DNA of 37,725 bases from Bacilli bacterium (GTDB lineage: Bacteria > Bacillota_I > Bacilli_A > RF39 > UBA660): positions 1 to 37,725 of the forward strand of contig JAFQXM010000010.1 in assembly GCA_017406955.1 (NCBI GenBank). The letters are read 5' to 3'. Positions 1 to 37,725 of this stretch are shown here, piece after piece (positions within the stretch are counted from its first letter, which is position 1; every line of letters starts with the position of its first letter). The position numbers and the translations under genes were made by a program. The notes under the pieces are model-generated. The model searched no databases. It had not been told where the DNA came from and worked only from the letters and a program-made list of their open reading frames with translations.

Positions 1-49
1 ACACTACTAGATTAAAGTCAAAAGCAAATAAAAATAAAATAACCTACAC

Positions 50-77
50 AAAAAGAGAAAAATAATTTTCTCTTTTT
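50..77 (-). terminator. Hairpin terminator downstream of rnhC
   Basis: A perfect 12-bp stem (50-61 with 66-77) has a 4-nt loop and an A-run/T-run composition, so it can act in either direction. It lies about 60 nt past the rnhC stop. The rest of 1-139 shows no convincing gene; 119-134 holds a short palindrome around TCAAAATTTTGA that I cannot assign. Confidence 0.6.
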
Positions 78-139
78 ACTATAGGTCTTTTTTTATAATG
101 TCTCCTATTTAGGGTTCACATCAAAATTTTGATATCTTT

Positions 140-1051
140 TTAATATATCATTGTGTGAAGTATTCTTTCTGTATTTTTAAAGTTTAGTTTTGCTATATCT
201 TTTAGTTTATCTTCTCCGAACTTTTCTACAACTTCTTCACCAGTAGTGTCTACATCTTTTCCTGCTCCTTTAGGTAGAGGTATATGGATACTATCTGATA
301 GTTTATCAAATTCTTTTAAGAATATATATCTACTTATAATAGATGAAGCTGCGACTGCTAAGTTTTTATCTTCAGCTTTAGTTAAAAAAGTTATATTTCT
401 TTGAATATTAGGAATATCTTTTATATATTCATAATATCTTTTTTCTCTAGCAAATTCATCTACTATTATATAGTTATACTTAGGTTTTTCTTCATTTACT
501 AATTGATATAAAACACTATTATGCATAATAGCCTTTATTTTGTTCATATTTGTATCTTTATTATACTTTTCGTTATATTCTTTATTAGTTAGTATCATAC
601 TTCTATATTTTATTTTTTTAGCTATTTTAGGAGCAATCTTTAATATTTTTTCATCATCTATTTTTTTAGAGTCTCCAACTCCTAATTCTTCTAAAAACTT
701 AATATCTTTCTTATCTACAAATGACGCTGTTACTACTATTGGTCCAAAGTAATCTCCAGTACCAACTTCATCAGAGCCTACTACTGATGCATTATAATAC
801 TTTTTATTTACTTCTTTTGTTTTATCTATATTTTTTTTAGTATTTTCTAAAGCTATTCCCCACATAGAAGCATCTACATCAGCAGAAGTTCCTTGAAACA
901 TTACTTTACCAGATTCATACATAGTAATTACAGTATCTTCATCTTCTGCTTGAAATACTACATAAGGTATTTTTTTGTCTCTTTTTTTATCTTTATAGTA
1001 TTCAATCATCTTTTTCTTTATTTCATCATTTACTTTAATAACAACGTTCAT
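140..1051 (-). CDS. rnhC: Ribonuclease HIII
   Basis: RNase HIII removes RNA from RNA-DNA hybrids in the cytoplasm, such as R-loops and primers. The 303-residue length is typical of HIII. An N-terminal TBP-like substrate-binding region (about residues 1-85) precedes an RNase H type 2 fold. The signature DEVGTGDYFGP supplies acidic residues D94 and E95; GVGDSKK (D127) and a later IIVDEF follow. The N-terminal extension and GTGDYFGP separate it from RNase HII. The ATG is preceded by AGAGGTG. It is transcribed divergently from cvpA; in B. subtilis rnhC also neighbours a cvpA-family gene and lies near trxA. Identification is secure from the motifs. Confidence 0.96.
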   Translation of the reverse strand: MNVVIKVNDEIKKKMIEYYKDKKRDKKIPYVVFQAEDEDTVITMYESGKVMFQGTSADVDASMWGIALENTKKNIDKTKEVNKKYYNASVVGSDEVGTGDYFGPIVVTASFVDKKDIKFLEELGVGDSKKIDDEKILKIAPKIAKKIKYRSMILTNKEYNEKYNKDTNMNKIKAIMHNSVLYQLVNEEKPKYNYIIVDEFAREKRYYEYIKDIPNIQRNITFLTKAEDKNLAVAASSIISRYIFLKEFDKLSDSIHIPLPKGAGKDVDTTGEEVVEKFGEDKLKDIAKLNFKNTERILHTMIY

Positions 1052-1068
1052 ATAAACACCTCTATTTT

Positions 1069-1077
1069 ATTATAGCA
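1069..1077 (-). promoter_or_regulatory. Extended -10 promoter for rnhC
   Basis: Read on the minus strand, 1077-1069 is TGCTATAAT, a perfect extended -10. No good -35 is visible. The predicted start leaves a leader of only about 10 nt, so the AGAGGTG ribosome site would lie at the very 5' end. A plus-strand TATAAT at 1096-1101 may serve cvpA. Confidence 0.5.
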
Positions 1078-1121
1078 TATTTTTTCTAAATAGTTTATAA
1101 TAATAGTAAGGATGTGATAAT

Positions 1122-1841
1122 ATGAATATATTTGATGTCGCAATAATTTTGATTATCTTAATGTTTGGAGTAGTTGGATTTAAAAAAGGTATTATTAAAG
1201 AAACTGTTTCTTTAGTTGGACTTATATTAGTATTTGTTATAGCTTTCTTATTTAAAGGATATATTGGAAATATTTTATGTAAGTATTTACCATTCTTTAA
1301 TTTTACTGGCAAATTAAAAGGATTAGTTACTTTAAATATATTGATGTATCAATTAATTGGATTTTTCTTGATATATAGTATATTATTCTTCCTTTATATA
1401 GTTCTTTTAAAAATGTCTAGCGTTATACAAAAATTTATAAATATGACATTAGTATTATGGTTACCATCTAAAATAGGGGGATTAATAGTTGCGTTAATAG
1501 AAGGTTACATTATAATGTTCGTAATATTATTAACATTATATATTCCGTTAAGTGGAAATGCTTTCTTTAATGAAAGTAAAGTAGTAAATCAAATTATTTA
1601 TAATACTCCAATACTTTCAAATAGTAGTTCCAATATAACTAAATCTATTGATGATATATATAATTTAGGTACAAAAATAGAAAAAAATGAAATAAGTACA
1701 AATGAAGCGAATTTAGAGTCTTTAGATATTATGTTAAAACATAAAATAGTTAGTAAGAAAACTGTTGAACAGTTAATAGTTTTAGATAAACTTAAAGATG
1801 TTAAGGATACTGATAAAGTTTTAGGTAAATATAAGGAGTAA
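1122..1841 (+). CDS. cvpA: CvpA family membrane protein
   Basis: This is a 239-residue membrane protein with about four hydrophobic segments: residues 5-25, 27-47, 70-95 and 115-145. The beginning, MNIFDVAIILIILMFGVVGF followed by KKGIIKE, is the CvpA-family pattern of a first helix, a GxxKG turn and a second helix. The family was named for colicin V production in E. coli; its molecular role in Firmicutes is unsettled and often linked to envelope stress. A 90-residue hydrophilic C-terminal tail is probably cytoplasmic. The ATG follows AAGGATGTG. Four nucleotides separate its stop from the next start, whose AAGGAG ribosome site lies inside this gene's final codons, so the genes form one operon. 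Confidence 0.85.
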   Translation: MNIFDVAIILIILMFGVVGFKKGIIKETVSLVGLILVFVIAFLFKGYIGNILCKYLPFFNFTGKLKGLVTLNILMYQLIGFFLIYSILFFLYIVLLKMSSVIQKFINMTLVLWLPSKIGGLIVALIEGYIIMFVILLTLYIPLSGNAFFNESKVVNQIIYNTPILSNSSSNITKSIDDIYNLGTKIEKNEISTNEANLESLDIMLKHKIVSKKTVEQLIVLDKLKDVKDTDKVLGKYKE

Positions 1842-1845
1842 TAAT

Positions 1846-2313
1846 ATGAGTAAAAAAAAATTAAGAATTATAGTTATTGTAGCTATTGTATTTGTATTAT
1901 TTATCGGTTTAATAACAGTAAAATATTTTATGAACACTGATTATTTTAAATTTGGTAGTAGTAATGGTGTTTATTATACAGCTATTGGCCATGGATGTAG
2001 GAATGAGAGTGGACTATATAAAGAAGGTTATAATCCTAAAGGAGTTTGCTATAGTAATGGATATCACATTATAAATAAAAATAAAGTTATCATTACAAGT
2101 ACTACAACTTGTGGTGTTAAATTAACAGTAAAAAAAATAAAAATCAAAAAGAATATGAATGTAGAAGTTAAATTAGGTAATGGTTCATATGTTAATGCAA
2201 TGCAATGTTTTTGTTCACCAAATTTAACTATAAAATTTAGTAAAAATATCAAATCTATAAAAGTTATAGATAAAAATGGAAAAAGAATTAGGAGTTGTTC
2301 AAATTCAAAATAA
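1846..2313 (+). CDS. Membrane-anchored extracytoplasmic protein with six cysteines
   Basis: I do not recognise a family. The 155-residue protein has a lysine-rich start, one transmembrane helix (about residues 8-27) and an outside domain rich in Ser, Asn and Lys. That domain holds six cysteines (51, 68, 89, 121, 123, 151), an even number that could form three disulfides, including a CFC pair at 121-123. There is no lipobox. The start is supported by AAGGAG seven nucleotides upstream. It sits between cvpA and thioredoxin in what looks like one transcript, which hints at envelope or redox stress without proving it. The predicted thioredoxin is cytoplasmic, so a direct redox partnership is uncertain. 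Confidence 0.8.
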   Translation: MSKKKLRIIVIVAIVFVLFIGLITVKYFMNTDYFKFGSSNGVYYTAIGHGCRNESGLYKEGYNPKGVCYSNGYHIINKNKVIITSTTTCGVKLTVKKIKIKKNMNVEVKLGNGSYVNAMQCFCSPNLTIKFSKNIKSIKVIDKNGKRIRSCSNSK

Positions 2314-2326
2314 TAAAGGAGGAATT

Positions 2327-2626
2327 ATGAAAATTTTAGAAAAGAAAGAAGATTTTAAAGAATTAATTAGTAATGGGAAAGTATTAGTAGATTTTTATGC
2401 TGATTGGTGTGGACCTTGTAAAATGTTAAGTCCTGTATTAGAAGAGTTTGATAAAGAAAATAAAGATATAGAAGTAGTTAAAGTTAATGTAGATAATTTT
2501 CAGAAATTAGCTAAAGAATATGGTGTAATGTCTATCCCTAATTTAGTAGTATTTAAAGATGGAGAAGTTGTAAATAATAATGTAGGTTTTATAGATAAAG
2601 ATAGTTTAGTAGATTTAGTTAAATAA
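2327..2626 (+). CDS. trxA: Thioredoxin
   Basis: This 99-residue protein has the classic thioredoxin active site WCGPC (W27, C28, C31) and the cis-proline P71 in MSIP. It reduces disulfides in cytoplasmic proteins using thioredoxin reductase, which is not in this window. It has no signal peptide. I chose the ATG at 2327 because AAAGGAGG lies just before it; an in-frame ATG at 2276 would add 17 residues inside the preceding gene without a ribosome site. It is slightly shorter than most thioredoxins (about 105) but the fold is complete. It is probably co-transcribed with the two genes before it. Confidence 0.95.
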   Translation: MKILEKKEDFKELISNGKVLVDFYADWCGPCKMLSPVLEEFDKENKDIEVVKVNVDNFQKLAKEYGVMSIPNLVVFKDGEVVNNNVGFIDKDSLVDLVK

Positions 2627-2639
2627 TTTTGGTGATAAT

Positions 2640-4664
2640 ATGGCTATAAATGATGAAAAATATATAAGAAAGAAATATGGAGAAAACATGTGGAAGTTAT
2701 GTAGACGTCTATTTCCAAAACCCCTAGAACGAGCTGAGTTATTAGCAAGTATTTTGGATTATTATTTTGATCATGGAAGAGGTTTATATGACTACATTGA
2801 AGATAATAACTTGGAATTTGAATTCCAAAGTTTTGTGTTGCAAAAAATATATCCACGTGAATATCAAGTCAATTTTGATAAGCCAGATAAAACACCAAAA
2901 GAATTATTAAAAGAAGCTGGTTATAAATTATATAAATGTGAGTCAGAAGAAGAGATCCAAAAATTTAAAAAGTATTATACTGACAGGGAATCTTTATGTA
3001 CTTTTAAAGGTGGTAGATTAGATACTAGTTATGTTTATTTTGCAGTTAAAGATAATGTAGATGAAATTAAAAGGGAAGATTTTACTGATCCAAAAAGAGA
3101 AGATCTTTATGGTACAAGTGTTTTGAGTATTCAATTTTCTAAGGGACCAAGTCATGCTTTATCTATTATAAATAGATATAATCATTCTGTAGATAGACCT
3201 AATGCTACATTTGGAAATAATTTAGATAATATTATACCAGGACTTACTGCTAGTTTTGCTCATTATGAAGGAATGGTTCAATCTAAAATTGAAACATTTG
3301 AAGACCATATGATGAGTGGATATGTTCAAGATAGTAAGAAAAAATTTCATAAAATACTTGCATTAGTAGATGGTTATGCTTTTTGTGAAAATAATTATAT
3401 TATTGATATGAAGACACATTCAATAGATAAAACATATATTGATAAAGAAAGATATATATTTATGGATGGATATATATTAGATCAAAAAGAAAAGAAATTT
3501 ATTAACTATATTGATAAGTCATATTATAGGTCATTTAATGATGCTAATGGTGAGATAGAACGTATTAATGTAAGTAAAGAATCTAAAAATAACAAAACAA
3601 TTACAATTGAAAGTAAAGAGTTTTCACCAATTACTATTAAACTTGATGAAGGAAAAATAATTTATTATAAAAATGATAATGTTAAAGAATTAGGCAAAAA
3701 ATTTATGAGTTCTTCTCGTTATTTAGAGGAAGTAGATTTACCTAATGTTGAAAAAGCAGGAGATGGAGTATTTGAAAATTCTTTCAAATTAAAAACTTTA
3801 AATATGCCTAATGTACGTGAAATAGGTGATTACTTTTTAGTTAATGGTTATGATGTTTTAAATATTAATTTAAATAGTGTAGAAAAAATAGGGACAGATT
3901 TTTTAGGTTATAATAAATCTTTATATAAACTAAAACTTCCTAATGTTAAAGAAATAGACGATGGTTTTTTAGAATATAATGAGTTTTTAGAAATATTTGA
4001 AGCTAATAAATTAGAAAAGATGGGACATAGTTGTTTTCAATATAATATTGAATTACACAAATTAAATTTACCTAGTTTAAAAGAGATGGATAACTATTCA
4101 TTTAATTGTAATCTAGGGATGGAAACAGTATCATTACCAAATTTAGTTAAAATGGGTGATAATTGTTTTGAGGTAAACAAAAGTATTAATTTTATTGATT
4201 TAAATAAGGTAGAGAAGATAGGTAATAATTGTTTTAAAGAAAATACTGAATTAGAAGATTTCTTTGGACCTAATGTAGAAAAGATAGGGGATAACTTTTT
4301 AGATAGAAATAAAATATTACATTTATTTTATGCTCCTAAGTTAAGATATGTAGGTGATTACTTTTTGGGTAGTAATAATGGTTTAAACCAATTATCTTTA
4401 AATAATTTAGAACGAGTTGGAAAGGGATTTTTACTTTCTAATAAAGTACTAAGAAGATTAAAAATGCCTAAAGTTAAATTTAATAATAGTCCTGAAGAAT
4501 TTATTGATAGTTTATTTTTGGCTAGTAATATTGGTGATATTGAAATGTTTGTTCCATTATCTACTAAATATAAATATAGACTTATGAAAAAAATTAATAA
4601 AGAAATATCTTTAAATGGATTTACTAATAATGAAGATGAAGAGGGAATTAATTATATTCGTTAA
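2640..4664 (+). CDS. Leucine-rich-repeat protein with an unassigned N-terminal domain
   Basis: The 674-residue protein has no signal peptide or transmembrane helix, so it is probably cytoplasmic. Residues 1-215 form a region I cannot name, with the well-structured segment KREDLYGTSVLSIQF and later NRYNHSVDRPNATFGNNLDN. Residues 362 to about 614 are eleven 22-residue repeats plus a partial one, of the BspA/LRR_5 type (L-x-x-L-x-L-P-N-[VL]-x-[KE]-[IM]-G-D-x-[CF]-[FL]-x-x-N). The repeat scaffold suggests protein binding. The ATG has only a weak GGTGAT site, the form also seen before lepA and rnc. It follows trxA by 13 nt and may be co-transcribed, ending at the terminator at 4701. No function is assigned. 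Confidence 0.85.
   Translation: MAINDEKYIRKKYGENMWKLCRRLFPKPLERAELLASILDYYFDHGRGLYDYIEDNNLEFEFQSFVLQKIYPREYQVNFDKPDKTPKELLKEAGYKLYKCESEEEIQKFKKYYTDRESLCTFKGGRLDTSYVYFAVKDNVDEIKREDFTDPKREDLYGTSVLSIQFSKGPSHALSIINRYNHSVDRPNATFGNNLDNIIPGLTASFAHYEGMVQSKIETFEDHMMSGYVQDSKKKFHKILALVDGYAFCENNYIIDMKTHSIDKTYIDKERYIFMDGYILDQKEKKFINYIDKSYYRSFNDANGEIERINVSKESKNNKTITIESKEFSPITIKLDEGKIIYYKNDNVKELGKKFMSSSRYLEEVDLPNVEKAGDGVFENSFKLKTLNMPNVREIGDYFLVNGYDVLNINLNSVEKIGTDFLGYNKSLYKLKLPNVKEIDDGFLEYNEFLEIFEANKLEKMGHSCFQYNIELHKLNLPSLKEMDNYSFNCNLGMETVSLPNLVKMGDNCFEVNKSINFIDLNKVEKIGNNCFKENTELEDFFGPNVEKIGDNFLDRNKILHLFYAPKLRYVGDYFLGSNNGLNQLSLNNLERVGKGFLLSNKVLRRLKMPKVKFNNSPEEFIDSLFLASNIGDIEMFVPLSTKYKYRLMKKINKEISLNGFTNNEDEEGINYIR
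3723..4480 (+). repeat. 66-nt tandem repeats encoding the LRR array
   Basis: Eleven full units of 66 nt (22 codons) and a partial twelfth encode the LRR solenoid. Each unit carries the L-P-N-[VL]-x-[KE]-[IM]-G-D core. Units are diverged at the nucleotide level, so the array is old rather than recently expanded. Confidence 0.85.
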
Positions 4665-4700
4665 AAAGTGTCAATGATTTATGTATAGTTTACATATTAG

Positions 4701-4731
4701 AAAGAATTACTTTACAATAAGTGATTTTTTT
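4701..4731 (+). terminator. Terminator after the LRR gene
   Basis: AATTACTT (4705-4712) pairs with AAGTGATT (4719-4726) with one G-U pair around a TACAAT loop. The stem extends outward through A-T pairs into a long T-run. It ends the preceding transcript just before the ppdK promoter. Confidence 0.65.
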
Positions 4732-4735
4732 CTTT

Positions 4736-4762
4736 TGTTTTACATAACATTTATGTTATACT
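4736..4762 (+). promoter_or_regulatory. Promoter of ppdK
   Basis: An extended -10, TGTTATACT (4754-4762), is preceded by TTGTTT at 4736-4741 with a 15-nt spacer, a weak -35. The predicted leader is about 23 nt and contains the AAAGGA ribosome site of ppdK. Confidence 0.6.
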
Positions 4763-4792
4763 ATTCTGGTAGGGAAAGAAAGGAATGATTAA

Positions 4793-7420
4793 ATGACAAA
4801 ATGGGTTTACCTATTTACAGAAGGTAATGCTGATATGAGAAACCTTCTTGGAGGAAAAGGAGCTAATTTAGCAGAAATGACTAATATTGGATTACCAGTA
4901 CCTCAAGGTTTCACAATTACAACTGAGGCTTGTACTCAATATTATGAAGATGGAAGAGAAATTAACGATGAAATACAAGGACAAATTAATGAGTATATCG
5001 TTAAGATGGAAGAAATTACAGGGAAGAAATTTGGAGATAAAGAAAATCCATTATTAGTTTCTGTAAGAAGTGGTGCGAGAGCTTCAATGCCTGGTATGAT
5101 GGATACTATTCTTAATTTAGGTTTAAATGAAGAAGTAGTAGAAGTTATTGCGGAAAAATCTAATAATCCTAGATGGGCATGGGATTGCTACAGAAGATTT
5201 ATTCAAATGTATTCTGATGTAGTTATGGAAGTTGGTAAGAAATATTTTGAAGAACTTATTGACGAAATGAAAGATAAAAAAGGTGTTAAAGATGATATTG
5301 ATCTAGATGCTGATGACTTAAAAGAGTTAGCAGATCAATTTAAAGCTTCATATAAAGAAAAAGTAGGAGAAGAATTCCCAACTGATCCTAAAGAACAATT
5401 AATGGGAGCTATTAAAGCTGTATTTAGATCATGGGATAATCCAAGAGCTAATGTTTATAGAAGAGATAACGATATTCCTTATTCTTGGGGAACTGCTGTA
5501 AATGTTCAATCAATGGCATTTGGTAATATGGGAGATGACTGTGGTACAGGTGTTGCATTTACAAGAGATCCAGCTACTGGAGATAAAGGTTTATTTGGTG
5601 AATTCTTAACTAATGCACAAGGTGAAGATGTTGTTGCTGGAGTACGTACTCCAATGCATATATCTGAAATGGAAGATAAATTTCCAGAAGCATTTAAAGA
5701 ATTTAAAGATGTTTGTAAAACTCTAGAAGATCACTATAGAGATATGCAAGATATGGAATTTACTGTTGAACATGGTAAGTTATATATGTTACAAACTAGA
5801 AATGGAAAAAGAACTGCTCAAGCTGCATTAAAGATTGCTTGTGACTTAGTTGATGAAGGAATGAGAACTGAAGCTGAAGCAGTTGCTATGATAGATCCAA
5901 GAAATTTAGATACATTATTACATCCACAATTTGATGCTAAAGCATTAAAAGAGGCTACTCCAATTGGAAAAGGGTTAGGAGCTTCACCTGGAGCTGCTTG
6001 TGGTAAAGTTGTATTTACTGCAGATGATGCTGCAGAATGGAATGAAAACGGAGAAAAAGTTGTACTAGTCCGTTTAGAAACATCTCCTGAAGATATTACA
6101 GGTATGAAAGCTTCTCAAGGTATCTTAACAGTTCGTGGAGGTATGACTTCACATGCTGCAGTTGTTGCTCGTGGTATGGGAACTTGCTGTGTATCTGGTT
6201 GTGGAGATATCGCAATGGATGAAGCAAATAAGAAGTTTACTTTAGATGGTAAAACATTTAAAGAAGGAGATTATATATCAATTGATGGATCAACTGGTAA
6301 TATTTATGAAGGAATTATTCCTACAGTTGATGCTACTATCGCTGGAGAATTTGGAAGAGTTATGAAGTGGGCTGATGAAATTAGAACACTTAAAGTTAGA
6401 ACTAATGCTGATACACCAGCTGATGCTAAGAAAGCTCGTGAATTAGGAGCAGAAGGTATTGGACTTTGCCGTACAGAGCATATGTTCTTTGAAGAAGATA
6501 GAATTGCTGCTTTCCGTGAAATGATTTGTGCTGATACAGTTGAAGAGCGAGTTGCTGCACTAGATAAGATCCTACCTTATCAACAAGGTGACTTTGAAGA
6601 ATTATATGAAGCTTTAGAAGGATATCCAGTTACTATACGTTTCTTAGATCCACCACTACATGAGTTTGTACCAACTGAAGAAGCAGATATTAAGAAGTTA
6701 GCTGATGCTCAAGGTAAGAGTGTGGAAGATATTAAGACATTAATTGATTCATTACATGAATTCAATCCAATGATGGGACACAGAGGTTGTAGACTTGCTG
6801 TTACTTATCCAGAAATAGCTAAGATGCAAACAAGAGCTATCATTAGAGCGGCTATTAATGTTAAGAAAAATCATCCTGATTGGGATATTAAACCAGAAAT
6901 TATGATTCCACTTATTTGTGAAGTTAAGGAATTAAAATATGTTAAGAATGTTGTAGTTGAAACTGCAGATGAAGAAATTAAAAATGCTAATTCTGACTTA
7001 GAATATGAAGTTGGAACTATGATTGAAATTCCTCGTGCTGCATTAACTGCAGATGAAATAGCTAAAGAAGCAGACTTCTTCTGTTTCGGAACAAATGATT
7101 TAACTCAAATGACATTTGGTTTCTCAAGAGATGATGCTGGTAAGTTCTTAGATGCTTACTATGATGCTAAAATCTTTGAAAATGATCCATTTGCTAAGTT
7201 AGATCAAACTGGTGTTGGTAAATTAATGGAAACTGCTGTTAAATTAGGTAAACCAGTTAATAAAAATTTACATGTTGGTATTTGTGGAGAACATGGTGGA
7301 GATCCTACATCTGTAGAATTCTGTCATGAAATTGGACTTGATTATGTATCTTGTTCACCATTTAGAGTACCAATCGCAAGATTAGCTGCTGCTCAAGCTG
7401 CAATCAAAGATGAAAAATAA
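4793..7420 (+). CDS. ppdK: Pyruvate, phosphate dikinase
   Basis: PPDK interconverts pyruvate + ATP + Pi with PEP + AMP + PPi. In fermentative gut bacteria it often runs glycolytically with PPi. The 875 residues match the family length. An N-terminal ATP-grasp region (about 1-340) is followed by the swivelling phosphohistidine domain with GGMTSHAAV (catalytic H454) and a C-terminal PEP/pyruvate TIM barrel with RTEHMFF and GICGEHGGDP (catalytic C831). A regulatory Thr (T452) lies two residues before the histidine. Codon choice is visibly less A+T-biased than in neighbours, consistent with high expression. It is monocistronic with its own promoter and terminator; its 3' end is duplicated about 1 kb downstream. 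Confidence 0.98.
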   Translation: MTKWVYLFTEGNADMRNLLGGKGANLAEMTNIGLPVPQGFTITTEACTQYYEDGREINDEIQGQINEYIVKMEEITGKKFGDKENPLLVSVRSGARASMPGMMDTILNLGLNEEVVEVIAEKSNNPRWAWDCYRRFIQMYSDVVMEVGKKYFEELIDEMKDKKGVKDDIDLDADDLKELADQFKASYKEKVGEEFPTDPKEQLMGAIKAVFRSWDNPRANVYRRDNDIPYSWGTAVNVQSMAFGNMGDDCGTGVAFTRDPATGDKGLFGEFLTNAQGEDVVAGVRTPMHISEMEDKFPEAFKEFKDVCKTLEDHYRDMQDMEFTVEHGKLYMLQTRNGKRTAQAALKIACDLVDEGMRTEAEAVAMIDPRNLDTLLHPQFDAKALKEATPIGKGLGASPGAACGKVVFTADDAAEWNENGEKVVLVRLETSPEDITGMKASQGILTVRGGMTSHAAVVARGMGTCCVSGCGDIAMDEANKKFTLDGKTFKEGDYISIDGSTGNIYEGIIPTVDATIAGEFGRVMKWADEIRTLKVRTNADTPADAKKARELGAEGIGLCRTEHMFFEEDRIAAFREMICADTVEERVAALDKILPYQQGDFEELYEALEGYPVTIRFLDPPLHEFVPTEEADIKKLADAQGKSVEDIKTLIDSLHEFNPMMGHRGCRLAVTYPEIAKMQTRAIIRAAINVKKNHPDWDIKPEIMIPLICEVKELKYVKNVVVETADEEIKNANSDLEYEVGTMIEIPRAALTADEIAKEADFFCFGTNDLTQMTFGFSRDDAGKFLDAYYDAKIFENDPFAKLDQTGVGKLMETAVKLGKPVNKNLHVGICGEHGGDPTSVEFCHEIGLDYVSCSPFRVPIARLAAAQAAIKDEK

Positions 7421-7470
7421 AATAATAAATACAAAAGATTAGGTTTAGTCACACAACTTAGTCTTTTTTT
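7395..7470 (+). repeat. Direct repeat copy 1: ppdK 3' end plus terminator
   Basis: From AAGCTGCAATCAAAG, the last ppdK codons, through the terminator T-run, this segment matches 8444-8520. There are about eight mismatches and one 2-nt gap over about 76 nt. The two copies bracket the BRO-type gene. Confidence 0.9.
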
Positions 7471-7471
7471 T
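7433..7471 (+). terminator. ppdK terminator
   Basis: A 12-bp stem (7433-7444 with 7456-7467, two G-U pairs) has the loop TTAGTCACACA and a T-tract. The same structure with fully Watson-Crick pairing recurs at 8484-8520. Confidence 0.85.
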
Positions 7472-7474
7472 ATA

Positions 7475-7503
7475 TTGAAACAAAAACAAATGTTTGATAT
7501 AAT
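7475..7503 (+). promoter_or_regulatory. Promoter of the BRO-type gene
   Basis: TTGAAA (7475-7480), a 17-nt spacer and TATAAT (7498-7503) form a near-consensus sigma-A promoter directly after the ppdK terminator. A TTG start codon at 7475 would lie inside this -35 box, which argues against the longer reading frame. Confidence 0.85.
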
Positions 7504-7537
7504 GAATATGGGTAAGTTATTTATAAAAGGAGGTTTA

Positions 7538-8395
7538 ATGAATAATAAATTAGAAACAATATCAAACTTATTTGAAGAAAAAGAAATTAGGAGTATATGG
7601 GATAGTGAGAAGGAAGAATACTATTTCAGTGTAGTTGATGTGATTAATGCTTTAGCAGAACCAAAAGATCCGAGTGATTATTGGACAACATTAAAAAGAA
7701 GGATGATTAAAGAAGAAAAAAGTGAGATTCCGACAAATTGTCGGGAACTGAAATTGAAGTCTTCAAAAGATGGTAAAATGTATAAAACGGACACATTAGA
7801 TACTGTAGGGATATTAAGACTTATAGAATCAGTTCCTTCACCTAAAGCTGAAACTTTTAAACTTTGGCTTGCTAATTTAGGAAAAGAAAGAATAGATGAA
7901 GTGTTTGATCCTGAACTTGCAGCTAATAGGGTAGTAGACTATTATCGTGCTAAGGGTTATAGCGATGAATGGATTAAACAAAGATTAATGGGAATTGTTG
8001 ATAGATTTAAATTAACCGATACTTGGAAAGATGGAGGAATCGAAAAACCAGTAGAATTTGCACTTCTTACAAATGAGATATATAAAACTTGGTCAGGAAT
8101 GAAAGATAATGAATATAAAGCATATAAAGGACTTAGAAAAGAATCTTTAAGAGATAATATGACTGATATAGAACTTGCATTAACTAATATTGGTGAATTA
8201 ACAACTCGTGATATAGCAAGACAAGAACATCCTAAAGGATTAAAAGATAATATGAGCGTTGCTAAGCGTGGTGGTAATGTTGCGAAGGATGCTAGAAAAT
8301 CATATGAAAAAGCTACAAAAAAATCAGCTATTTCAAGTGAAAATGCATTAAATTATAAATACATTGATGATAAAAACAAATTAAAAAATAAGTAA
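7538..8395 (+). CDS. BRO-N domain protein (phage antirepressor-like)
   Basis: This 285-residue protein begins with a BRO-N domain (about residues 1-105). Recognisable pieces are IRSIWDSEKEEYYFSVVDVI, YWTTLKRR, and DTVGILRLIESVPSPKAETF followed by KLWLA. The C-terminal half (WSGM, LRDNMTDIELALTNIGE) is the conserved tail of the stand-alone BRO/antirepressor proteins frequent in gut bacteria. The family derives from phage and large-virus DNA-binding antirepressors; the host role is unknown. The start is fixed by AAAAGGAGG seven nucleotides before the ATG at 7538. It has its own near-consensus promoter and sits between two copies of the ppdK 3' end, which suggests it arrived as a small cassette. 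No integrase or other phage gene accompanies it. Confidence 0.88.
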   Translation: MNNKLETISNLFEEKEIRSIWDSEKEEYYFSVVDVINALAEPKDPSDYWTTLKRRMIKEEKSEIPTNCRELKLKSSKDGKMYKTDTLDTVGILRLIESVPSPKAETFKLWLANLGKERIDEVFDPELAANRVVDYYRAKGYSDEWIKQRLMGIVDRFKLTDTWKDGGIEKPVEFALLTNEIYKTWSGMKDNEYKAYKGLRKESLRDNMTDIELALTNIGELTTRDIARQEHPKGLKDNMSVAKRGGNVAKDARKSYEKATKKSAISSENALNYKYIDDKNKLKNK

Positions 8396-8409
8396 AATCA
8401 TCTTTATTT

Positions 8410-8469
8410 TGTTATTTACGTGTTGCGAGTCGAACTATAGTAGAAGCTGCAATCAAAAATGAAACATAA
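8410..8469 (+). pseudogene. Remnant of a second ppdK 3' end
   Basis: In one frame this stretch reads C-Y-L-R-V-A-S-R-T-I-V-E-A-A-I-K-N-E-T-stop. It aligns with the ppdK C-terminus (CSPFRVPIARL...QAAIKDEK) at C, RV, A, AAIK and E. The last 26 nt are nearly identical to ppdK and the upstream part is diverged. It is followed by the same terminator as ppdK. I read it as a displaced or imported ppdK tail; the diverged portion is short, so chance similarity there is possible. Confidence 0.6.
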
Positions 8470-8520
8470 AAAAGAATAAATGTAAAAGATTAAGTCTAGT
8501 CACACAACTTAATCTTTTTT
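8444..8520 (+). repeat. Direct repeat copy 2: ppdK 3' end plus terminator
   Basis: This is the second copy of the segment at 7395-7470, with a 2-nt insertion and about eight substitutions. It places an additional ppdK stop region and terminator after the BRO-type gene. Confidence 0.9.
8484..8520 (+). terminator. Terminator after the BRO cassette (copy of the ppdK terminator)
   Basis: A perfect 12-bp stem (8484-8495 with 8507-8518) has the loop CTAGTCACACA and a T-tract. Both positions that are G-U pairs in the upstream copy are A-U pairs here, so the structure is kept. Confidence 0.85.
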
Positions 8521-8521
8521 G

Positions 8522-8530
8522 TGGTATAAT
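8522..8530 (+). promoter_or_regulatory. Extended -10 promoter of the P-loop kinase gene
   Basis: TGGTATAAT directly follows the T-tract of the preceding terminator. There is no clear -35. AGGAGGG at 8541-8547 is the ribosome site of the gene starting at 8554. Confidence 0.65.
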
Positions 8531-8553
8531 AATCGTTAATAGGAGGGATTCGT

Positions 8554-9348
8554 ATGGATATTTATGTTAAAAATACTATTTTTAAAGATAGAGAAGATGA
8601 ATATAATAAATTATGTGATTTTCATAATAGGAAAGAAGAATTATATAAATTAAAAGAATCAATAAAAAATACTCCATATGTTATAGAATTTACTGGAACT
8701 CCTCGTACAGGTAAAACTACTTTAATTAATAATTTATATGACTTCTTTAATAAGAAAGGGTTTAAGGTAGAAATATTAGAAGAATTTACTACTTCTGAAA
8801 AATATAAAAAAGAAATTAAACCTAAACTTAAAGATAAGTATAAGGATGTTGTTAATACAGAGATACCTAAGTATGTATTAAAACAATTAGAAGAAGCTAT
8901 TAGTAATAATCCTGATATTATTATTGTAGATAGATCATTATTTGATAGATTAATATGGATAGATAGATTATATTTAAAGGATGGTATTAGTGATAAAGGA
9001 TATGAGAATTATAAAGAGTTATATATTCCATTAATTAATGAAAAGATTAATATTATTATCGCAACTTATACTGATGCTCTAACAGCTTTAAAAAGAGATT
9101 ATAATGCTCATTTATCTTTAGAAAAAAGAACTTTCTTAAATGAAGATAATGTTAATGAATATAATAAGTCATTATTAAATATGAAAGAATTAGTTTTAGA
9201 CAATAATATTAATATAAATATATTTGATACTACTAATAAGAATGAAAGAGAAATATCTTTTGAAGTAGTGGATACAATACTTAATGATATGAAAAATTAT
9301 TATTTAGAAAAAATTAAAGATGGAAAAGAGTTAGTAAAGAAAAAGTAA
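8554..9348 (+). CDS. P-loop NTPase/kinase-like protein
   Basis: This 264-residue soluble protein has a Walker A motif GTPRTGKTT (residues 48-56) after a beta strand (YVIEF). A segment IIIVDRSLFDRLIW follows (D126, R127, S128), which resembles the D-R-S motif of deoxynucleoside and thymidylate kinases. I therefore expect an AAA_28 or nucleoside-kinase-like ATPase that phosphorylates a small molecule or nucleic-acid end; the substrate cannot be read from sequence. Residues 1-40 are charged and possibly helical. AGGAGGG precedes the ATG. The gene stands alone between its own promoter and a strong terminator. Confidence 0.8.
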   Translation: MDIYVKNTIFKDREDEYNKLCDFHNRKEELYKLKESIKNTPYVIEFTGTPRTGKTTLINNLYDFFNKKGFKVEILEEFTTSEKYKKEIKPKLKDKYKDVVNTEIPKYVLKQLEEAISNNPDIIIVDRSLFDRLIWIDRLYLKDGISDKGYENYKELYIPLINEKINIIIATYTDALTALKRDYNAHLSLEKRTFLNEDNVNEYNKSLLNMKELVLDNNININIFDTTNKNEREISFEVVDTILNDMKNYYLEKIKDGKELVKKK

Positions 9349-9372
9349 AAAGATAGTTAATCTATCTTTTTT
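9347..9372 (+). terminator. Terminator after the P-loop kinase gene
   Basis: AAAAAGATAG (9347-9356) pairs with CTATCTTTTT (9362-9371) around TTAAT and runs into T residues. The stem begins at the stop codon. Confidence 0.85.
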
Positions 9373-9381
9373 GTTATTTTA

Positions 9382-9390
9382 TGATATACT
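9382..9390 (+). promoter_or_regulatory. Extended -10 promoter giving a probably leaderless mRNA
   Basis: TGATATACT ends six nucleotides before the ATG at 9397, the usual distance to a transcription start. No Shine-Dalgarno sequence is present. A TATAAT at 9391-9396 abuts the ATG and could only serve an internal start. Confidence 0.55.
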
Positions 9391-9396
9391 TATAAT

Positions 9397-11046
9397 ATGA
9401 AAAAAGATAATAATAAAACTAGTAATATGTTAAAGAAAGATTATATTATTTTAAGTATTATAGTTTTCTTTTATAGTGTCTTATCTTTTATAAATTTAGG
9501 TTCTTTAAAGAATCCTCAAACTTTTTATAAATTTAGTAAAAATGAAGAACTAATTATTGAACTTTCTGGATATGAAGATTTACATAGTATTAAAATTTAT
9601 AATGGAAGAAAAGTAGGTAATTATGAAATATTATCTTCTTTAGATAATAAGAATTATGTAAATCAAACTACATTTAATAATAATAGTGTCTTTTGTTGGG
9701 AAGAACAATTATCTTTCGGACAAGTTAAATATATTAAAGTTAAAGCTTTAAAAAGTGGTTATTTAGGTAATATATCGTTATATAATACTAACAATAAATT
9801 GATTAGTATTAATAATATAATTAGTAGTAATAAAAATAATATTGGAGTAGATAAATTAATTGATGAGAAAAGTAGTATTCCTAAAAAGATTAATTATTTA
9901 AATAGTACATATTTTGATGAAGTTTATTTTGCCCGTACTGCATATGAATATTCTCATGGAATAAAGGCTTATGAATGGGTTCATCCACCACTTGGTAAAG
10001 TTATTCAGGCTATACCTATAAAGCTTTCTAATACTTTTGCCCCATTCTATTATAGATTAATGGGTAATATTGCGGGTATTATAATGATTATAGTTATGTA
10101 TTTATTTTGTAAGAGTATGTTTAAAAGTACTAAGTTATCTGTATTAGGAGCTTTACTTATGAGTTTTGATACATTTCACTTTGCGCAAACTAGAATGGGT
10201 ACAGTAGATAGTTTTTTAGTACTATTTATAATGTTTTCATACTTTTATATGTATAAGTATATTAATAGTGATAAGATTAAACATTTATTATTATCAGGAT
10301 TATTTTTTGGACTTAGTTTATGTATTAAATGGATTGGTTTAATATCTGGTTTAGGTTTAGCGATTATTTTCTTTATTCATATTATTAAGGATAAAAAGAT
10401 AAATTTAAAACTACTTAGTAAAGCATCTATATTATTTATAATTCTTCCTTTGATATTATATTTTGGTATTTATTTATTATTTCCAAATAATCAGAATATG
10501 AATATAAAGAGTATTCCTGATATAATAGAAAATAATAAGGATATGTATAATTATCATTCCAAGTTAAAAGATACTCATCCATTTTCATCTAAATGGTATA
10601 GTTGGCCAATATCTTATAAACCGGTATGGTATTATCAAGGAGAAAATGATACTAAAAGTTATGGTAGTATTACAGGTATTGGTAATATTGTAATATGGTG
10701 GTTTAGTATTATTACGTTTATCTATACTTGTGGTATGCTATTTATAAAGAAAAATAAAGAGGCACTTATTATAGTATGTGGAGCTTTAAGTATATGGTTA
10801 CCTTATATATTTATAGGTAGATGTATGTTTTTATATCATTATTTTAGTATATTACCATTTGTAATGTTAAGTATTGTTTATTTCTTTAAAGATATTAATA
10901 AAAGATTAAATACTAGTAAGTTTATGTATATTTATATAAGTCTATTTATTAGTTTCTTTATAATATATTATCCAGTAGTATCGGGTATAAAAATTAATAG
11001 TAATTATATTTCACATTTAAAATTATTAAAAAGTTGGAATTTTTAG
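9397..11046 (+). CDS. GT39 family membrane glycosyltransferase (protein O-mannosyltransferase-like)
   Basis: The 549-residue polytopic protein has a first helix at about 16-33, an outside domain to about 165, then roughly eight or nine further helices. GT39 hallmarks are the catalytic acidic pair in TYFDEVYFARTAYEY (D174, E175), HPPLGK (H196) and THPFSSKWYSWPIS. These enzymes move a sugar, usually mannose, from a polyprenyl phosphate to secreted proteins or envelope glycans. The N-terminal insert (about residues 35-150; IIELSG, SIKIYNG, VKYIKVKAL) looks like a discoidin-type beta-sandwich. Acceptor and donor are unknown; the many Ser/Thr/Asn-rich exported proteins nearby are possible substrates. 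It lacks a ribosome site and probably begins a leaderless mRNA continuing into the PfkB gene nine nucleotides downstream. Confidence 0.87.
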   Translation: MKKDNNKTSNMLKKDYIILSIIVFFYSVLSFINLGSLKNPQTFYKFSKNEELIIELSGYEDLHSIKIYNGRKVGNYEILSSLDNKNYVNQTTFNNNSVFCWEEQLSFGQVKYIKVKALKSGYLGNISLYNTNNKLISINNIISSNKNNIGVDKLIDEKSSIPKKINYLNSTYFDEVYFARTAYEYSHGIKAYEWVHPPLGKVIQAIPIKLSNTFAPFYYRLMGNIAGIIMIIVMYLFCKSMFKSTKLSVLGALLMSFDTFHFAQTRMGTVDSFLVLFIMFSYFYMYKYINSDKIKHLLLSGLFFGLSLCIKWIGLISGLGLAIIFFIHIIKDKKINLKLLSKASILFIILPLILYFGIYLLFPNNQNMNIKSIPDIIENNKDMYNYHSKLKDTHPFSSKWYSWPISYKPVWYYQGENDTKSYGSITGIGNIVIWWFSIITFIYTCGMLFIKKNKEALIIVCGALSIWLPYIFIGRCMFLYHYFSILPFVMLSIVYFFKDINKRLNTSKFMYIYISLFISFFIIYYPVVSGIKINSNYISHLKLLKSWNF

Positions 11047-11055
11047 GAGGTTATT

Positions 11056-11949
11056 ATGAAATTTATATGTATGGGAAGTTCTGTTTATGATATGACTTTT
11101 GTAGTTGATGGAGAATTTAGAGAAGATGGAAAAAAAAGAGCTAAAGATTATGTTGAATGTGGTGGAGGTAATGGTGCAAATTATGCATATACTTTAGCTT
11201 CATGGGAAAATGATGTTGATTTAATTAGTATAGTTGGTAATGATTTGTTTGGTGAAGCTTTACTAAAAGAATATAGTGAAATTGGTATAAATAAAGATTT
11301 AATTGAAGTAAGAGATAATTTTACTACTCCTAAATCTGTTATTATTTCTAATAGAAATAATTCTACTAGAACTATAGTAACTACTAGTAGAGAAGTAATT
11401 AGAAAACTTGATGTTCAAATTAAAGATAATGGAAATATTATATTATTAGATGGTAATTATATTGATACTGCTAAAGAATTATTAGATAAGAATAGAAATG
11501 CTACTATAATTTTTGATATTGAAAGAAATGATCCTGAAATTATTGAGTTAGCTAAAAGAGCAAATTATATTATTTGTTCTAAAGATTTTGCAGAAGAGTT
11601 TACTGGTATTGATTTATCTAATATAAATGATAATTTAGTATCTTGTTATGATAAACTTAGTGAGTGTTTTTCTAATAGTCAATTAATTATTACTTTAGGA
11701 AAAGATGGTGCTTTTACCAAAACTACAAGTTATAAACTAATTAAAAGTATTAAAGTTAATGCAATAGATACTACAGGATCAGGAGATGTATTTCATGCAG
11801 CTTTTGCTCATTTTCTATCTAAAGGTTATGATTTAGAAAGTATATTAAAATATTCTTCTATTGCGGCTGCTTTATCAACAACAAAAGTTGGATGTCGCAA
11901 TAAAGTACCTAAATTAGAGGAAGTGCTTAATTATAATGATATTATATAA
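11056..11949 (+). CDS. PfkB family carbohydrate kinase
   Basis: This is a 297-residue ribokinase-fold kinase. Signature 1 lies at ECGGGNGANYA (residues 34-44). Signature 2 is DTTGSGDVFHAAF (238-250), with the catalytic base D244 and the anion hole in GSGD. The family phosphorylates sugars or nucleosides with ATP; the specific substrate is not evident, although GNGAN is the ribokinase/sugar-kinase version of the N-terminal glycine loop. AGGAGG precedes the ATG. It overlaps the next gene by 14 nt and follows the GT39 gene closely, suggesting a GT39-pfkB-smr operon. A sugar-activation link to the glycosyltransferase is possible but unproven. Confidence 0.92.
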   Translation: MKFICMGSSVYDMTFVVDGEFREDGKKRAKDYVECGGGNGANYAYTLASWENDVDLISIVGNDLFGEALLKEYSEIGINKDLIEVRDNFTTPKSVIISNRNNSTRTIVTTSREVIRKLDVQIKDNGNIILLDGNYIDTAKELLDKNRNATIIFDIERNDPEIIELAKRANYIICSKDFAEEFTGIDLSNINDNLVSCYDKLSECFSNSQLIITLGKDGAFTKTTSYKLIKSIKVNAIDTTGSGDVFHAAFAHFLSKGYDLESILKYSSIAAALSTTKVGCRNKVPKLEEVLNYNDII

Positions 11950-12187
11950 AAATATTAATAAATTAGATTTACATGGTTATGATCGTGATAGTGCAAGAAT
12001 ATTAATTAATGAGTTTATTTATGATAATTATAAATTAAAAAATAAAAAAGTAGTTATAATTCATGGAGTAGGTAGTGGTATTTTAAAAAATACTACGCAT
12101 AAAGTACTAAAAAACAATAAATATGTTAATAATTATAAATTAGATAATTTTAATGTTGGGATGACTATAGTTGATATTAATATTTAA
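11936..12187 (+). CDS. Small stand-alone Smr domain protein
   Basis: The 83-residue protein consists of one Smr domain, the endonuclease-type module found at the C-terminus of MutS2. It has LDLHG (residues 10-14) and HGVGSGIL (43-50), the two conserved His-containing motifs. Stand-alone Smr proteins are nicking or RNA-cleaving nucleases in some systems. The start overlaps pfkB by 14 nt, with GAGG inside pfkB as the likely ribosome site. There is no MutS domain in the window. It is probably translationally coupled to pfkB. Confidence 0.88.
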   Translation: MILYKNINKLDLHGYDRDSARILINEFIYDNYKLKNKKVVIIHGVGSGILKNTTHKVLKNNKYVNNYKLDNFNVGMTIVDINI

Positions 12188-12216
12188 TTGACAAATCATA
12201 TTCTTTATGTTAGAAT
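12188..12216 (+). promoter_or_regulatory. Strong promoter for the WSxWS membrane protein operon
   Basis: A perfect TTGACA (12188-12193), 17-nt spacer and TAGAAT (12211-12216) with an upstream TG (12208-12209) give one of the strongest promoters in the window. It starts on the nucleotide after the smr stop codon. The leader ends with GGGGGT as ribosome site. Confidence 0.88.
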
Positions 12217-12246
12217 ACTTGGCACATATGTCTGGGGGTATTTGGT

Positions 12247-13500
12247 ATGTATAAAGAAGAATATGAAGATAGAGGATTTCCATTTAGAGATTTTTTACTT
12301 AAGCTAATTTTAATAGTATTATGTGTATTTTTACTGTTATGGTTTGTACCAAAATTTATTACTATGAATAAGAATAAATGTGATAATAAGTGTATTAGTG
12401 AAAAACAAAATAAAGCTCTTTCTAATGATTTAGATAAAATGAAAAGAGCAGGTTTAACTTATTTTACTGAAGATAGGACTCCAAAGAATAATGGAGAGTC
12501 TATTACTCTTAGTTTAAAAGATATGATTAATAAAAATATTGTATCTATTAAAAATGCTAATAATGTGAAATATGATTTAACTAAAAGTTATATAAAATTA
12601 TCAAAAACTGATAATGAATATTTAATGAAAGTTAAATTGAAATCTAATAAGGGTTTAAAACAAACTGTTTTACATTTAAATAATTATTCTTATTGTGATA
12701 TTTATTTATGTGAAAAGGATAATAAAAAAGAAGAAAAGAAAAATGATTCTGTTGATAGTAAAACTGACACTCATGTTAGAAATATAAAAACTAAAACAAA
12801 TATTATAAAAAAGAAAACTAAAACAATTAAAAAATATAAAAGTTATAAATATAAGTATGTTAAATATATTAAATCTAAATTTTCTAATTGGTCTAAATGG
12901 TCTGATTGGAGTGTTGCAGATTGTAGTACTAAAAAAGTCACTTGTAGTGATGATAGTATATCATGTTTAAAAAAGGTACAAAGATATGATAAAAAGGAAC
13001 AAATAGGTACTACTACTAAAAAATATTCTTATGATAGAACTATTATTAAATACTGTAATACTTTTAATAAAACAGTATGTAATAGTGGTAATTATATATT
13101 TTTAGATAATAAATTATATAAAACTTCTACTAGTTATAATTTTACTTTAGTTGAGAAGAATAAATTATTCAATAATATTCCAACTGATAATTTATATTAT
13201 CATTATCAATTTGTAAGTAAAAATCATTATAATGTTTATAAATATAATGGTACTATTACTGAAGTAGTTTCTAGTAGTTGCGATAGACCTATAATTGTAA
13301 AAGTTCCAGTTTATAAGTATGAAAATATTAAAGATATAGAATTTGTTAAAGAGCCAGTATATAAAACTACTTGTTATCAAAGTGTTAAAACTAGAAAATT
13401 AATTAATAAGGGTAAAGTATTAATTAAATGGAGTAAATATAATGATAAAGGTTTATTGAATAGTGGTTGGACATTAACAAAAACTAAAAAGAGAGTCTAG
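12247..13500 (+). CDS. Single-pass membrane protein with a thrombospondin-like WSKWSDW motif
   Basis: Unassigned, 417 residues. A short cytoplasmic N-terminus, a helix at about 16-38 and a long outside region follow. The outside part has a mixed domain to about 155, a very basic Lys/Thr linker (about 155-210), then SNWSKWSDWSVADCS (WSKWSDW at 215-221). That resembles the tryptophan ladder at the start of thrombospondin type 1 repeats, and a cluster of cysteines follows. A second aromatic segment near the C-terminus has KWSKYNDKGLL and GW. Whether this is a true TSR fold or convergence cannot be told here. It has a strong promoter and is followed 11 nt later by another single-pass membrane protein, so the two may form a complex. 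Confidence 0.8.
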   Translation: MYKEEYEDRGFPFRDFLLKLILIVLCVFLLLWFVPKFITMNKNKCDNKCISEKQNKALSNDLDKMKRAGLTYFTEDRTPKNNGESITLSLKDMINKNIVSIKNANNVKYDLTKSYIKLSKTDNEYLMKVKLKSNKGLKQTVLHLNNYSYCDIYLCEKDNKKEEKKNDSVDSKTDTHVRNIKTKTNIIKKKTKTIKKYKSYKYKYVKYIKSKFSNWSKWSDWSVADCSTKKVTCSDDSISCLKKVQRYDKKEQIGTTTKKYSYDRTIIKYCNTFNKTVCNSGNYIFLDNKLYKTSTSYNFTLVEKNKLFNNIPTDNLYYHYQFVSKNHYNVYKYNGTITEVVSSSCDRPIIVKVPVYKYENIKDIEFVKEPVYKTTCYQSVKTRKLINKGKVLIKWSKYNDKGLLNSGWTLTKTKKRV

Positions 13501-13511
13501 GTGTATACAAA

Positions 13512-14858
13512 GTGAATAAAAAATTAAAGCAACTTGTTATTTGCGAGGAGAATAATGACTTAGGAGATATTATTATTATATATAATGATGATACAATAAA
13601 AAAAACTGATTATGATGGGGTAAATAGAATAATAAAAGAAATGTATGCTAGTGATTTATCTTCTGAGGAGATAGATTCTATGATACTTTTTTTGACTAAA
13701 GATAAGTTTAATAGATATATTAGAAAATATAAAAAACTTGAAACTCCTAAAACAGAATATTATTTAAATCCAAATATTGATTATGATGATATTGATTTGG
13801 GATTATCAATAGATGATATGAAAGATCCTAAGAAAATAAGAAAAAAGTTAGGACTAGTTAGAAGAATTAAAATAAGAGCACTATCTATTGGTGTTATAGG
13901 TACTGTTCTTATCGGGGGATTTACGCTTGGTTTTATTAAGTCTAGAAGTAATGATAATTCTAAAGGTGTAATTGTTAAAAGTGAATCTGCAAAAGATAAG
14001 GATGAAACTACTAATGTTACTAATTATACTAAGGAAAATGATTTTAATGAATTATTAATAATGACAAGTGGTAGTCAAAATAATTTTATGAGTAATATGA
14101 ATATGTTTTTATTAGTATATAATAAATTATTTTCTAAAGAACATCGTAATAATGGAATTAAACCTTCTTTAAAATGGGATGAAGTTATAAGTTTAAAATT
14201 AGGATATAATTTTTATAATTCAGAGCAAATTAACAATATTTTTAATGGTTATAAATTAGATGTTGCGGAACTAATTACTAATTATAATAGCGCAATAAAT
14301 CAATTAAGAAAATCTTTTGTTTTAGAAAATTATAAATCACAGGTATCACTTGATAAATTAATGGATACTAATGAAAATAAAAGATTATTTAATGATATAA
14401 ACTTTGATTTTATGGATCTTAAAGAGAATAATTTTAATGATAAAGAGAAAGTAAATTCTTTTTATGAAAAAATATATAATAGGATTATTACGCATAAAAA
14501 TACACAAACTAGTTTTATTTTAGAACCTATAATTTTAGCTAGTAATGATTTGTTAGAAAATAGTGATTATAAAAATGATTACAAGGATTCAATAGATAAT
14601 TATTTTAATAGTTATGATCATAGTAATTATATTAGCTCATATTTTAGAAATATTTGTGAGTTAAATACTAATGAAGTTAATAATAATATTCCTTTATATA
14701 AAGATTATAAAAAAACTAAAATAAAACAACTTAAAACTGATAATTGCTATAATGTAAATAGTCGTGATTTAACTAAATTACCTGAATATAAAAAAGTATC
14801 ATCTAAAGTAAAAGTAAATGATAAAGAACAAAGTAAGACATATAAATATACTAAATAA
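13512..14858 (+). CDS. Bitopic membrane protein of unknown function (GTG start)
   Basis: The 448-residue protein has a 120-residue acidic and basic cytoplasmic N-terminus, one transmembrane helix (about 124-143) and a 300-residue outside domain that is mostly helical and Asn/Lys-rich. I recognise no family. The cytoplasmic part starts with a strand-rich segment and a helical EEIDSMILFLTKDKF, so it could be a small sensing or partner-binding module. A GTG start at 13512 is favoured, with AGGTG about 10 nt upstream at the end of the previous gene. It shares the strong promoter at 12188 with the WSKWSDW protein. No terminator is evident before the rpmG promoter. Confidence 0.75.
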   Translation: MNKKLKQLVICEENNDLGDIIIIYNDDTIKKTDYDGVNRIIKEMYASDLSSEEIDSMILFLTKDKFNRYIRKYKKLETPKTEYYLNPNIDYDDIDLGLSIDDMKDPKKIRKKLGLVRRIKIRALSIGVIGTVLIGGFTLGFIKSRSNDNSKGVIVKSESAKDKDETTNVTNYTKENDFNELLIMTSGSQNNFMSNMNMFLLVYNKLFSKEHRNNGIKPSLKWDEVISLKLGYNFYNSEQINNIFNGYKLDVAELITNYNSAINQLRKSFVLENYKSQVSLDKLMDTNENKRLFNDINFDFMDLKENNFNDKEKVNSFYEKIYNRIITHKNTQTSFILEPIILASNDLLENSDYKNDYKDSIDNYFNSYDHSNYISSYFRNICELNTNEVNNNIPLYKDYKKTKIKQLKTDNCYNVNSRDLTKLPEYKKVSSKVKVNDKEQSKTYKYTK

Positions 14859-14866
14859 AAAAGTTT

Positions 14867-14894
14867 TTGCAAATTATCAAAAATTTGGTATAAT
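14867..14894 (+). promoter_or_regulatory. Promoter of rpmG
   Basis: TTGCAA (14867-14872), a 16-nt spacer and TATAAT (14889-14894) with TG at 14886-14887 form a strong extended -10 promoter, as expected for a ribosomal protein gene. AAGGAGGG follows as the ribosome site. Confidence 0.85.
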
Positions 14895-14920
14895 ACCTAT
14901 AGACGTAAGGAGGGATATAA

Positions 14921-15085
14921 ATGGCTAAAGCTGGAAATAGACAAGGAAAAACTCTTGTATGTGAAGAATGTAAAGAAGGAAACTATAGAGTTTCAAAGAA
15001 TATTAAAAATACAACTGATCGTCTTGAATTAAATAGATATTGTCCTAGATGTAAAAAACATACTGTACATAAGGAAAAGAAATAA
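14921..15085 (+). CDS. rpmG: Ribosomal protein bL33
   Basis: The 54-residue protein is bL33 of the large subunit. It is the zinc-binding (C+) form, with C14-x2-C17 and C41-x2-C44. The sequence starts [20 protein letters not shown] and ends in a lysine-rich tail. Length fits the family. AAGGAGGG sits at the right distance from the ATG. A weak stem-loop overlaps its stop, so some transcription probably continues into efp. Confidence 0.95.
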
Positions 15086-15104
15086 GATTAAATCTTATTT
15101 TTTA
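15081..15104 (+). terminator. Weak stem-loop between rpmG and efp
   Basis: AATAAGA (15081-15087) pairs with TCTTATT (15093-15099), followed by a T-run; the stem includes the rpmG stop codon. The stem is short and A-T only, so it may be a partial attenuator setting rpmG versus efp levels. Confidence 0.45.
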
Positions 15105-15123
15105 ATTTTAGGGAGTTGATATA

Positions 15124-15681
15124 ATGATTAGTACTAATGATTTAAAAAATGGTATTACTATAGAAGTAGAAGGTTCCATTTACGTTGTAATGGAAACACA
15201 ACATGTTAAACCTGGTAAAGGAGCTGCTATAGTAAAAGCTAAGCTTAGAAATTTACGAACAGGTTCTATAATTGAAAAAACATTTAATGCAGGTGTTAAA
15301 GTTGCTACTGCGAGAATTGAAAAACAATTAATGCAATATTTATATAATATGAATGATGTTTATTATTTTATGAATATGACTACTTATGAACAATTAGAGT
15401 TATCTAAAGATTTAGTGGGAGATAGTGCTAAGTTTTTAAAAGAAAATTTAGAAGTATATATTACTATGTTTGAAGGTGAAGTATTAGGAATAGATTTACC
15501 TGATAAAGTTGAATTAGTAATAACTCATACAGAAGCAGCTGTTAAAGGTAATACTACTAATAATGCTTTAAAAGATGCAGAAGTGGAGACAGGTTATACT
15601 GTAAAAGTACCTTTATTTATAGATGAAGGTGAAACAATTGTAATATCTACTAGTGATGGTAAATATGTATCTAGAGCGTAA
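15124..15681 (+). CDS. efp: Translation elongation factor P
   Basis: EF-P relieves ribosome stalling at polyproline stretches. The 185 residues give the standard three beta-barrel domains (about 1-65, 66-128 and 129-185). The modified loop HVKPGKGAA carries K32, the residue that is lysylated or 5-aminopentanolylated in other bacteria. The C-terminal signature near EVETGYTVKVPLFIDEGE and ISTSDGKY is intact. GGGAGTTGAT precedes the ATG. No modification enzyme is visible in the window, but the ymfF/ymfH pair downstream adjoins the EF-P modification gene ymfI in B. subtilis. Confidence 0.97.
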   Translation: MISTNDLKNGITIEVEGSIYVVMETQHVKPGKGAAIVKAKLRNLRTGSIIEKTFNAGVKVATARIEKQLMQYLYNMNDVYYFMNMTTYEQLELSKDLVGDSAKFLKENLEVYITMFEGEVLGIDLPDKVELVITHTEAAVKGNTTNNALKDAEVETGYTVKVPLFIDEGETIVISTSDGKYVSRA

Positions 15682-15696
15682 GGCTCTTTTTTTTTG
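15673..15696 (+). terminator. efp terminator
   Basis: AGAGC (15673-15677) pairs with GCTCT (15683-15687) and a T-tract follows. The loop contains the efp stop codon. Confidence 0.75.
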
Positions 15697-15757
15697 TATA
15701 TTTTACGAAAATTTACAAAAAACTAATTAGTTATTTTAAAATATTATATTTTTGTAG

Positions 15758-15763
15758 TATAAT
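15758..15763 (+). promoter_or_regulatory. Probable -10 of ftsK/spoIIIE
   Basis: A consensus TATAAT lies 28 nt before the ATG, with AATAGGAG between them. No good -35 is visible; the upstream region is T- and A-rich. Confidence 0.45.
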
Positions 15764-15791
15764 TATATTGTAAGAATAGGAGTATAAAAAT

Positions 15792-17984
15792 ATGGCAAAG
15801 AGAAAGAAAAAAGCGCAAGTAAAACAAGGATTTAAACATAGTGCAGAATTATACGGAGTAGTTTTATTACTTTGTTCTATTTTAGGTATTGGTAAATTTG
15901 GGCCAGTTGGTAGATTAATCTCTTCTTTTGCTTTGTTTTTAGTGGGTTCGATATATGTAATTTTGTTATTAGTATTGTTAATAGTTGGAGTATATTTAAT
16001 TATAAAAAGAGAATGGCCTGATTTTTTTGAAACCAAGTTAATTGGTATATATGTATTTACATTAGGTTTACTAATTATTATGCATAAAAACTTTATAACT
16101 GAAAATGATGGTAATATGATGATTATATTTAAAGAAACTGTAAATCAATTAGTTTCAGGGTTTAATCAAATTATGAATCATGGGGCACTTAATAATTGGT
16201 TTTCTGTAGGTGGAGGAATTATTGGTGGAGTATTCGCAATTTTATTTGATAAAATGTTTTCTTTTACAGGTATGATGATAGTATCATGGGTATTAATAGT
16301 AGTAGGTTTTTGTTTATTTACTGGTTTTTCTATTGTTGATTATGTTAAAGAGTTTATTGAAAATAGAAAGAAGAATTATAAAGAAGATAAATCTGGTGTT
16401 AAAATTAGTGATGGTAATGACGAAGAAGATGATAATCACATTACTATATCTAGTATTGATGAATTAACTAAGAAGGATATAAAAGATGGTAATGATGGAA
16501 AAAATGTTACTAATAAAGATTATCAATTACCACCTTTATCTTTACTTAATAAACCAAAGAAAAAAACTAAAGATACTGATAATAGTATAATTGAGAATAA
16601 TATTAAGATATTAGAAAAAGTCTTAAAAGATTTTAAAATTATTGGTAAAGTAGTTGAAGTTCATATTGGACCTACTGTTGCGCAATATGAAATAGAAATA
16701 GCTAGTGGTACTAGAGTTAATAAAATTACATCTATAAATAGAGAATTAGCTTTAGCTTTAGCTAAAAAGGATGTACGTATTGAAGCACCAATTCCTGGTA
16801 AAAATACTGTTGGAGTAGAGTTTGCGAATGATACGCCTACACCTGTAAGTTTTTATGAAATTATTAGTAGTAAATTAATGATGAATGCACCTGATAAAAA
16901 ATTAATGATACCTCTAGGTAAAAGTATTATGGGAGATATTGGTGTATGTGAAATTAATAAAATGCCACATATGTTAATTGCTGGTACTACTGGTGCTGGA
17001 AAATCTGTTTGTGTTAATGGCATTATTTGTTCTATTTTGATGAGAGCACGTCCGGATGAAGTAAAATTAGTAATGGTTGATCCAAAAGTAGTAGAGTTAT
17101 CTGCCTATAATGGTATACCTCATTTAATGTGTCCAGTTGTTACGGATCCTAAGAAAGCGTCTATTGCTCTTGCTAAAATGGTTAGAGAAATGGAAAGACG
17201 TTATGAAGTATTTAGTGATAGTAAAACTAAAAATATTGAAGGATATAATTCTTATGTAGAAAAATGGAATAATAAACATAAAGATGAAGAAAAACAGAAA
17301 CTTCCATATATAGTTGTAATTATAGATGAATTAAGTGACTTAATGATGGTAGCTGCTAAAGAAGTAGAAGATTCTATTTTAAGAATTACTCAAAAAGCTA
17401 GGGCTGCTGGAATTCATTTAATTGTCGCAACACAAAGACCTTCTACAGAAGTAATTACCGGTTTAATTAAAGCTAATATTCCATCACGTATTTCATTTGC
17501 TGTAGGTTCTGGAATTGATTCTCGTACTATCTTAGATCAAACGGGTGCAGAAAAATTACTTGGTAAAGGTGATATGTTATTTTTACCAATTGGTATGAAT
17601 TCTCCAATTCGTATTCAAGGATCATTTATTAATGATAATGAGATCAAAAAAATTATAGATTTCACAGTAGAGCAACAAAAAGCTCAATATGATGAAGAAT
17701 TAATGAAATTAGATTCAGTTGATAGTGACAGTACTTCTTCTTCAGTAGGTGCTACTGATACATCCGATGATGACCCATTATATAATGATATAGTTAAATT
17801 TGTTATTGAAAATCAAAAAGCTAGTGCTTCACTATTACAAAGAAGATTTAAACTTGGTTATAATAGAGCCGCACGTATTGTAGATTTATTGGAAGAACGT
17901 GGAGTAATTGGTCCTGCTAGAGGTTCTAAACCAAGAGAAGTATTAGTAAAGCTGGAATCTGAAGAGGAAAATGAAGAAAAATAA
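15792..17984 (+). CDS. ftsK: DNA translocase FtsK/SpoIIIE
   Basis: This septum-bound dsDNA pump moves chromosomal DNA during division or into the forespore. It has 730 residues. Four to five transmembrane helices lie in 20-190, then a short acidic linker, a RecA-like motor with Walker A GTTGAGKS (398-405) and Walker B VVIIDE (D512, E513), and a C-terminal gamma winged helix (about 660-725, LLQRRFKLGYNRAARIVDLL) that reads chromosomal polarity sequences. The linker is short, as in SpoIIIE. As the only copy here in an apparent spore former it could serve both roles. It is followed by a terminator; downstream lie deoD and the ymfF/ymfH pair, as ymf genes follow spoIIIE in B. subtilis. Confidence 0.96.
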   Translation: MAKRKKKAQVKQGFKHSAELYGVVLLLCSILGIGKFGPVGRLISSFALFLVGSIYVILLLVLLIVGVYLIIKREWPDFFETKLIGIYVFTLGLLIIMHKNFITENDGNMMIIFKETVNQLVSGFNQIMNHGALNNWFSVGGGIIGGVFAILFDKMFSFTGMMIVSWVLIVVGFCLFTGFSIVDYVKEFIENRKKNYKEDKSGVKISDGNDEEDDNHITISSIDELTKKDIKDGNDGKNVTNKDYQLPPLSLLNKPKKKTKDTDNSIIENNIKILEKVLKDFKIIGKVVEVHIGPTVAQYEIEIASGTRVNKITSINRELALALAKKDVRIEAPIPGKNTVGVEFANDTPTPVSFYEIISSKLMMNAPDKKLMIPLGKSIMGDIGVCEINKMPHMLIAGTTGAGKSVCVNGIICSILMRARPDEVKLVMVDPKVVELSAYNGIPHLMCPVVTDPKKASIALAKMVREMERRYEVFSDSKTKNIEGYNSYVEKWNNKHKDEEKQKLPYIVVIIDELSDLMMVAAKEVEDSILRITQKARAAGIHLIVATQRPSTEVITGLIKANIPSRISFAVGSGIDSRTILDQTGAEKLLGKGDMLFLPIGMNSPIRIQGSFINDNEIKKIIDFTVEQQKAQYDEELMKLDSVDSDSTSSSVGATDTSDDDPLYNDIVKFVIENQKASASLLQRRFKLGYNRAARIVDLLEERGVIGPARGSKPREVLVKLESEEENEEK

Positions 17985-17985
17985 T

Positions 17986-18015
17986 AGAGAAGTATAAGTT
18001 CATATTTCTCTTTTT
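17986..18015 (+). terminator. ftsK terminator
   Basis: AGAGAAGTAT (17986-17995) pairs with ATATTTCTCT (18002-18011, one G-U pair) around AAGTTC and runs into T residues, immediately after the stop codon. Confidence 0.82.
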
Positions 18016-18023
18016 GGGTATTT

Positions 18024-18032
18024 TGATATAAT
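18024..18032 (+). promoter_or_regulatory. Extended -10 promoter of deoD
   Basis: TGATATAAT lies eight nucleotides after the ftsK terminator T-run. The -35 region would fall within the terminator right arm. AGAGGTTGAT is the ribosome site downstream. Confidence 0.62.
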
Positions 18033-18055
18033 AATAAAAGAAAGAGGTTGATAAT

Positions 18056-18772
18056 ATGCCAACACCACATATTGAGTCAAAAAAGTCTGATATTGCAGAA
18101 GTAGTTTTAATGCCAGGTGATCCATTAAGGGCAAAATATATAGCTGAAAAGTATTTAACTGATTACAAACTAGTTAATAGAGTTCGTAACATGTTTGCTT
18201 ATACTGGTAAATATAAAGGTAAAAAAGTAACTGTATTTGCATCTGGTATGGGTATTCCTAGTATTGGAATATATGCATATGAATTATTTAGGTTTTATAA
18301 TGTTAAAAAAATAATTAGAATAGGTACTAGTGGATCATTTAATAAAAATATAGATGTTTTAGATGTAATTCTTTCTGAGGGAAGCTATTCTAAGAGTTAT
18401 TTTGACCAATTAATAGACAATAATGATATAAATTATTGTATATCATCTGAAAGTTTAAATAAGAAAATATTAGATACTGCTAAAGACAATAATATCAAAT
18501 TAAAATATGGAAAAACTATTACTAGTGATATCTTTGATTTATATGCAGATGATGAAAAGGACTTTAGAACTAATTATCCAGATGATATAGACTTTTTAGC
18601 AGTAGAAATGGAAGCTTTCGGTCTTTTCTATGTTGCAAATAAGTTTAATAGAGAAGCTAGTTGTTTAATGACAGTAGTTGATTCATTATATAGTAAAAAC
18701 AGTATAAGTAGTGAAGAAAGAGAAAAGTCTTTAGATACTATGATTACTTTAGCTCTTGATTCTATTATATAA
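18056..18772 (+). CDS. deoD: Purine-nucleoside phosphorylase, DeoD type
   Basis: The enzyme phosphorolyses purine nucleosides to base plus (deoxy)ribose-1-phosphate in purine salvage. The 238-residue length and the N-terminus MPTPHIESKKSDIAEVVLMP followed by GDPLRAKYIAE define the hexameric DeoD class. The phosphate-binding glycine loop (G21-D22) and IRIGTSGSF are present, as are the substrate-binding VEMEAFGLF and the late acidic residue in TVVDSLYS. AGAGG precedes the ATG. It lies between spoIIIE and ymfF, an insertion relative to B. subtilis. No terminator follows, so readthrough into ymfF is likely. Confidence 0.96.
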   Translation: MPTPHIESKKSDIAEVVLMPGDPLRAKYIAEKYLTDYKLVNRVRNMFAYTGKYKGKKVTVFASGMGIPSIGIYAYELFRFYNVKKIIRIGTSGSFNKNIDVLDVILSEGSYSKSYFDQLIDNNDINYCISSESLNKKILDTAKDNNIKLKYGKTITSDIFDLYADDEKDFRTNYPDDIDFLAVEMEAFGLFYVANKFNREASCLMTVVDSLYSKNSISSEEREKSLDTMITLALDSII

Positions 18773-18792
18773 ATAAAATAATTTAATTTACA

Positions 18793-18798
18793 TATAAT
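18793..18798 (+). promoter_or_regulatory. Possible -10 of the ymfF-ymfH operon
   Basis: TATAAT occurs 19 nt before the ymfF ATG with a GCGAGGTGG ribosome site between. There is no recognisable -35 and the surroundings are almost pure A+T, so this could be chance. Confidence 0.35.
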
Positions 18799-18816
18799 AA
18801 AAATGCGAGGTGGACC

Positions 18817-20088
18817 ATGAAATATATCAGAAAAAATTTTAGAACGTATAAATTACATATTATTAAAACAAAAAAATTCAAAACAATTACAATTAGAATT
18901 AATTTTAGAAGTCCAATAATAAAAGAAGAAATAACTATTAGAAATATTTTATCTGAGATGTTTACTCAATCTAGTAAAAATTATAAAACTAAAAGAGATT
19001 TAACTATTAACGCTCAAGATTTATATTCAGTAGGTATTACTACGTCTAATACTAGATTAGGTAATTATATTAATCTTAATTTTTTTATGAATGTATTAAA
19101 TGATAAATATACGGAAAAAGATAATTTTAAAAAGTCATTTAATTTCTTTACAGATGTTATATTTAATCCAGATGTAGACAATGAAAAATTTAATAAAGAA
19201 AAACTAGATATTGTAAAAGATTTATGTAGAAAGTCATTACTATCTATTAAAGAAGATCCCGCAGGATATAGTGTAATTAGAATGTTTGAGGCATTGGATA
19301 AAAAAAGTCCTATTTCATATCGTATGATGGGCTATTTAGAAGATTTAGATAAAATAAATGAAAAAAATTTATATCAATATTATCAAAAAGTATTAAAAAA
19401 TGATTTAGTAGATATATTTGTAATTGGTGATGTTGATGAAGAAGAAATTATTAAATTAGTTAAAGAAAAGATGACATTTAAGACCTTAAAGAAAGAAAGA
19501 ATGCCATATATATTGGATGAAGTGAAACCAAGAAATAAAATAAAAAAAACTAAAGAAACTATAAATAATAATCAATCAAAATTAGTAATTGGTTGTAGAA
19601 CATTTAATATGAATGAATATGAAAAAAATTATGTACTTAGTTTATTTAATGTAATATTTGGAGGTTCTAGTGATTCAAAATTATTTAAAGAAGTAAGAGA
19701 AGAAAATTCTTTATGTTATACAATTCATTCAGTACCTAATAAATTAGATAATTTATTGATAATAAGAGTTGGTATTGATAAAGAAAACTATGAAAAAACA
19801 GTATCTTTAATTAATAAAATATTAATTAGTATGAGAAAAGGTAAATTTAGTGAAGAAGATATTACTATAGCTAAAGAGTACTATAAAACAGCTTTAGATG
19901 ATATTGAAGAAAACGAATATAGATTAATTGATAATTATTTTATGATGGAACTTATAAATACTGATAGTTTAGATGAAAAACGTAAAAATATAGATAAAGT
20001 AAATAAGTCTGATATTATTAAAGTAGCTAAAAAAATTAAAATAGATACTATATTCTTATTAGAGGGGGATATAAATGAAAAAAACTAA
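18817..20088 (+). CDS. ymfF: M16 peptidase-like protein without the zinc motif (YmfF-like)
   Basis: This 423-residue protein has the M16 fold in two halves: an N-terminal lobe with NILSEMFTQSS where active members have HFLEH, and a C-terminal lobe with VIFGGSSDSKLFKEVREE and LCYTIHS. The HxxEH motif is absent, as in B. subtilis YmfF, which is expected to pair with the active YmfH subunit. AlbE/AlbF-type pairs process peptides; the substrate of YmfF/YmfH is not firmly known. It overlaps ymfH by 14 nt, consistent with a fixed-ratio heterodimer. GAGGTGG precedes the ATG. Confidence 0.9.
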   Translation: MKYIRKNFRTYKLHIIKTKKFKTITIRINFRSPIIKEEITIRNILSEMFTQSSKNYKTKRDLTINAQDLYSVGITTSNTRLGNYINLNFFMNVLNDKYTEKDNFKKSFNFFTDVIFNPDVDNEKFNKEKLDIVKDLCRKSLLSIKEDPAGYSVIRMFEALDKKSPISYRMMGYLEDLDKINEKNLYQYYQKVLKNDLVDIFVIGDVDEEEIIKLVKEKMTFKTLKKERMPYILDEVKPRNKIKKTKETINNNQSKLVIGCRTFNMNEYEKNYVLSLFNVIFGGSSDSKLFKEVREENSLCYTIHSVPNKLDNLLIIRVGIDKENYEKTVSLINKILISMRKGKFSEEDITIAKEYYKTALDDIEENEYRLIDNYFMMELINTDSLDEKRKNIDKVNKSDIIKVAKKIKIDTIFLLEGDINEKN

Positions 20089-21349
20089 ATTAAAAGGTTT
20101 GGATTTAGAAATATTTGAAGAGACTTTAGCTAATGGTTTAAAAGTTATACTTCTTCCATATGAGAATAAGAAAAATTATTTTATTAGTTATGCTACCAAG
20201 TTTGGTTCTACTATTACAGAATTTAAGCCAGTAGATTCTAAAAGAAATATTAAAGTACCAACTGGTATAGCTCATTTTTTAGAACATAAAATGTTTGAAC
20301 AAGAAAATGGGGAAGATCCATTTACGTTTTTTTCTAAGAGTGGTACAGGTGCTAATGCATCTACTTCATTTGATAATACACAATATATTTGTTATGGGAC
20401 TAAGAACTTTAATGAAAATTTAAATTATTTATTAAATTTTGTAAATAGTCCATACTTTACAGCTCAAAATGTAGAGAAAGAAAAGGGAATTATAATTGAA
20501 GAATTAAAAATGTATTTAGATATTCCTGATTTTAAATTAGAAAATAAATTGAGAGAAAACTTATATCAAAAAAATTCTAGAAGAATTGATATAGGTGGAA
20601 CTATAGAAGATGTAGAACAAATTACAAAAGAAGATTTATATAATTGTTATAATAATTTTTATGCTCCTAATAATATGTTTATAATTATTGGAGGTAAGTT
20701 TAATATAGAAGAAGCTTTAGAAGTAATTAAAGAAAGTGTTTCTTCAAAAGAAAAAGTAAAATTACCTAAAGTTAAAGATATTAAAGAACCATTAAAAGTT
20801 ACTAAAAAAGAAGAAAGTTTTGAAGCTGATATAAATATAGCTAAATTAGCATATGGAGTTAAAGTACCTATTAATGATATATCAATTACTAATAAAGTAG
20901 AATTGGATTTATATTTATCTATGCTAGTTGCATTGGTATTTGGTTCATCATCAGAGTTTAGAGAAAGAATGAGAAATAAAAAATTAATTAATAGTTTATA
21001 TACTCAAAAAGAAACTATTCCTGATTATAAAGTATTTTATATTTTAGCGTCTTCTGAAGATATAGATCTTTTATTAAAAGAAATAAAACATGAATTTGAA
21101 AACTTTACTTTAGATCAAGAATCATTTGAAAGAATGAAAAAAGTATGGATAGCTAATGAAGTTAGGATGACTGATTCAGTGGATTCATATATTTCTAATT
21201 TATATGATGATATAATTGGTTATGATAAAGTAATTACTAATAGAATAGATTTAATAAGAAAAATGAAATTTTCAAAATTACAAAAACTAGTTAAAGAATT
21301 AGATTTTAGTAATTATAGTATAGTAAAAATGGTTCCAAAAGAGAAATAG
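20075..21349 (+). CDS. ymfH: M16 zinc peptidase (YmfH-like)
   Basis: This 424-residue M16 metallopeptidase is the catalytic partner of the preceding protein. It has HFLEH (H67, E70, H71) as the inverted zinc motif and the third-ligand region KGIIIEELKMY (E142/E143). The C-terminal lobe follows from about 230. AGGGGGATATAA before the ATG lies within ymfF. The pair lies three genes after ftsK/spoIIIE, matching the spoIIIE-ymf order of B. subtilis. It has no signal peptide, so it probably acts inside the cell on small peptides. Confidence 0.93.
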   Translation: MKKTKLKGLDLEIFEETLANGLKVILLPYENKKNYFISYATKFGSTITEFKPVDSKRNIKVPTGIAHFLEHKMFEQENGEDPFTFFSKSGTGANASTSFDNTQYICYGTKNFNENLNYLLNFVNSPYFTAQNVEKEKGIIIEELKMYLDIPDFKLENKLRENLYQKNSRRIDIGGTIEDVEQITKEDLYNCYNNFYAPNNMFIIIGGKFNIEEALEVIKESVSSKEKVKLPKVKDIKEPLKVTKKEESFEADINIAKLAYGVKVPINDISITNKVELDLYLSMLVALVFGSSSEFRERMRNKKLINSLYTQKETIPDYKVFYILASSEDIDLLLKEIKHEFENFTLDQESFERMKKVWIANEVRMTDSVDSYISNLYDDIIGYDKVITNRIDLIRKMKFSKLQKLVKELDFSNYSIVKMVPKEK

Positions 21350-21359
21350 AGGTGGTAAA

Positions 21360-22202
21360 ATGAAGTTTAGTGATATGAGTAGTAGTAAAAACAATTCTAA
21401 TTTAATGATGATTGTAGTTATAGTAGGGGCAATATTTATAGGAATAATTGTTTTTGCTATTAGTAGTTTATTATTTTCTAAACCTGAAAAAAATAATTCT
21501 AATACTGAAAAGTTAGAAACTAAAGTAGAATTAGAATTAGATTCTAAAAAAGTTAAAAATTTATATAAATATGTTACATATGGAGAAGATAATATTTTTG
21601 TAAAAACACCTAATATAAAGCTAGAAAATTTTTCTGATTATGATAAATATTATTATAGTGGTTCTTTAATTAAAGAAGATGATGTAAAAGAAATAGAGGA
21701 TAGAGATTCTGGAAATAAATTACATACAATTGATTATAGTAAAATTAAAACTAATATGGAAAAATATTTTGGAGAAGGTGTTGATTTTGAAAAAGAGTCT
21801 GTTGTAACTATTATGTTACCATTTGATATAGATGGAAAAAATATTTGTACTTTAACATATAATGAAAATTTAACTGCTTATACAGTTAGTTGTAATGAAA
21901 AGAAAGAAATAAATAATAATAGTTATAGAGAGTTAATATCTGCTAAAGAAGAAAATAATAAAATAATTTTAAAAGAAAAATTGTTCTTTATAAATCAAAA
22001 GGAAGAAAATGATAAAATTAATTATGATATTTATAAAGATTATAATCATACTATATTAATTACTAGTGATGATATAGATAAAAAAGATTTTAATTTAGAA
22101 AATATTTATAAAGATAATAAAAAACAACTAACTACTATTACTTATACTTTTAAAAAGAATAAAAAAGATTATTACTTTTATAGTAGTAAATTTAGTGATT
22201 AA
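21360..22202 (+). CDS. Single-pass membrane protein of unknown function
   Basis: The 280-residue protein has one helix at about 14-38 and an outside domain rich in Lys, Asn and Asp with regular beta-like stretches. It has a single short cytoplasmic tail and no lipobox; two cysteines (in NICTLTY and VSCNEK) could form a disulfide. I recognise no family. AGAGGTGG ends 3 nt before the ATG and the gene starts 10 nt after ymfH, so it belongs to the same operon. In B. subtilis a different membrane protein, the RodZ-like YmfM, lies near this position, but the N-terminal HTH of YmfM is absent here. Confidence 0.75.
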   Translation: MKFSDMSSSKNNSNLMMIVVIVGAIFIGIIVFAISSLLFSKPEKNNSNTEKLETKVELELDSKKVKNLYKYVTYGEDNIFVKTPNIKLENFSDYDKYYYSGSLIKEDDVKEIEDRDSGNKLHTIDYSKIKTNMEKYFGEGVDFEKESVVTIMLPFDIDGKNICTLTYNENLTAYTVSCNEKKEINNNSYRELISAKEENNKIILKEKLFFINQKEENDKINYDIYKDYNHTILITSDDIDKKDFNLENIYKDNKKQLTTITYTFKKNKKDYYFYSSKFSD

Positions 22203-22232
22203 TTGACATTAATTATATCTAATTGGTATAAT
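22203..22232 (+). promoter_or_regulatory. Strong promoter of the TasA-like gene
   Basis: Perfect TTGACA (22203-22208), an 18-nt spacer and perfect TATAAT (22227-22232) with TG at 22224-22225. It begins at the base after the previous stop codon. AGGAGATG is the ribosome site. Confidence 0.9.
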
Positions 22233-22256
22233 TAAATATATAGTAGGAGATGTATT

Positions 22257-23549
22257 ATGAATAAATTACAAAATAGAAAAAATATTTATATTACAATAGC
22301 TATATTAACTTTAGTATTAATAGGTATAGGTTATGCAGTTATAACTAGTAATTTAACTATATCAGGGACTACTAACGTTAAGAAAAATACTTGGGATGTA
22401 CATTTTGAAAATGTCGAAAAACTTCAAGGTAGTGTGAATTCTACTATTAATATTACAGATGATACTACTATTAATTATAGTGCAACATTACAACATTTGG
22501 GCGATTATTTAGAATTTACGGTTGATGTAGTAAATAAGGGTAGTTTTGATGCTATGATAACAAGTCTTTCTAATACTGGATTAACAACTACACAACAAAA
22601 ATATTTAAAATATACTGTAACATATGATTCTGGTGTAGAAATAACAGAAAAACAAATATTAAAAAAAGAAACAGGTAAAGAAAAAATAAGAGTAAGAGTA
22701 GAATATAAGAGTGGTTTAGATGAAAGTGATTTACCAGCTTCAACTAGTGGATTAAGTCTTACATTTACAGTAAATTATGGTGAAGCAGAAAATGCAGTAG
22801 CAATTACTCATCCTACATGTAAAAGAGCGACTATTCTTCATACTGAGATATGTAATTCAACACTTAGTCATACTGCATATAGTTGTCGTGATAAGTTTAA
22901 TAAAGGTGATATCATGACATTTGGAAATTTAGGTACTGTGGGAACATTAGTAGTAGGAGATGCCTTCGATTGTGATGTTAATGGTGATGGAGAATATAAT
23001 CCTAATACAGAGAGATTTTATTATTTAAAGGATTTGAGTACTAATAGTAATTATGGGGTATTAATATATTATGTTAATGTATCAGAAGGAATGCCTGTTG
23101 ATGGTTCGTCAATTGCTTATGATTCTGATAATAATCCAAGAGAAAATGGTCCTAAAACAGCAGTTACGCAATTACCAACTACTTCCCAGTGGAAAAAAGT
23201 TAGTTTAAGTAATAAAATAAGAAAGATTAAAGATGAATTAGGAGTTGAATATTTAGATTTTTCATATAATGGTTATGCAGGAAGACTTCCTTCATTTGAT
23301 GATTTATCAGTTTGTGCAAATAATACTTCTTCTGTTAATTTGAGTAGGAATTGTTTGTTCTTATTGGAAAAAACTTCATATAGGTATTCTGCGCAAGGTG
23401 ATTATTGGTTAGAAGATATAAGATCTGATAATACAGGTACTGGTGTTTATTATGTGTGGGGATTATTTGCACGAGTTTCTTCAACTAATATAGAATCTAT
23501 AGGTGTTCGCCCAGTAATTGAAGTAGAAAAGAGTAAGATAAGTTATTAG
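22257..23549 (+). CDS. TasA/camelysin-like secreted surface protein
   Basis: The 430-residue protein begins with a signal/anchor helix (about 10-27, TLVLIGIGYAVITSNLTISG) followed by a beta-rich domain to about 175. That pattern recalls TasA/CalY-family proteins processed by SipW-type signal peptidases. A second half starts near CKRATILHTEIC and carries a loop D240-x-N242-x-D244-G245-E246 resembling EF-hand or dockerin calcium sites. It ends with a domain containing YNGYAGRLPS, GDYWLEDI and a terminal IGVRPVIEV, a layout seen in secreted proteins of gut Firmicutes. It is probably an abundant envelope or matrix protein, given its near-perfect promoter. It is monocistronic with a strong terminator. 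No signal peptidase gene is nearby. Confidence 0.8.
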   Translation: MNKLQNRKNIYITIAILTLVLIGIGYAVITSNLTISGTTNVKKNTWDVHFENVEKLQGSVNSTINITDDTTINYSATLQHLGDYLEFTVDVVNKGSFDAMITSLSNTGLTTTQQKYLKYTVTYDSGVEITEKQILKKETGKEKIRVRVEYKSGLDESDLPASTSGLSLTFTVNYGEAENAVAITHPTCKRATILHTEICNSTLSHTAYSCRDKFNKGDIMTFGNLGTVGTLVVGDAFDCDVNGDGEYNPNTERFYYLKDLSTNSNYGVLIYYVNVSEGMPVDGSSIAYDSDNNPRENGPKTAVTQLPTTSQWKKVSLSNKIRKIKDELGVEYLDFSYNGYAGRLPSFDDLSVCANNTSSVNLSRNCLFLLEKTSYRYSAQGDYWLEDIRSDNTGTGVYYVWGLFARVSSTNIESIGVRPVIEVEKSKISY

Positions 23550-23575
23550 ATAAGTAGAAATACTTATCTTTTTTT
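23548..23575 (+). terminator. Terminator after the TasA-like gene
   Basis: A perfect 9-bp stem (23548-23556 with 23561-23569) has a GAAA tetraloop followed by a T-tract. The stem starts inside the stop codon, and the tract runs directly into the lepA promoter. Confidence 0.9.
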
Positions 23576-23583
23576 GATATAAT
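23575..23583 (+). promoter_or_regulatory. Extended -10 promoter of lepA
   Basis: TGATATAAT begins on the last T of the preceding terminator tract. The leader is short and contains GGTGAT four nucleotides before the lepA ATG. Confidence 0.68.
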
Positions 23584-23600
23584 TTATATATGGTGATTAT

Positions 23601-25394
23601 ATGAAACAGGAAAACATTAGAAATTTTTGTATTATTGCGCATATTGATCATGGAAAAAGTACTTTAGCTGATAGAATACTTGAGGTAACTGGTGCTATAA
23701 GTGAAAGAGAATTAAAAGCACAGATGTTAGATTCTATGGATATAGAAAGAGAACGTGGTATTACTATTAAACTAAATGCAGTAAGTTTAGATTATAAATA
23801 TAATAATGATAATTATCGTTTTAATTTAATAGATACTCCTGGTCATGTAGATTTTTCTTATGAAGTATCTCGTAGTTTAGCTGCTTGTGAAGGAGCTATA
23901 TTAGTAGTAGATGCTGCACAAGGAATAGAAGCCCAAACCTTAGCTAATTTATATTTAGCTATGGATAATGGATTAGAAATTATTCCTGTTATTAATAAAA
24001 TAGATTTACCTAGTGCTGATGTAGATAAAGTAATAGGTGAGTTAGAAAATATTGGTTTTAATAAAAAAGATGTTATATTAACGAGTGCTAAAACTGGAGT
24101 AGGTATAGATGAATTATTAGATGCTATTATAGAAAACATTCCTTCTCCTGGTGGTAATTCTAAGAATAAAACTAAAGCTTTAATATTTGATAGTATTTTT
24201 GATCCTTATAGAGGGGTAGTTGTTAGTATTAGAGTTGTAGATGGTGAAGTTAAAGTAGGAGATATTATTAAGATGATGGAAACTAATGCTAGTTATGATG
24301 TAGTTAGTTTATATATTAACACTCCTAAAGAAAAAGAAGTTAAGTTTTTAAAAGCAGGAGATGTAGGTTATTTATGTGCATCTATTAAAAGTATTAGTGA
24401 TGTACATGTAGGAGATACTATTACACTAGAAAATAATCCTGCTAAAGAAGCACTACCTGGATATAAACCTATGAAGTCAATGGTATATTCTGGACTTTAT
24501 CCAATAGATTCATCTAAGTTTGAAGATTTAAGAGAAGCTTTAGAAAAACTAAAACTTAATGATGCATCTCTTTCTTTTGAACCTGAAACTTCTAAAGCTT
24601 TAGGTTTTGGGTTTAGATGTGGTTTTTTAGGACTATTACATATGGAAATAATTGAAGAGAGGATTGAAAGAGAATTTGGAATAGATTTAATCGCAACATC
24701 TCCTTCAGTTGTATATGAAGTTATAATGACTGATGGATCTAAAAAAATAGTTGATTCTCCAGTAAAAATGCCTAAGAGAGAACTTATTTCTAAAACATTA
24801 GAACCTTATGTTAAGACTTCAATATTTACACCTAGTGATTATATAGGTCCAATTATGGAATTATGTCAAGATAAACGAGGTACATTTATTAATATGGATT
24901 ATATTGATAAAGATAGGGTTACTATTAACTATGAATTACCTTTATCAGAAATAGTCTATGACTTTTTTGATAAATTAAAATCTTTTACTAAAGGATATGC
25001 TTCTTTTGACTATGAATTAATTGGTTATAAAGAAAGTAATTTAGTAAAGATGGATATATTATTAAATGGTGAAATTGTAGATGCTTTAAGTGTTATTGTA
25101 CATAAAGATTTTGCTTATAATAGAGGAAAAGCTGTAGTAGGGAAACTTAAAGAAATTATTCCTAGACAGATGTTTGAAGTACCAATACAAGCTGCGATTG
25201 GTTCACATATTATATCTAGGACTGATATTAAAGCATTAAGAAAAAATGTATTAGCTAAATGTTATGGGGGAGATGTTTCTCGTAAGAAAAAATTATTAGA
25301 AAAACAAAAAGAAGGTAAGAAAAGGATGAAACAAATTGGAAGTGTTGAAGTTCCACAAGAAGCATTCTTATCAATACTTTCTACAAAGGAGTGA
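23601..25394 (+). CDS. lepA: Elongation factor 4 (LepA) GTPase
   Basis: LepA is a ribosome-bound translational GTPase implicated in initiation and 30S biogenesis. The 597 residues match the family. G1 is AHIDHGKST (13-21), followed by RERGITI, DTPGH and NKID. EF-G-like domains II, III and V come next, then the LepA-specific C-terminal domain with [20 protein letters not shown]. It starts an operon with the SpoIIID-like gene (4-nt gap) and hemW. The lepA-hemW link is common in Firmicutes; the regulator between them is unusual. The stop is TGA. Confidence 0.98.
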
Positions 25395-25398
25395 TAAT

Positions 25399-25860
25399 AT
25401 GAAAAATAGTGAAATACTAAAGTGTGCAAGGGATTATATTAATAGTAGTGATACTGTAGAACAGATTGCGGATAAATATGGTGTTAGTAAAAAGACTTTA
25501 CAAAATAATTTTAAAAAATTAAAAGATATTGATGAAGAAATATATAATTCTGTAGAAGAGAAAAAACAAGTTAATCAAGTTGTTGGTAGAAAAAAAGGTG
25601 GTAGTATTAGCGGTCGTTTTGTTAGCTATACTGAAGAAGAAGCTAATATGATTGCGGATGCTATTATAAATCAGCAATTAACTTATAAAGAAGCAGAAGA
25701 AAAGTTTGGTAAAGCACATTCTACTATATATGATATGGTTCACAGTGATTTTATTAGTGATGAGAAAAAAAGTAAGTTAGACTTAATTGCGATTGCTAAT
25801 AATAAAGGTCAAACTATTATTGATGAAGAGGAAATAATTAAATCTAATGGCAGTAAATAG
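25399..25860 (+). CDS. SpoIIID-like regulator with two helix-turn-helix domains
   Basis: The 153-residue protein resembles the sporulation regulator SpoIIID but doubled. The first half has TVEQIADKYGVSKKTLQNNF (residues 19-38), then a helix (EIYNSVEEKKQVNQ) and RKKGG, as in SpoIIID. The second half has a second HTH, TYKEAEEKFGKAHSTIYDMV (95-114), followed by another helix. SpoIIID is normally about 80-95 residues with one HTH and acts with sigma-E in the mother cell. Here it may be a fused dimer or a distinct regulator. The start is set by AAGGAG before the ATG at 25399. It is cotranscribed with lepA and overlaps hemW by 14 nt. Confidence 0.75.
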   Translation: MKNSEILKCARDYINSSDTVEQIADKYGVSKKTLQNNFKKLKDIDEEIYNSVEEKKQVNQVVGRKKGGSISGRFVSYTEEEANMIADAIINQQLTYKEAEEKFGKAHSTIYDMVHSDFISDEKKSKLDLIAIANNKGQTIIDEEEIIKSNGSK

Positions 25861-26941
25861 TTGTTATATACATATTCCTTTTTGTGATAATATTTGTTCT
25901 TATTGTGATTTTTGTAAGATGTATTATAATTCTAATTTAGTAGATAAATACTTATTAGAATTAGAAAGAGAGATAGATAGTAAATATAAAGGAGAAGTTT
26001 TAAATACTATTTATATTGGAGGAGGAACTCCTAGTTCATTAAATATAAAACAATTAAATAAGTTATTTTCTATTATTAATAAGCTAAATAAAAGTAATAA
26101 TTGTGAATATACTATAGAAGGTAATTTTAATAATACGACTAAAGAAAAATTAGATTTATATAAAAAATATGGTATTAATAGACTTAGTTTTGGTATTGAA
26201 AGTATTAATCAAGATAATTTAAAATTTTTAAATAGAGAGCTAAATATAAATGAAGTAAAGAATATAATTGATTATTCCAAGTCTATTGGTCTTAATAATA
26301 TTAATTTAGATTTGATATATGCTTTACCTAAAGAAGATATTAATATATTAAATAATGATATAGATTTTATTTTATCTTTAAATGTTAATCATATTTCAAC
26401 ATATTCTTTGATGATAGAGGATAATACTAAATTAAAAATTGATAATATTGAAAATATTGATGAAGAATTAGATTATTTAATGTATAAGAATATATGTAAG
26501 AAATTATCTAATTATAATCATTATGAAATTAGTAATTTTTGTAAGGATGGTTTTGAATCTAAACATAATTTATGTTATTGGAATAATGATTATTATTATG
26601 GTTTTGGATTAGGTGCTTCTAGTTATATTGATAATATACGTAGTTCTAATACTAAATCATTAACTAATTATTTAAAAGGTGATTATATACTAGAAAAAGA
26701 AGAGTTAAATATAGATGATGTTATTGAATATGAAATCATGTTAAAACTGAGACTCAAAGATGGTATTAATTTAAAAGTATTTAAAGATAAGTATTCTAAA
26801 GAATTAATTGATTTATATGATTATAGTATATTAGTTGATAATAAATTATTAATACTTGATAATGATAATTTATTTATACCTGAAGATAAATTTTATATAA
26901 GTAATGAAATTATAGTTAAATTACTTCAAAATAAAATATAG
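25847..26941 (+). CDS. hemW: Radical SAM protein HemW
   Basis: HemW is a radical SAM protein related to coproporphyrinogen III dehydrogenase and regarded as a haem chaperone rather than a HemN enzyme. The 364-residue protein begins with HIPFCDNICSYCDF, giving the 4Fe-4S cysteines C13, C17 and C20, plus an additional C23. IYIGGGTPSSL is the SAM-binding glycine motif. The HemW C-terminal domain has HNLCYWNNDYYYGFGLGASSY. The ATG overlaps the preceding stop, so translation is probably coupled. Neighbouring lepA supports the call. No other haem gene is in the window. Confidence 0.93.
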   Translation: MAVNSCYIHIPFCDNICSYCDFCKMYYNSNLVDKYLLELEREIDSKYKGEVLNTIYIGGGTPSSLNIKQLNKLFSIINKLNKSNNCEYTIEGNFNNTTKEKLDLYKKYGINRLSFGIESINQDNLKFLNRELNINEVKNIIDYSKSIGLNNINLDLIYALPKEDINILNNDIDFILSLNVNHISTYSLMIEDNTKLKIDNIENIDEELDYLMYKNICKKLSNYNHYEISNFCKDGFESKHNLCYWNNDYYYGFGLGASSYIDNIRSSNTKSLTNYLKGDYILEKEELNIDDVIEYEIMLKLRLKDGINLKVFKDKYSKELIDLYDYSILVDNKLLILDNDNLFIPEDKFYISNEIIVKLLQNKI

Positions 26942-26944
26942 ATA

Positions 26945-26953
26945 TGTTATATT
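26945..26953 (+). promoter_or_regulatory. Possible extended -10 for the HD-domain gene
   Basis: TGTTATATT occurs about 22 nt before the ATG at 26975, with GTAGGAGATG between. It has no clear -35; the gene could also be read from the lepA operon, since no terminator separates them. Confidence 0.4.
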
Positions 26954-26974
26954 AAAGTTGTAGGAGATGTTTAT

Positions 26975-27556
26975 ATGGAAAGAGAAGAGATGTTTTTAGA
27001 TGAACTTAGTTATATTAATGATGAAGATTTAAGTGAATGTTTACTTAATATTATTAATATGCTTCCAGATTATTGGTTTAGTGAAGCTGCATCTTCTACT
27101 GGAAAGTACCATCCTGAATATGCTTTAGGAAATGGTGGTTTACTCCGTCATAGTAAAGCTGCAATGAGAATAGGGTATGAATTACTTTCCAATCCTACAA
27201 TAGGGGATAAGTATACTTCTAGAGAGAAAGATTTAATGCTTATGGCATTACTTATTCATGACGGATTAAAATTAGGTATGCCAAAAGAAAAGTATACTAG
27301 ATTTGATCATCCGATATTGATGGGAAGTTTTATACTAGATAATAAAGAAAAAATTGGTTTAAGTTTAAAAGATGCTGAATTTATGGATGATGTTATTAAA
27401 ACACATATGGGTCCTTGGACTACTGATTATAATGGAAATGATGTTTTAGAAAAACCTAAAACTAAATATCAGAATTTTGTTCATATGTGTGATTTTTTAG
27501 CAAGTCGTAAATGTTTATTAGTTCCTTTTGATGAGGATAATAATATAAGTGTCTAA
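26975..27556 (+). CDS. HD domain metal-dependent phosphohydrolase
   Basis: This is a 193-residue soluble protein. It has the HD superfamily arrangement of His and Asp residues: H59 (LLRHSKAA), H95-D96 (LLIHDGLK), H112 (FDHPILMG), H144 (THMGPW) and D173 (MCDFLASRK). The five conserved residues suggest an active, probably two-metal, phosphohydrolase. The nucleotide or phosphoester substrate is unknown. It differs from the GTPase- or RelA-type HD enzymes in having no extra domain. AGGAGATG precedes the ATG, and a strong terminator overlaps the stop. Confidence 0.85.
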   Translation: MEREEMFLDELSYINDEDLSECLLNIINMLPDYWFSEAASSTGKYHPEYALGNGGLLRHSKAAMRIGYELLSNPTIGDKYTSREKDLMLMALLIHDGLKLGMPKEKYTRFDHPILMGSFILDNKEKIGLSLKDAEFMDDVIKTHMGPWTTDYNGNDVLEKPKTKYQNFVHMCDFLASRKCLLVPFDEDNNISV

Positions 27557-27572
27557 TAGACACTTATTTTTT
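27545..27572 (+). terminator. Terminator after the HD-domain gene
   Basis: ATAAGTGTCT (27545-27554) pairs with AGACACTTAT (27558-27567) around AAT and a T-run follows. The stem includes the final codons and first base of the stop codon. Confidence 0.85.
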
Positions 27573-27641
27573 AATTATTTTTATAATTAATTGTTCTAAA
27601 GAAATAAATTTGTTACTATAAATTTAAGTAGGAGGGATATT

Positions 27642-28193
27642 ATGAAGAAAAGACGTAAAAAGAAAAAACAAAATATATCTTTAGTATTATCTTCTCTACT
27701 GTTATTAGTATTAGTGTGTTTAGTAATTTATTTAACTACTGTTGTAGTTGTAGACTATACTACTAATATTTCTATTAATAAAAGAGAAAAAGCTACTATT
27801 GTGTATACTGATAAAAGTGATGAAGTTATTACTATATCAAATGAAGTTTTATTAAGTGATAAGTTATCTATGCAAAGTAATAATAAATATGAATTTGAGA
27901 TAAATAATAGTAATGATAATAATAATTATATTATAAATATTGTAAAAGTAAATTCACAAATTGAAGATAAATATATTAAATTATATTTAACAGATAAGAA
28001 TGATAAAGAAATAAGTAATTTTACTAAACCAGTTAAACTTAGTGATTTAGAGCAGGAAAATAATAATAAAGTTTTATATAAGGGAGTATTAAATAATTCT
28101 AAGGAAAATTTTATTTTAAGAATATGGGTGAGCGATAAATATAAGTCTAATGAAATTAAAAAATTTTCATTTAAAATAAATATTGAAAATTAA
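27642..28193 (+). CDS. Small membrane-anchored outside protein of unknown function
   Basis: The 183-residue protein has a very basic N-terminus (MKKRRKKKKQN), one helix (about 14-36) and a beta-rich outside domain with YEFEINNSND, IKLYLTDKND and ILRIWVSDKY. The alternating strands and asparagine turns resemble the beta-sandwich of TasA/camelysin-like proteins, but I see no decisive motif. AGGAGGG precedes the ATG. It is probably transcribed alone between the HD gene's terminator and a convergent terminator at 28191. It could be an envelope or spore-coat-related protein, but nothing in the sequence proves that. Confidence 0.75.
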   Translation: MKKRRKKKKQNISLVLSSLLLLVLVCLVIYLTTVVVVDYTTNISINKREKATIVYTDKSDEVITISNEVLLSDKLSMQSNNKYEFEINNSNDNNNYIINIVKVNSQIEDKYIKLYLTDKNDKEISNFTKPVKLSDLEQENNNKVLYKGVLNNSKENFILRIWVSDKYKSNEIKKFSFKINIEN

Positions 28194-28216
28194 AACTACA
28201 CAATGTGTAGTTTTTA
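28191..28216. terminator. Convergent bidirectional terminator
   Basis: AAAACTACAC (28192-28201) pairs with GTGTAGTTTT (28205-28214) around AAT, flanked by T-rich sequence on the right and A-rich on the left. It can end both the plus-strand gene before it and the minus-strand gene after it, whose stop it touches. Confidence 0.8.
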
Positions 28217-29122
28217 ATTAAATTCTTTATAAATTGTTAAATCAAAAACATGTTGTCCTGTACTATAAGAAGCAAGTTTTTTTGAATCTATTAAGAAGAA
28301 ATTATGTTCTAATACATCACTTTTATCTGATGTTACTGGGTCATCCCACGTTAAATCAAGATGTTTCCAACCATTTAATTCAACTGCATTCCAAACATGA
28401 TTTTCTGATGCAATTTTATAACTTTTTATTTTTAGTTTTTCTAGGAATAATTCCATTGCATCTGTATAACCTCCACATAAGCCATATCCATCTATTAGTG
28501 GTCCATAGGCAAGATCTGATTTATAATTAACGACATTGTTATCACTACGATCTGAATCATACTTACTATTGTTAATTATATAGTCATGAATTTTTTTAAT
28601 ATTTTCTTCTTTATTAAGACTATTATTTATAGTACTTTTTGATATTTGATCAACTTTTTTTTCTATGGTTTTTATTTGTTCTTTGGTATAACTTTTTTCT
28701 ATTTTAATAGTAACTTTTCCTAATGAATTATATTCTGTTTCAATATTTTTAAAACCATTGAAGGGATGAACATAATTATTGATATGTGATAATATCGTTT
28801 GATCATTAGCTAGATAATCAATAGTATCTATACAATCTTTATATTCAATAGGACAATAAAAAGAAAATTTATCTTTACCAGCATTTATTACAGTGTAATA
28901 TATGTTTAATATATCTTGTTTTGATTTTGGTTTAAAATTTTTTGTATTTTGTACAAACTCAAAATCATAGTTCCTATAATACTTATTAGTATTTCCTAAT
29001 TTAACATCATGTGATTGTAGTCGATATAGTAAACTATTATATACTTTTAAAATATTTTCTTTTTGAAAATATGTTATTCCTAATAAAACTAATAATAAAA
29101 TAAATATGATATATTTTTTCAT
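28214..29122 (-). CDS. Exported transglutaminase-like protein
   Basis: The 302-residue protein has an N-terminal signal anchor (about 3-17, IIFILLLVLLGITYF) and a C-terminal transglutaminase-like (papain-fold) domain. The triad is visible as C216 in GYGLCGGYTDAM, H242 in NHVWNAVEL and D256 in HLDLTWDDP. In bacteria such domains are cysteine peptidases or crosslinkers; the short domain suggests a protease- or amidase-like role outside the cell. The N-terminal region (about 40-170) is unassigned. AGAGGTG precedes the ATG. It lies in the minus orientation beside rpsT, within a region of sporulation genes, and could act in the forespore-mother-cell space or at the envelope. Confidence 0.83.
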   Translation of the reverse strand: MKKYIIFILLLVLLGITYFQKENILKVYNSLLYRLQSHDVKLGNTNKYYRNYDFEFVQNTKNFKPKSKQDILNIYYTVINAGKDKFSFYCPIEYKDCIDTIDYLANDQTILSHINNYVHPFNGFKNIETEYNSLGKVTIKIEKSYTKEQIKTIEKKVDQISKSTINNSLNKEENIKKIHDYIINNSKYDSDRSDNNVVNYKSDLAYGPLIDGYGLCGGYTDAMELFLEKLKIKSYKIASENHVWNAVELNGWKHLDLTWDDPVTSDKSDVLEHNFFLIDSKKLASYSTGQHVFDLTIYKEFN

Positions 29123-29170
29123 ATATTCACCTCTAACTATTTTAATTTTATATTAATTTTAATTTTATGT

Positions 29171-29203
29171 AAAGAAAAAACAATCAATAATTTTGATTGT
29201 TTT
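29171..29203 (-). terminator. rpsT terminator
   Basis: On the minus strand AAAACAATCAA pairs with TTGATTGTTTT (plus coordinates 29193-29203 and 29177-29187, loop TAATT), followed by a T-rich tail. The stem overlaps the rpsT stop codon. Confidence 0.8.
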
Positions 29204-29462
29204 ACATAGCGTTTTTCATCTTCATTAATCTTGATTTTAAGCGAGCTGCTTTATTTTTATGAATCTTTCCACTAGACATAGCTTTATCAATTTTTTGAAT
29301 TGCTATATTTAGTTTATTACTAGCTTCTTCTTTATTGCCAGCCTTGATTTCTTTTTCTGCTTTTTTAATAGCTGTTCTCATACTTGAAATAATTAATGTA
29401 TTAACATCAGCTTTTTTCGCATTAGAACGAACACGTTTTTTAGCACTTTCTATATTTGGCAT
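29202..29462 (-). CDS. rpsT: Ribosomal protein bS20
   Basis: The 86-residue lysine-rich helical protein of the small subunit starts with MPNIESAKKRVRSNAKKADV, the usual bS20 N-terminus, and ends with IHKNKAARLKSRLMKMKNAM. AGTGAGGTG precedes the ATG. It diverges from gpr; in B. subtilis rpsT is likewise next to gpr and transcribed divergently, so the arrangement is conserved. Confidence 0.97.
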   Translation of the reverse strand: MPNIESAKKRVRSNAKKADVNTLIISSMRTAIKKAEKEIKAGNKEEASNKLNIAIQKIDKAMSSGKIHKNKAARLKSRLMKMKNAM

Positions 29463-29491
29463 TTTTTCACCTCACTTTTGTAAACATATTA

Positions 29492-29520
29492 ATTTTAACA
29501 GAAAATTATTAAAAAAGCAA
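29492..29520 (-). promoter_or_regulatory. Promoter of rpsT
   Basis: Read on the minus strand: TTGCTT (29520-29515), a 17-nt spacer and TAAAAT (29497-29492) with TG just upstream of the -10. The leader is about 25 nt. Confidence 0.72.
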
Positions 29521-29563
29521 ATAAAATTTCATTATATGTAAATATTATTAGTAGGTGATGTAT

Positions 29564-30601
29564 ATGCATTCTATTGATTTAAAAAAATTTAATATTAGAA
29601 CTGATTTATTAGTTGATGAAATAGAATTAAATAAAAAAGATATGTCTGATTTTATTAAAACTACTAAGTATGATAATATTTCTGTTGAAGAAGTATTAAT
29701 AGATGAGGTTAATAATAAAATATTTAATAAAAAGAATGGATATTATAAAACAATCAATTTTTTAGATATAACAGATAAAGATAATTACAATAAAGTAGAA
29801 AAAGTATTTATTGAAGTTTTAAAAGATTTACTTAAAGATCTAAATATTGATAAAAATAATAGTTGTTTAATAATTGGTTTAGGTAATGATAAATCTACTC
29901 CAGATTCTTTAGGTCCTAAGGTAATTGATGGTATTCTAGTTACTAATCATTTATTTAAATTAGGTGATGTAGAAGAGGGGTATAGAAAAACGGCAAGTTT
30001 TAAACCTAGTGTTACAGGATTAACTGGAATTGAAACTAAAGATATTATTGAATCATTAGTAGAAAAAACTAAACCAGATTTTTTAATTATAATTGATTCC
30101 TTATCATCTTCTAATTTAGATAGATTAAATAAAACTATTCAACTTACTTCTGCAGGAATTTCTCCTGGTAGTGGTATAGGTAATAATAGAGTAGAAATTA
30201 GTAGAGATACTTTAAATATACCGGTTATTGCTATTGGTATACCTACTGTTGTAGATGCTACTACAATTGTTAATGATACATTTTTGTATTTATTTAAACA
30301 ATTAAGTTTTAATATAGATAATATAGATAATAATAAAATAAAGTTAGTTCCTACTACTAATTTAGATTATAGTCATCATAAAAATACATTAACTAAGGAA
30401 GAAAAAGAAAAATTATTGGGATATGTTGGTACATTGAATGAATTGGAATTTAAAGAATTAATATATGAAGTATTGACTCCTATAAATTCTAATTTAATAG
30501 TAACTCCTACTGAAATAGATTTTGTAATAGAAAAGCTTGCTTTATTGATATCTAGTGGTATTAATAAATGTTTGCATAAAAAATTTAATCCGACAAAATA
30601 A
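29564..30601 (+). CDS. gpr: Germination protease GPR
   Basis: GPR is the aspartic-type (A25) endoprotease that degrades small acid-soluble spore proteins at germination. From the ATG at 29564 it has 345 residues. The N-terminal propeptide leads to IRTDLLVDE, close to where the zymogen is autoprocessed in Bacillus. The two catalytic aspartates are D114 in LGNDKSTPDSLGP and D178 in FLIIIDSL. Also conserved are TGLTGIETKDI, HPGSG-like SPGSGIGNNRVE and IGIPTVVDATTI. AGGTGAT precedes this ATG; in-frame starts at 29555 and 29558 lie in the ribosome site. Its presence argues strongly for true endospores. It is divergent from rpsT and precedes spoIIP. Confidence 0.96.
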   Translation: MHSIDLKKFNIRTDLLVDEIELNKKDMSDFIKTTKYDNISVEEVLIDEVNNKIFNKKNGYYKTINFLDITDKDNYNKVEKVFIEVLKDLLKDLNIDKNNSCLIIGLGNDKSTPDSLGPKVIDGILVTNHLFKLGDVEEGYRKTASFKPSVTGLTGIETKDIIESLVEKTKPDFLIIIDSLSSSNLDRLNKTIQLTSAGISPGSGIGNNRVEISRDTLNIPVIAIGIPTVVDATTIVNDTFLYLFKQLSFNIDNIDNNKIKLVPTTNLDYSHHKNTLTKEEKEKLLGYVGTLNELEFKELIYEVLTPINSNLIVTPTEIDFVIEKLALLISSGINKCLHKKFNPTK

Positions 30602-30626
30602 TACTATATTATATAGTATTTTTTTA
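30600..30626 (+). terminator. gpr terminator
   Basis: AATACTATA (30600-30608) pairs with TATAGTATT (30612-30620) around TTA, then a T-tract. It overlaps the gpr stop codon. spoIIP starts only 12 nt later with GGTGAT, so its own promoter must overlap this hairpin or readthrough is substantial. Confidence 0.78.
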
Positions 30627-30637
30627 TTGGTGATACT

Positions 30638-31576
30638 ATGAAAAAGAAATTTATTACTAAACGAAAGAATTATTTTATTAACTATAAATTTCTTTTTATA
30701 ATTATATTTTATTGTATTGGTGTATATATTGGATTTAGATATCTAAATAATAGAAGTAGTGTTGATGATAAAAAAATTGTACAAATATTATTAAGTACTT
30801 CTAATCATCATAATAAACATAAGAATAATATGATTAATAAGTTAGTTTCTAAAGTTAGTATTAATAACTCAGTAATGTTAATCAATAGTAATTATAATAA
30901 ATTGGTTGATAATAAGGGTAATGTTCAAAAAGATGATAGTATAAATAGAAATAAAGACAATCCAATGATTTATATTTATAATACTCATCAGAAAGAAGAA
31001 TATGCATCTAGTAGTTATGTTGAATATAGTGTTAAACCTACAGTTCAAATGGCTAATTATATATTGGAAGATATATTTAATAAAAATGGTTTAAAAACTT
31101 TTGTAGAAGAGAATTCAGTAAAAGATATTCTTAATGCTCATAAATGGAATTATTCATATAGTTATTTAGCGAGTAGATCTTTAATGGAAAATGCAAAACA
31201 AAGCAATCCTAGTTTAAAGTACTTTATTGATATTCATAGAGATAGTTTGGTGAAAGATAAAACAACTATTCAAATTAATAATAAAAATTATGCTTCAATA
31301 TTATTTATTGTTGGTTTAGAAAATCAAAATTATAAGGATAATTTAGCGTTTACTAATAAGATTAATAATGTTATTAATAATAAATATCCTACATTATCTA
31401 AAGGAATATATAAGAAAGGTGGACGAGGAGTAAACGGAGTTTATAATCAAGATTTTTCTTCTAATACTATTTTAATTGAGATTGGTGGTAAAGATAATAC
31501 TATCGAAGAAGTACTTAATACATCATTAGCTTTTGCAGAATGCTTTATGGAGGTGCTATCAAATAATGAAGGGTAA
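30638..31576 (+). CDS. spoIIP: Stage II sporulation protein P
   Basis: SpoIIP is a peptidoglycan amidase/endopeptidase that works with SpoIID and SpoIIM during engulfment. The 312-residue protein has a signal anchor (about 17-35), a variable linker and the amidase domain. Catalytic and zinc-binding features are NTHQKEEY (H117, E120/E121), FIDIHRD (H200, D202) and ILIEIGG (E281). The sequence GGRGVNGVYNQDFSSNTILI is characteristic of SpoIIP. GGTGAT before the ATG is the typical local ribosome site. It follows gpr and overlaps the next gene by 11 nt, as gpr-spoIIP-yqxA in B. subtilis. Confidence 0.95.
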   Translation: MKKKFITKRKNYFINYKFLFIIIFYCIGVYIGFRYLNNRSSVDDKKIVQILLSTSNHHNKHKNNMINKLVSKVSINNSVMLINSNYNKLVDNKGNVQKDDSINRNKDNPMIYIYNTHQKEEYASSSYVEYSVKPTVQMANYILEDIFNKNGLKTFVEENSVKDILNAHKWNYSYSYLASRSLMENAKQSNPSLKYFIDIHRDSLVKDKTTIQINNKNYASILFIVGLENQNYKDNLAFTNKINNVINNKYPTLSKGIYKKGGRGVNGVYNQDFSSNTILIEIGGKDNTIEEVLNTSLAFAECFMEVLSNNEG

Positions 31577-31889
31577 AAATGTATTTGTTTTTTTTCTTAC
31601 GATATTATTTATATTATTTATTTCTTTATATATAGGGCAAGCTACAGGGTATTATAAATATGATAATAAAAAAAATATATTAACAAAAGCTGCTATTAAA
31701 AGATATGAAAAAGATATAAAAGCAGGCAAACAATTAGATTTAAAAAATTATTTAGAAGAAGAAAAAAACTATTCTAATAGTTTTTCTAAGATTGGACTAA
31801 AAACTTCTAACTTTATTGAAGTTAGTTTTAATAAAATTTTAATTTTTGTTTTCAAACAAGTAGAGGAAGAAATTAATTATAAAAAATAA
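31566..31889 (+). CDS. Small membrane protein at the YqxA position
   Basis: The 107-residue protein has one N-terminal helix (about 5-23, VFVFFLTILFILFISLYIGQ) and a charged tail of about 80 residues with helices. By length, topology and position directly after gpr-spoIIP it corresponds to YqxA (DUF3679) of B. subtilis; sequence similarity seems limited to the GxxxG-like helix end (YIGQATG). Its role is unknown; sporulation is likely from context. The start at 31566 is fixed by GGAGGTG ten nucleotides upstream within spoIIP; a longer in-frame start would lack it. A strong convergent terminator overlaps its stop. Confidence 0.68.
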   Translation: MKGKNVFVFFLTILFILFISLYIGQATGYYKYDNKKNILTKAAIKRYEKDIKAGKQLDLKNYLEEEKNYSNSFSKIGLKTSNFIEVSFNKILIFVFKQVEEEINYKK

Positions 31890-31915
31890 GAGTTAATAAT
31901 GTATTAACTCTTATT
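31885..31915. terminator. Convergent terminator shared by the YqxA-like and ZnuA-like genes
   Basis: A 14-bp perfect stem (31885-31898 with 31902-31915) has a 3-nt loop. It contains both the plus-strand stop codon (31887-31889) and the minus-strand stop codon (31911-31913). An A-run at the left edge forms a U-tract for the minus strand. Confidence 0.85.
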
Positions 31916-32774
31916 GATATAATTCTTTTTTTAATAATTCTAAGTTAGAATTCATTATAGTTATATAATCTCTTTTATTAGATCTATCATTATCTGTAAT
32001 GTTTTCTAAATTATTTAGTGTTTGTATTTTTACATTAGGATATTCTTTCAATAAATTTTTAGTAGCACTATTTAATTTATCACCTTTGAATGTATATATA
32101 TAATTAATTTTTTCATCATCTATTAATTCGGATACTCTATTAATATCTTTATTAGTGACATCATTATCTATACATATAACTTCTAAATCAAATTTTTCTA
32201 AGTACTTTAATGCAGAATTTCCAACAACTATAGTCTTTTTATTAGTATTTTTAACCATAAGTCTATAATCTGCATCTAATTCTGATAATGATATTTTTAA
32301 TTTGTCATAGGCTTTGTTTATGTCTTTTTTTAGATATACACTATTTGTATATTCTTCTAGTCCTAATCTGACATTTTGAGCCATCATTAATAGTGATGCT
32401 GGATTTAACCATAATTCTTCTGGTGAATAATCTGTTTCTAGCACATATGCAGTGTCAATAATTTTTAAGTTTTGATTTAGATCAAGTAAATCAAAGGCTA
32501 GGTTACTTTCTTTTTCAATTTTTCCATTATATATAAAAAGATCTTTATTACTATATTCTAATTTCTGTTTTTTATTTATTTTATAATTTTTTATATCAAC
32601 ACCATCTGGATATATTGATATTATGTTGGCATGTTTTCCATATAGTTTTTTAGTAATAAATTCATTTGGATAATTTGTAGTTACAATACTAATATCATCC
32701 ATCGCATCTTGTTTACATCCACTTGTTAATAAGCATATTGTGAATATAAATATTAATAATAAATACTTTTTCAT
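31911..32774 (-). CDS. ZnuA/TroA-fold lipoprotein lacking metal-ligand histidines
   Basis: The 287-residue lipoprotein has a signal peptide ending in the lipobox LTSGC (C20). It follows the cluster A-I metal-binding protein pattern: [25 protein letters not shown] (normally DPHxYE), ELWLNP (normally HxWLDP) and [10 protein letters not shown] (normally xxHDALGYF). The three histidine ligands are replaced by K62, E120 and N186, and the terminal acidic ligand is not evident. It should therefore not bind zinc or manganese in the usual way. No permease or ATPase gene is adjacent. It overlaps yidD by 4 nt (ATGA), so the two are coupled. It might bind another ligand or act as a structural lipoprotein. 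The fold is fairly sure, the function unknown. Confidence 0.8.
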
Positions 32775-33007
32775 TGTTTCACACCCTTATTTATATTATT
32801 TGGTACTGGATCATAGCCAGATTTCTTAGAGAAAGGATTGCATCTAAGAATTCTTTTAATACTTAAATGAACTCCTTTAATTGAGCCATATTTTTCTATA
32901 GCTTCAATAGCATAATTAGAACAAGTTGGTTGAAATCTACATCTATTATGCCAATTACCTGGTATCTTTTGATATAAATGAATTATAAATATTAAAAAAT
33001 TCTTCAT
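32771..33007 (-). CDS. yidD: Membrane protein insertion efficiency factor YidD
   Basis: The 78-residue membrane-associated protein aids YidC-dependent insertion. It has an amphipathic start ([13 protein letters not shown]), the family core [19 protein letters not shown] (C23, C29) and LRCNPF (C56), with G-x-DPVP near the end. AGGTGA precedes the ATG. It is usually next to rnpA, rpmH and yidC; here it instead heads a two-gene unit with the ZnuA-like lipoprotein. Confidence 0.95.
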
Positions 33008-33102
33008 AATTTCACCTATTCTAAATATATAACTACTCGTATAATAATTCTACTATATTTTTTTTAAAATAGCAATTAGAAGTATACTATTTTATTATTT
33101 TT

Positions 33103-33111
33103 TGATATACT
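33103..33111 (+). promoter_or_regulatory. Extended -10 promoter of rnc
   Basis: TGATATACT lies 16 nt before the rnc ATG. The predicted leader is about 10 nt, placing GGTGAT at the 5' end of the mRNA. No good -35 is seen. Confidence 0.55.
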
Positions 33112-33127
33112 TATCATGGTGATATAT

Positions 33128-33796
33128 ATGAATAGTTTATTTAAAAAAATAAATATAAAACCTAAGAATACTATGTTATATGAGACAGCCTTTTCACATA
33201 GTTCTTATGCAAATGAGCATAAAATGAAGGAAAACTATGAAAGATTAGAATTTTTAGGTGATGCAGTAGTTGATTTAGCAATAGCTGATTATTTATACTC
33301 TAACTATAGTGATGACGAGGGTGAAATGACTAAAGTAAAAGCTAGTTATGTTTGTGAAAATGCTCTATATGAATATTCTATATCGTTAGGATTGAATAAG
33401 TATTTAAAAGTAGGACATGGTGAAGAAAAAGAAGGCGGTAAATATAAAAAGGCTATTGTTGCGGATATATTTGAAGCATTCATGGGAGCGATTTACTTAG
33501 ATTTAGGATATGCAACTGCTAGAAATGTTATTTTAAAAATCATTGTTCCATATATTAAAGATCCAAAAACATTATTTTTTAATGATTATAAAAGTACTTT
33601 ACAAGAATATGTTCAAACTGAACAAAAGAACTTACATTATGATTTAATTAATGAAGAAGGACCTGCTCATAATAAGACTTTTACAGTAGAAGTTAAAATA
33701 GATGATATTACATATGGGGTAGGTAAAAAAAGTTCAAAAAAAGAAGCTGAGCAGGAAGCAGCTAAACAAGCTTTAGAAAAAATTGTATTTTATTGA
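33128..33796 (+). CDS. rnc: Ribonuclease III
   Basis: RNase III cleaves dsRNA in rRNA and mRNA maturation. From ATG 33128 it has 222 residues. The catalytic domain has the signature ERLEFLGDA with E41 and D45, and the second pair D113 and E116 in VADIFEAFMGA. A C-terminal dsRNA-binding domain (about 155-222) ends in KKSSKKEAEQEAAKQALEKI. GGTGAT lies four nucleotides before this ATG; an in-frame ATG at 33116 overlaps that ribosome site and is less likely. The stop is TGA and lies within the -35 box of the next gene. Confidence 0.96.
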   Translation: MNSLFKKINIKPKNTMLYETAFSHSSYANEHKMKENYERLEFLGDAVVDLAIADYLYSNYSDDEGEMTKVKASYVCENALYEYSISLGLNKYLKVGHGEEKEGGKYKKAIVADIFEAFMGAIYLDLGYATARNVILKIIVPYIKDPKTLFFNDYKSTLQEYVQTEQKNLHYDLINEEGPAHNKTFTVEVKIDDITYGVGKKSSKKEAEQEAAKQALEKIVFY

Positions 33797-33821
33797 TAAA
33801 CTTAGGTATATATGATATAAT
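33793..33821 (+). promoter_or_regulatory. Promoter upstream of the unknown gene and rnjB
   Basis: TTGATA (33793-33798), a 17-nt spacer and TATAAT (33816-33821) with TG at 33813-33814. The -35 shares bases with the rnc stop codon. GGGGGAA follows as ribosome site. Confidence 0.85.
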
Positions 33822-33847
33822 ACATATGCTTTTGGGGGAATAAGTAT

Positions 33848-34348
33848 ATGAATCAAAAAAAGGAGATTGGACTTTTACTTAATGATATCAGTAAAGATGA
33901 AGAATTAATTATGCTTAAAACTGTTAGTATTCTTTATAAAAATAGAAATATTGGAAATGATTTTAACATTGTTTCATTGATTGAAGATTTAAAAAATATG
34001 AACTTAAAACAATGTGAGATTTTACATTTATTAAAGACTAAATTAGAGAATTGTTTAATTGTAAGTGATATTGAAAGAAAAAATATTACTAAGGATATGG
34101 AACTATTAATTATTAATAATACTATAGAAAATATTAATTGTGGAATTTTAAATGATCTATCAATAAATCAAAAAGTTAGTAATAGTGATCCAATAATTGT
34201 AAATATTATAAAACGAAATATTATTAAGTATTATTCATTAAATTCAAAGAATATAGATGAAATGGAATTAGACTTAATTTTAACTAGTAAAAAGAACGTT
34301 ATAGATTTTAATAAAAACTATAAAAAACTTATAAAAAGAAAGGAGTAA
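33848..34348 (+). CDS. Soluble helical protein of unknown function upstream of RNase J
   Basis: The 166-residue protein has no signal peptide or membrane helix and looks predominantly alpha-helical, with Ile/Leu/Asn-rich heptad-like stretches (about 45-70 and 80-100). I recognise no family. It is driven by a strong promoter and precedes the RNase J gene by three nucleotides, with the RNase J ribosome site AAAGGAG inside its end. The tight coupling suggests a partner or regulator of the RNase J2-type protein, which is inference only. Confidence 0.72.
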   Translation: MNQKKEIGLLLNDISKDEELIMLKTVSILYKNRNIGNDFNIVSLIEDLKNMNLKQCEILHLLKTKLENCLIVSDIERKNITKDMELLIINNTIENINCGILNDLSINQKVSNSDPIIVNIIKRNIIKYYSLNSKNIDEMELDLILTSKKNVIDFNKNYKKLIKRKE

Positions 34349-34351
34349 ATA

Positions 34352-36004
34352 ATGAGTAAAATTAGAATATTTAGTTTAGGGGGACTTAATGAAGACGGAA
34401 AAAATATGTATATTGTTGATGTAGATGAGGAGATATATGTATTTGATGCTGGTATTAAATATGATAATGATATTAATTTGGGAATAGATTATATTATTCC
34501 GAATTTTGACTATTTAGTAGAAAATAGGAAGAAAATAAAAGGTATATTTTTAACACATGGACATGATAGTAATATGGGTGCTGTTGCGGACATTTTAGAA
34601 GTGATTCCTGAAATAAATGTTTATGGAACTAAACTTACTCTAGAAATCGTTAAGAGTGAACTTAGTAATGAGGAAATTAAAAAGTATAATTTTAAAGAAA
34701 TTAGACCTCATTCTAAATTAGAATTTGGTAAAAATTATATTTTTCCTATTAGTGTAACACATTCTATACCTGATGCAGTATGTTATGTTTTATATACAGA
34801 AGATGGTGCTATTGTATATACAGGAGATTTTGTATTTGATTCTACTATGAAAGGATCATATAAAACTGATATTGGTAAACTTGCTTATGTTGGTAAACAA
34901 GGTGTTTTGTGTCTAATGGCTGAATCAATGTATGCAGATAAGGCAGGTCATACTAGTCCAAATAATAGGGTAGCTGATTTTATTAGAGAAGTTTTAAGAA
35001 AAAATGAAAATAGAATAATTGCAACTATTTTTCCAGCTCATTTTTATCGTATTCAAGAGATATTTGATGAAGTATCTAAGACACATCGAAAAATAGTTGT
35101 TATGGGTAAAAAATTACAAGAAGTAATAAATAATGCAATTGATAATAATTATTTAAGTATTGATAAGAAGAAAATTGGTAATTTAGCTGATTTAGAATTA
35201 AAAGATACAGTTATTTTAATTTCTGATGAAAAAGAAAAACCATTCGCAAACTTGGAAAGAATTATTAAAGGGTATGATAAATATATAAAAATCAAGGAAA
35301 CTGATACTATTTTTATAACAGAACCTAGTTATCCTGGTATAGAAAAAAGGACTGCAATTATTATGGATGAAATTGCGATGTTAGGGGCTAACGCAGTTAG
35401 TTTATCTAGTAAAAATCATTTGCTTCATCATGCTTCACGTGAAGATTTAATGTTGATGATTGATTTGATTAATCCAAAATATTATTTTCCAGTTAAAGGT
35501 GAGTATAGAAATCAATATGCTAATGCTGAATTGGCAGAGGAAGTTGGAATACCAAAGGAAAATATTATTTTGAAGGAAAATGGTGATGTAGTTGAGTTTG
35601 TCGGTGGAAAACTTCAAAATACTAGTGAACATATTGATGTTGATCAGATATTAGTTGATGGAAAAAATCAAGGTGATATTGGTAATTTAGTATTAAAAGA
35701 TCGAGAAATGTTAGGTGAGAATGGAATAGTTATAATTAGTTGTACGTTAGATAAATTAACAAAAACTATATTAGGTGGGCCTGAAATTTTAACTAGAGGA
35801 TTTGTTTATGTTAAAGAGAGTCAAGATTTGTTAGAAGATACTAAAGTTATTTCTAGACAAGTTATTGAAGATAACATTGAACCTGCTACAAAAAGGGTAG
35901 ATTATTCTAAAATAAAAAATGAAGTAAGAGATAAGCTAGGCAAATTTTTCTATCAAGAAACAGAAACTAGACCTATGATTATTACAGTTATTCAAGAAGT
36001 ATAG
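34352..36004 (+). CDS. rnjB: RNase J family protein, J2-like (degenerate metal motif)
   Basis: The 550-residue protein is a beta-CASP metallo-beta-lactamase nuclease of the RNase J family. It has GGLNEDGKNMYIVDVDEEIYV-type strands, the J2-like motif THGHDSNMG in place of THGHEDHIG, GDFVFD, and a C-terminal domain with GPEILTRGFVYVKESQD and a final RPMIITVIQEV. The missing Asp-His of HxHxDH and the altered later motif (LLHHAS where J1 has VSGH) match RNase J2, which forms a complex with the active J1 and has little activity alone. No rnjA lies in the window. It follows the 166-residue unknown gene by 3 nt. Confidence 0.9.
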   Translation: MSKIRIFSLGGLNEDGKNMYIVDVDEEIYVFDAGIKYDNDINLGIDYIIPNFDYLVENRKKIKGIFLTHGHDSNMGAVADILEVIPEINVYGTKLTLEIVKSELSNEEIKKYNFKEIRPHSKLEFGKNYIFPISVTHSIPDAVCYVLYTEDGAIVYTGDFVFDSTMKGSYKTDIGKLAYVGKQGVLCLMAESMYADKAGHTSPNNRVADFIREVLRKNENRIIATIFPAHFYRIQEIFDEVSKTHRKIVVMGKKLQEVINNAIDNNYLSIDKKKIGNLADLELKDTVILISDEKEKPFANLERIIKGYDKYIKIKETDTIFITEPSYPGIEKRTAIIMDEIAMLGANAVSLSSKNHLLHHASREDLMLMIDLINPKYYFPVKGEYRNQYANAELAEEVGIPKENIILKENGDVVEFVGGKLQNTSEHIDVDQILVDGKNQGDIGNLVLKDREMLGENGIVIISCTLDKLTKTILGGPEILTRGFVYVKESQDLLEDTKVISRQVIEDNIEPATKRVDYSKIKNEVRDKLGKFFYQETETRPMIITVIQEV

Positions 36005-36017
36005 GATACTTCTTTAT

Positions 36018-36094
36018 GTTTCCGTAGCTCAGCTGGATAGAGCAATCGCCTCCTAAGCGATAGGTCGGGAGTTCGAATCTCCCCGGGAACACCA
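36018..36094 (+). tRNA. tRNA-Arg (anticodon CCU)
   Basis: The 77-nt cloverleaf has an acceptor stem GTTTCCG (36018-36024) pairing with CGGGAAC (36084-36090, one G-U pair) and D stem GCTC/GAGC. The anticodon stem ATCGC/GCGAT encloses loop CTCCTAA with anticodon CCT (36052-36054). The T arm is GGGAG-TTCGAAT-CTCCC, then discriminator A and encoded CCA (36092-36094). It reads AGG arginine codons. A T-run follows directly and probably ends transcription. It starts 13 nt after rnjB and may share its transcript. Confidence 0.96.
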
Positions 36095-36112
36095 TTTTTT
36101 TTGATAATTATT

Positions 36113-36231
36113 ATGAAGTATAAAATAACTATTTTAATATTGATTATAGTAATAATAATTTTATAAATATTGATGCAAAAGATAGTGATATTTAATCTAT
36201 AGTTAAAGAAATTTATGGTAATTATAAATAA
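36113..36231 (+). pseudogene. Possible remnant of a short exported-protein gene
   Basis: ATG at 36113 opens a 17-residue hydrophobic peptide (MKYKITILILIIVIIIIL-like) that stops at 36164. In another frame the sequence continues as NIDAKDSDI, a stop, then SIVKEIYGNYK and a stop at 36229-36231. A signal-like start followed by a shifted, protein-like tail suggests a decayed small secreted protein. There is no clear ribosome site, and the A+T-rich sequence could produce this by chance. Confidence 0.3.
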
Positions 36232-36235
36232 ATAC

Positions 36236-36264
36236 TTGCTTTTTTATTATAATTGTGTTATAAT
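36236..36264 (+). promoter_or_regulatory. Promoter of the thioester adhesin gene
   Basis: TTGCTT (36236-36241), 17-nt spacer and TATAAT (36259-36264) with TG at 36256-36257. AAGGGGGAA at 36278-36286 is the ribosome site for the ATG at 36292. Confidence 0.87.
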
Positions 36265-36291
36265 AATGAACATTCTTAAGGGGGAATTAGG

Positions 36292-37725
36292 ATGAATAAA
36301 TTATTTAAAAGTGTTTTAGCACTAATATTAGTAGTTGCAATATCTTGCTTCGGTATTGTAAACGTTAATGCAAAATCATTAAAAATTACTAAAAAAACTT
36401 ATATTAAGACTGGAATCGGAAGCAGAAAGGAAGCTAAGTTTTATACTAGTAAAGGATATGCTTATTGTATTACTCCTATGAAAACTGGAGCTAATCAAGG
36501 TACTACTTTATATTATAAGAATACTATTCATAATGGTGGATTAGTATGGTTAATAGAAAATGGTGGTCATAGTGATAAGGCTTATTTAGCTACTCAAATA
36601 GCTATATGGAAACATTATAATAATTATATGCCTGCTGTTTATAAAAACCATCCTGGTAATAGTGCAGTTAAAAAAGCTAAGTCATTAGCAAGTACTGCAA
36701 AATCACATAATAGTGATAATTATAAAAATCCAAGTGTAAAATTATCTATTAATAGTACTAAGATGAGTGAGGTTGAAAATGGTAAGTACTTTAAATCAGG
36801 AGCAATTACAATTAAACTTGGAAATGTATCAAGTGGAAGTATTAGTGTAACTTCACCAGCTACAATAGTAAATGGAAGTAACAAAAAAGTATCTACTGTT
36901 AAGAATGGTACTAAGGTATATGTAAGAGTGCCAGCTAGTAAAGTTACTAGTAGTAAATCATATACTGTAAAAGTGAGTGCTAGTAAGACTGTTAAAGCAG
37001 TTGAAAGATATTCACCAAAAAATAGTAAATATCAAGATTTAGCTATCGTAGTCAAAAATAAAAAATCTGATAGTGCTAAGAAAACAGTTACTGCAACACC
37101 AGTATCAAGAAAATGTCAATATGCTAATGGAAAATACTATGGTATTAATGGAACTGTTGTTGATAAGACTACATATTCAATTCAATGTGAAGAACATGAA
37201 TGTGAAAAAGTAGGAAATGTATACTTTGGAAAAGAAGGAAACCAAGTAAGTTATGATACTTTTAATAAAGAATGTAATAAACATATATGTGAAAAAGTAG
37301 GAGATACTTATTTTGGAAAAGATGGAGAAGAAGTAGACGAAGAAGAATATAATTTAGAATGTAGCGAACATAAATGTGAAGTTATTGAAGATAAGTATTT
37401 TGGTAAAAATGGTTTTGAAGTAGATGAAACTACATATGATATTGAATGTAATGAACATAAATGTCAAAAAGTAGGGGATGTATACTTTGGAAAAGATGGA
37501 ATTCAAGTAGATCAAGATACATATGATTTAGAATGTAATGAACACATTTGTGAAATTATAGGTGATAAATACTTTGGTAAAAACGGAACTGAAGTAGATG
37601 AAGTAACATATAATGCTGAATGTGTACATAAATGCCAAATTATTGGAGATAAATATTATGGAGAAACTGGTGAAGAAGTAACTAGTGAGCAATATAAAGA
37701 ACAATGTACACACTCTTGTGAAATA
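36292..37725 (+). CDS. Thioester-domain surface adhesin with Cys/His repeats (3' end outside window)
   Basis: The reading frame is open to the window end (478 codons). A signal peptide (1-27, cleavage likely after NVNA) precedes a thioester domain (about 50-130). Its YAYCITP (C59) and ATQIAIW (Q102) are the Cys-Gln pair and TQxA motif that form an internal thioester in Gram-positive adhesins, able to bind host amines covalently. Residues about 145-260 form a beta-rich stalk domain, Ser/Thr/Lys-rich. From C275 tandem repeats of 29 residues follow, each with YFGK-G-V-D-Y and ending C-x2-H-x-C into the next unit. The wall anchor must lie beyond the window. It has its own strong promoter and is likely a host- or matrix-binding surface protein. 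Confidence 0.85.
   Translation, partial: MNKLFKSVLALILVVAISCFGIVNVNAKSLKITKKTYIKTGIGSRKEAKFYTSKGYAYCITPMKTGANQGTTLYYKNTIHNGGLVWLIENGGHSDKAYLATQIAIWKHYNNYMPAVYKNHPGNSAVKKAKSLASTAKSHNSDNYKNPSVKLSINSTKMSEVENGKYFKSGAITIKLGNVSSGSISVTSPATIVNGSNKKVSTVKNGTKVYVRVPASKVTSSKSYTVKVSASKTVKAVERYSPKNSKYQDLAIVVKNKKSDSAKKTVTATPVSRKCQYANGKYYGINGTVVDKTTYSIQCEEHECEKVGNVYFGKEGNQVSYDTFNKECNKHICEKVGDTYFGKDGEEVDEEEYNLECSEHKCEVIEDKYFGKNGFEVDETTYDIECNEHKCQKVGDVYFGKDGIQVDQDTYDLECNEHICEIIGDKYFGKNGTEVDEVTYNAECVHKCQIIGDKYYGETGEEVTSEQYKEQCTHSCEI
37114..37725 (+). repeat. Tandem 87-nt repeats encoding 29-residue Cys/His units
   Basis: Units begin with Cys at residues 275, 304, 333, 362, 391 and 420 (period 29 residues, 87 nt). 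Two 28-residue steps then bring Cys 448 and 476. Each unit has the pattern C-[EQ]-x-x-x-x-x-Y-[FY]-G-K-x-G-x-x-V-x5-x-x-C, and the linker C-x2-H-x-C (C-x-H-x-C in the shortened units) joins units. The array is cut by the window end. Confidence 0.9.

Follow-up and report, generated by a model that had tools for sequence, protein, structure and literature searches.

A SpoIIID-like protein with two helix-turn-helix modules encoded between lepA and hemW in uncultured Bacilli

Which kind of protein is encoded in the narrow interval between lepA and hemW of an uncultured Bacilli bacterium, and is it connected to sporulation? The interval lies in a DNA stretch of 37,725 nucleotides (contig JAFQXM010000010.1 of assembly GCA_017406955.1), which was analyzed as a whole and is referred to here as the window. 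SpoIIID is a mother-cell regulator of Bacilli and Clostridia that consists of one module and binds DNA as a monomer. An earlier note on the same DNA had described the interval as harboring a 153-aa chain with two SpoIIID-type helix-turn-helix (HTH) modules at residues 19–38 and 95–114, and had suggested that it ties a sporulation regulator to a housekeeping operon. Annotation of the region led to the following features.

23555..23583, forward strand: promoter-like site before lepA (TAGAAA, 17 nt, TATAAT with TG before it)
23601..25394, forward strand: lepA, translation elongation factor 4 (NCBIfam equivalog TIGR01393, 991 bits)
25385..25391, forward strand: ribosome-binding site AAAGGAG of the SpoIIID-like ORF, within the 3' end of lepA
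25399..25860, forward strand: gene for the SpoIIID-like two-module protein (153 aa, ATG start, stop included)
25399..25617, forward strand: module 1, residues 1–73, SpoIIID-type HTH and basic stretch (by Pfam, hhalign, and VIA-align)
25456..25530, forward strand: HTH of module 1, residues 20–44 (AlphaFold helices 20–26 and 31–44)
25627..25803, forward strand: module 2, residues 77–135, HTH and the helix after it, GG basic stretch absent
25684..25740, forward strand: HTH of module 2, residues 96–114 (AlphaFold helices 96–103 and 107–114)
25847..26941, forward strand: hemW, radical SAM heme chaperone (NCBIfam equivalog TIGR00539, 283.5 bits)
26975..27556, forward strand: terminal gene of the likely operon (193 aa), resembling an HD hydrolase by eye only
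27545..27567, no strand assigned: intrinsic-terminator-like hairpin at the operon end (2 found vs. 0.5 expected)

The predicted helices fall where the earlier note had placed its two HTH modules, and the equivalog scores of both neighbors bear out the location between lepA and hemW. The SpoIIID-like ORF starts 4 nt past the lepA stop, and its 3' end overlaps the hemW start (ATG at 25847) by 14 nt. The 193-aa gene, for which no match was found in NCBIfam or Pfam, is also located downstream of hemW in relatives. Based on the promoter-like site before lepA and the terminator-like hairpin after the fourth gene, lepA, the SpoIIID-like gene, hemW, and the 193-aa gene look like one operon. By eye, a further hairpin at about 23549–23575 (GATAAGT-AGAAAT-ACTTATC, then T's) closes the gene upstream of lepA.

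Module 1 was assigned by several independent searches. Among 24,736 Pfam families, SpoIIID (PF12116) ranked top for the whole protein with an E value of 6.1e-10 and a score of 39.5 bits, above the gathering cut-off of 27 bits; two stretches were matched, the one in module 1 covering residues 7–68. Residues 1–79 match a complete SpoIIID including its basic C-terminal stretch, which in module 1 reads GRKKGGSISGR (residues 63–73). Comparison via hhalign with 29 ordinary SpoIIIDs from the window's taxonomic family resulted in a probability of 98.9 for an alignment of 72 columns, which includes the basic GG stretch (GRKKGG in module 1, RHIRGG in ordinary SpoIIID). The closest solved sequence was SpoIIID structure 2L0K (E 0.0089), and a fold search with VIA-align placed the same structure first for module 1, with Z 10.1 and an rmsd of 6.6 over 79 residues; the second-best chain had Z 6.2. 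Module 1 thus shares with SpoIIID (PF12116; TIGR02844; PDB 2L0K) an HTH and a basic C-terminal stretch within one unit, the two parts described as essential for DNA binding by SpoIIID in PMC3789822, which cites Himes et al. 2010. Furthermore, SpoIIID was matched in 13 of 15 aligned relatives, more often than any other family. Every test applied identified module 1 as a complete unit of SpoIIID type.

For module 2, the claim of a SpoIIID-type module held in a weaker form. In the profile search of the halves that the earlier note had proposed, SpoIIID was still the top Pfam family for the second half alone, yet with a weak match (E 0.013–0.015) below the gathering score, and its predicted fold was generic: modeled alone it had a mean pLDDT of 78.5, and the fold search revealed generic HTHs tied near Z 5, with 2L0K absent from the matches listed. 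Could it be an unrelated HTH fused onto a SpoIIID rather than a duplicate of it? The many tied HTH folds and the missing GG basic stretch point that way, and so do the second halves of the window's protein and nine relatives, which at E<=0.1 matched the generic family HTH_psq as often as SpoIIID (7 of 10 each). Against a fusion of this kind, hhalign aligned module 2 to the same ordinary SpoIIIDs with a probability of 97.8 over 60 columns, including the helix past the HTH; in 40 column-permuted controls for each half the maximum probability was 30.1 (half 1) and 2.4 (half 2), a type of control with which a generic HTH resemblance remains compatible. In addition, the ordinary SpoIIID profile matched the second half in G048, G008, and G051 with 32.2, 31.6, and 30.4 bits, respectively, over up to 73 positions. 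An unrelated second HTH appears rather improbable to us. Based on the matches in these three relatives, module 2 likely originated from SpoIIID across the family, with a weaker case for the window's own protein, and a duplication giving rise to the module pair is plausible. Module 2 together with the tail has a net charge of -6 in the window's protein, compared with +3 for module 1, so that its partner may be a protein instead of DNA; among 15 proteins, this charge spans -6 to +4.

AlphaFold prediction of the whole protein, based on 14 sequences, revealed two three-helix HTH units, each with a further helix (mean pLDDT 86.4, pTM 0.47). A Foldseek search with the full model resulted in nothing at E<=0.001, probably because the modules are not fixed relative to each other, as the pTM indicates. 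Taken as the SpoIIID of this genome as such, which the earlier description would have allowed, the protein did not hold up: it scored 34.8 bits against NCBIfam equivalog TIGR02844, under the cut-off of 111.5 bits, and an orthologue of SpoIIID has a single module in about 80–100 aa. In contrast to SpoIIID, with its one module in about 85 aa and its own locus, the window's protein carries two modules in 153 aa, is encoded in the lepA operon, and has a second module of negative net charge. Other HTH families (HTH_psq, HTH_23, and Sigma70_r4) share the fold and a weak sequence likeness, chiefly with module 2, and all score below SpoIIID for the whole protein.

A phage origin was considered as well, since the earlier note had named best matches to terminase-type HTH proteins as the result that would speak against its reading. 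No such outcome was obtained. The best PHROG was a SpoIIID family (PHROG 11726, phage-encoded SpoIIID-like proteins; E 4.7e-9), ahead of the terminase small subunit phrog_309 (E 0.0025), and a scan of viral contigs revealed no relative of the window's protein, so that a terminase-type or phage origin is not supported. The model of PHROG 11726 comprises 89 positions, the length of one module.

To what extent is this arrangement shared? Among 141 genomes of the window's taxonomic family, nearly one per genus, lepA was present in 130, and the DNA downstream of it was read for 120 relatives plus the window (121 genomes, 339 ORFs). hemW was found within this stretch in 85 of the 121 genomes, in 28 of these within 142 nt. 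A profile built solely from the ordinary SpoIIIDs of the family (the protein of G030 belonged to this training set) was run on all 339 ORFs and resulted in 28 matches at E<0.003, 27 of them in the gene directly downstream of lepA and the remaining one a gene further on; the weakest match had 12.1 bits, compared with a maximum of 11.5 bits in 6780 shuffled sequences. A SpoIIID-like gene thus directly follows lepA in 27 of 121 genomes, as a single-module version in G030 and G128 and as a two-module version in the window and others. Family-wide profile searches of two partly overlapping sets (386 and 288 genomes) revealed full-length relatives (E<1e-15) in 30 genomes; some of them were part of the query alignments, by which their scores, though not their genomic places, are inflated. 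In most of these 30 genomes, the gene starts -4 to +13 nt from the lepA stop. The locus was readable in 29. Of these, 28 have lepA upstream, with one intervening gene in G419, and in G213 the contig ends there; hemW is located downstream in 27 (none seen in G370 and G273). A false member picked up by profile iteration, G119_961_1572, RhuM-like by eye, was excluded from every count.

In public records overlapping with the family sample, lepA preceded hemW at 29 of 38 loci, 11 of which had an intervening protein matching the SpoIIID profile (E<0.003). The same arrangement was identified in CADBGE010000037.1 and CAMOXZ010000020.1, titled as uncultured Erysipelotrichaceae and Bacillales bins. A class-level sample of 296 genomes contained 20 matches outside the window's family, none spanning both halves. 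Hence, the position at lepA and hemW is conserved and not a local accident, and, within the samples searched, the two-module form is confined to a single taxonomic family.

As regards expression, the earlier note had considered an internal sporulation promoter between lepA and hemW. This idea was abandoned: the ORF start is tightly coupled to lepA across a gap of 4 nt, a sigma-E-like consensus pattern was not enriched in the window (36 found vs. 46.7 expected in shuffles), and the promoter-like site before lepA is of vegetative type. By eye, a TATAAT or TAAAAT box was seen before lepA in all 13 upstream regions inspected (window and 12 relatives), in 11 of the 13 preceded by TGN. Judging from these motifs, the operon would be transcribed from a vegetative-type promoter before lepA.

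The sporulation context assumed in the earlier note was confirmed at the level of the genome, which carries Spo0A (143 bits), SpoIVA (355 bits), GPR, and SpoIIP. For the uncultured Bacilli of order RF39, to which the window's genome probably belongs, PMC10868615 predicts spores whose "phenotype and regulation" would be "markedly different" from those of known relatives; SpoIIID does not occur in that paper. Among the 141 family genomes, Spo0A was found in 129, SpoIVA in 118, and ordinary SpoIIID (>=60 bits) in 78. SpoIVA was detected in 26 of the 27 genomes that carry the lepA-linked gene, compared with 78 of the 94 that lack it (Fisher p 0.115). Looser gene lists yielded p values of 0.068 and 0.039; of the genomes with longer proteins after lepA, only G071 and G088 entered the loosest list. 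The sole genome with the lepA-linked gene and without SpoIVA (G028) possesses an ordinary SpoIIID and two Spo0A matches. A tree-based test of this association had no power, as it comprised 6 to 8 usable pairs. The link of the lepA-linked gene to sporulation is thus suggestive only. SpoIIID-like proteins were also observed away from lepA, in frames of 159–168 aa (G118:C1:31094-31477, G035:C23:5095-5487, and G094:C3:793710-793895), of which those of G118 and G035 each matched in two stretches and that of G094 (167 aa) in one. The presence of such a protein in G094, in which SpoIVA was not detected, disfavors a strict link to sporulation.

If spores are formed, does the lepA-linked protein do the work of SpoIIID here, as a divergent, fused mother-cell regulator active in sporulation? 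The window's genome has spore genes, and the separate single-HTH spoIIID that the earlier note proposed to look for was not recovered: in this genome, 93.7% complete, no other SpoIIID-type gene scored above the cut-off, and elsewhere a single weak stretch of 11.7 bits was seen. Of the 27 genomes encoding the lepA-linked protein, 8 lack ordinary SpoIIID, and G128 has no good SpoIIID-type match other than its lepA-linked gene. On the other side, 19 of the 27 genomes (18 leaving out G128) also contain an ordinary SpoIIID, compared with 51 of 94 genomes without the gene (p 0.18); among SpoIVA-positive genomes, the presence of one does not predict the absence of the other (Fisher p 0.64); and 29 of the 37 genomes read that have SpoIVA and lack ordinary SpoIIID have no lepA-linked SpoIIID-like gene either. 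Together with a promoter of vegetative appearance before lepA, this makes a takeover of the SpoIIID function improbable, and replacement of SpoIIID by the lepA-linked gene was rejected as a general explanation. Based on the co-occurrence in 19 of 27 genomes, the SpoIIID-like gene looks like a paralogue rather than a replacement. Apart from this gene, ordinary SpoIIID (>=60 bits) is absent from 44 of 118 SpoIVA-positive genomes, and many predicted spore formers seem to do without SpoIIID or to have replaced it.

Major differences were detected in what occupies the interval between lepA and hemW, even within the window's genus. In G288, with lepA 89% and hemW 73% identical to those of the window, the intervening protein has 215 aa and about three modules; with the SpoIIID profile, two of them score 18.5 and 25.8 bits. 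The first module is the weak one, at 6.5 bits with the module profile, and a blastp comparison with the window's 153-aa protein gave an E value of only 0.047. In G198 (lepA 85%), both lepA and hemW are present without an HTH gene between them; the interval holds an ORF of 167 aa and a gene whose product contains an ADP-ribosyltransferase domain (PF03496, E 1.2e-10). A third relative from the genus, G069, yielded neither lepA nor hemW. Beyond the genus, the proteins in this position have 211 aa in G454 and G456 (three matched modules in G456, the one tested) and 382 aa in G396. Module numbers thus range from one (G030 and G128) over two (window) and about three (G288 and G456) to a longer chain (G396).

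In two relatives, the gene before hemW encodes a PF03496 ADP-ribosyltransferase domain in place of an HTH protein (L304:755-1504, E 1e-10; L254:1318-2055, E 7e-7), and the interval thus accepts unrelated genes. Proteins of 423–582 aa following lepA at L116:171-1919, L113:170-1582, L119, and L172 (genomes G138, G107, G098, and G071, respectively) displayed recurring HTH-like stretches by eye and are possibly long module chains; the 582-aa protein of G138 had no Pfam match.

This turnover bears on the main competing explanation, a fast-changing HTH family with a role outside sporulation, such as regulating its own operon, mobile DNA, or phages, in a recombination-prone slot after lepA. The differing contents within one genus (two modules in 153 aa in the window, about three in 215 aa in G288, unrelated genes in G198) fit it, as does the patchy distribution on a HemW tree: across 78 genomes with a HemW of more than 280 aa within the stretch, the trait occurred in 26 rows and required a minimum of 19 changes, compared with a mean of 22.1 in shuffles, 38 of 500 of which were as low. 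However, no phage or plasmid hallmarks were seen at the slot, the viral contig scan was without relatives, and dN/dS values between four close pairs were low (0.237, 0.085, 0.165, and 0.316), which indicates that the SpoIIID-like gene is under constraint. We regard such a non-sporulation family as possible, though on the unlikely side.

Altogether, we favor with some confidence a vegetatively expressed, SpoIIID-derived transcription regulator with a double HTH, encoded by a lepA-linked paralogue. Module 1 would grip a SpoIIID-type site, and module 2 would add a second HTH that reads or steadies neighboring DNA. Growing cells would produce the protein alongside LepA and HemW, from the promoter before lepA and with translational coupling of its gene to both neighbors, and the paralogue, kept mainly in predicted spore formers, would probably adjust a sporulation- or stress-related set of genes. 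DNA binding, expression as an operon, and any sporulation role of the window's protein are what we infer from sequence. Against this regulator speak its fast turnover, which is unusual for a core regulator, and the ability of generic HTHs to match SpoIIID weakly; the absence of such a gene between lepA and hemW in G198, of the same genus, also weakens it. More tentatively, in this uncultured family of Bacilli with small genomes the lepA–hemW interval might be a workshop in which SpoIIID modules multiply, get lost, and are exchanged, giving rise to lineage-specific multi-HTH readers in growing cells that could rewire or gate sporulation.

The data suggest an undescribed, fast-changing kind of gene regulator, in which the domain of a spore regulator has been placed inside a housekeeping operon, and with the natural two- and three-module forms one could test how the reading of operators by several modules evolves. 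Among the titles and abstract starts of the matches listed from the open-licence literature, no earlier description of a multi-module or lepA-linked SpoIIID was found.

Two further observations concern the surroundings of the operon. Close downstream of the lepA–hemW block, gpr (29555–30601, 308.9 bits) and spoIIP (30638–31576, 163.5 bits) are located. At 22257–23549, the window encodes a protein of 430 aa that starts with a hydrophobic segment and has no match in Pfam or NCBIfam; partial relatives of this protein come after the SpoIIID-like gene in G273 (L195).

Follow-up and report, generated by a model that had tools for sequence, protein, structure and literature searches.

The gene at the right end of the 37,725-nucleotide window (the whole stretch of DNA analysed here, which is all of contig C8 in a genome of 1.14 Mb, 15 contigs and 93.7% completeness) encodes a known kind of thioester domain (TED) adhesin that carries an uncatalogued, lineage-restricted stalk repeat (Table 1). 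Taken as a whole, the protein is probably a sortase-anchored, TIE-like adhesin, whose stalk consists of mini-domains that are each closed by a disulfide within the unit.

According to this explanation, the bearer would be an uncultured gut lineage of Bacilli/Tenericutes, whose distal class II thioester domain would use C59-Q248 to acylate an amine of a surface protein of the host or of a neighbouring cell, while a stalk of 29-residue mini-domains would hold the head out from the wall. Each mini-domain would be formed by a beta-hairpin and a short helix and looped shut by its own first and last Cys, most likely through a disulfide. The number of units would set the length of the stalk, which would stand where other TIE proteins have Ig-like domains with isopeptide or ester bonds. 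Adhesion as such, like its target, is presumed.

Table 1. Features of the adhesin gene, in window coordinates
Feature	Position	Strand	Remarks
TED adhesin gene	36292..37725	+	478 codons; 3' end lost at contig end
Signal peptide, residues 1-28	36292..36375	+	assigned by eye (MNKLFKSVLALILVVAISCFGIVNVNAK); low-confidence model helix 4-16
Class II thioester domain, residues ~29-272	36376..37107	+	Pfam TED, AlphaFold2, Foldseek, VIA-align
Cys59, thioester Cys (YCIT)	36466..36468	+	24/24 aligned TEDs; motif from PMC6194298
Gln102 of TQIAIW, supporting TQxxPhiW motif	36595..36597	+	kept in 23/24 TEDs
Gln248 (YQDLA), predicted thioester-forming Gln, P/Q hairpin tip	37033..37035	+	24/24 TEDs; motif; model
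Stalk: seven complete C-x23-C beta-beta-alpha units, residues 275-472	37114..37707	+	
Last linker (THS) and start of unit 8 (C476), cut by contig end	37708..37725	+	

The thioester head

The Pfam TED profile matched residues 57-130 with 25.4 bits, against a gathering cut-off of 22; the relative L044 scored 44.3 bits, and some close orthologues fell slightly under the cut-off. The AlphaFold2 model of the head, built on a five-row alignment, had a mean pLDDT of 81, with most ten-residue blocks between residues 51 and 270 near or above 90, and exhibited a beta-sandwich insert (about 148-221) followed by a long P/Q-like hairpin (strands 222-242 and 250-268). Foldseek matched this model to the TIE protein of B. 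anthracis (BaTIE, 6fwv; E 4e-14), TIE86 of E. faecium (EfmTIE86, 6fwy; E 4e-13), and the TIE protein of S. aureus (SaTIE, 6fx6; E 3e-5). VIA-align gave Z scores of 16.9 and 16.1 with the class II TED structures 6fwv and 6fwy, and the score of 16.9 spans 233 residues (28-270) of the head. The Pfam score, the Cys and Gln motifs, and the insert with its P/Q hairpin are thus all found in the window protein as in class II TEDs.

The class II TEDs of TIE proteins (6fwv, 6fwy, and 6fx6; PMC6194298) share with the window head the predicted fold over residues ~28-271, the YC motif, the TQxxW motif, the late PhiQzetaPhiPhi Gln and the N-terminal position, at an identity of about 16-20% only. TIE proteins also resemble the orthologues of the window protein in the sortase-type anchor. 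In contrast, their stalk is built of CnaB isopeptide or ester Ig-like domains, and the window stalk is neither: it has no CnaB or other Pfam match, and the isopeptide or ester Ig-like stalk by which TIE proteins are recognised was not found in it. The covalent thioester adhesin that a sequence-only reading of this DNA had proposed is supported by the Pfam match, the class II fold and the anchor of the orthologues.

The same reading had taken C59 and Q102 as the thioester pair. In class II TEDs, the Gln that forms the bond belongs to a weak PhiQzetaPhiPhi motif of strand Q; the Gln and Trp of the TQxxPhiW motif are conserved and inessential for the thioester bond (PMC6194298). The sole PhiQzetaPhiPhi match in the window protein is YQDLA, whose Q248 sits between the two strands of the modelled hairpin. 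In an alignment of 24 TEDs of the bacterial family, from which one unrelated ORF had been set aside, W106 is invariant together with C59 and Q248. Because of the published motif roles, the invariance of Q248 and its being the only match, we predict the pair to be C59-Q248 instead of C59-Q102; the thioester domain and its Cys therefore stand, whereas the Gln partner is replaced. Thioester formation itself is presumed for the window protein.

At the position of Q102, a tandem paralogue in locus L041 (L041:5814-7274) has Arg, its TQxxW motif reading TRIAVW, and is thus a natural variant of the supporting Gln with an intact thioester Cys and late Gln. The idea that the change from TQ to TR abolishes the thioester of this paralogue was dropped, since both of these residues are intact (PMC6194298).

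The stalk repeat and its distribution

The units of the window protein start at C275, C304, C333, C362, C391, C420, and C448, and an eighth begins at C476. The junctions read CEEHEC, CNKHIC, CSEHKC, CNEHKC, CNEHIC, CVHKC, and CTHSC; the first five are C-x2-H-x-C and the last two C-x-H-x-C. The 29-residue units with C-x2-H-x-C junctions described from the sequence alone are therefore real and number seven, except that the last two junctions are one residue shorter. His is present in 7/7 junctions; 20,000 shuffles of the region contained on average 0.07 matches to C-x1/2-H-x-C and never more than 3, which indicates that this pattern did not arise by chance.

For four window units, AlphaFold2 (31-row alignment) gave a pLDDT of 90.7 and a pTM of 0.54, and each modelled unit exhibited the same beta-beta-alpha pattern (strands 2-4 and 7-9, a short one at 15-16, and a helix at 18-25); the relative placement of the units is uncertain because of the low pTM. 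The structure prediction that had been put forward as a check thus gave a beta-hairpin and a helix per unit.

No curated family of Pfam or NCBIfam covers the unit, no sequence or fold match to it was found in the PDB (Foldseek, VIA-align), and our literature search yielded no description of the repeat; the stalk therefore lies outside the usual repeat families, as had been supposed; that the fold is new does not follow from the lack of a match. Choline-binding, CROP, and PhtA folds were rejected as homologues, Foldseek reaching E 0.2 at best and VIA-align staying under Z 2, and weak Pfam matches of single units (MORN_2, KOW, and similar, each in <=4/32 members) were treated as chance.

A profile of two units detected the repeat in 91/386 genomes of the window's bacterial family, about a quarter, belonging to 45/150 genera. 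Among 392 phylum-wide genomes it was detected in five, all within the family, and in none of the ~370 outside it. The unit appears to be an uncatalogued stalk repeat restricted to one bacterial family. The collected set comprised 43 proteins with 234 units, and units with a Cys-Cys spacing of 24 had the consensus C-E-I/K-V-D/N-G-K-Y-Y-G-K-N/D-G-N-E-V-T/D/S-E/K-x-T/E-Y-x-K-E-C. In repeat-less TED adhesins of the family, the TED Cys is mostly the only one beyond the signal peptide, but in the repeat-bearing adhesins each unit brings two more; the extra Cys therefore accompany the repeat. One repeat-less TED adhesin (L039) has, by eye, apparently repeated SpaA/CnaB-like domains.

What emerges appears to be a minimal 25-residue, Cys-closed stalk module, common to adhesins with different heads, in a family of small-genome gut Bacilli. 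Among known surface proteins, choline-binding repeats are alike in having short repeated units and were the top Foldseek rows (LytB 7pl5, LytA 4iwt), but with E values of 0.2 or worse and TM-scores <=0.2 they are not a real match. To our knowledge, choline-binding repeats have no conserved Cys pair. InlJ, a leucine-rich repeat protein of the Gram-positive surface with a regular series of cysteines, is alike in having regular cysteines along a surface repeat protein, whereas in the window stalk each beta-beta-alpha unit stands by itself and has its own Cys pair; a cysteine ladder of InlJ is named in a title cited in PMC9210967. The giant TIE adhesin of Mobiluncus mulieris (PMC10619420) likewise has a TED head, repeated stalk domains, and disulfides. 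In contrast to the 25-residue Cys-capped mini-domains of the window stalk, its disulfide lies inside a large Ig-like isopeptide domain.

Pairing of the cysteines

Both cysteines are kept in 231/234 units. Their spacing within the 234 units is 24 in 172, 25 in 49, and 23-30 in the rest, whereas the 188 linkers between units, from 39 proteins, vary from 2 to 10 residues. The N-terminal Cys of the first unit and the C-terminal Cys of the last unit are each present in 43/43 proteins, and the single-unit proteins (n = 4) keep both cysteines in 4/4. The fixed spacing inside units, the variable linkers, and the outer and single-unit Cys that are never lost suggest that the Cys pair belongs within one unit, where it would form a disulfide; an inter-unit ladder or a metal site at the junction would predict the opposite pattern.

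The disulfide ladder that the sequence-only reading had considered, a chain cross-linked by bonds between the last Cys of each unit and the first of the following one, is very unlikely. In its favour, the Cys flanking a junction are just 4-5 residues apart in the window, but a ladder would leave the array-end and single-unit Cys unpaired, and linker length shows no constraint.

The shared Cys-Cys-His metal site of that reading fares no better. Zinc (or iron) bound between neighbouring units by a Cys of each and the junction His, stiffening or gating the stalk, would be in line with the His of all window junctions, with its presence in 8/8 and 5/5 junctions of the two L041 stalks and in 7/9 of L042, and with the lack of a classical Dsb system among the genes found in the genome. 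Across the family, however, His occurs in only 86/188 linkers (46%), with Asn and Pro as substitutes (H 69, N 31, and P 16 at position 3 of 4-residue linkers), so that the ligands are not conserved family-wide. The linkers also differ in length, the terminal and single units keep their Cys without a junction partner, and the zinc folds of the PDB gave no significant match to the unit. We therefore regard a metal-binding stalk as highly improbable. In the window's genus the His is nearly constant, which common descent can explain, and it is quite unlikely that redox state or metal acts there through the C-x2-H-x-C junctions to stiffen or gate the stalk.

The evidence against the disulfide reading comes from the genome and the habitat. 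DsbA, VKOR, and the DsbD transmembrane domain had no match in the window's genome, and a gut anaerobe may keep thiols reduced. These points, together with the presumably anaerobic habitat and a 174-residue, membrane-anchored, extracytoplasmic thioredoxin-like CGYC protein present in the genome, would suit a redox-switched stalk, in which cycling between thiol and disulfide with the redox state of the gut alters the stiffness or shields the thioester. Such a switch is nevertheless unlikely, since the Cys are conserved as strictly as a structural pair, free thiols beside a reactive thioester would risk self-attack, and the occurrence of the repeat is not tied to that of the CGYC gene. Relatives of the CGYC protein were found in 42/91 repeat-bearing genomes versus 170/295 others (Fisher p 0.07, in the opposite direction), and an association of this gene with the repeat across the family genomes was rejected. 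The presence of the CGYC protein would suit intra-unit disulfides too, and its lack of enrichment likewise speaks against them. The optional His, the variable linkers, and the Cys kept in single and outer units also speak against the metal- or redox-gated stalk originally envisaged, and an ordinary Cys pair inside each unit with a dispensable His is the pattern that had been named as its refutation.

If the intra-unit disulfides are true, a presumed anaerobe would have swapped isopeptide-bonded stalks for disulfide-stapled ones, without a recognised DsbA or VKOR and although anaerobes tend to keep Cys out of the proteins they export (PMC12453122).

Anchor, assembly gap and related genes

The window gene is cut by the contig end and has no xPxTG-like motif or membrane segment after its repeats; for the anchor and repeat number of the full gene, which had been named as a check, full-length orthologues serve as a guide. 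For the orthologue in a sheep-jejunum Bacilli MAG (L041:4001-5716), the identity is 84% and the number of units 9; for that in an uncultured Tenericutes MAG (L042:127-1935), the values are 63% and 10. In both, the units are followed by VPDTGSSPL, a membrane segment and a short tail. By our own reading, an xPxT-type motif and a membrane segment are present at the C-terminus of 31/43 repeat proteins, and four sortases of the window's genome score over the Pfam cut-off.

In L041, the tandem TED-repeat gene (5814-7274) follows the orthologue and is itself followed by a short-chain dehydrogenase gene and a lipoprotein gene. Contig C10 of the window's genome opens in frame with PDTGTTPLANIILTVLGLSVVAGAAGMVIRYQKING (L134:3-113), a VPDTG-type anchor tail, after which come the same dehydrogenase as in L041 (83% identical) and a similar lipoprotein gene. 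This anchor tail and the order of the downstream genes, as in L041, suggest that C8 and C10 very likely flank one assembly gap inside the adhesin locus; the C10 tail (PDTGTTPL) may be that of the window gene itself or that of a tandem copy.

Upstream of the adhesin ORF are a ribonuclease J-like gene (34352-36004, named from its sequence by eye) and a tRNA-Arg (36018-36094). Elsewhere in the window, positions 1846-2313 encode a small protein with an N-terminal membrane segment and several cysteines, and this gene adjoins a cytoplasmic-type thioredoxin gene (2276-2626).

The relative L044 (IMGVR_UViG_3300006099_000057) is a two-unit TED adhesin encoded close to the end of a contig that is classed as viral. 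A phage or plasmid origin was rejected, tblastn of phages and plasmids having given no match; one IMG/VR contig carries a relative.

Cys-capped units also occupy the central part of a second protein type (L017, L018, L076-L078, L085, and L092), which has an N-terminal membrane segment and, downstream of the units, a W-x-x-W stretch (SKWSNWS). The window gene at 12247-13500 weakly resembles this type (E 0.003) and has no units. Finally, L087:1420 (+) encodes a protein of 125 residues that consists of a signal peptide, two units and an LPDTA-type anchor, and is thus a stalk without a head.
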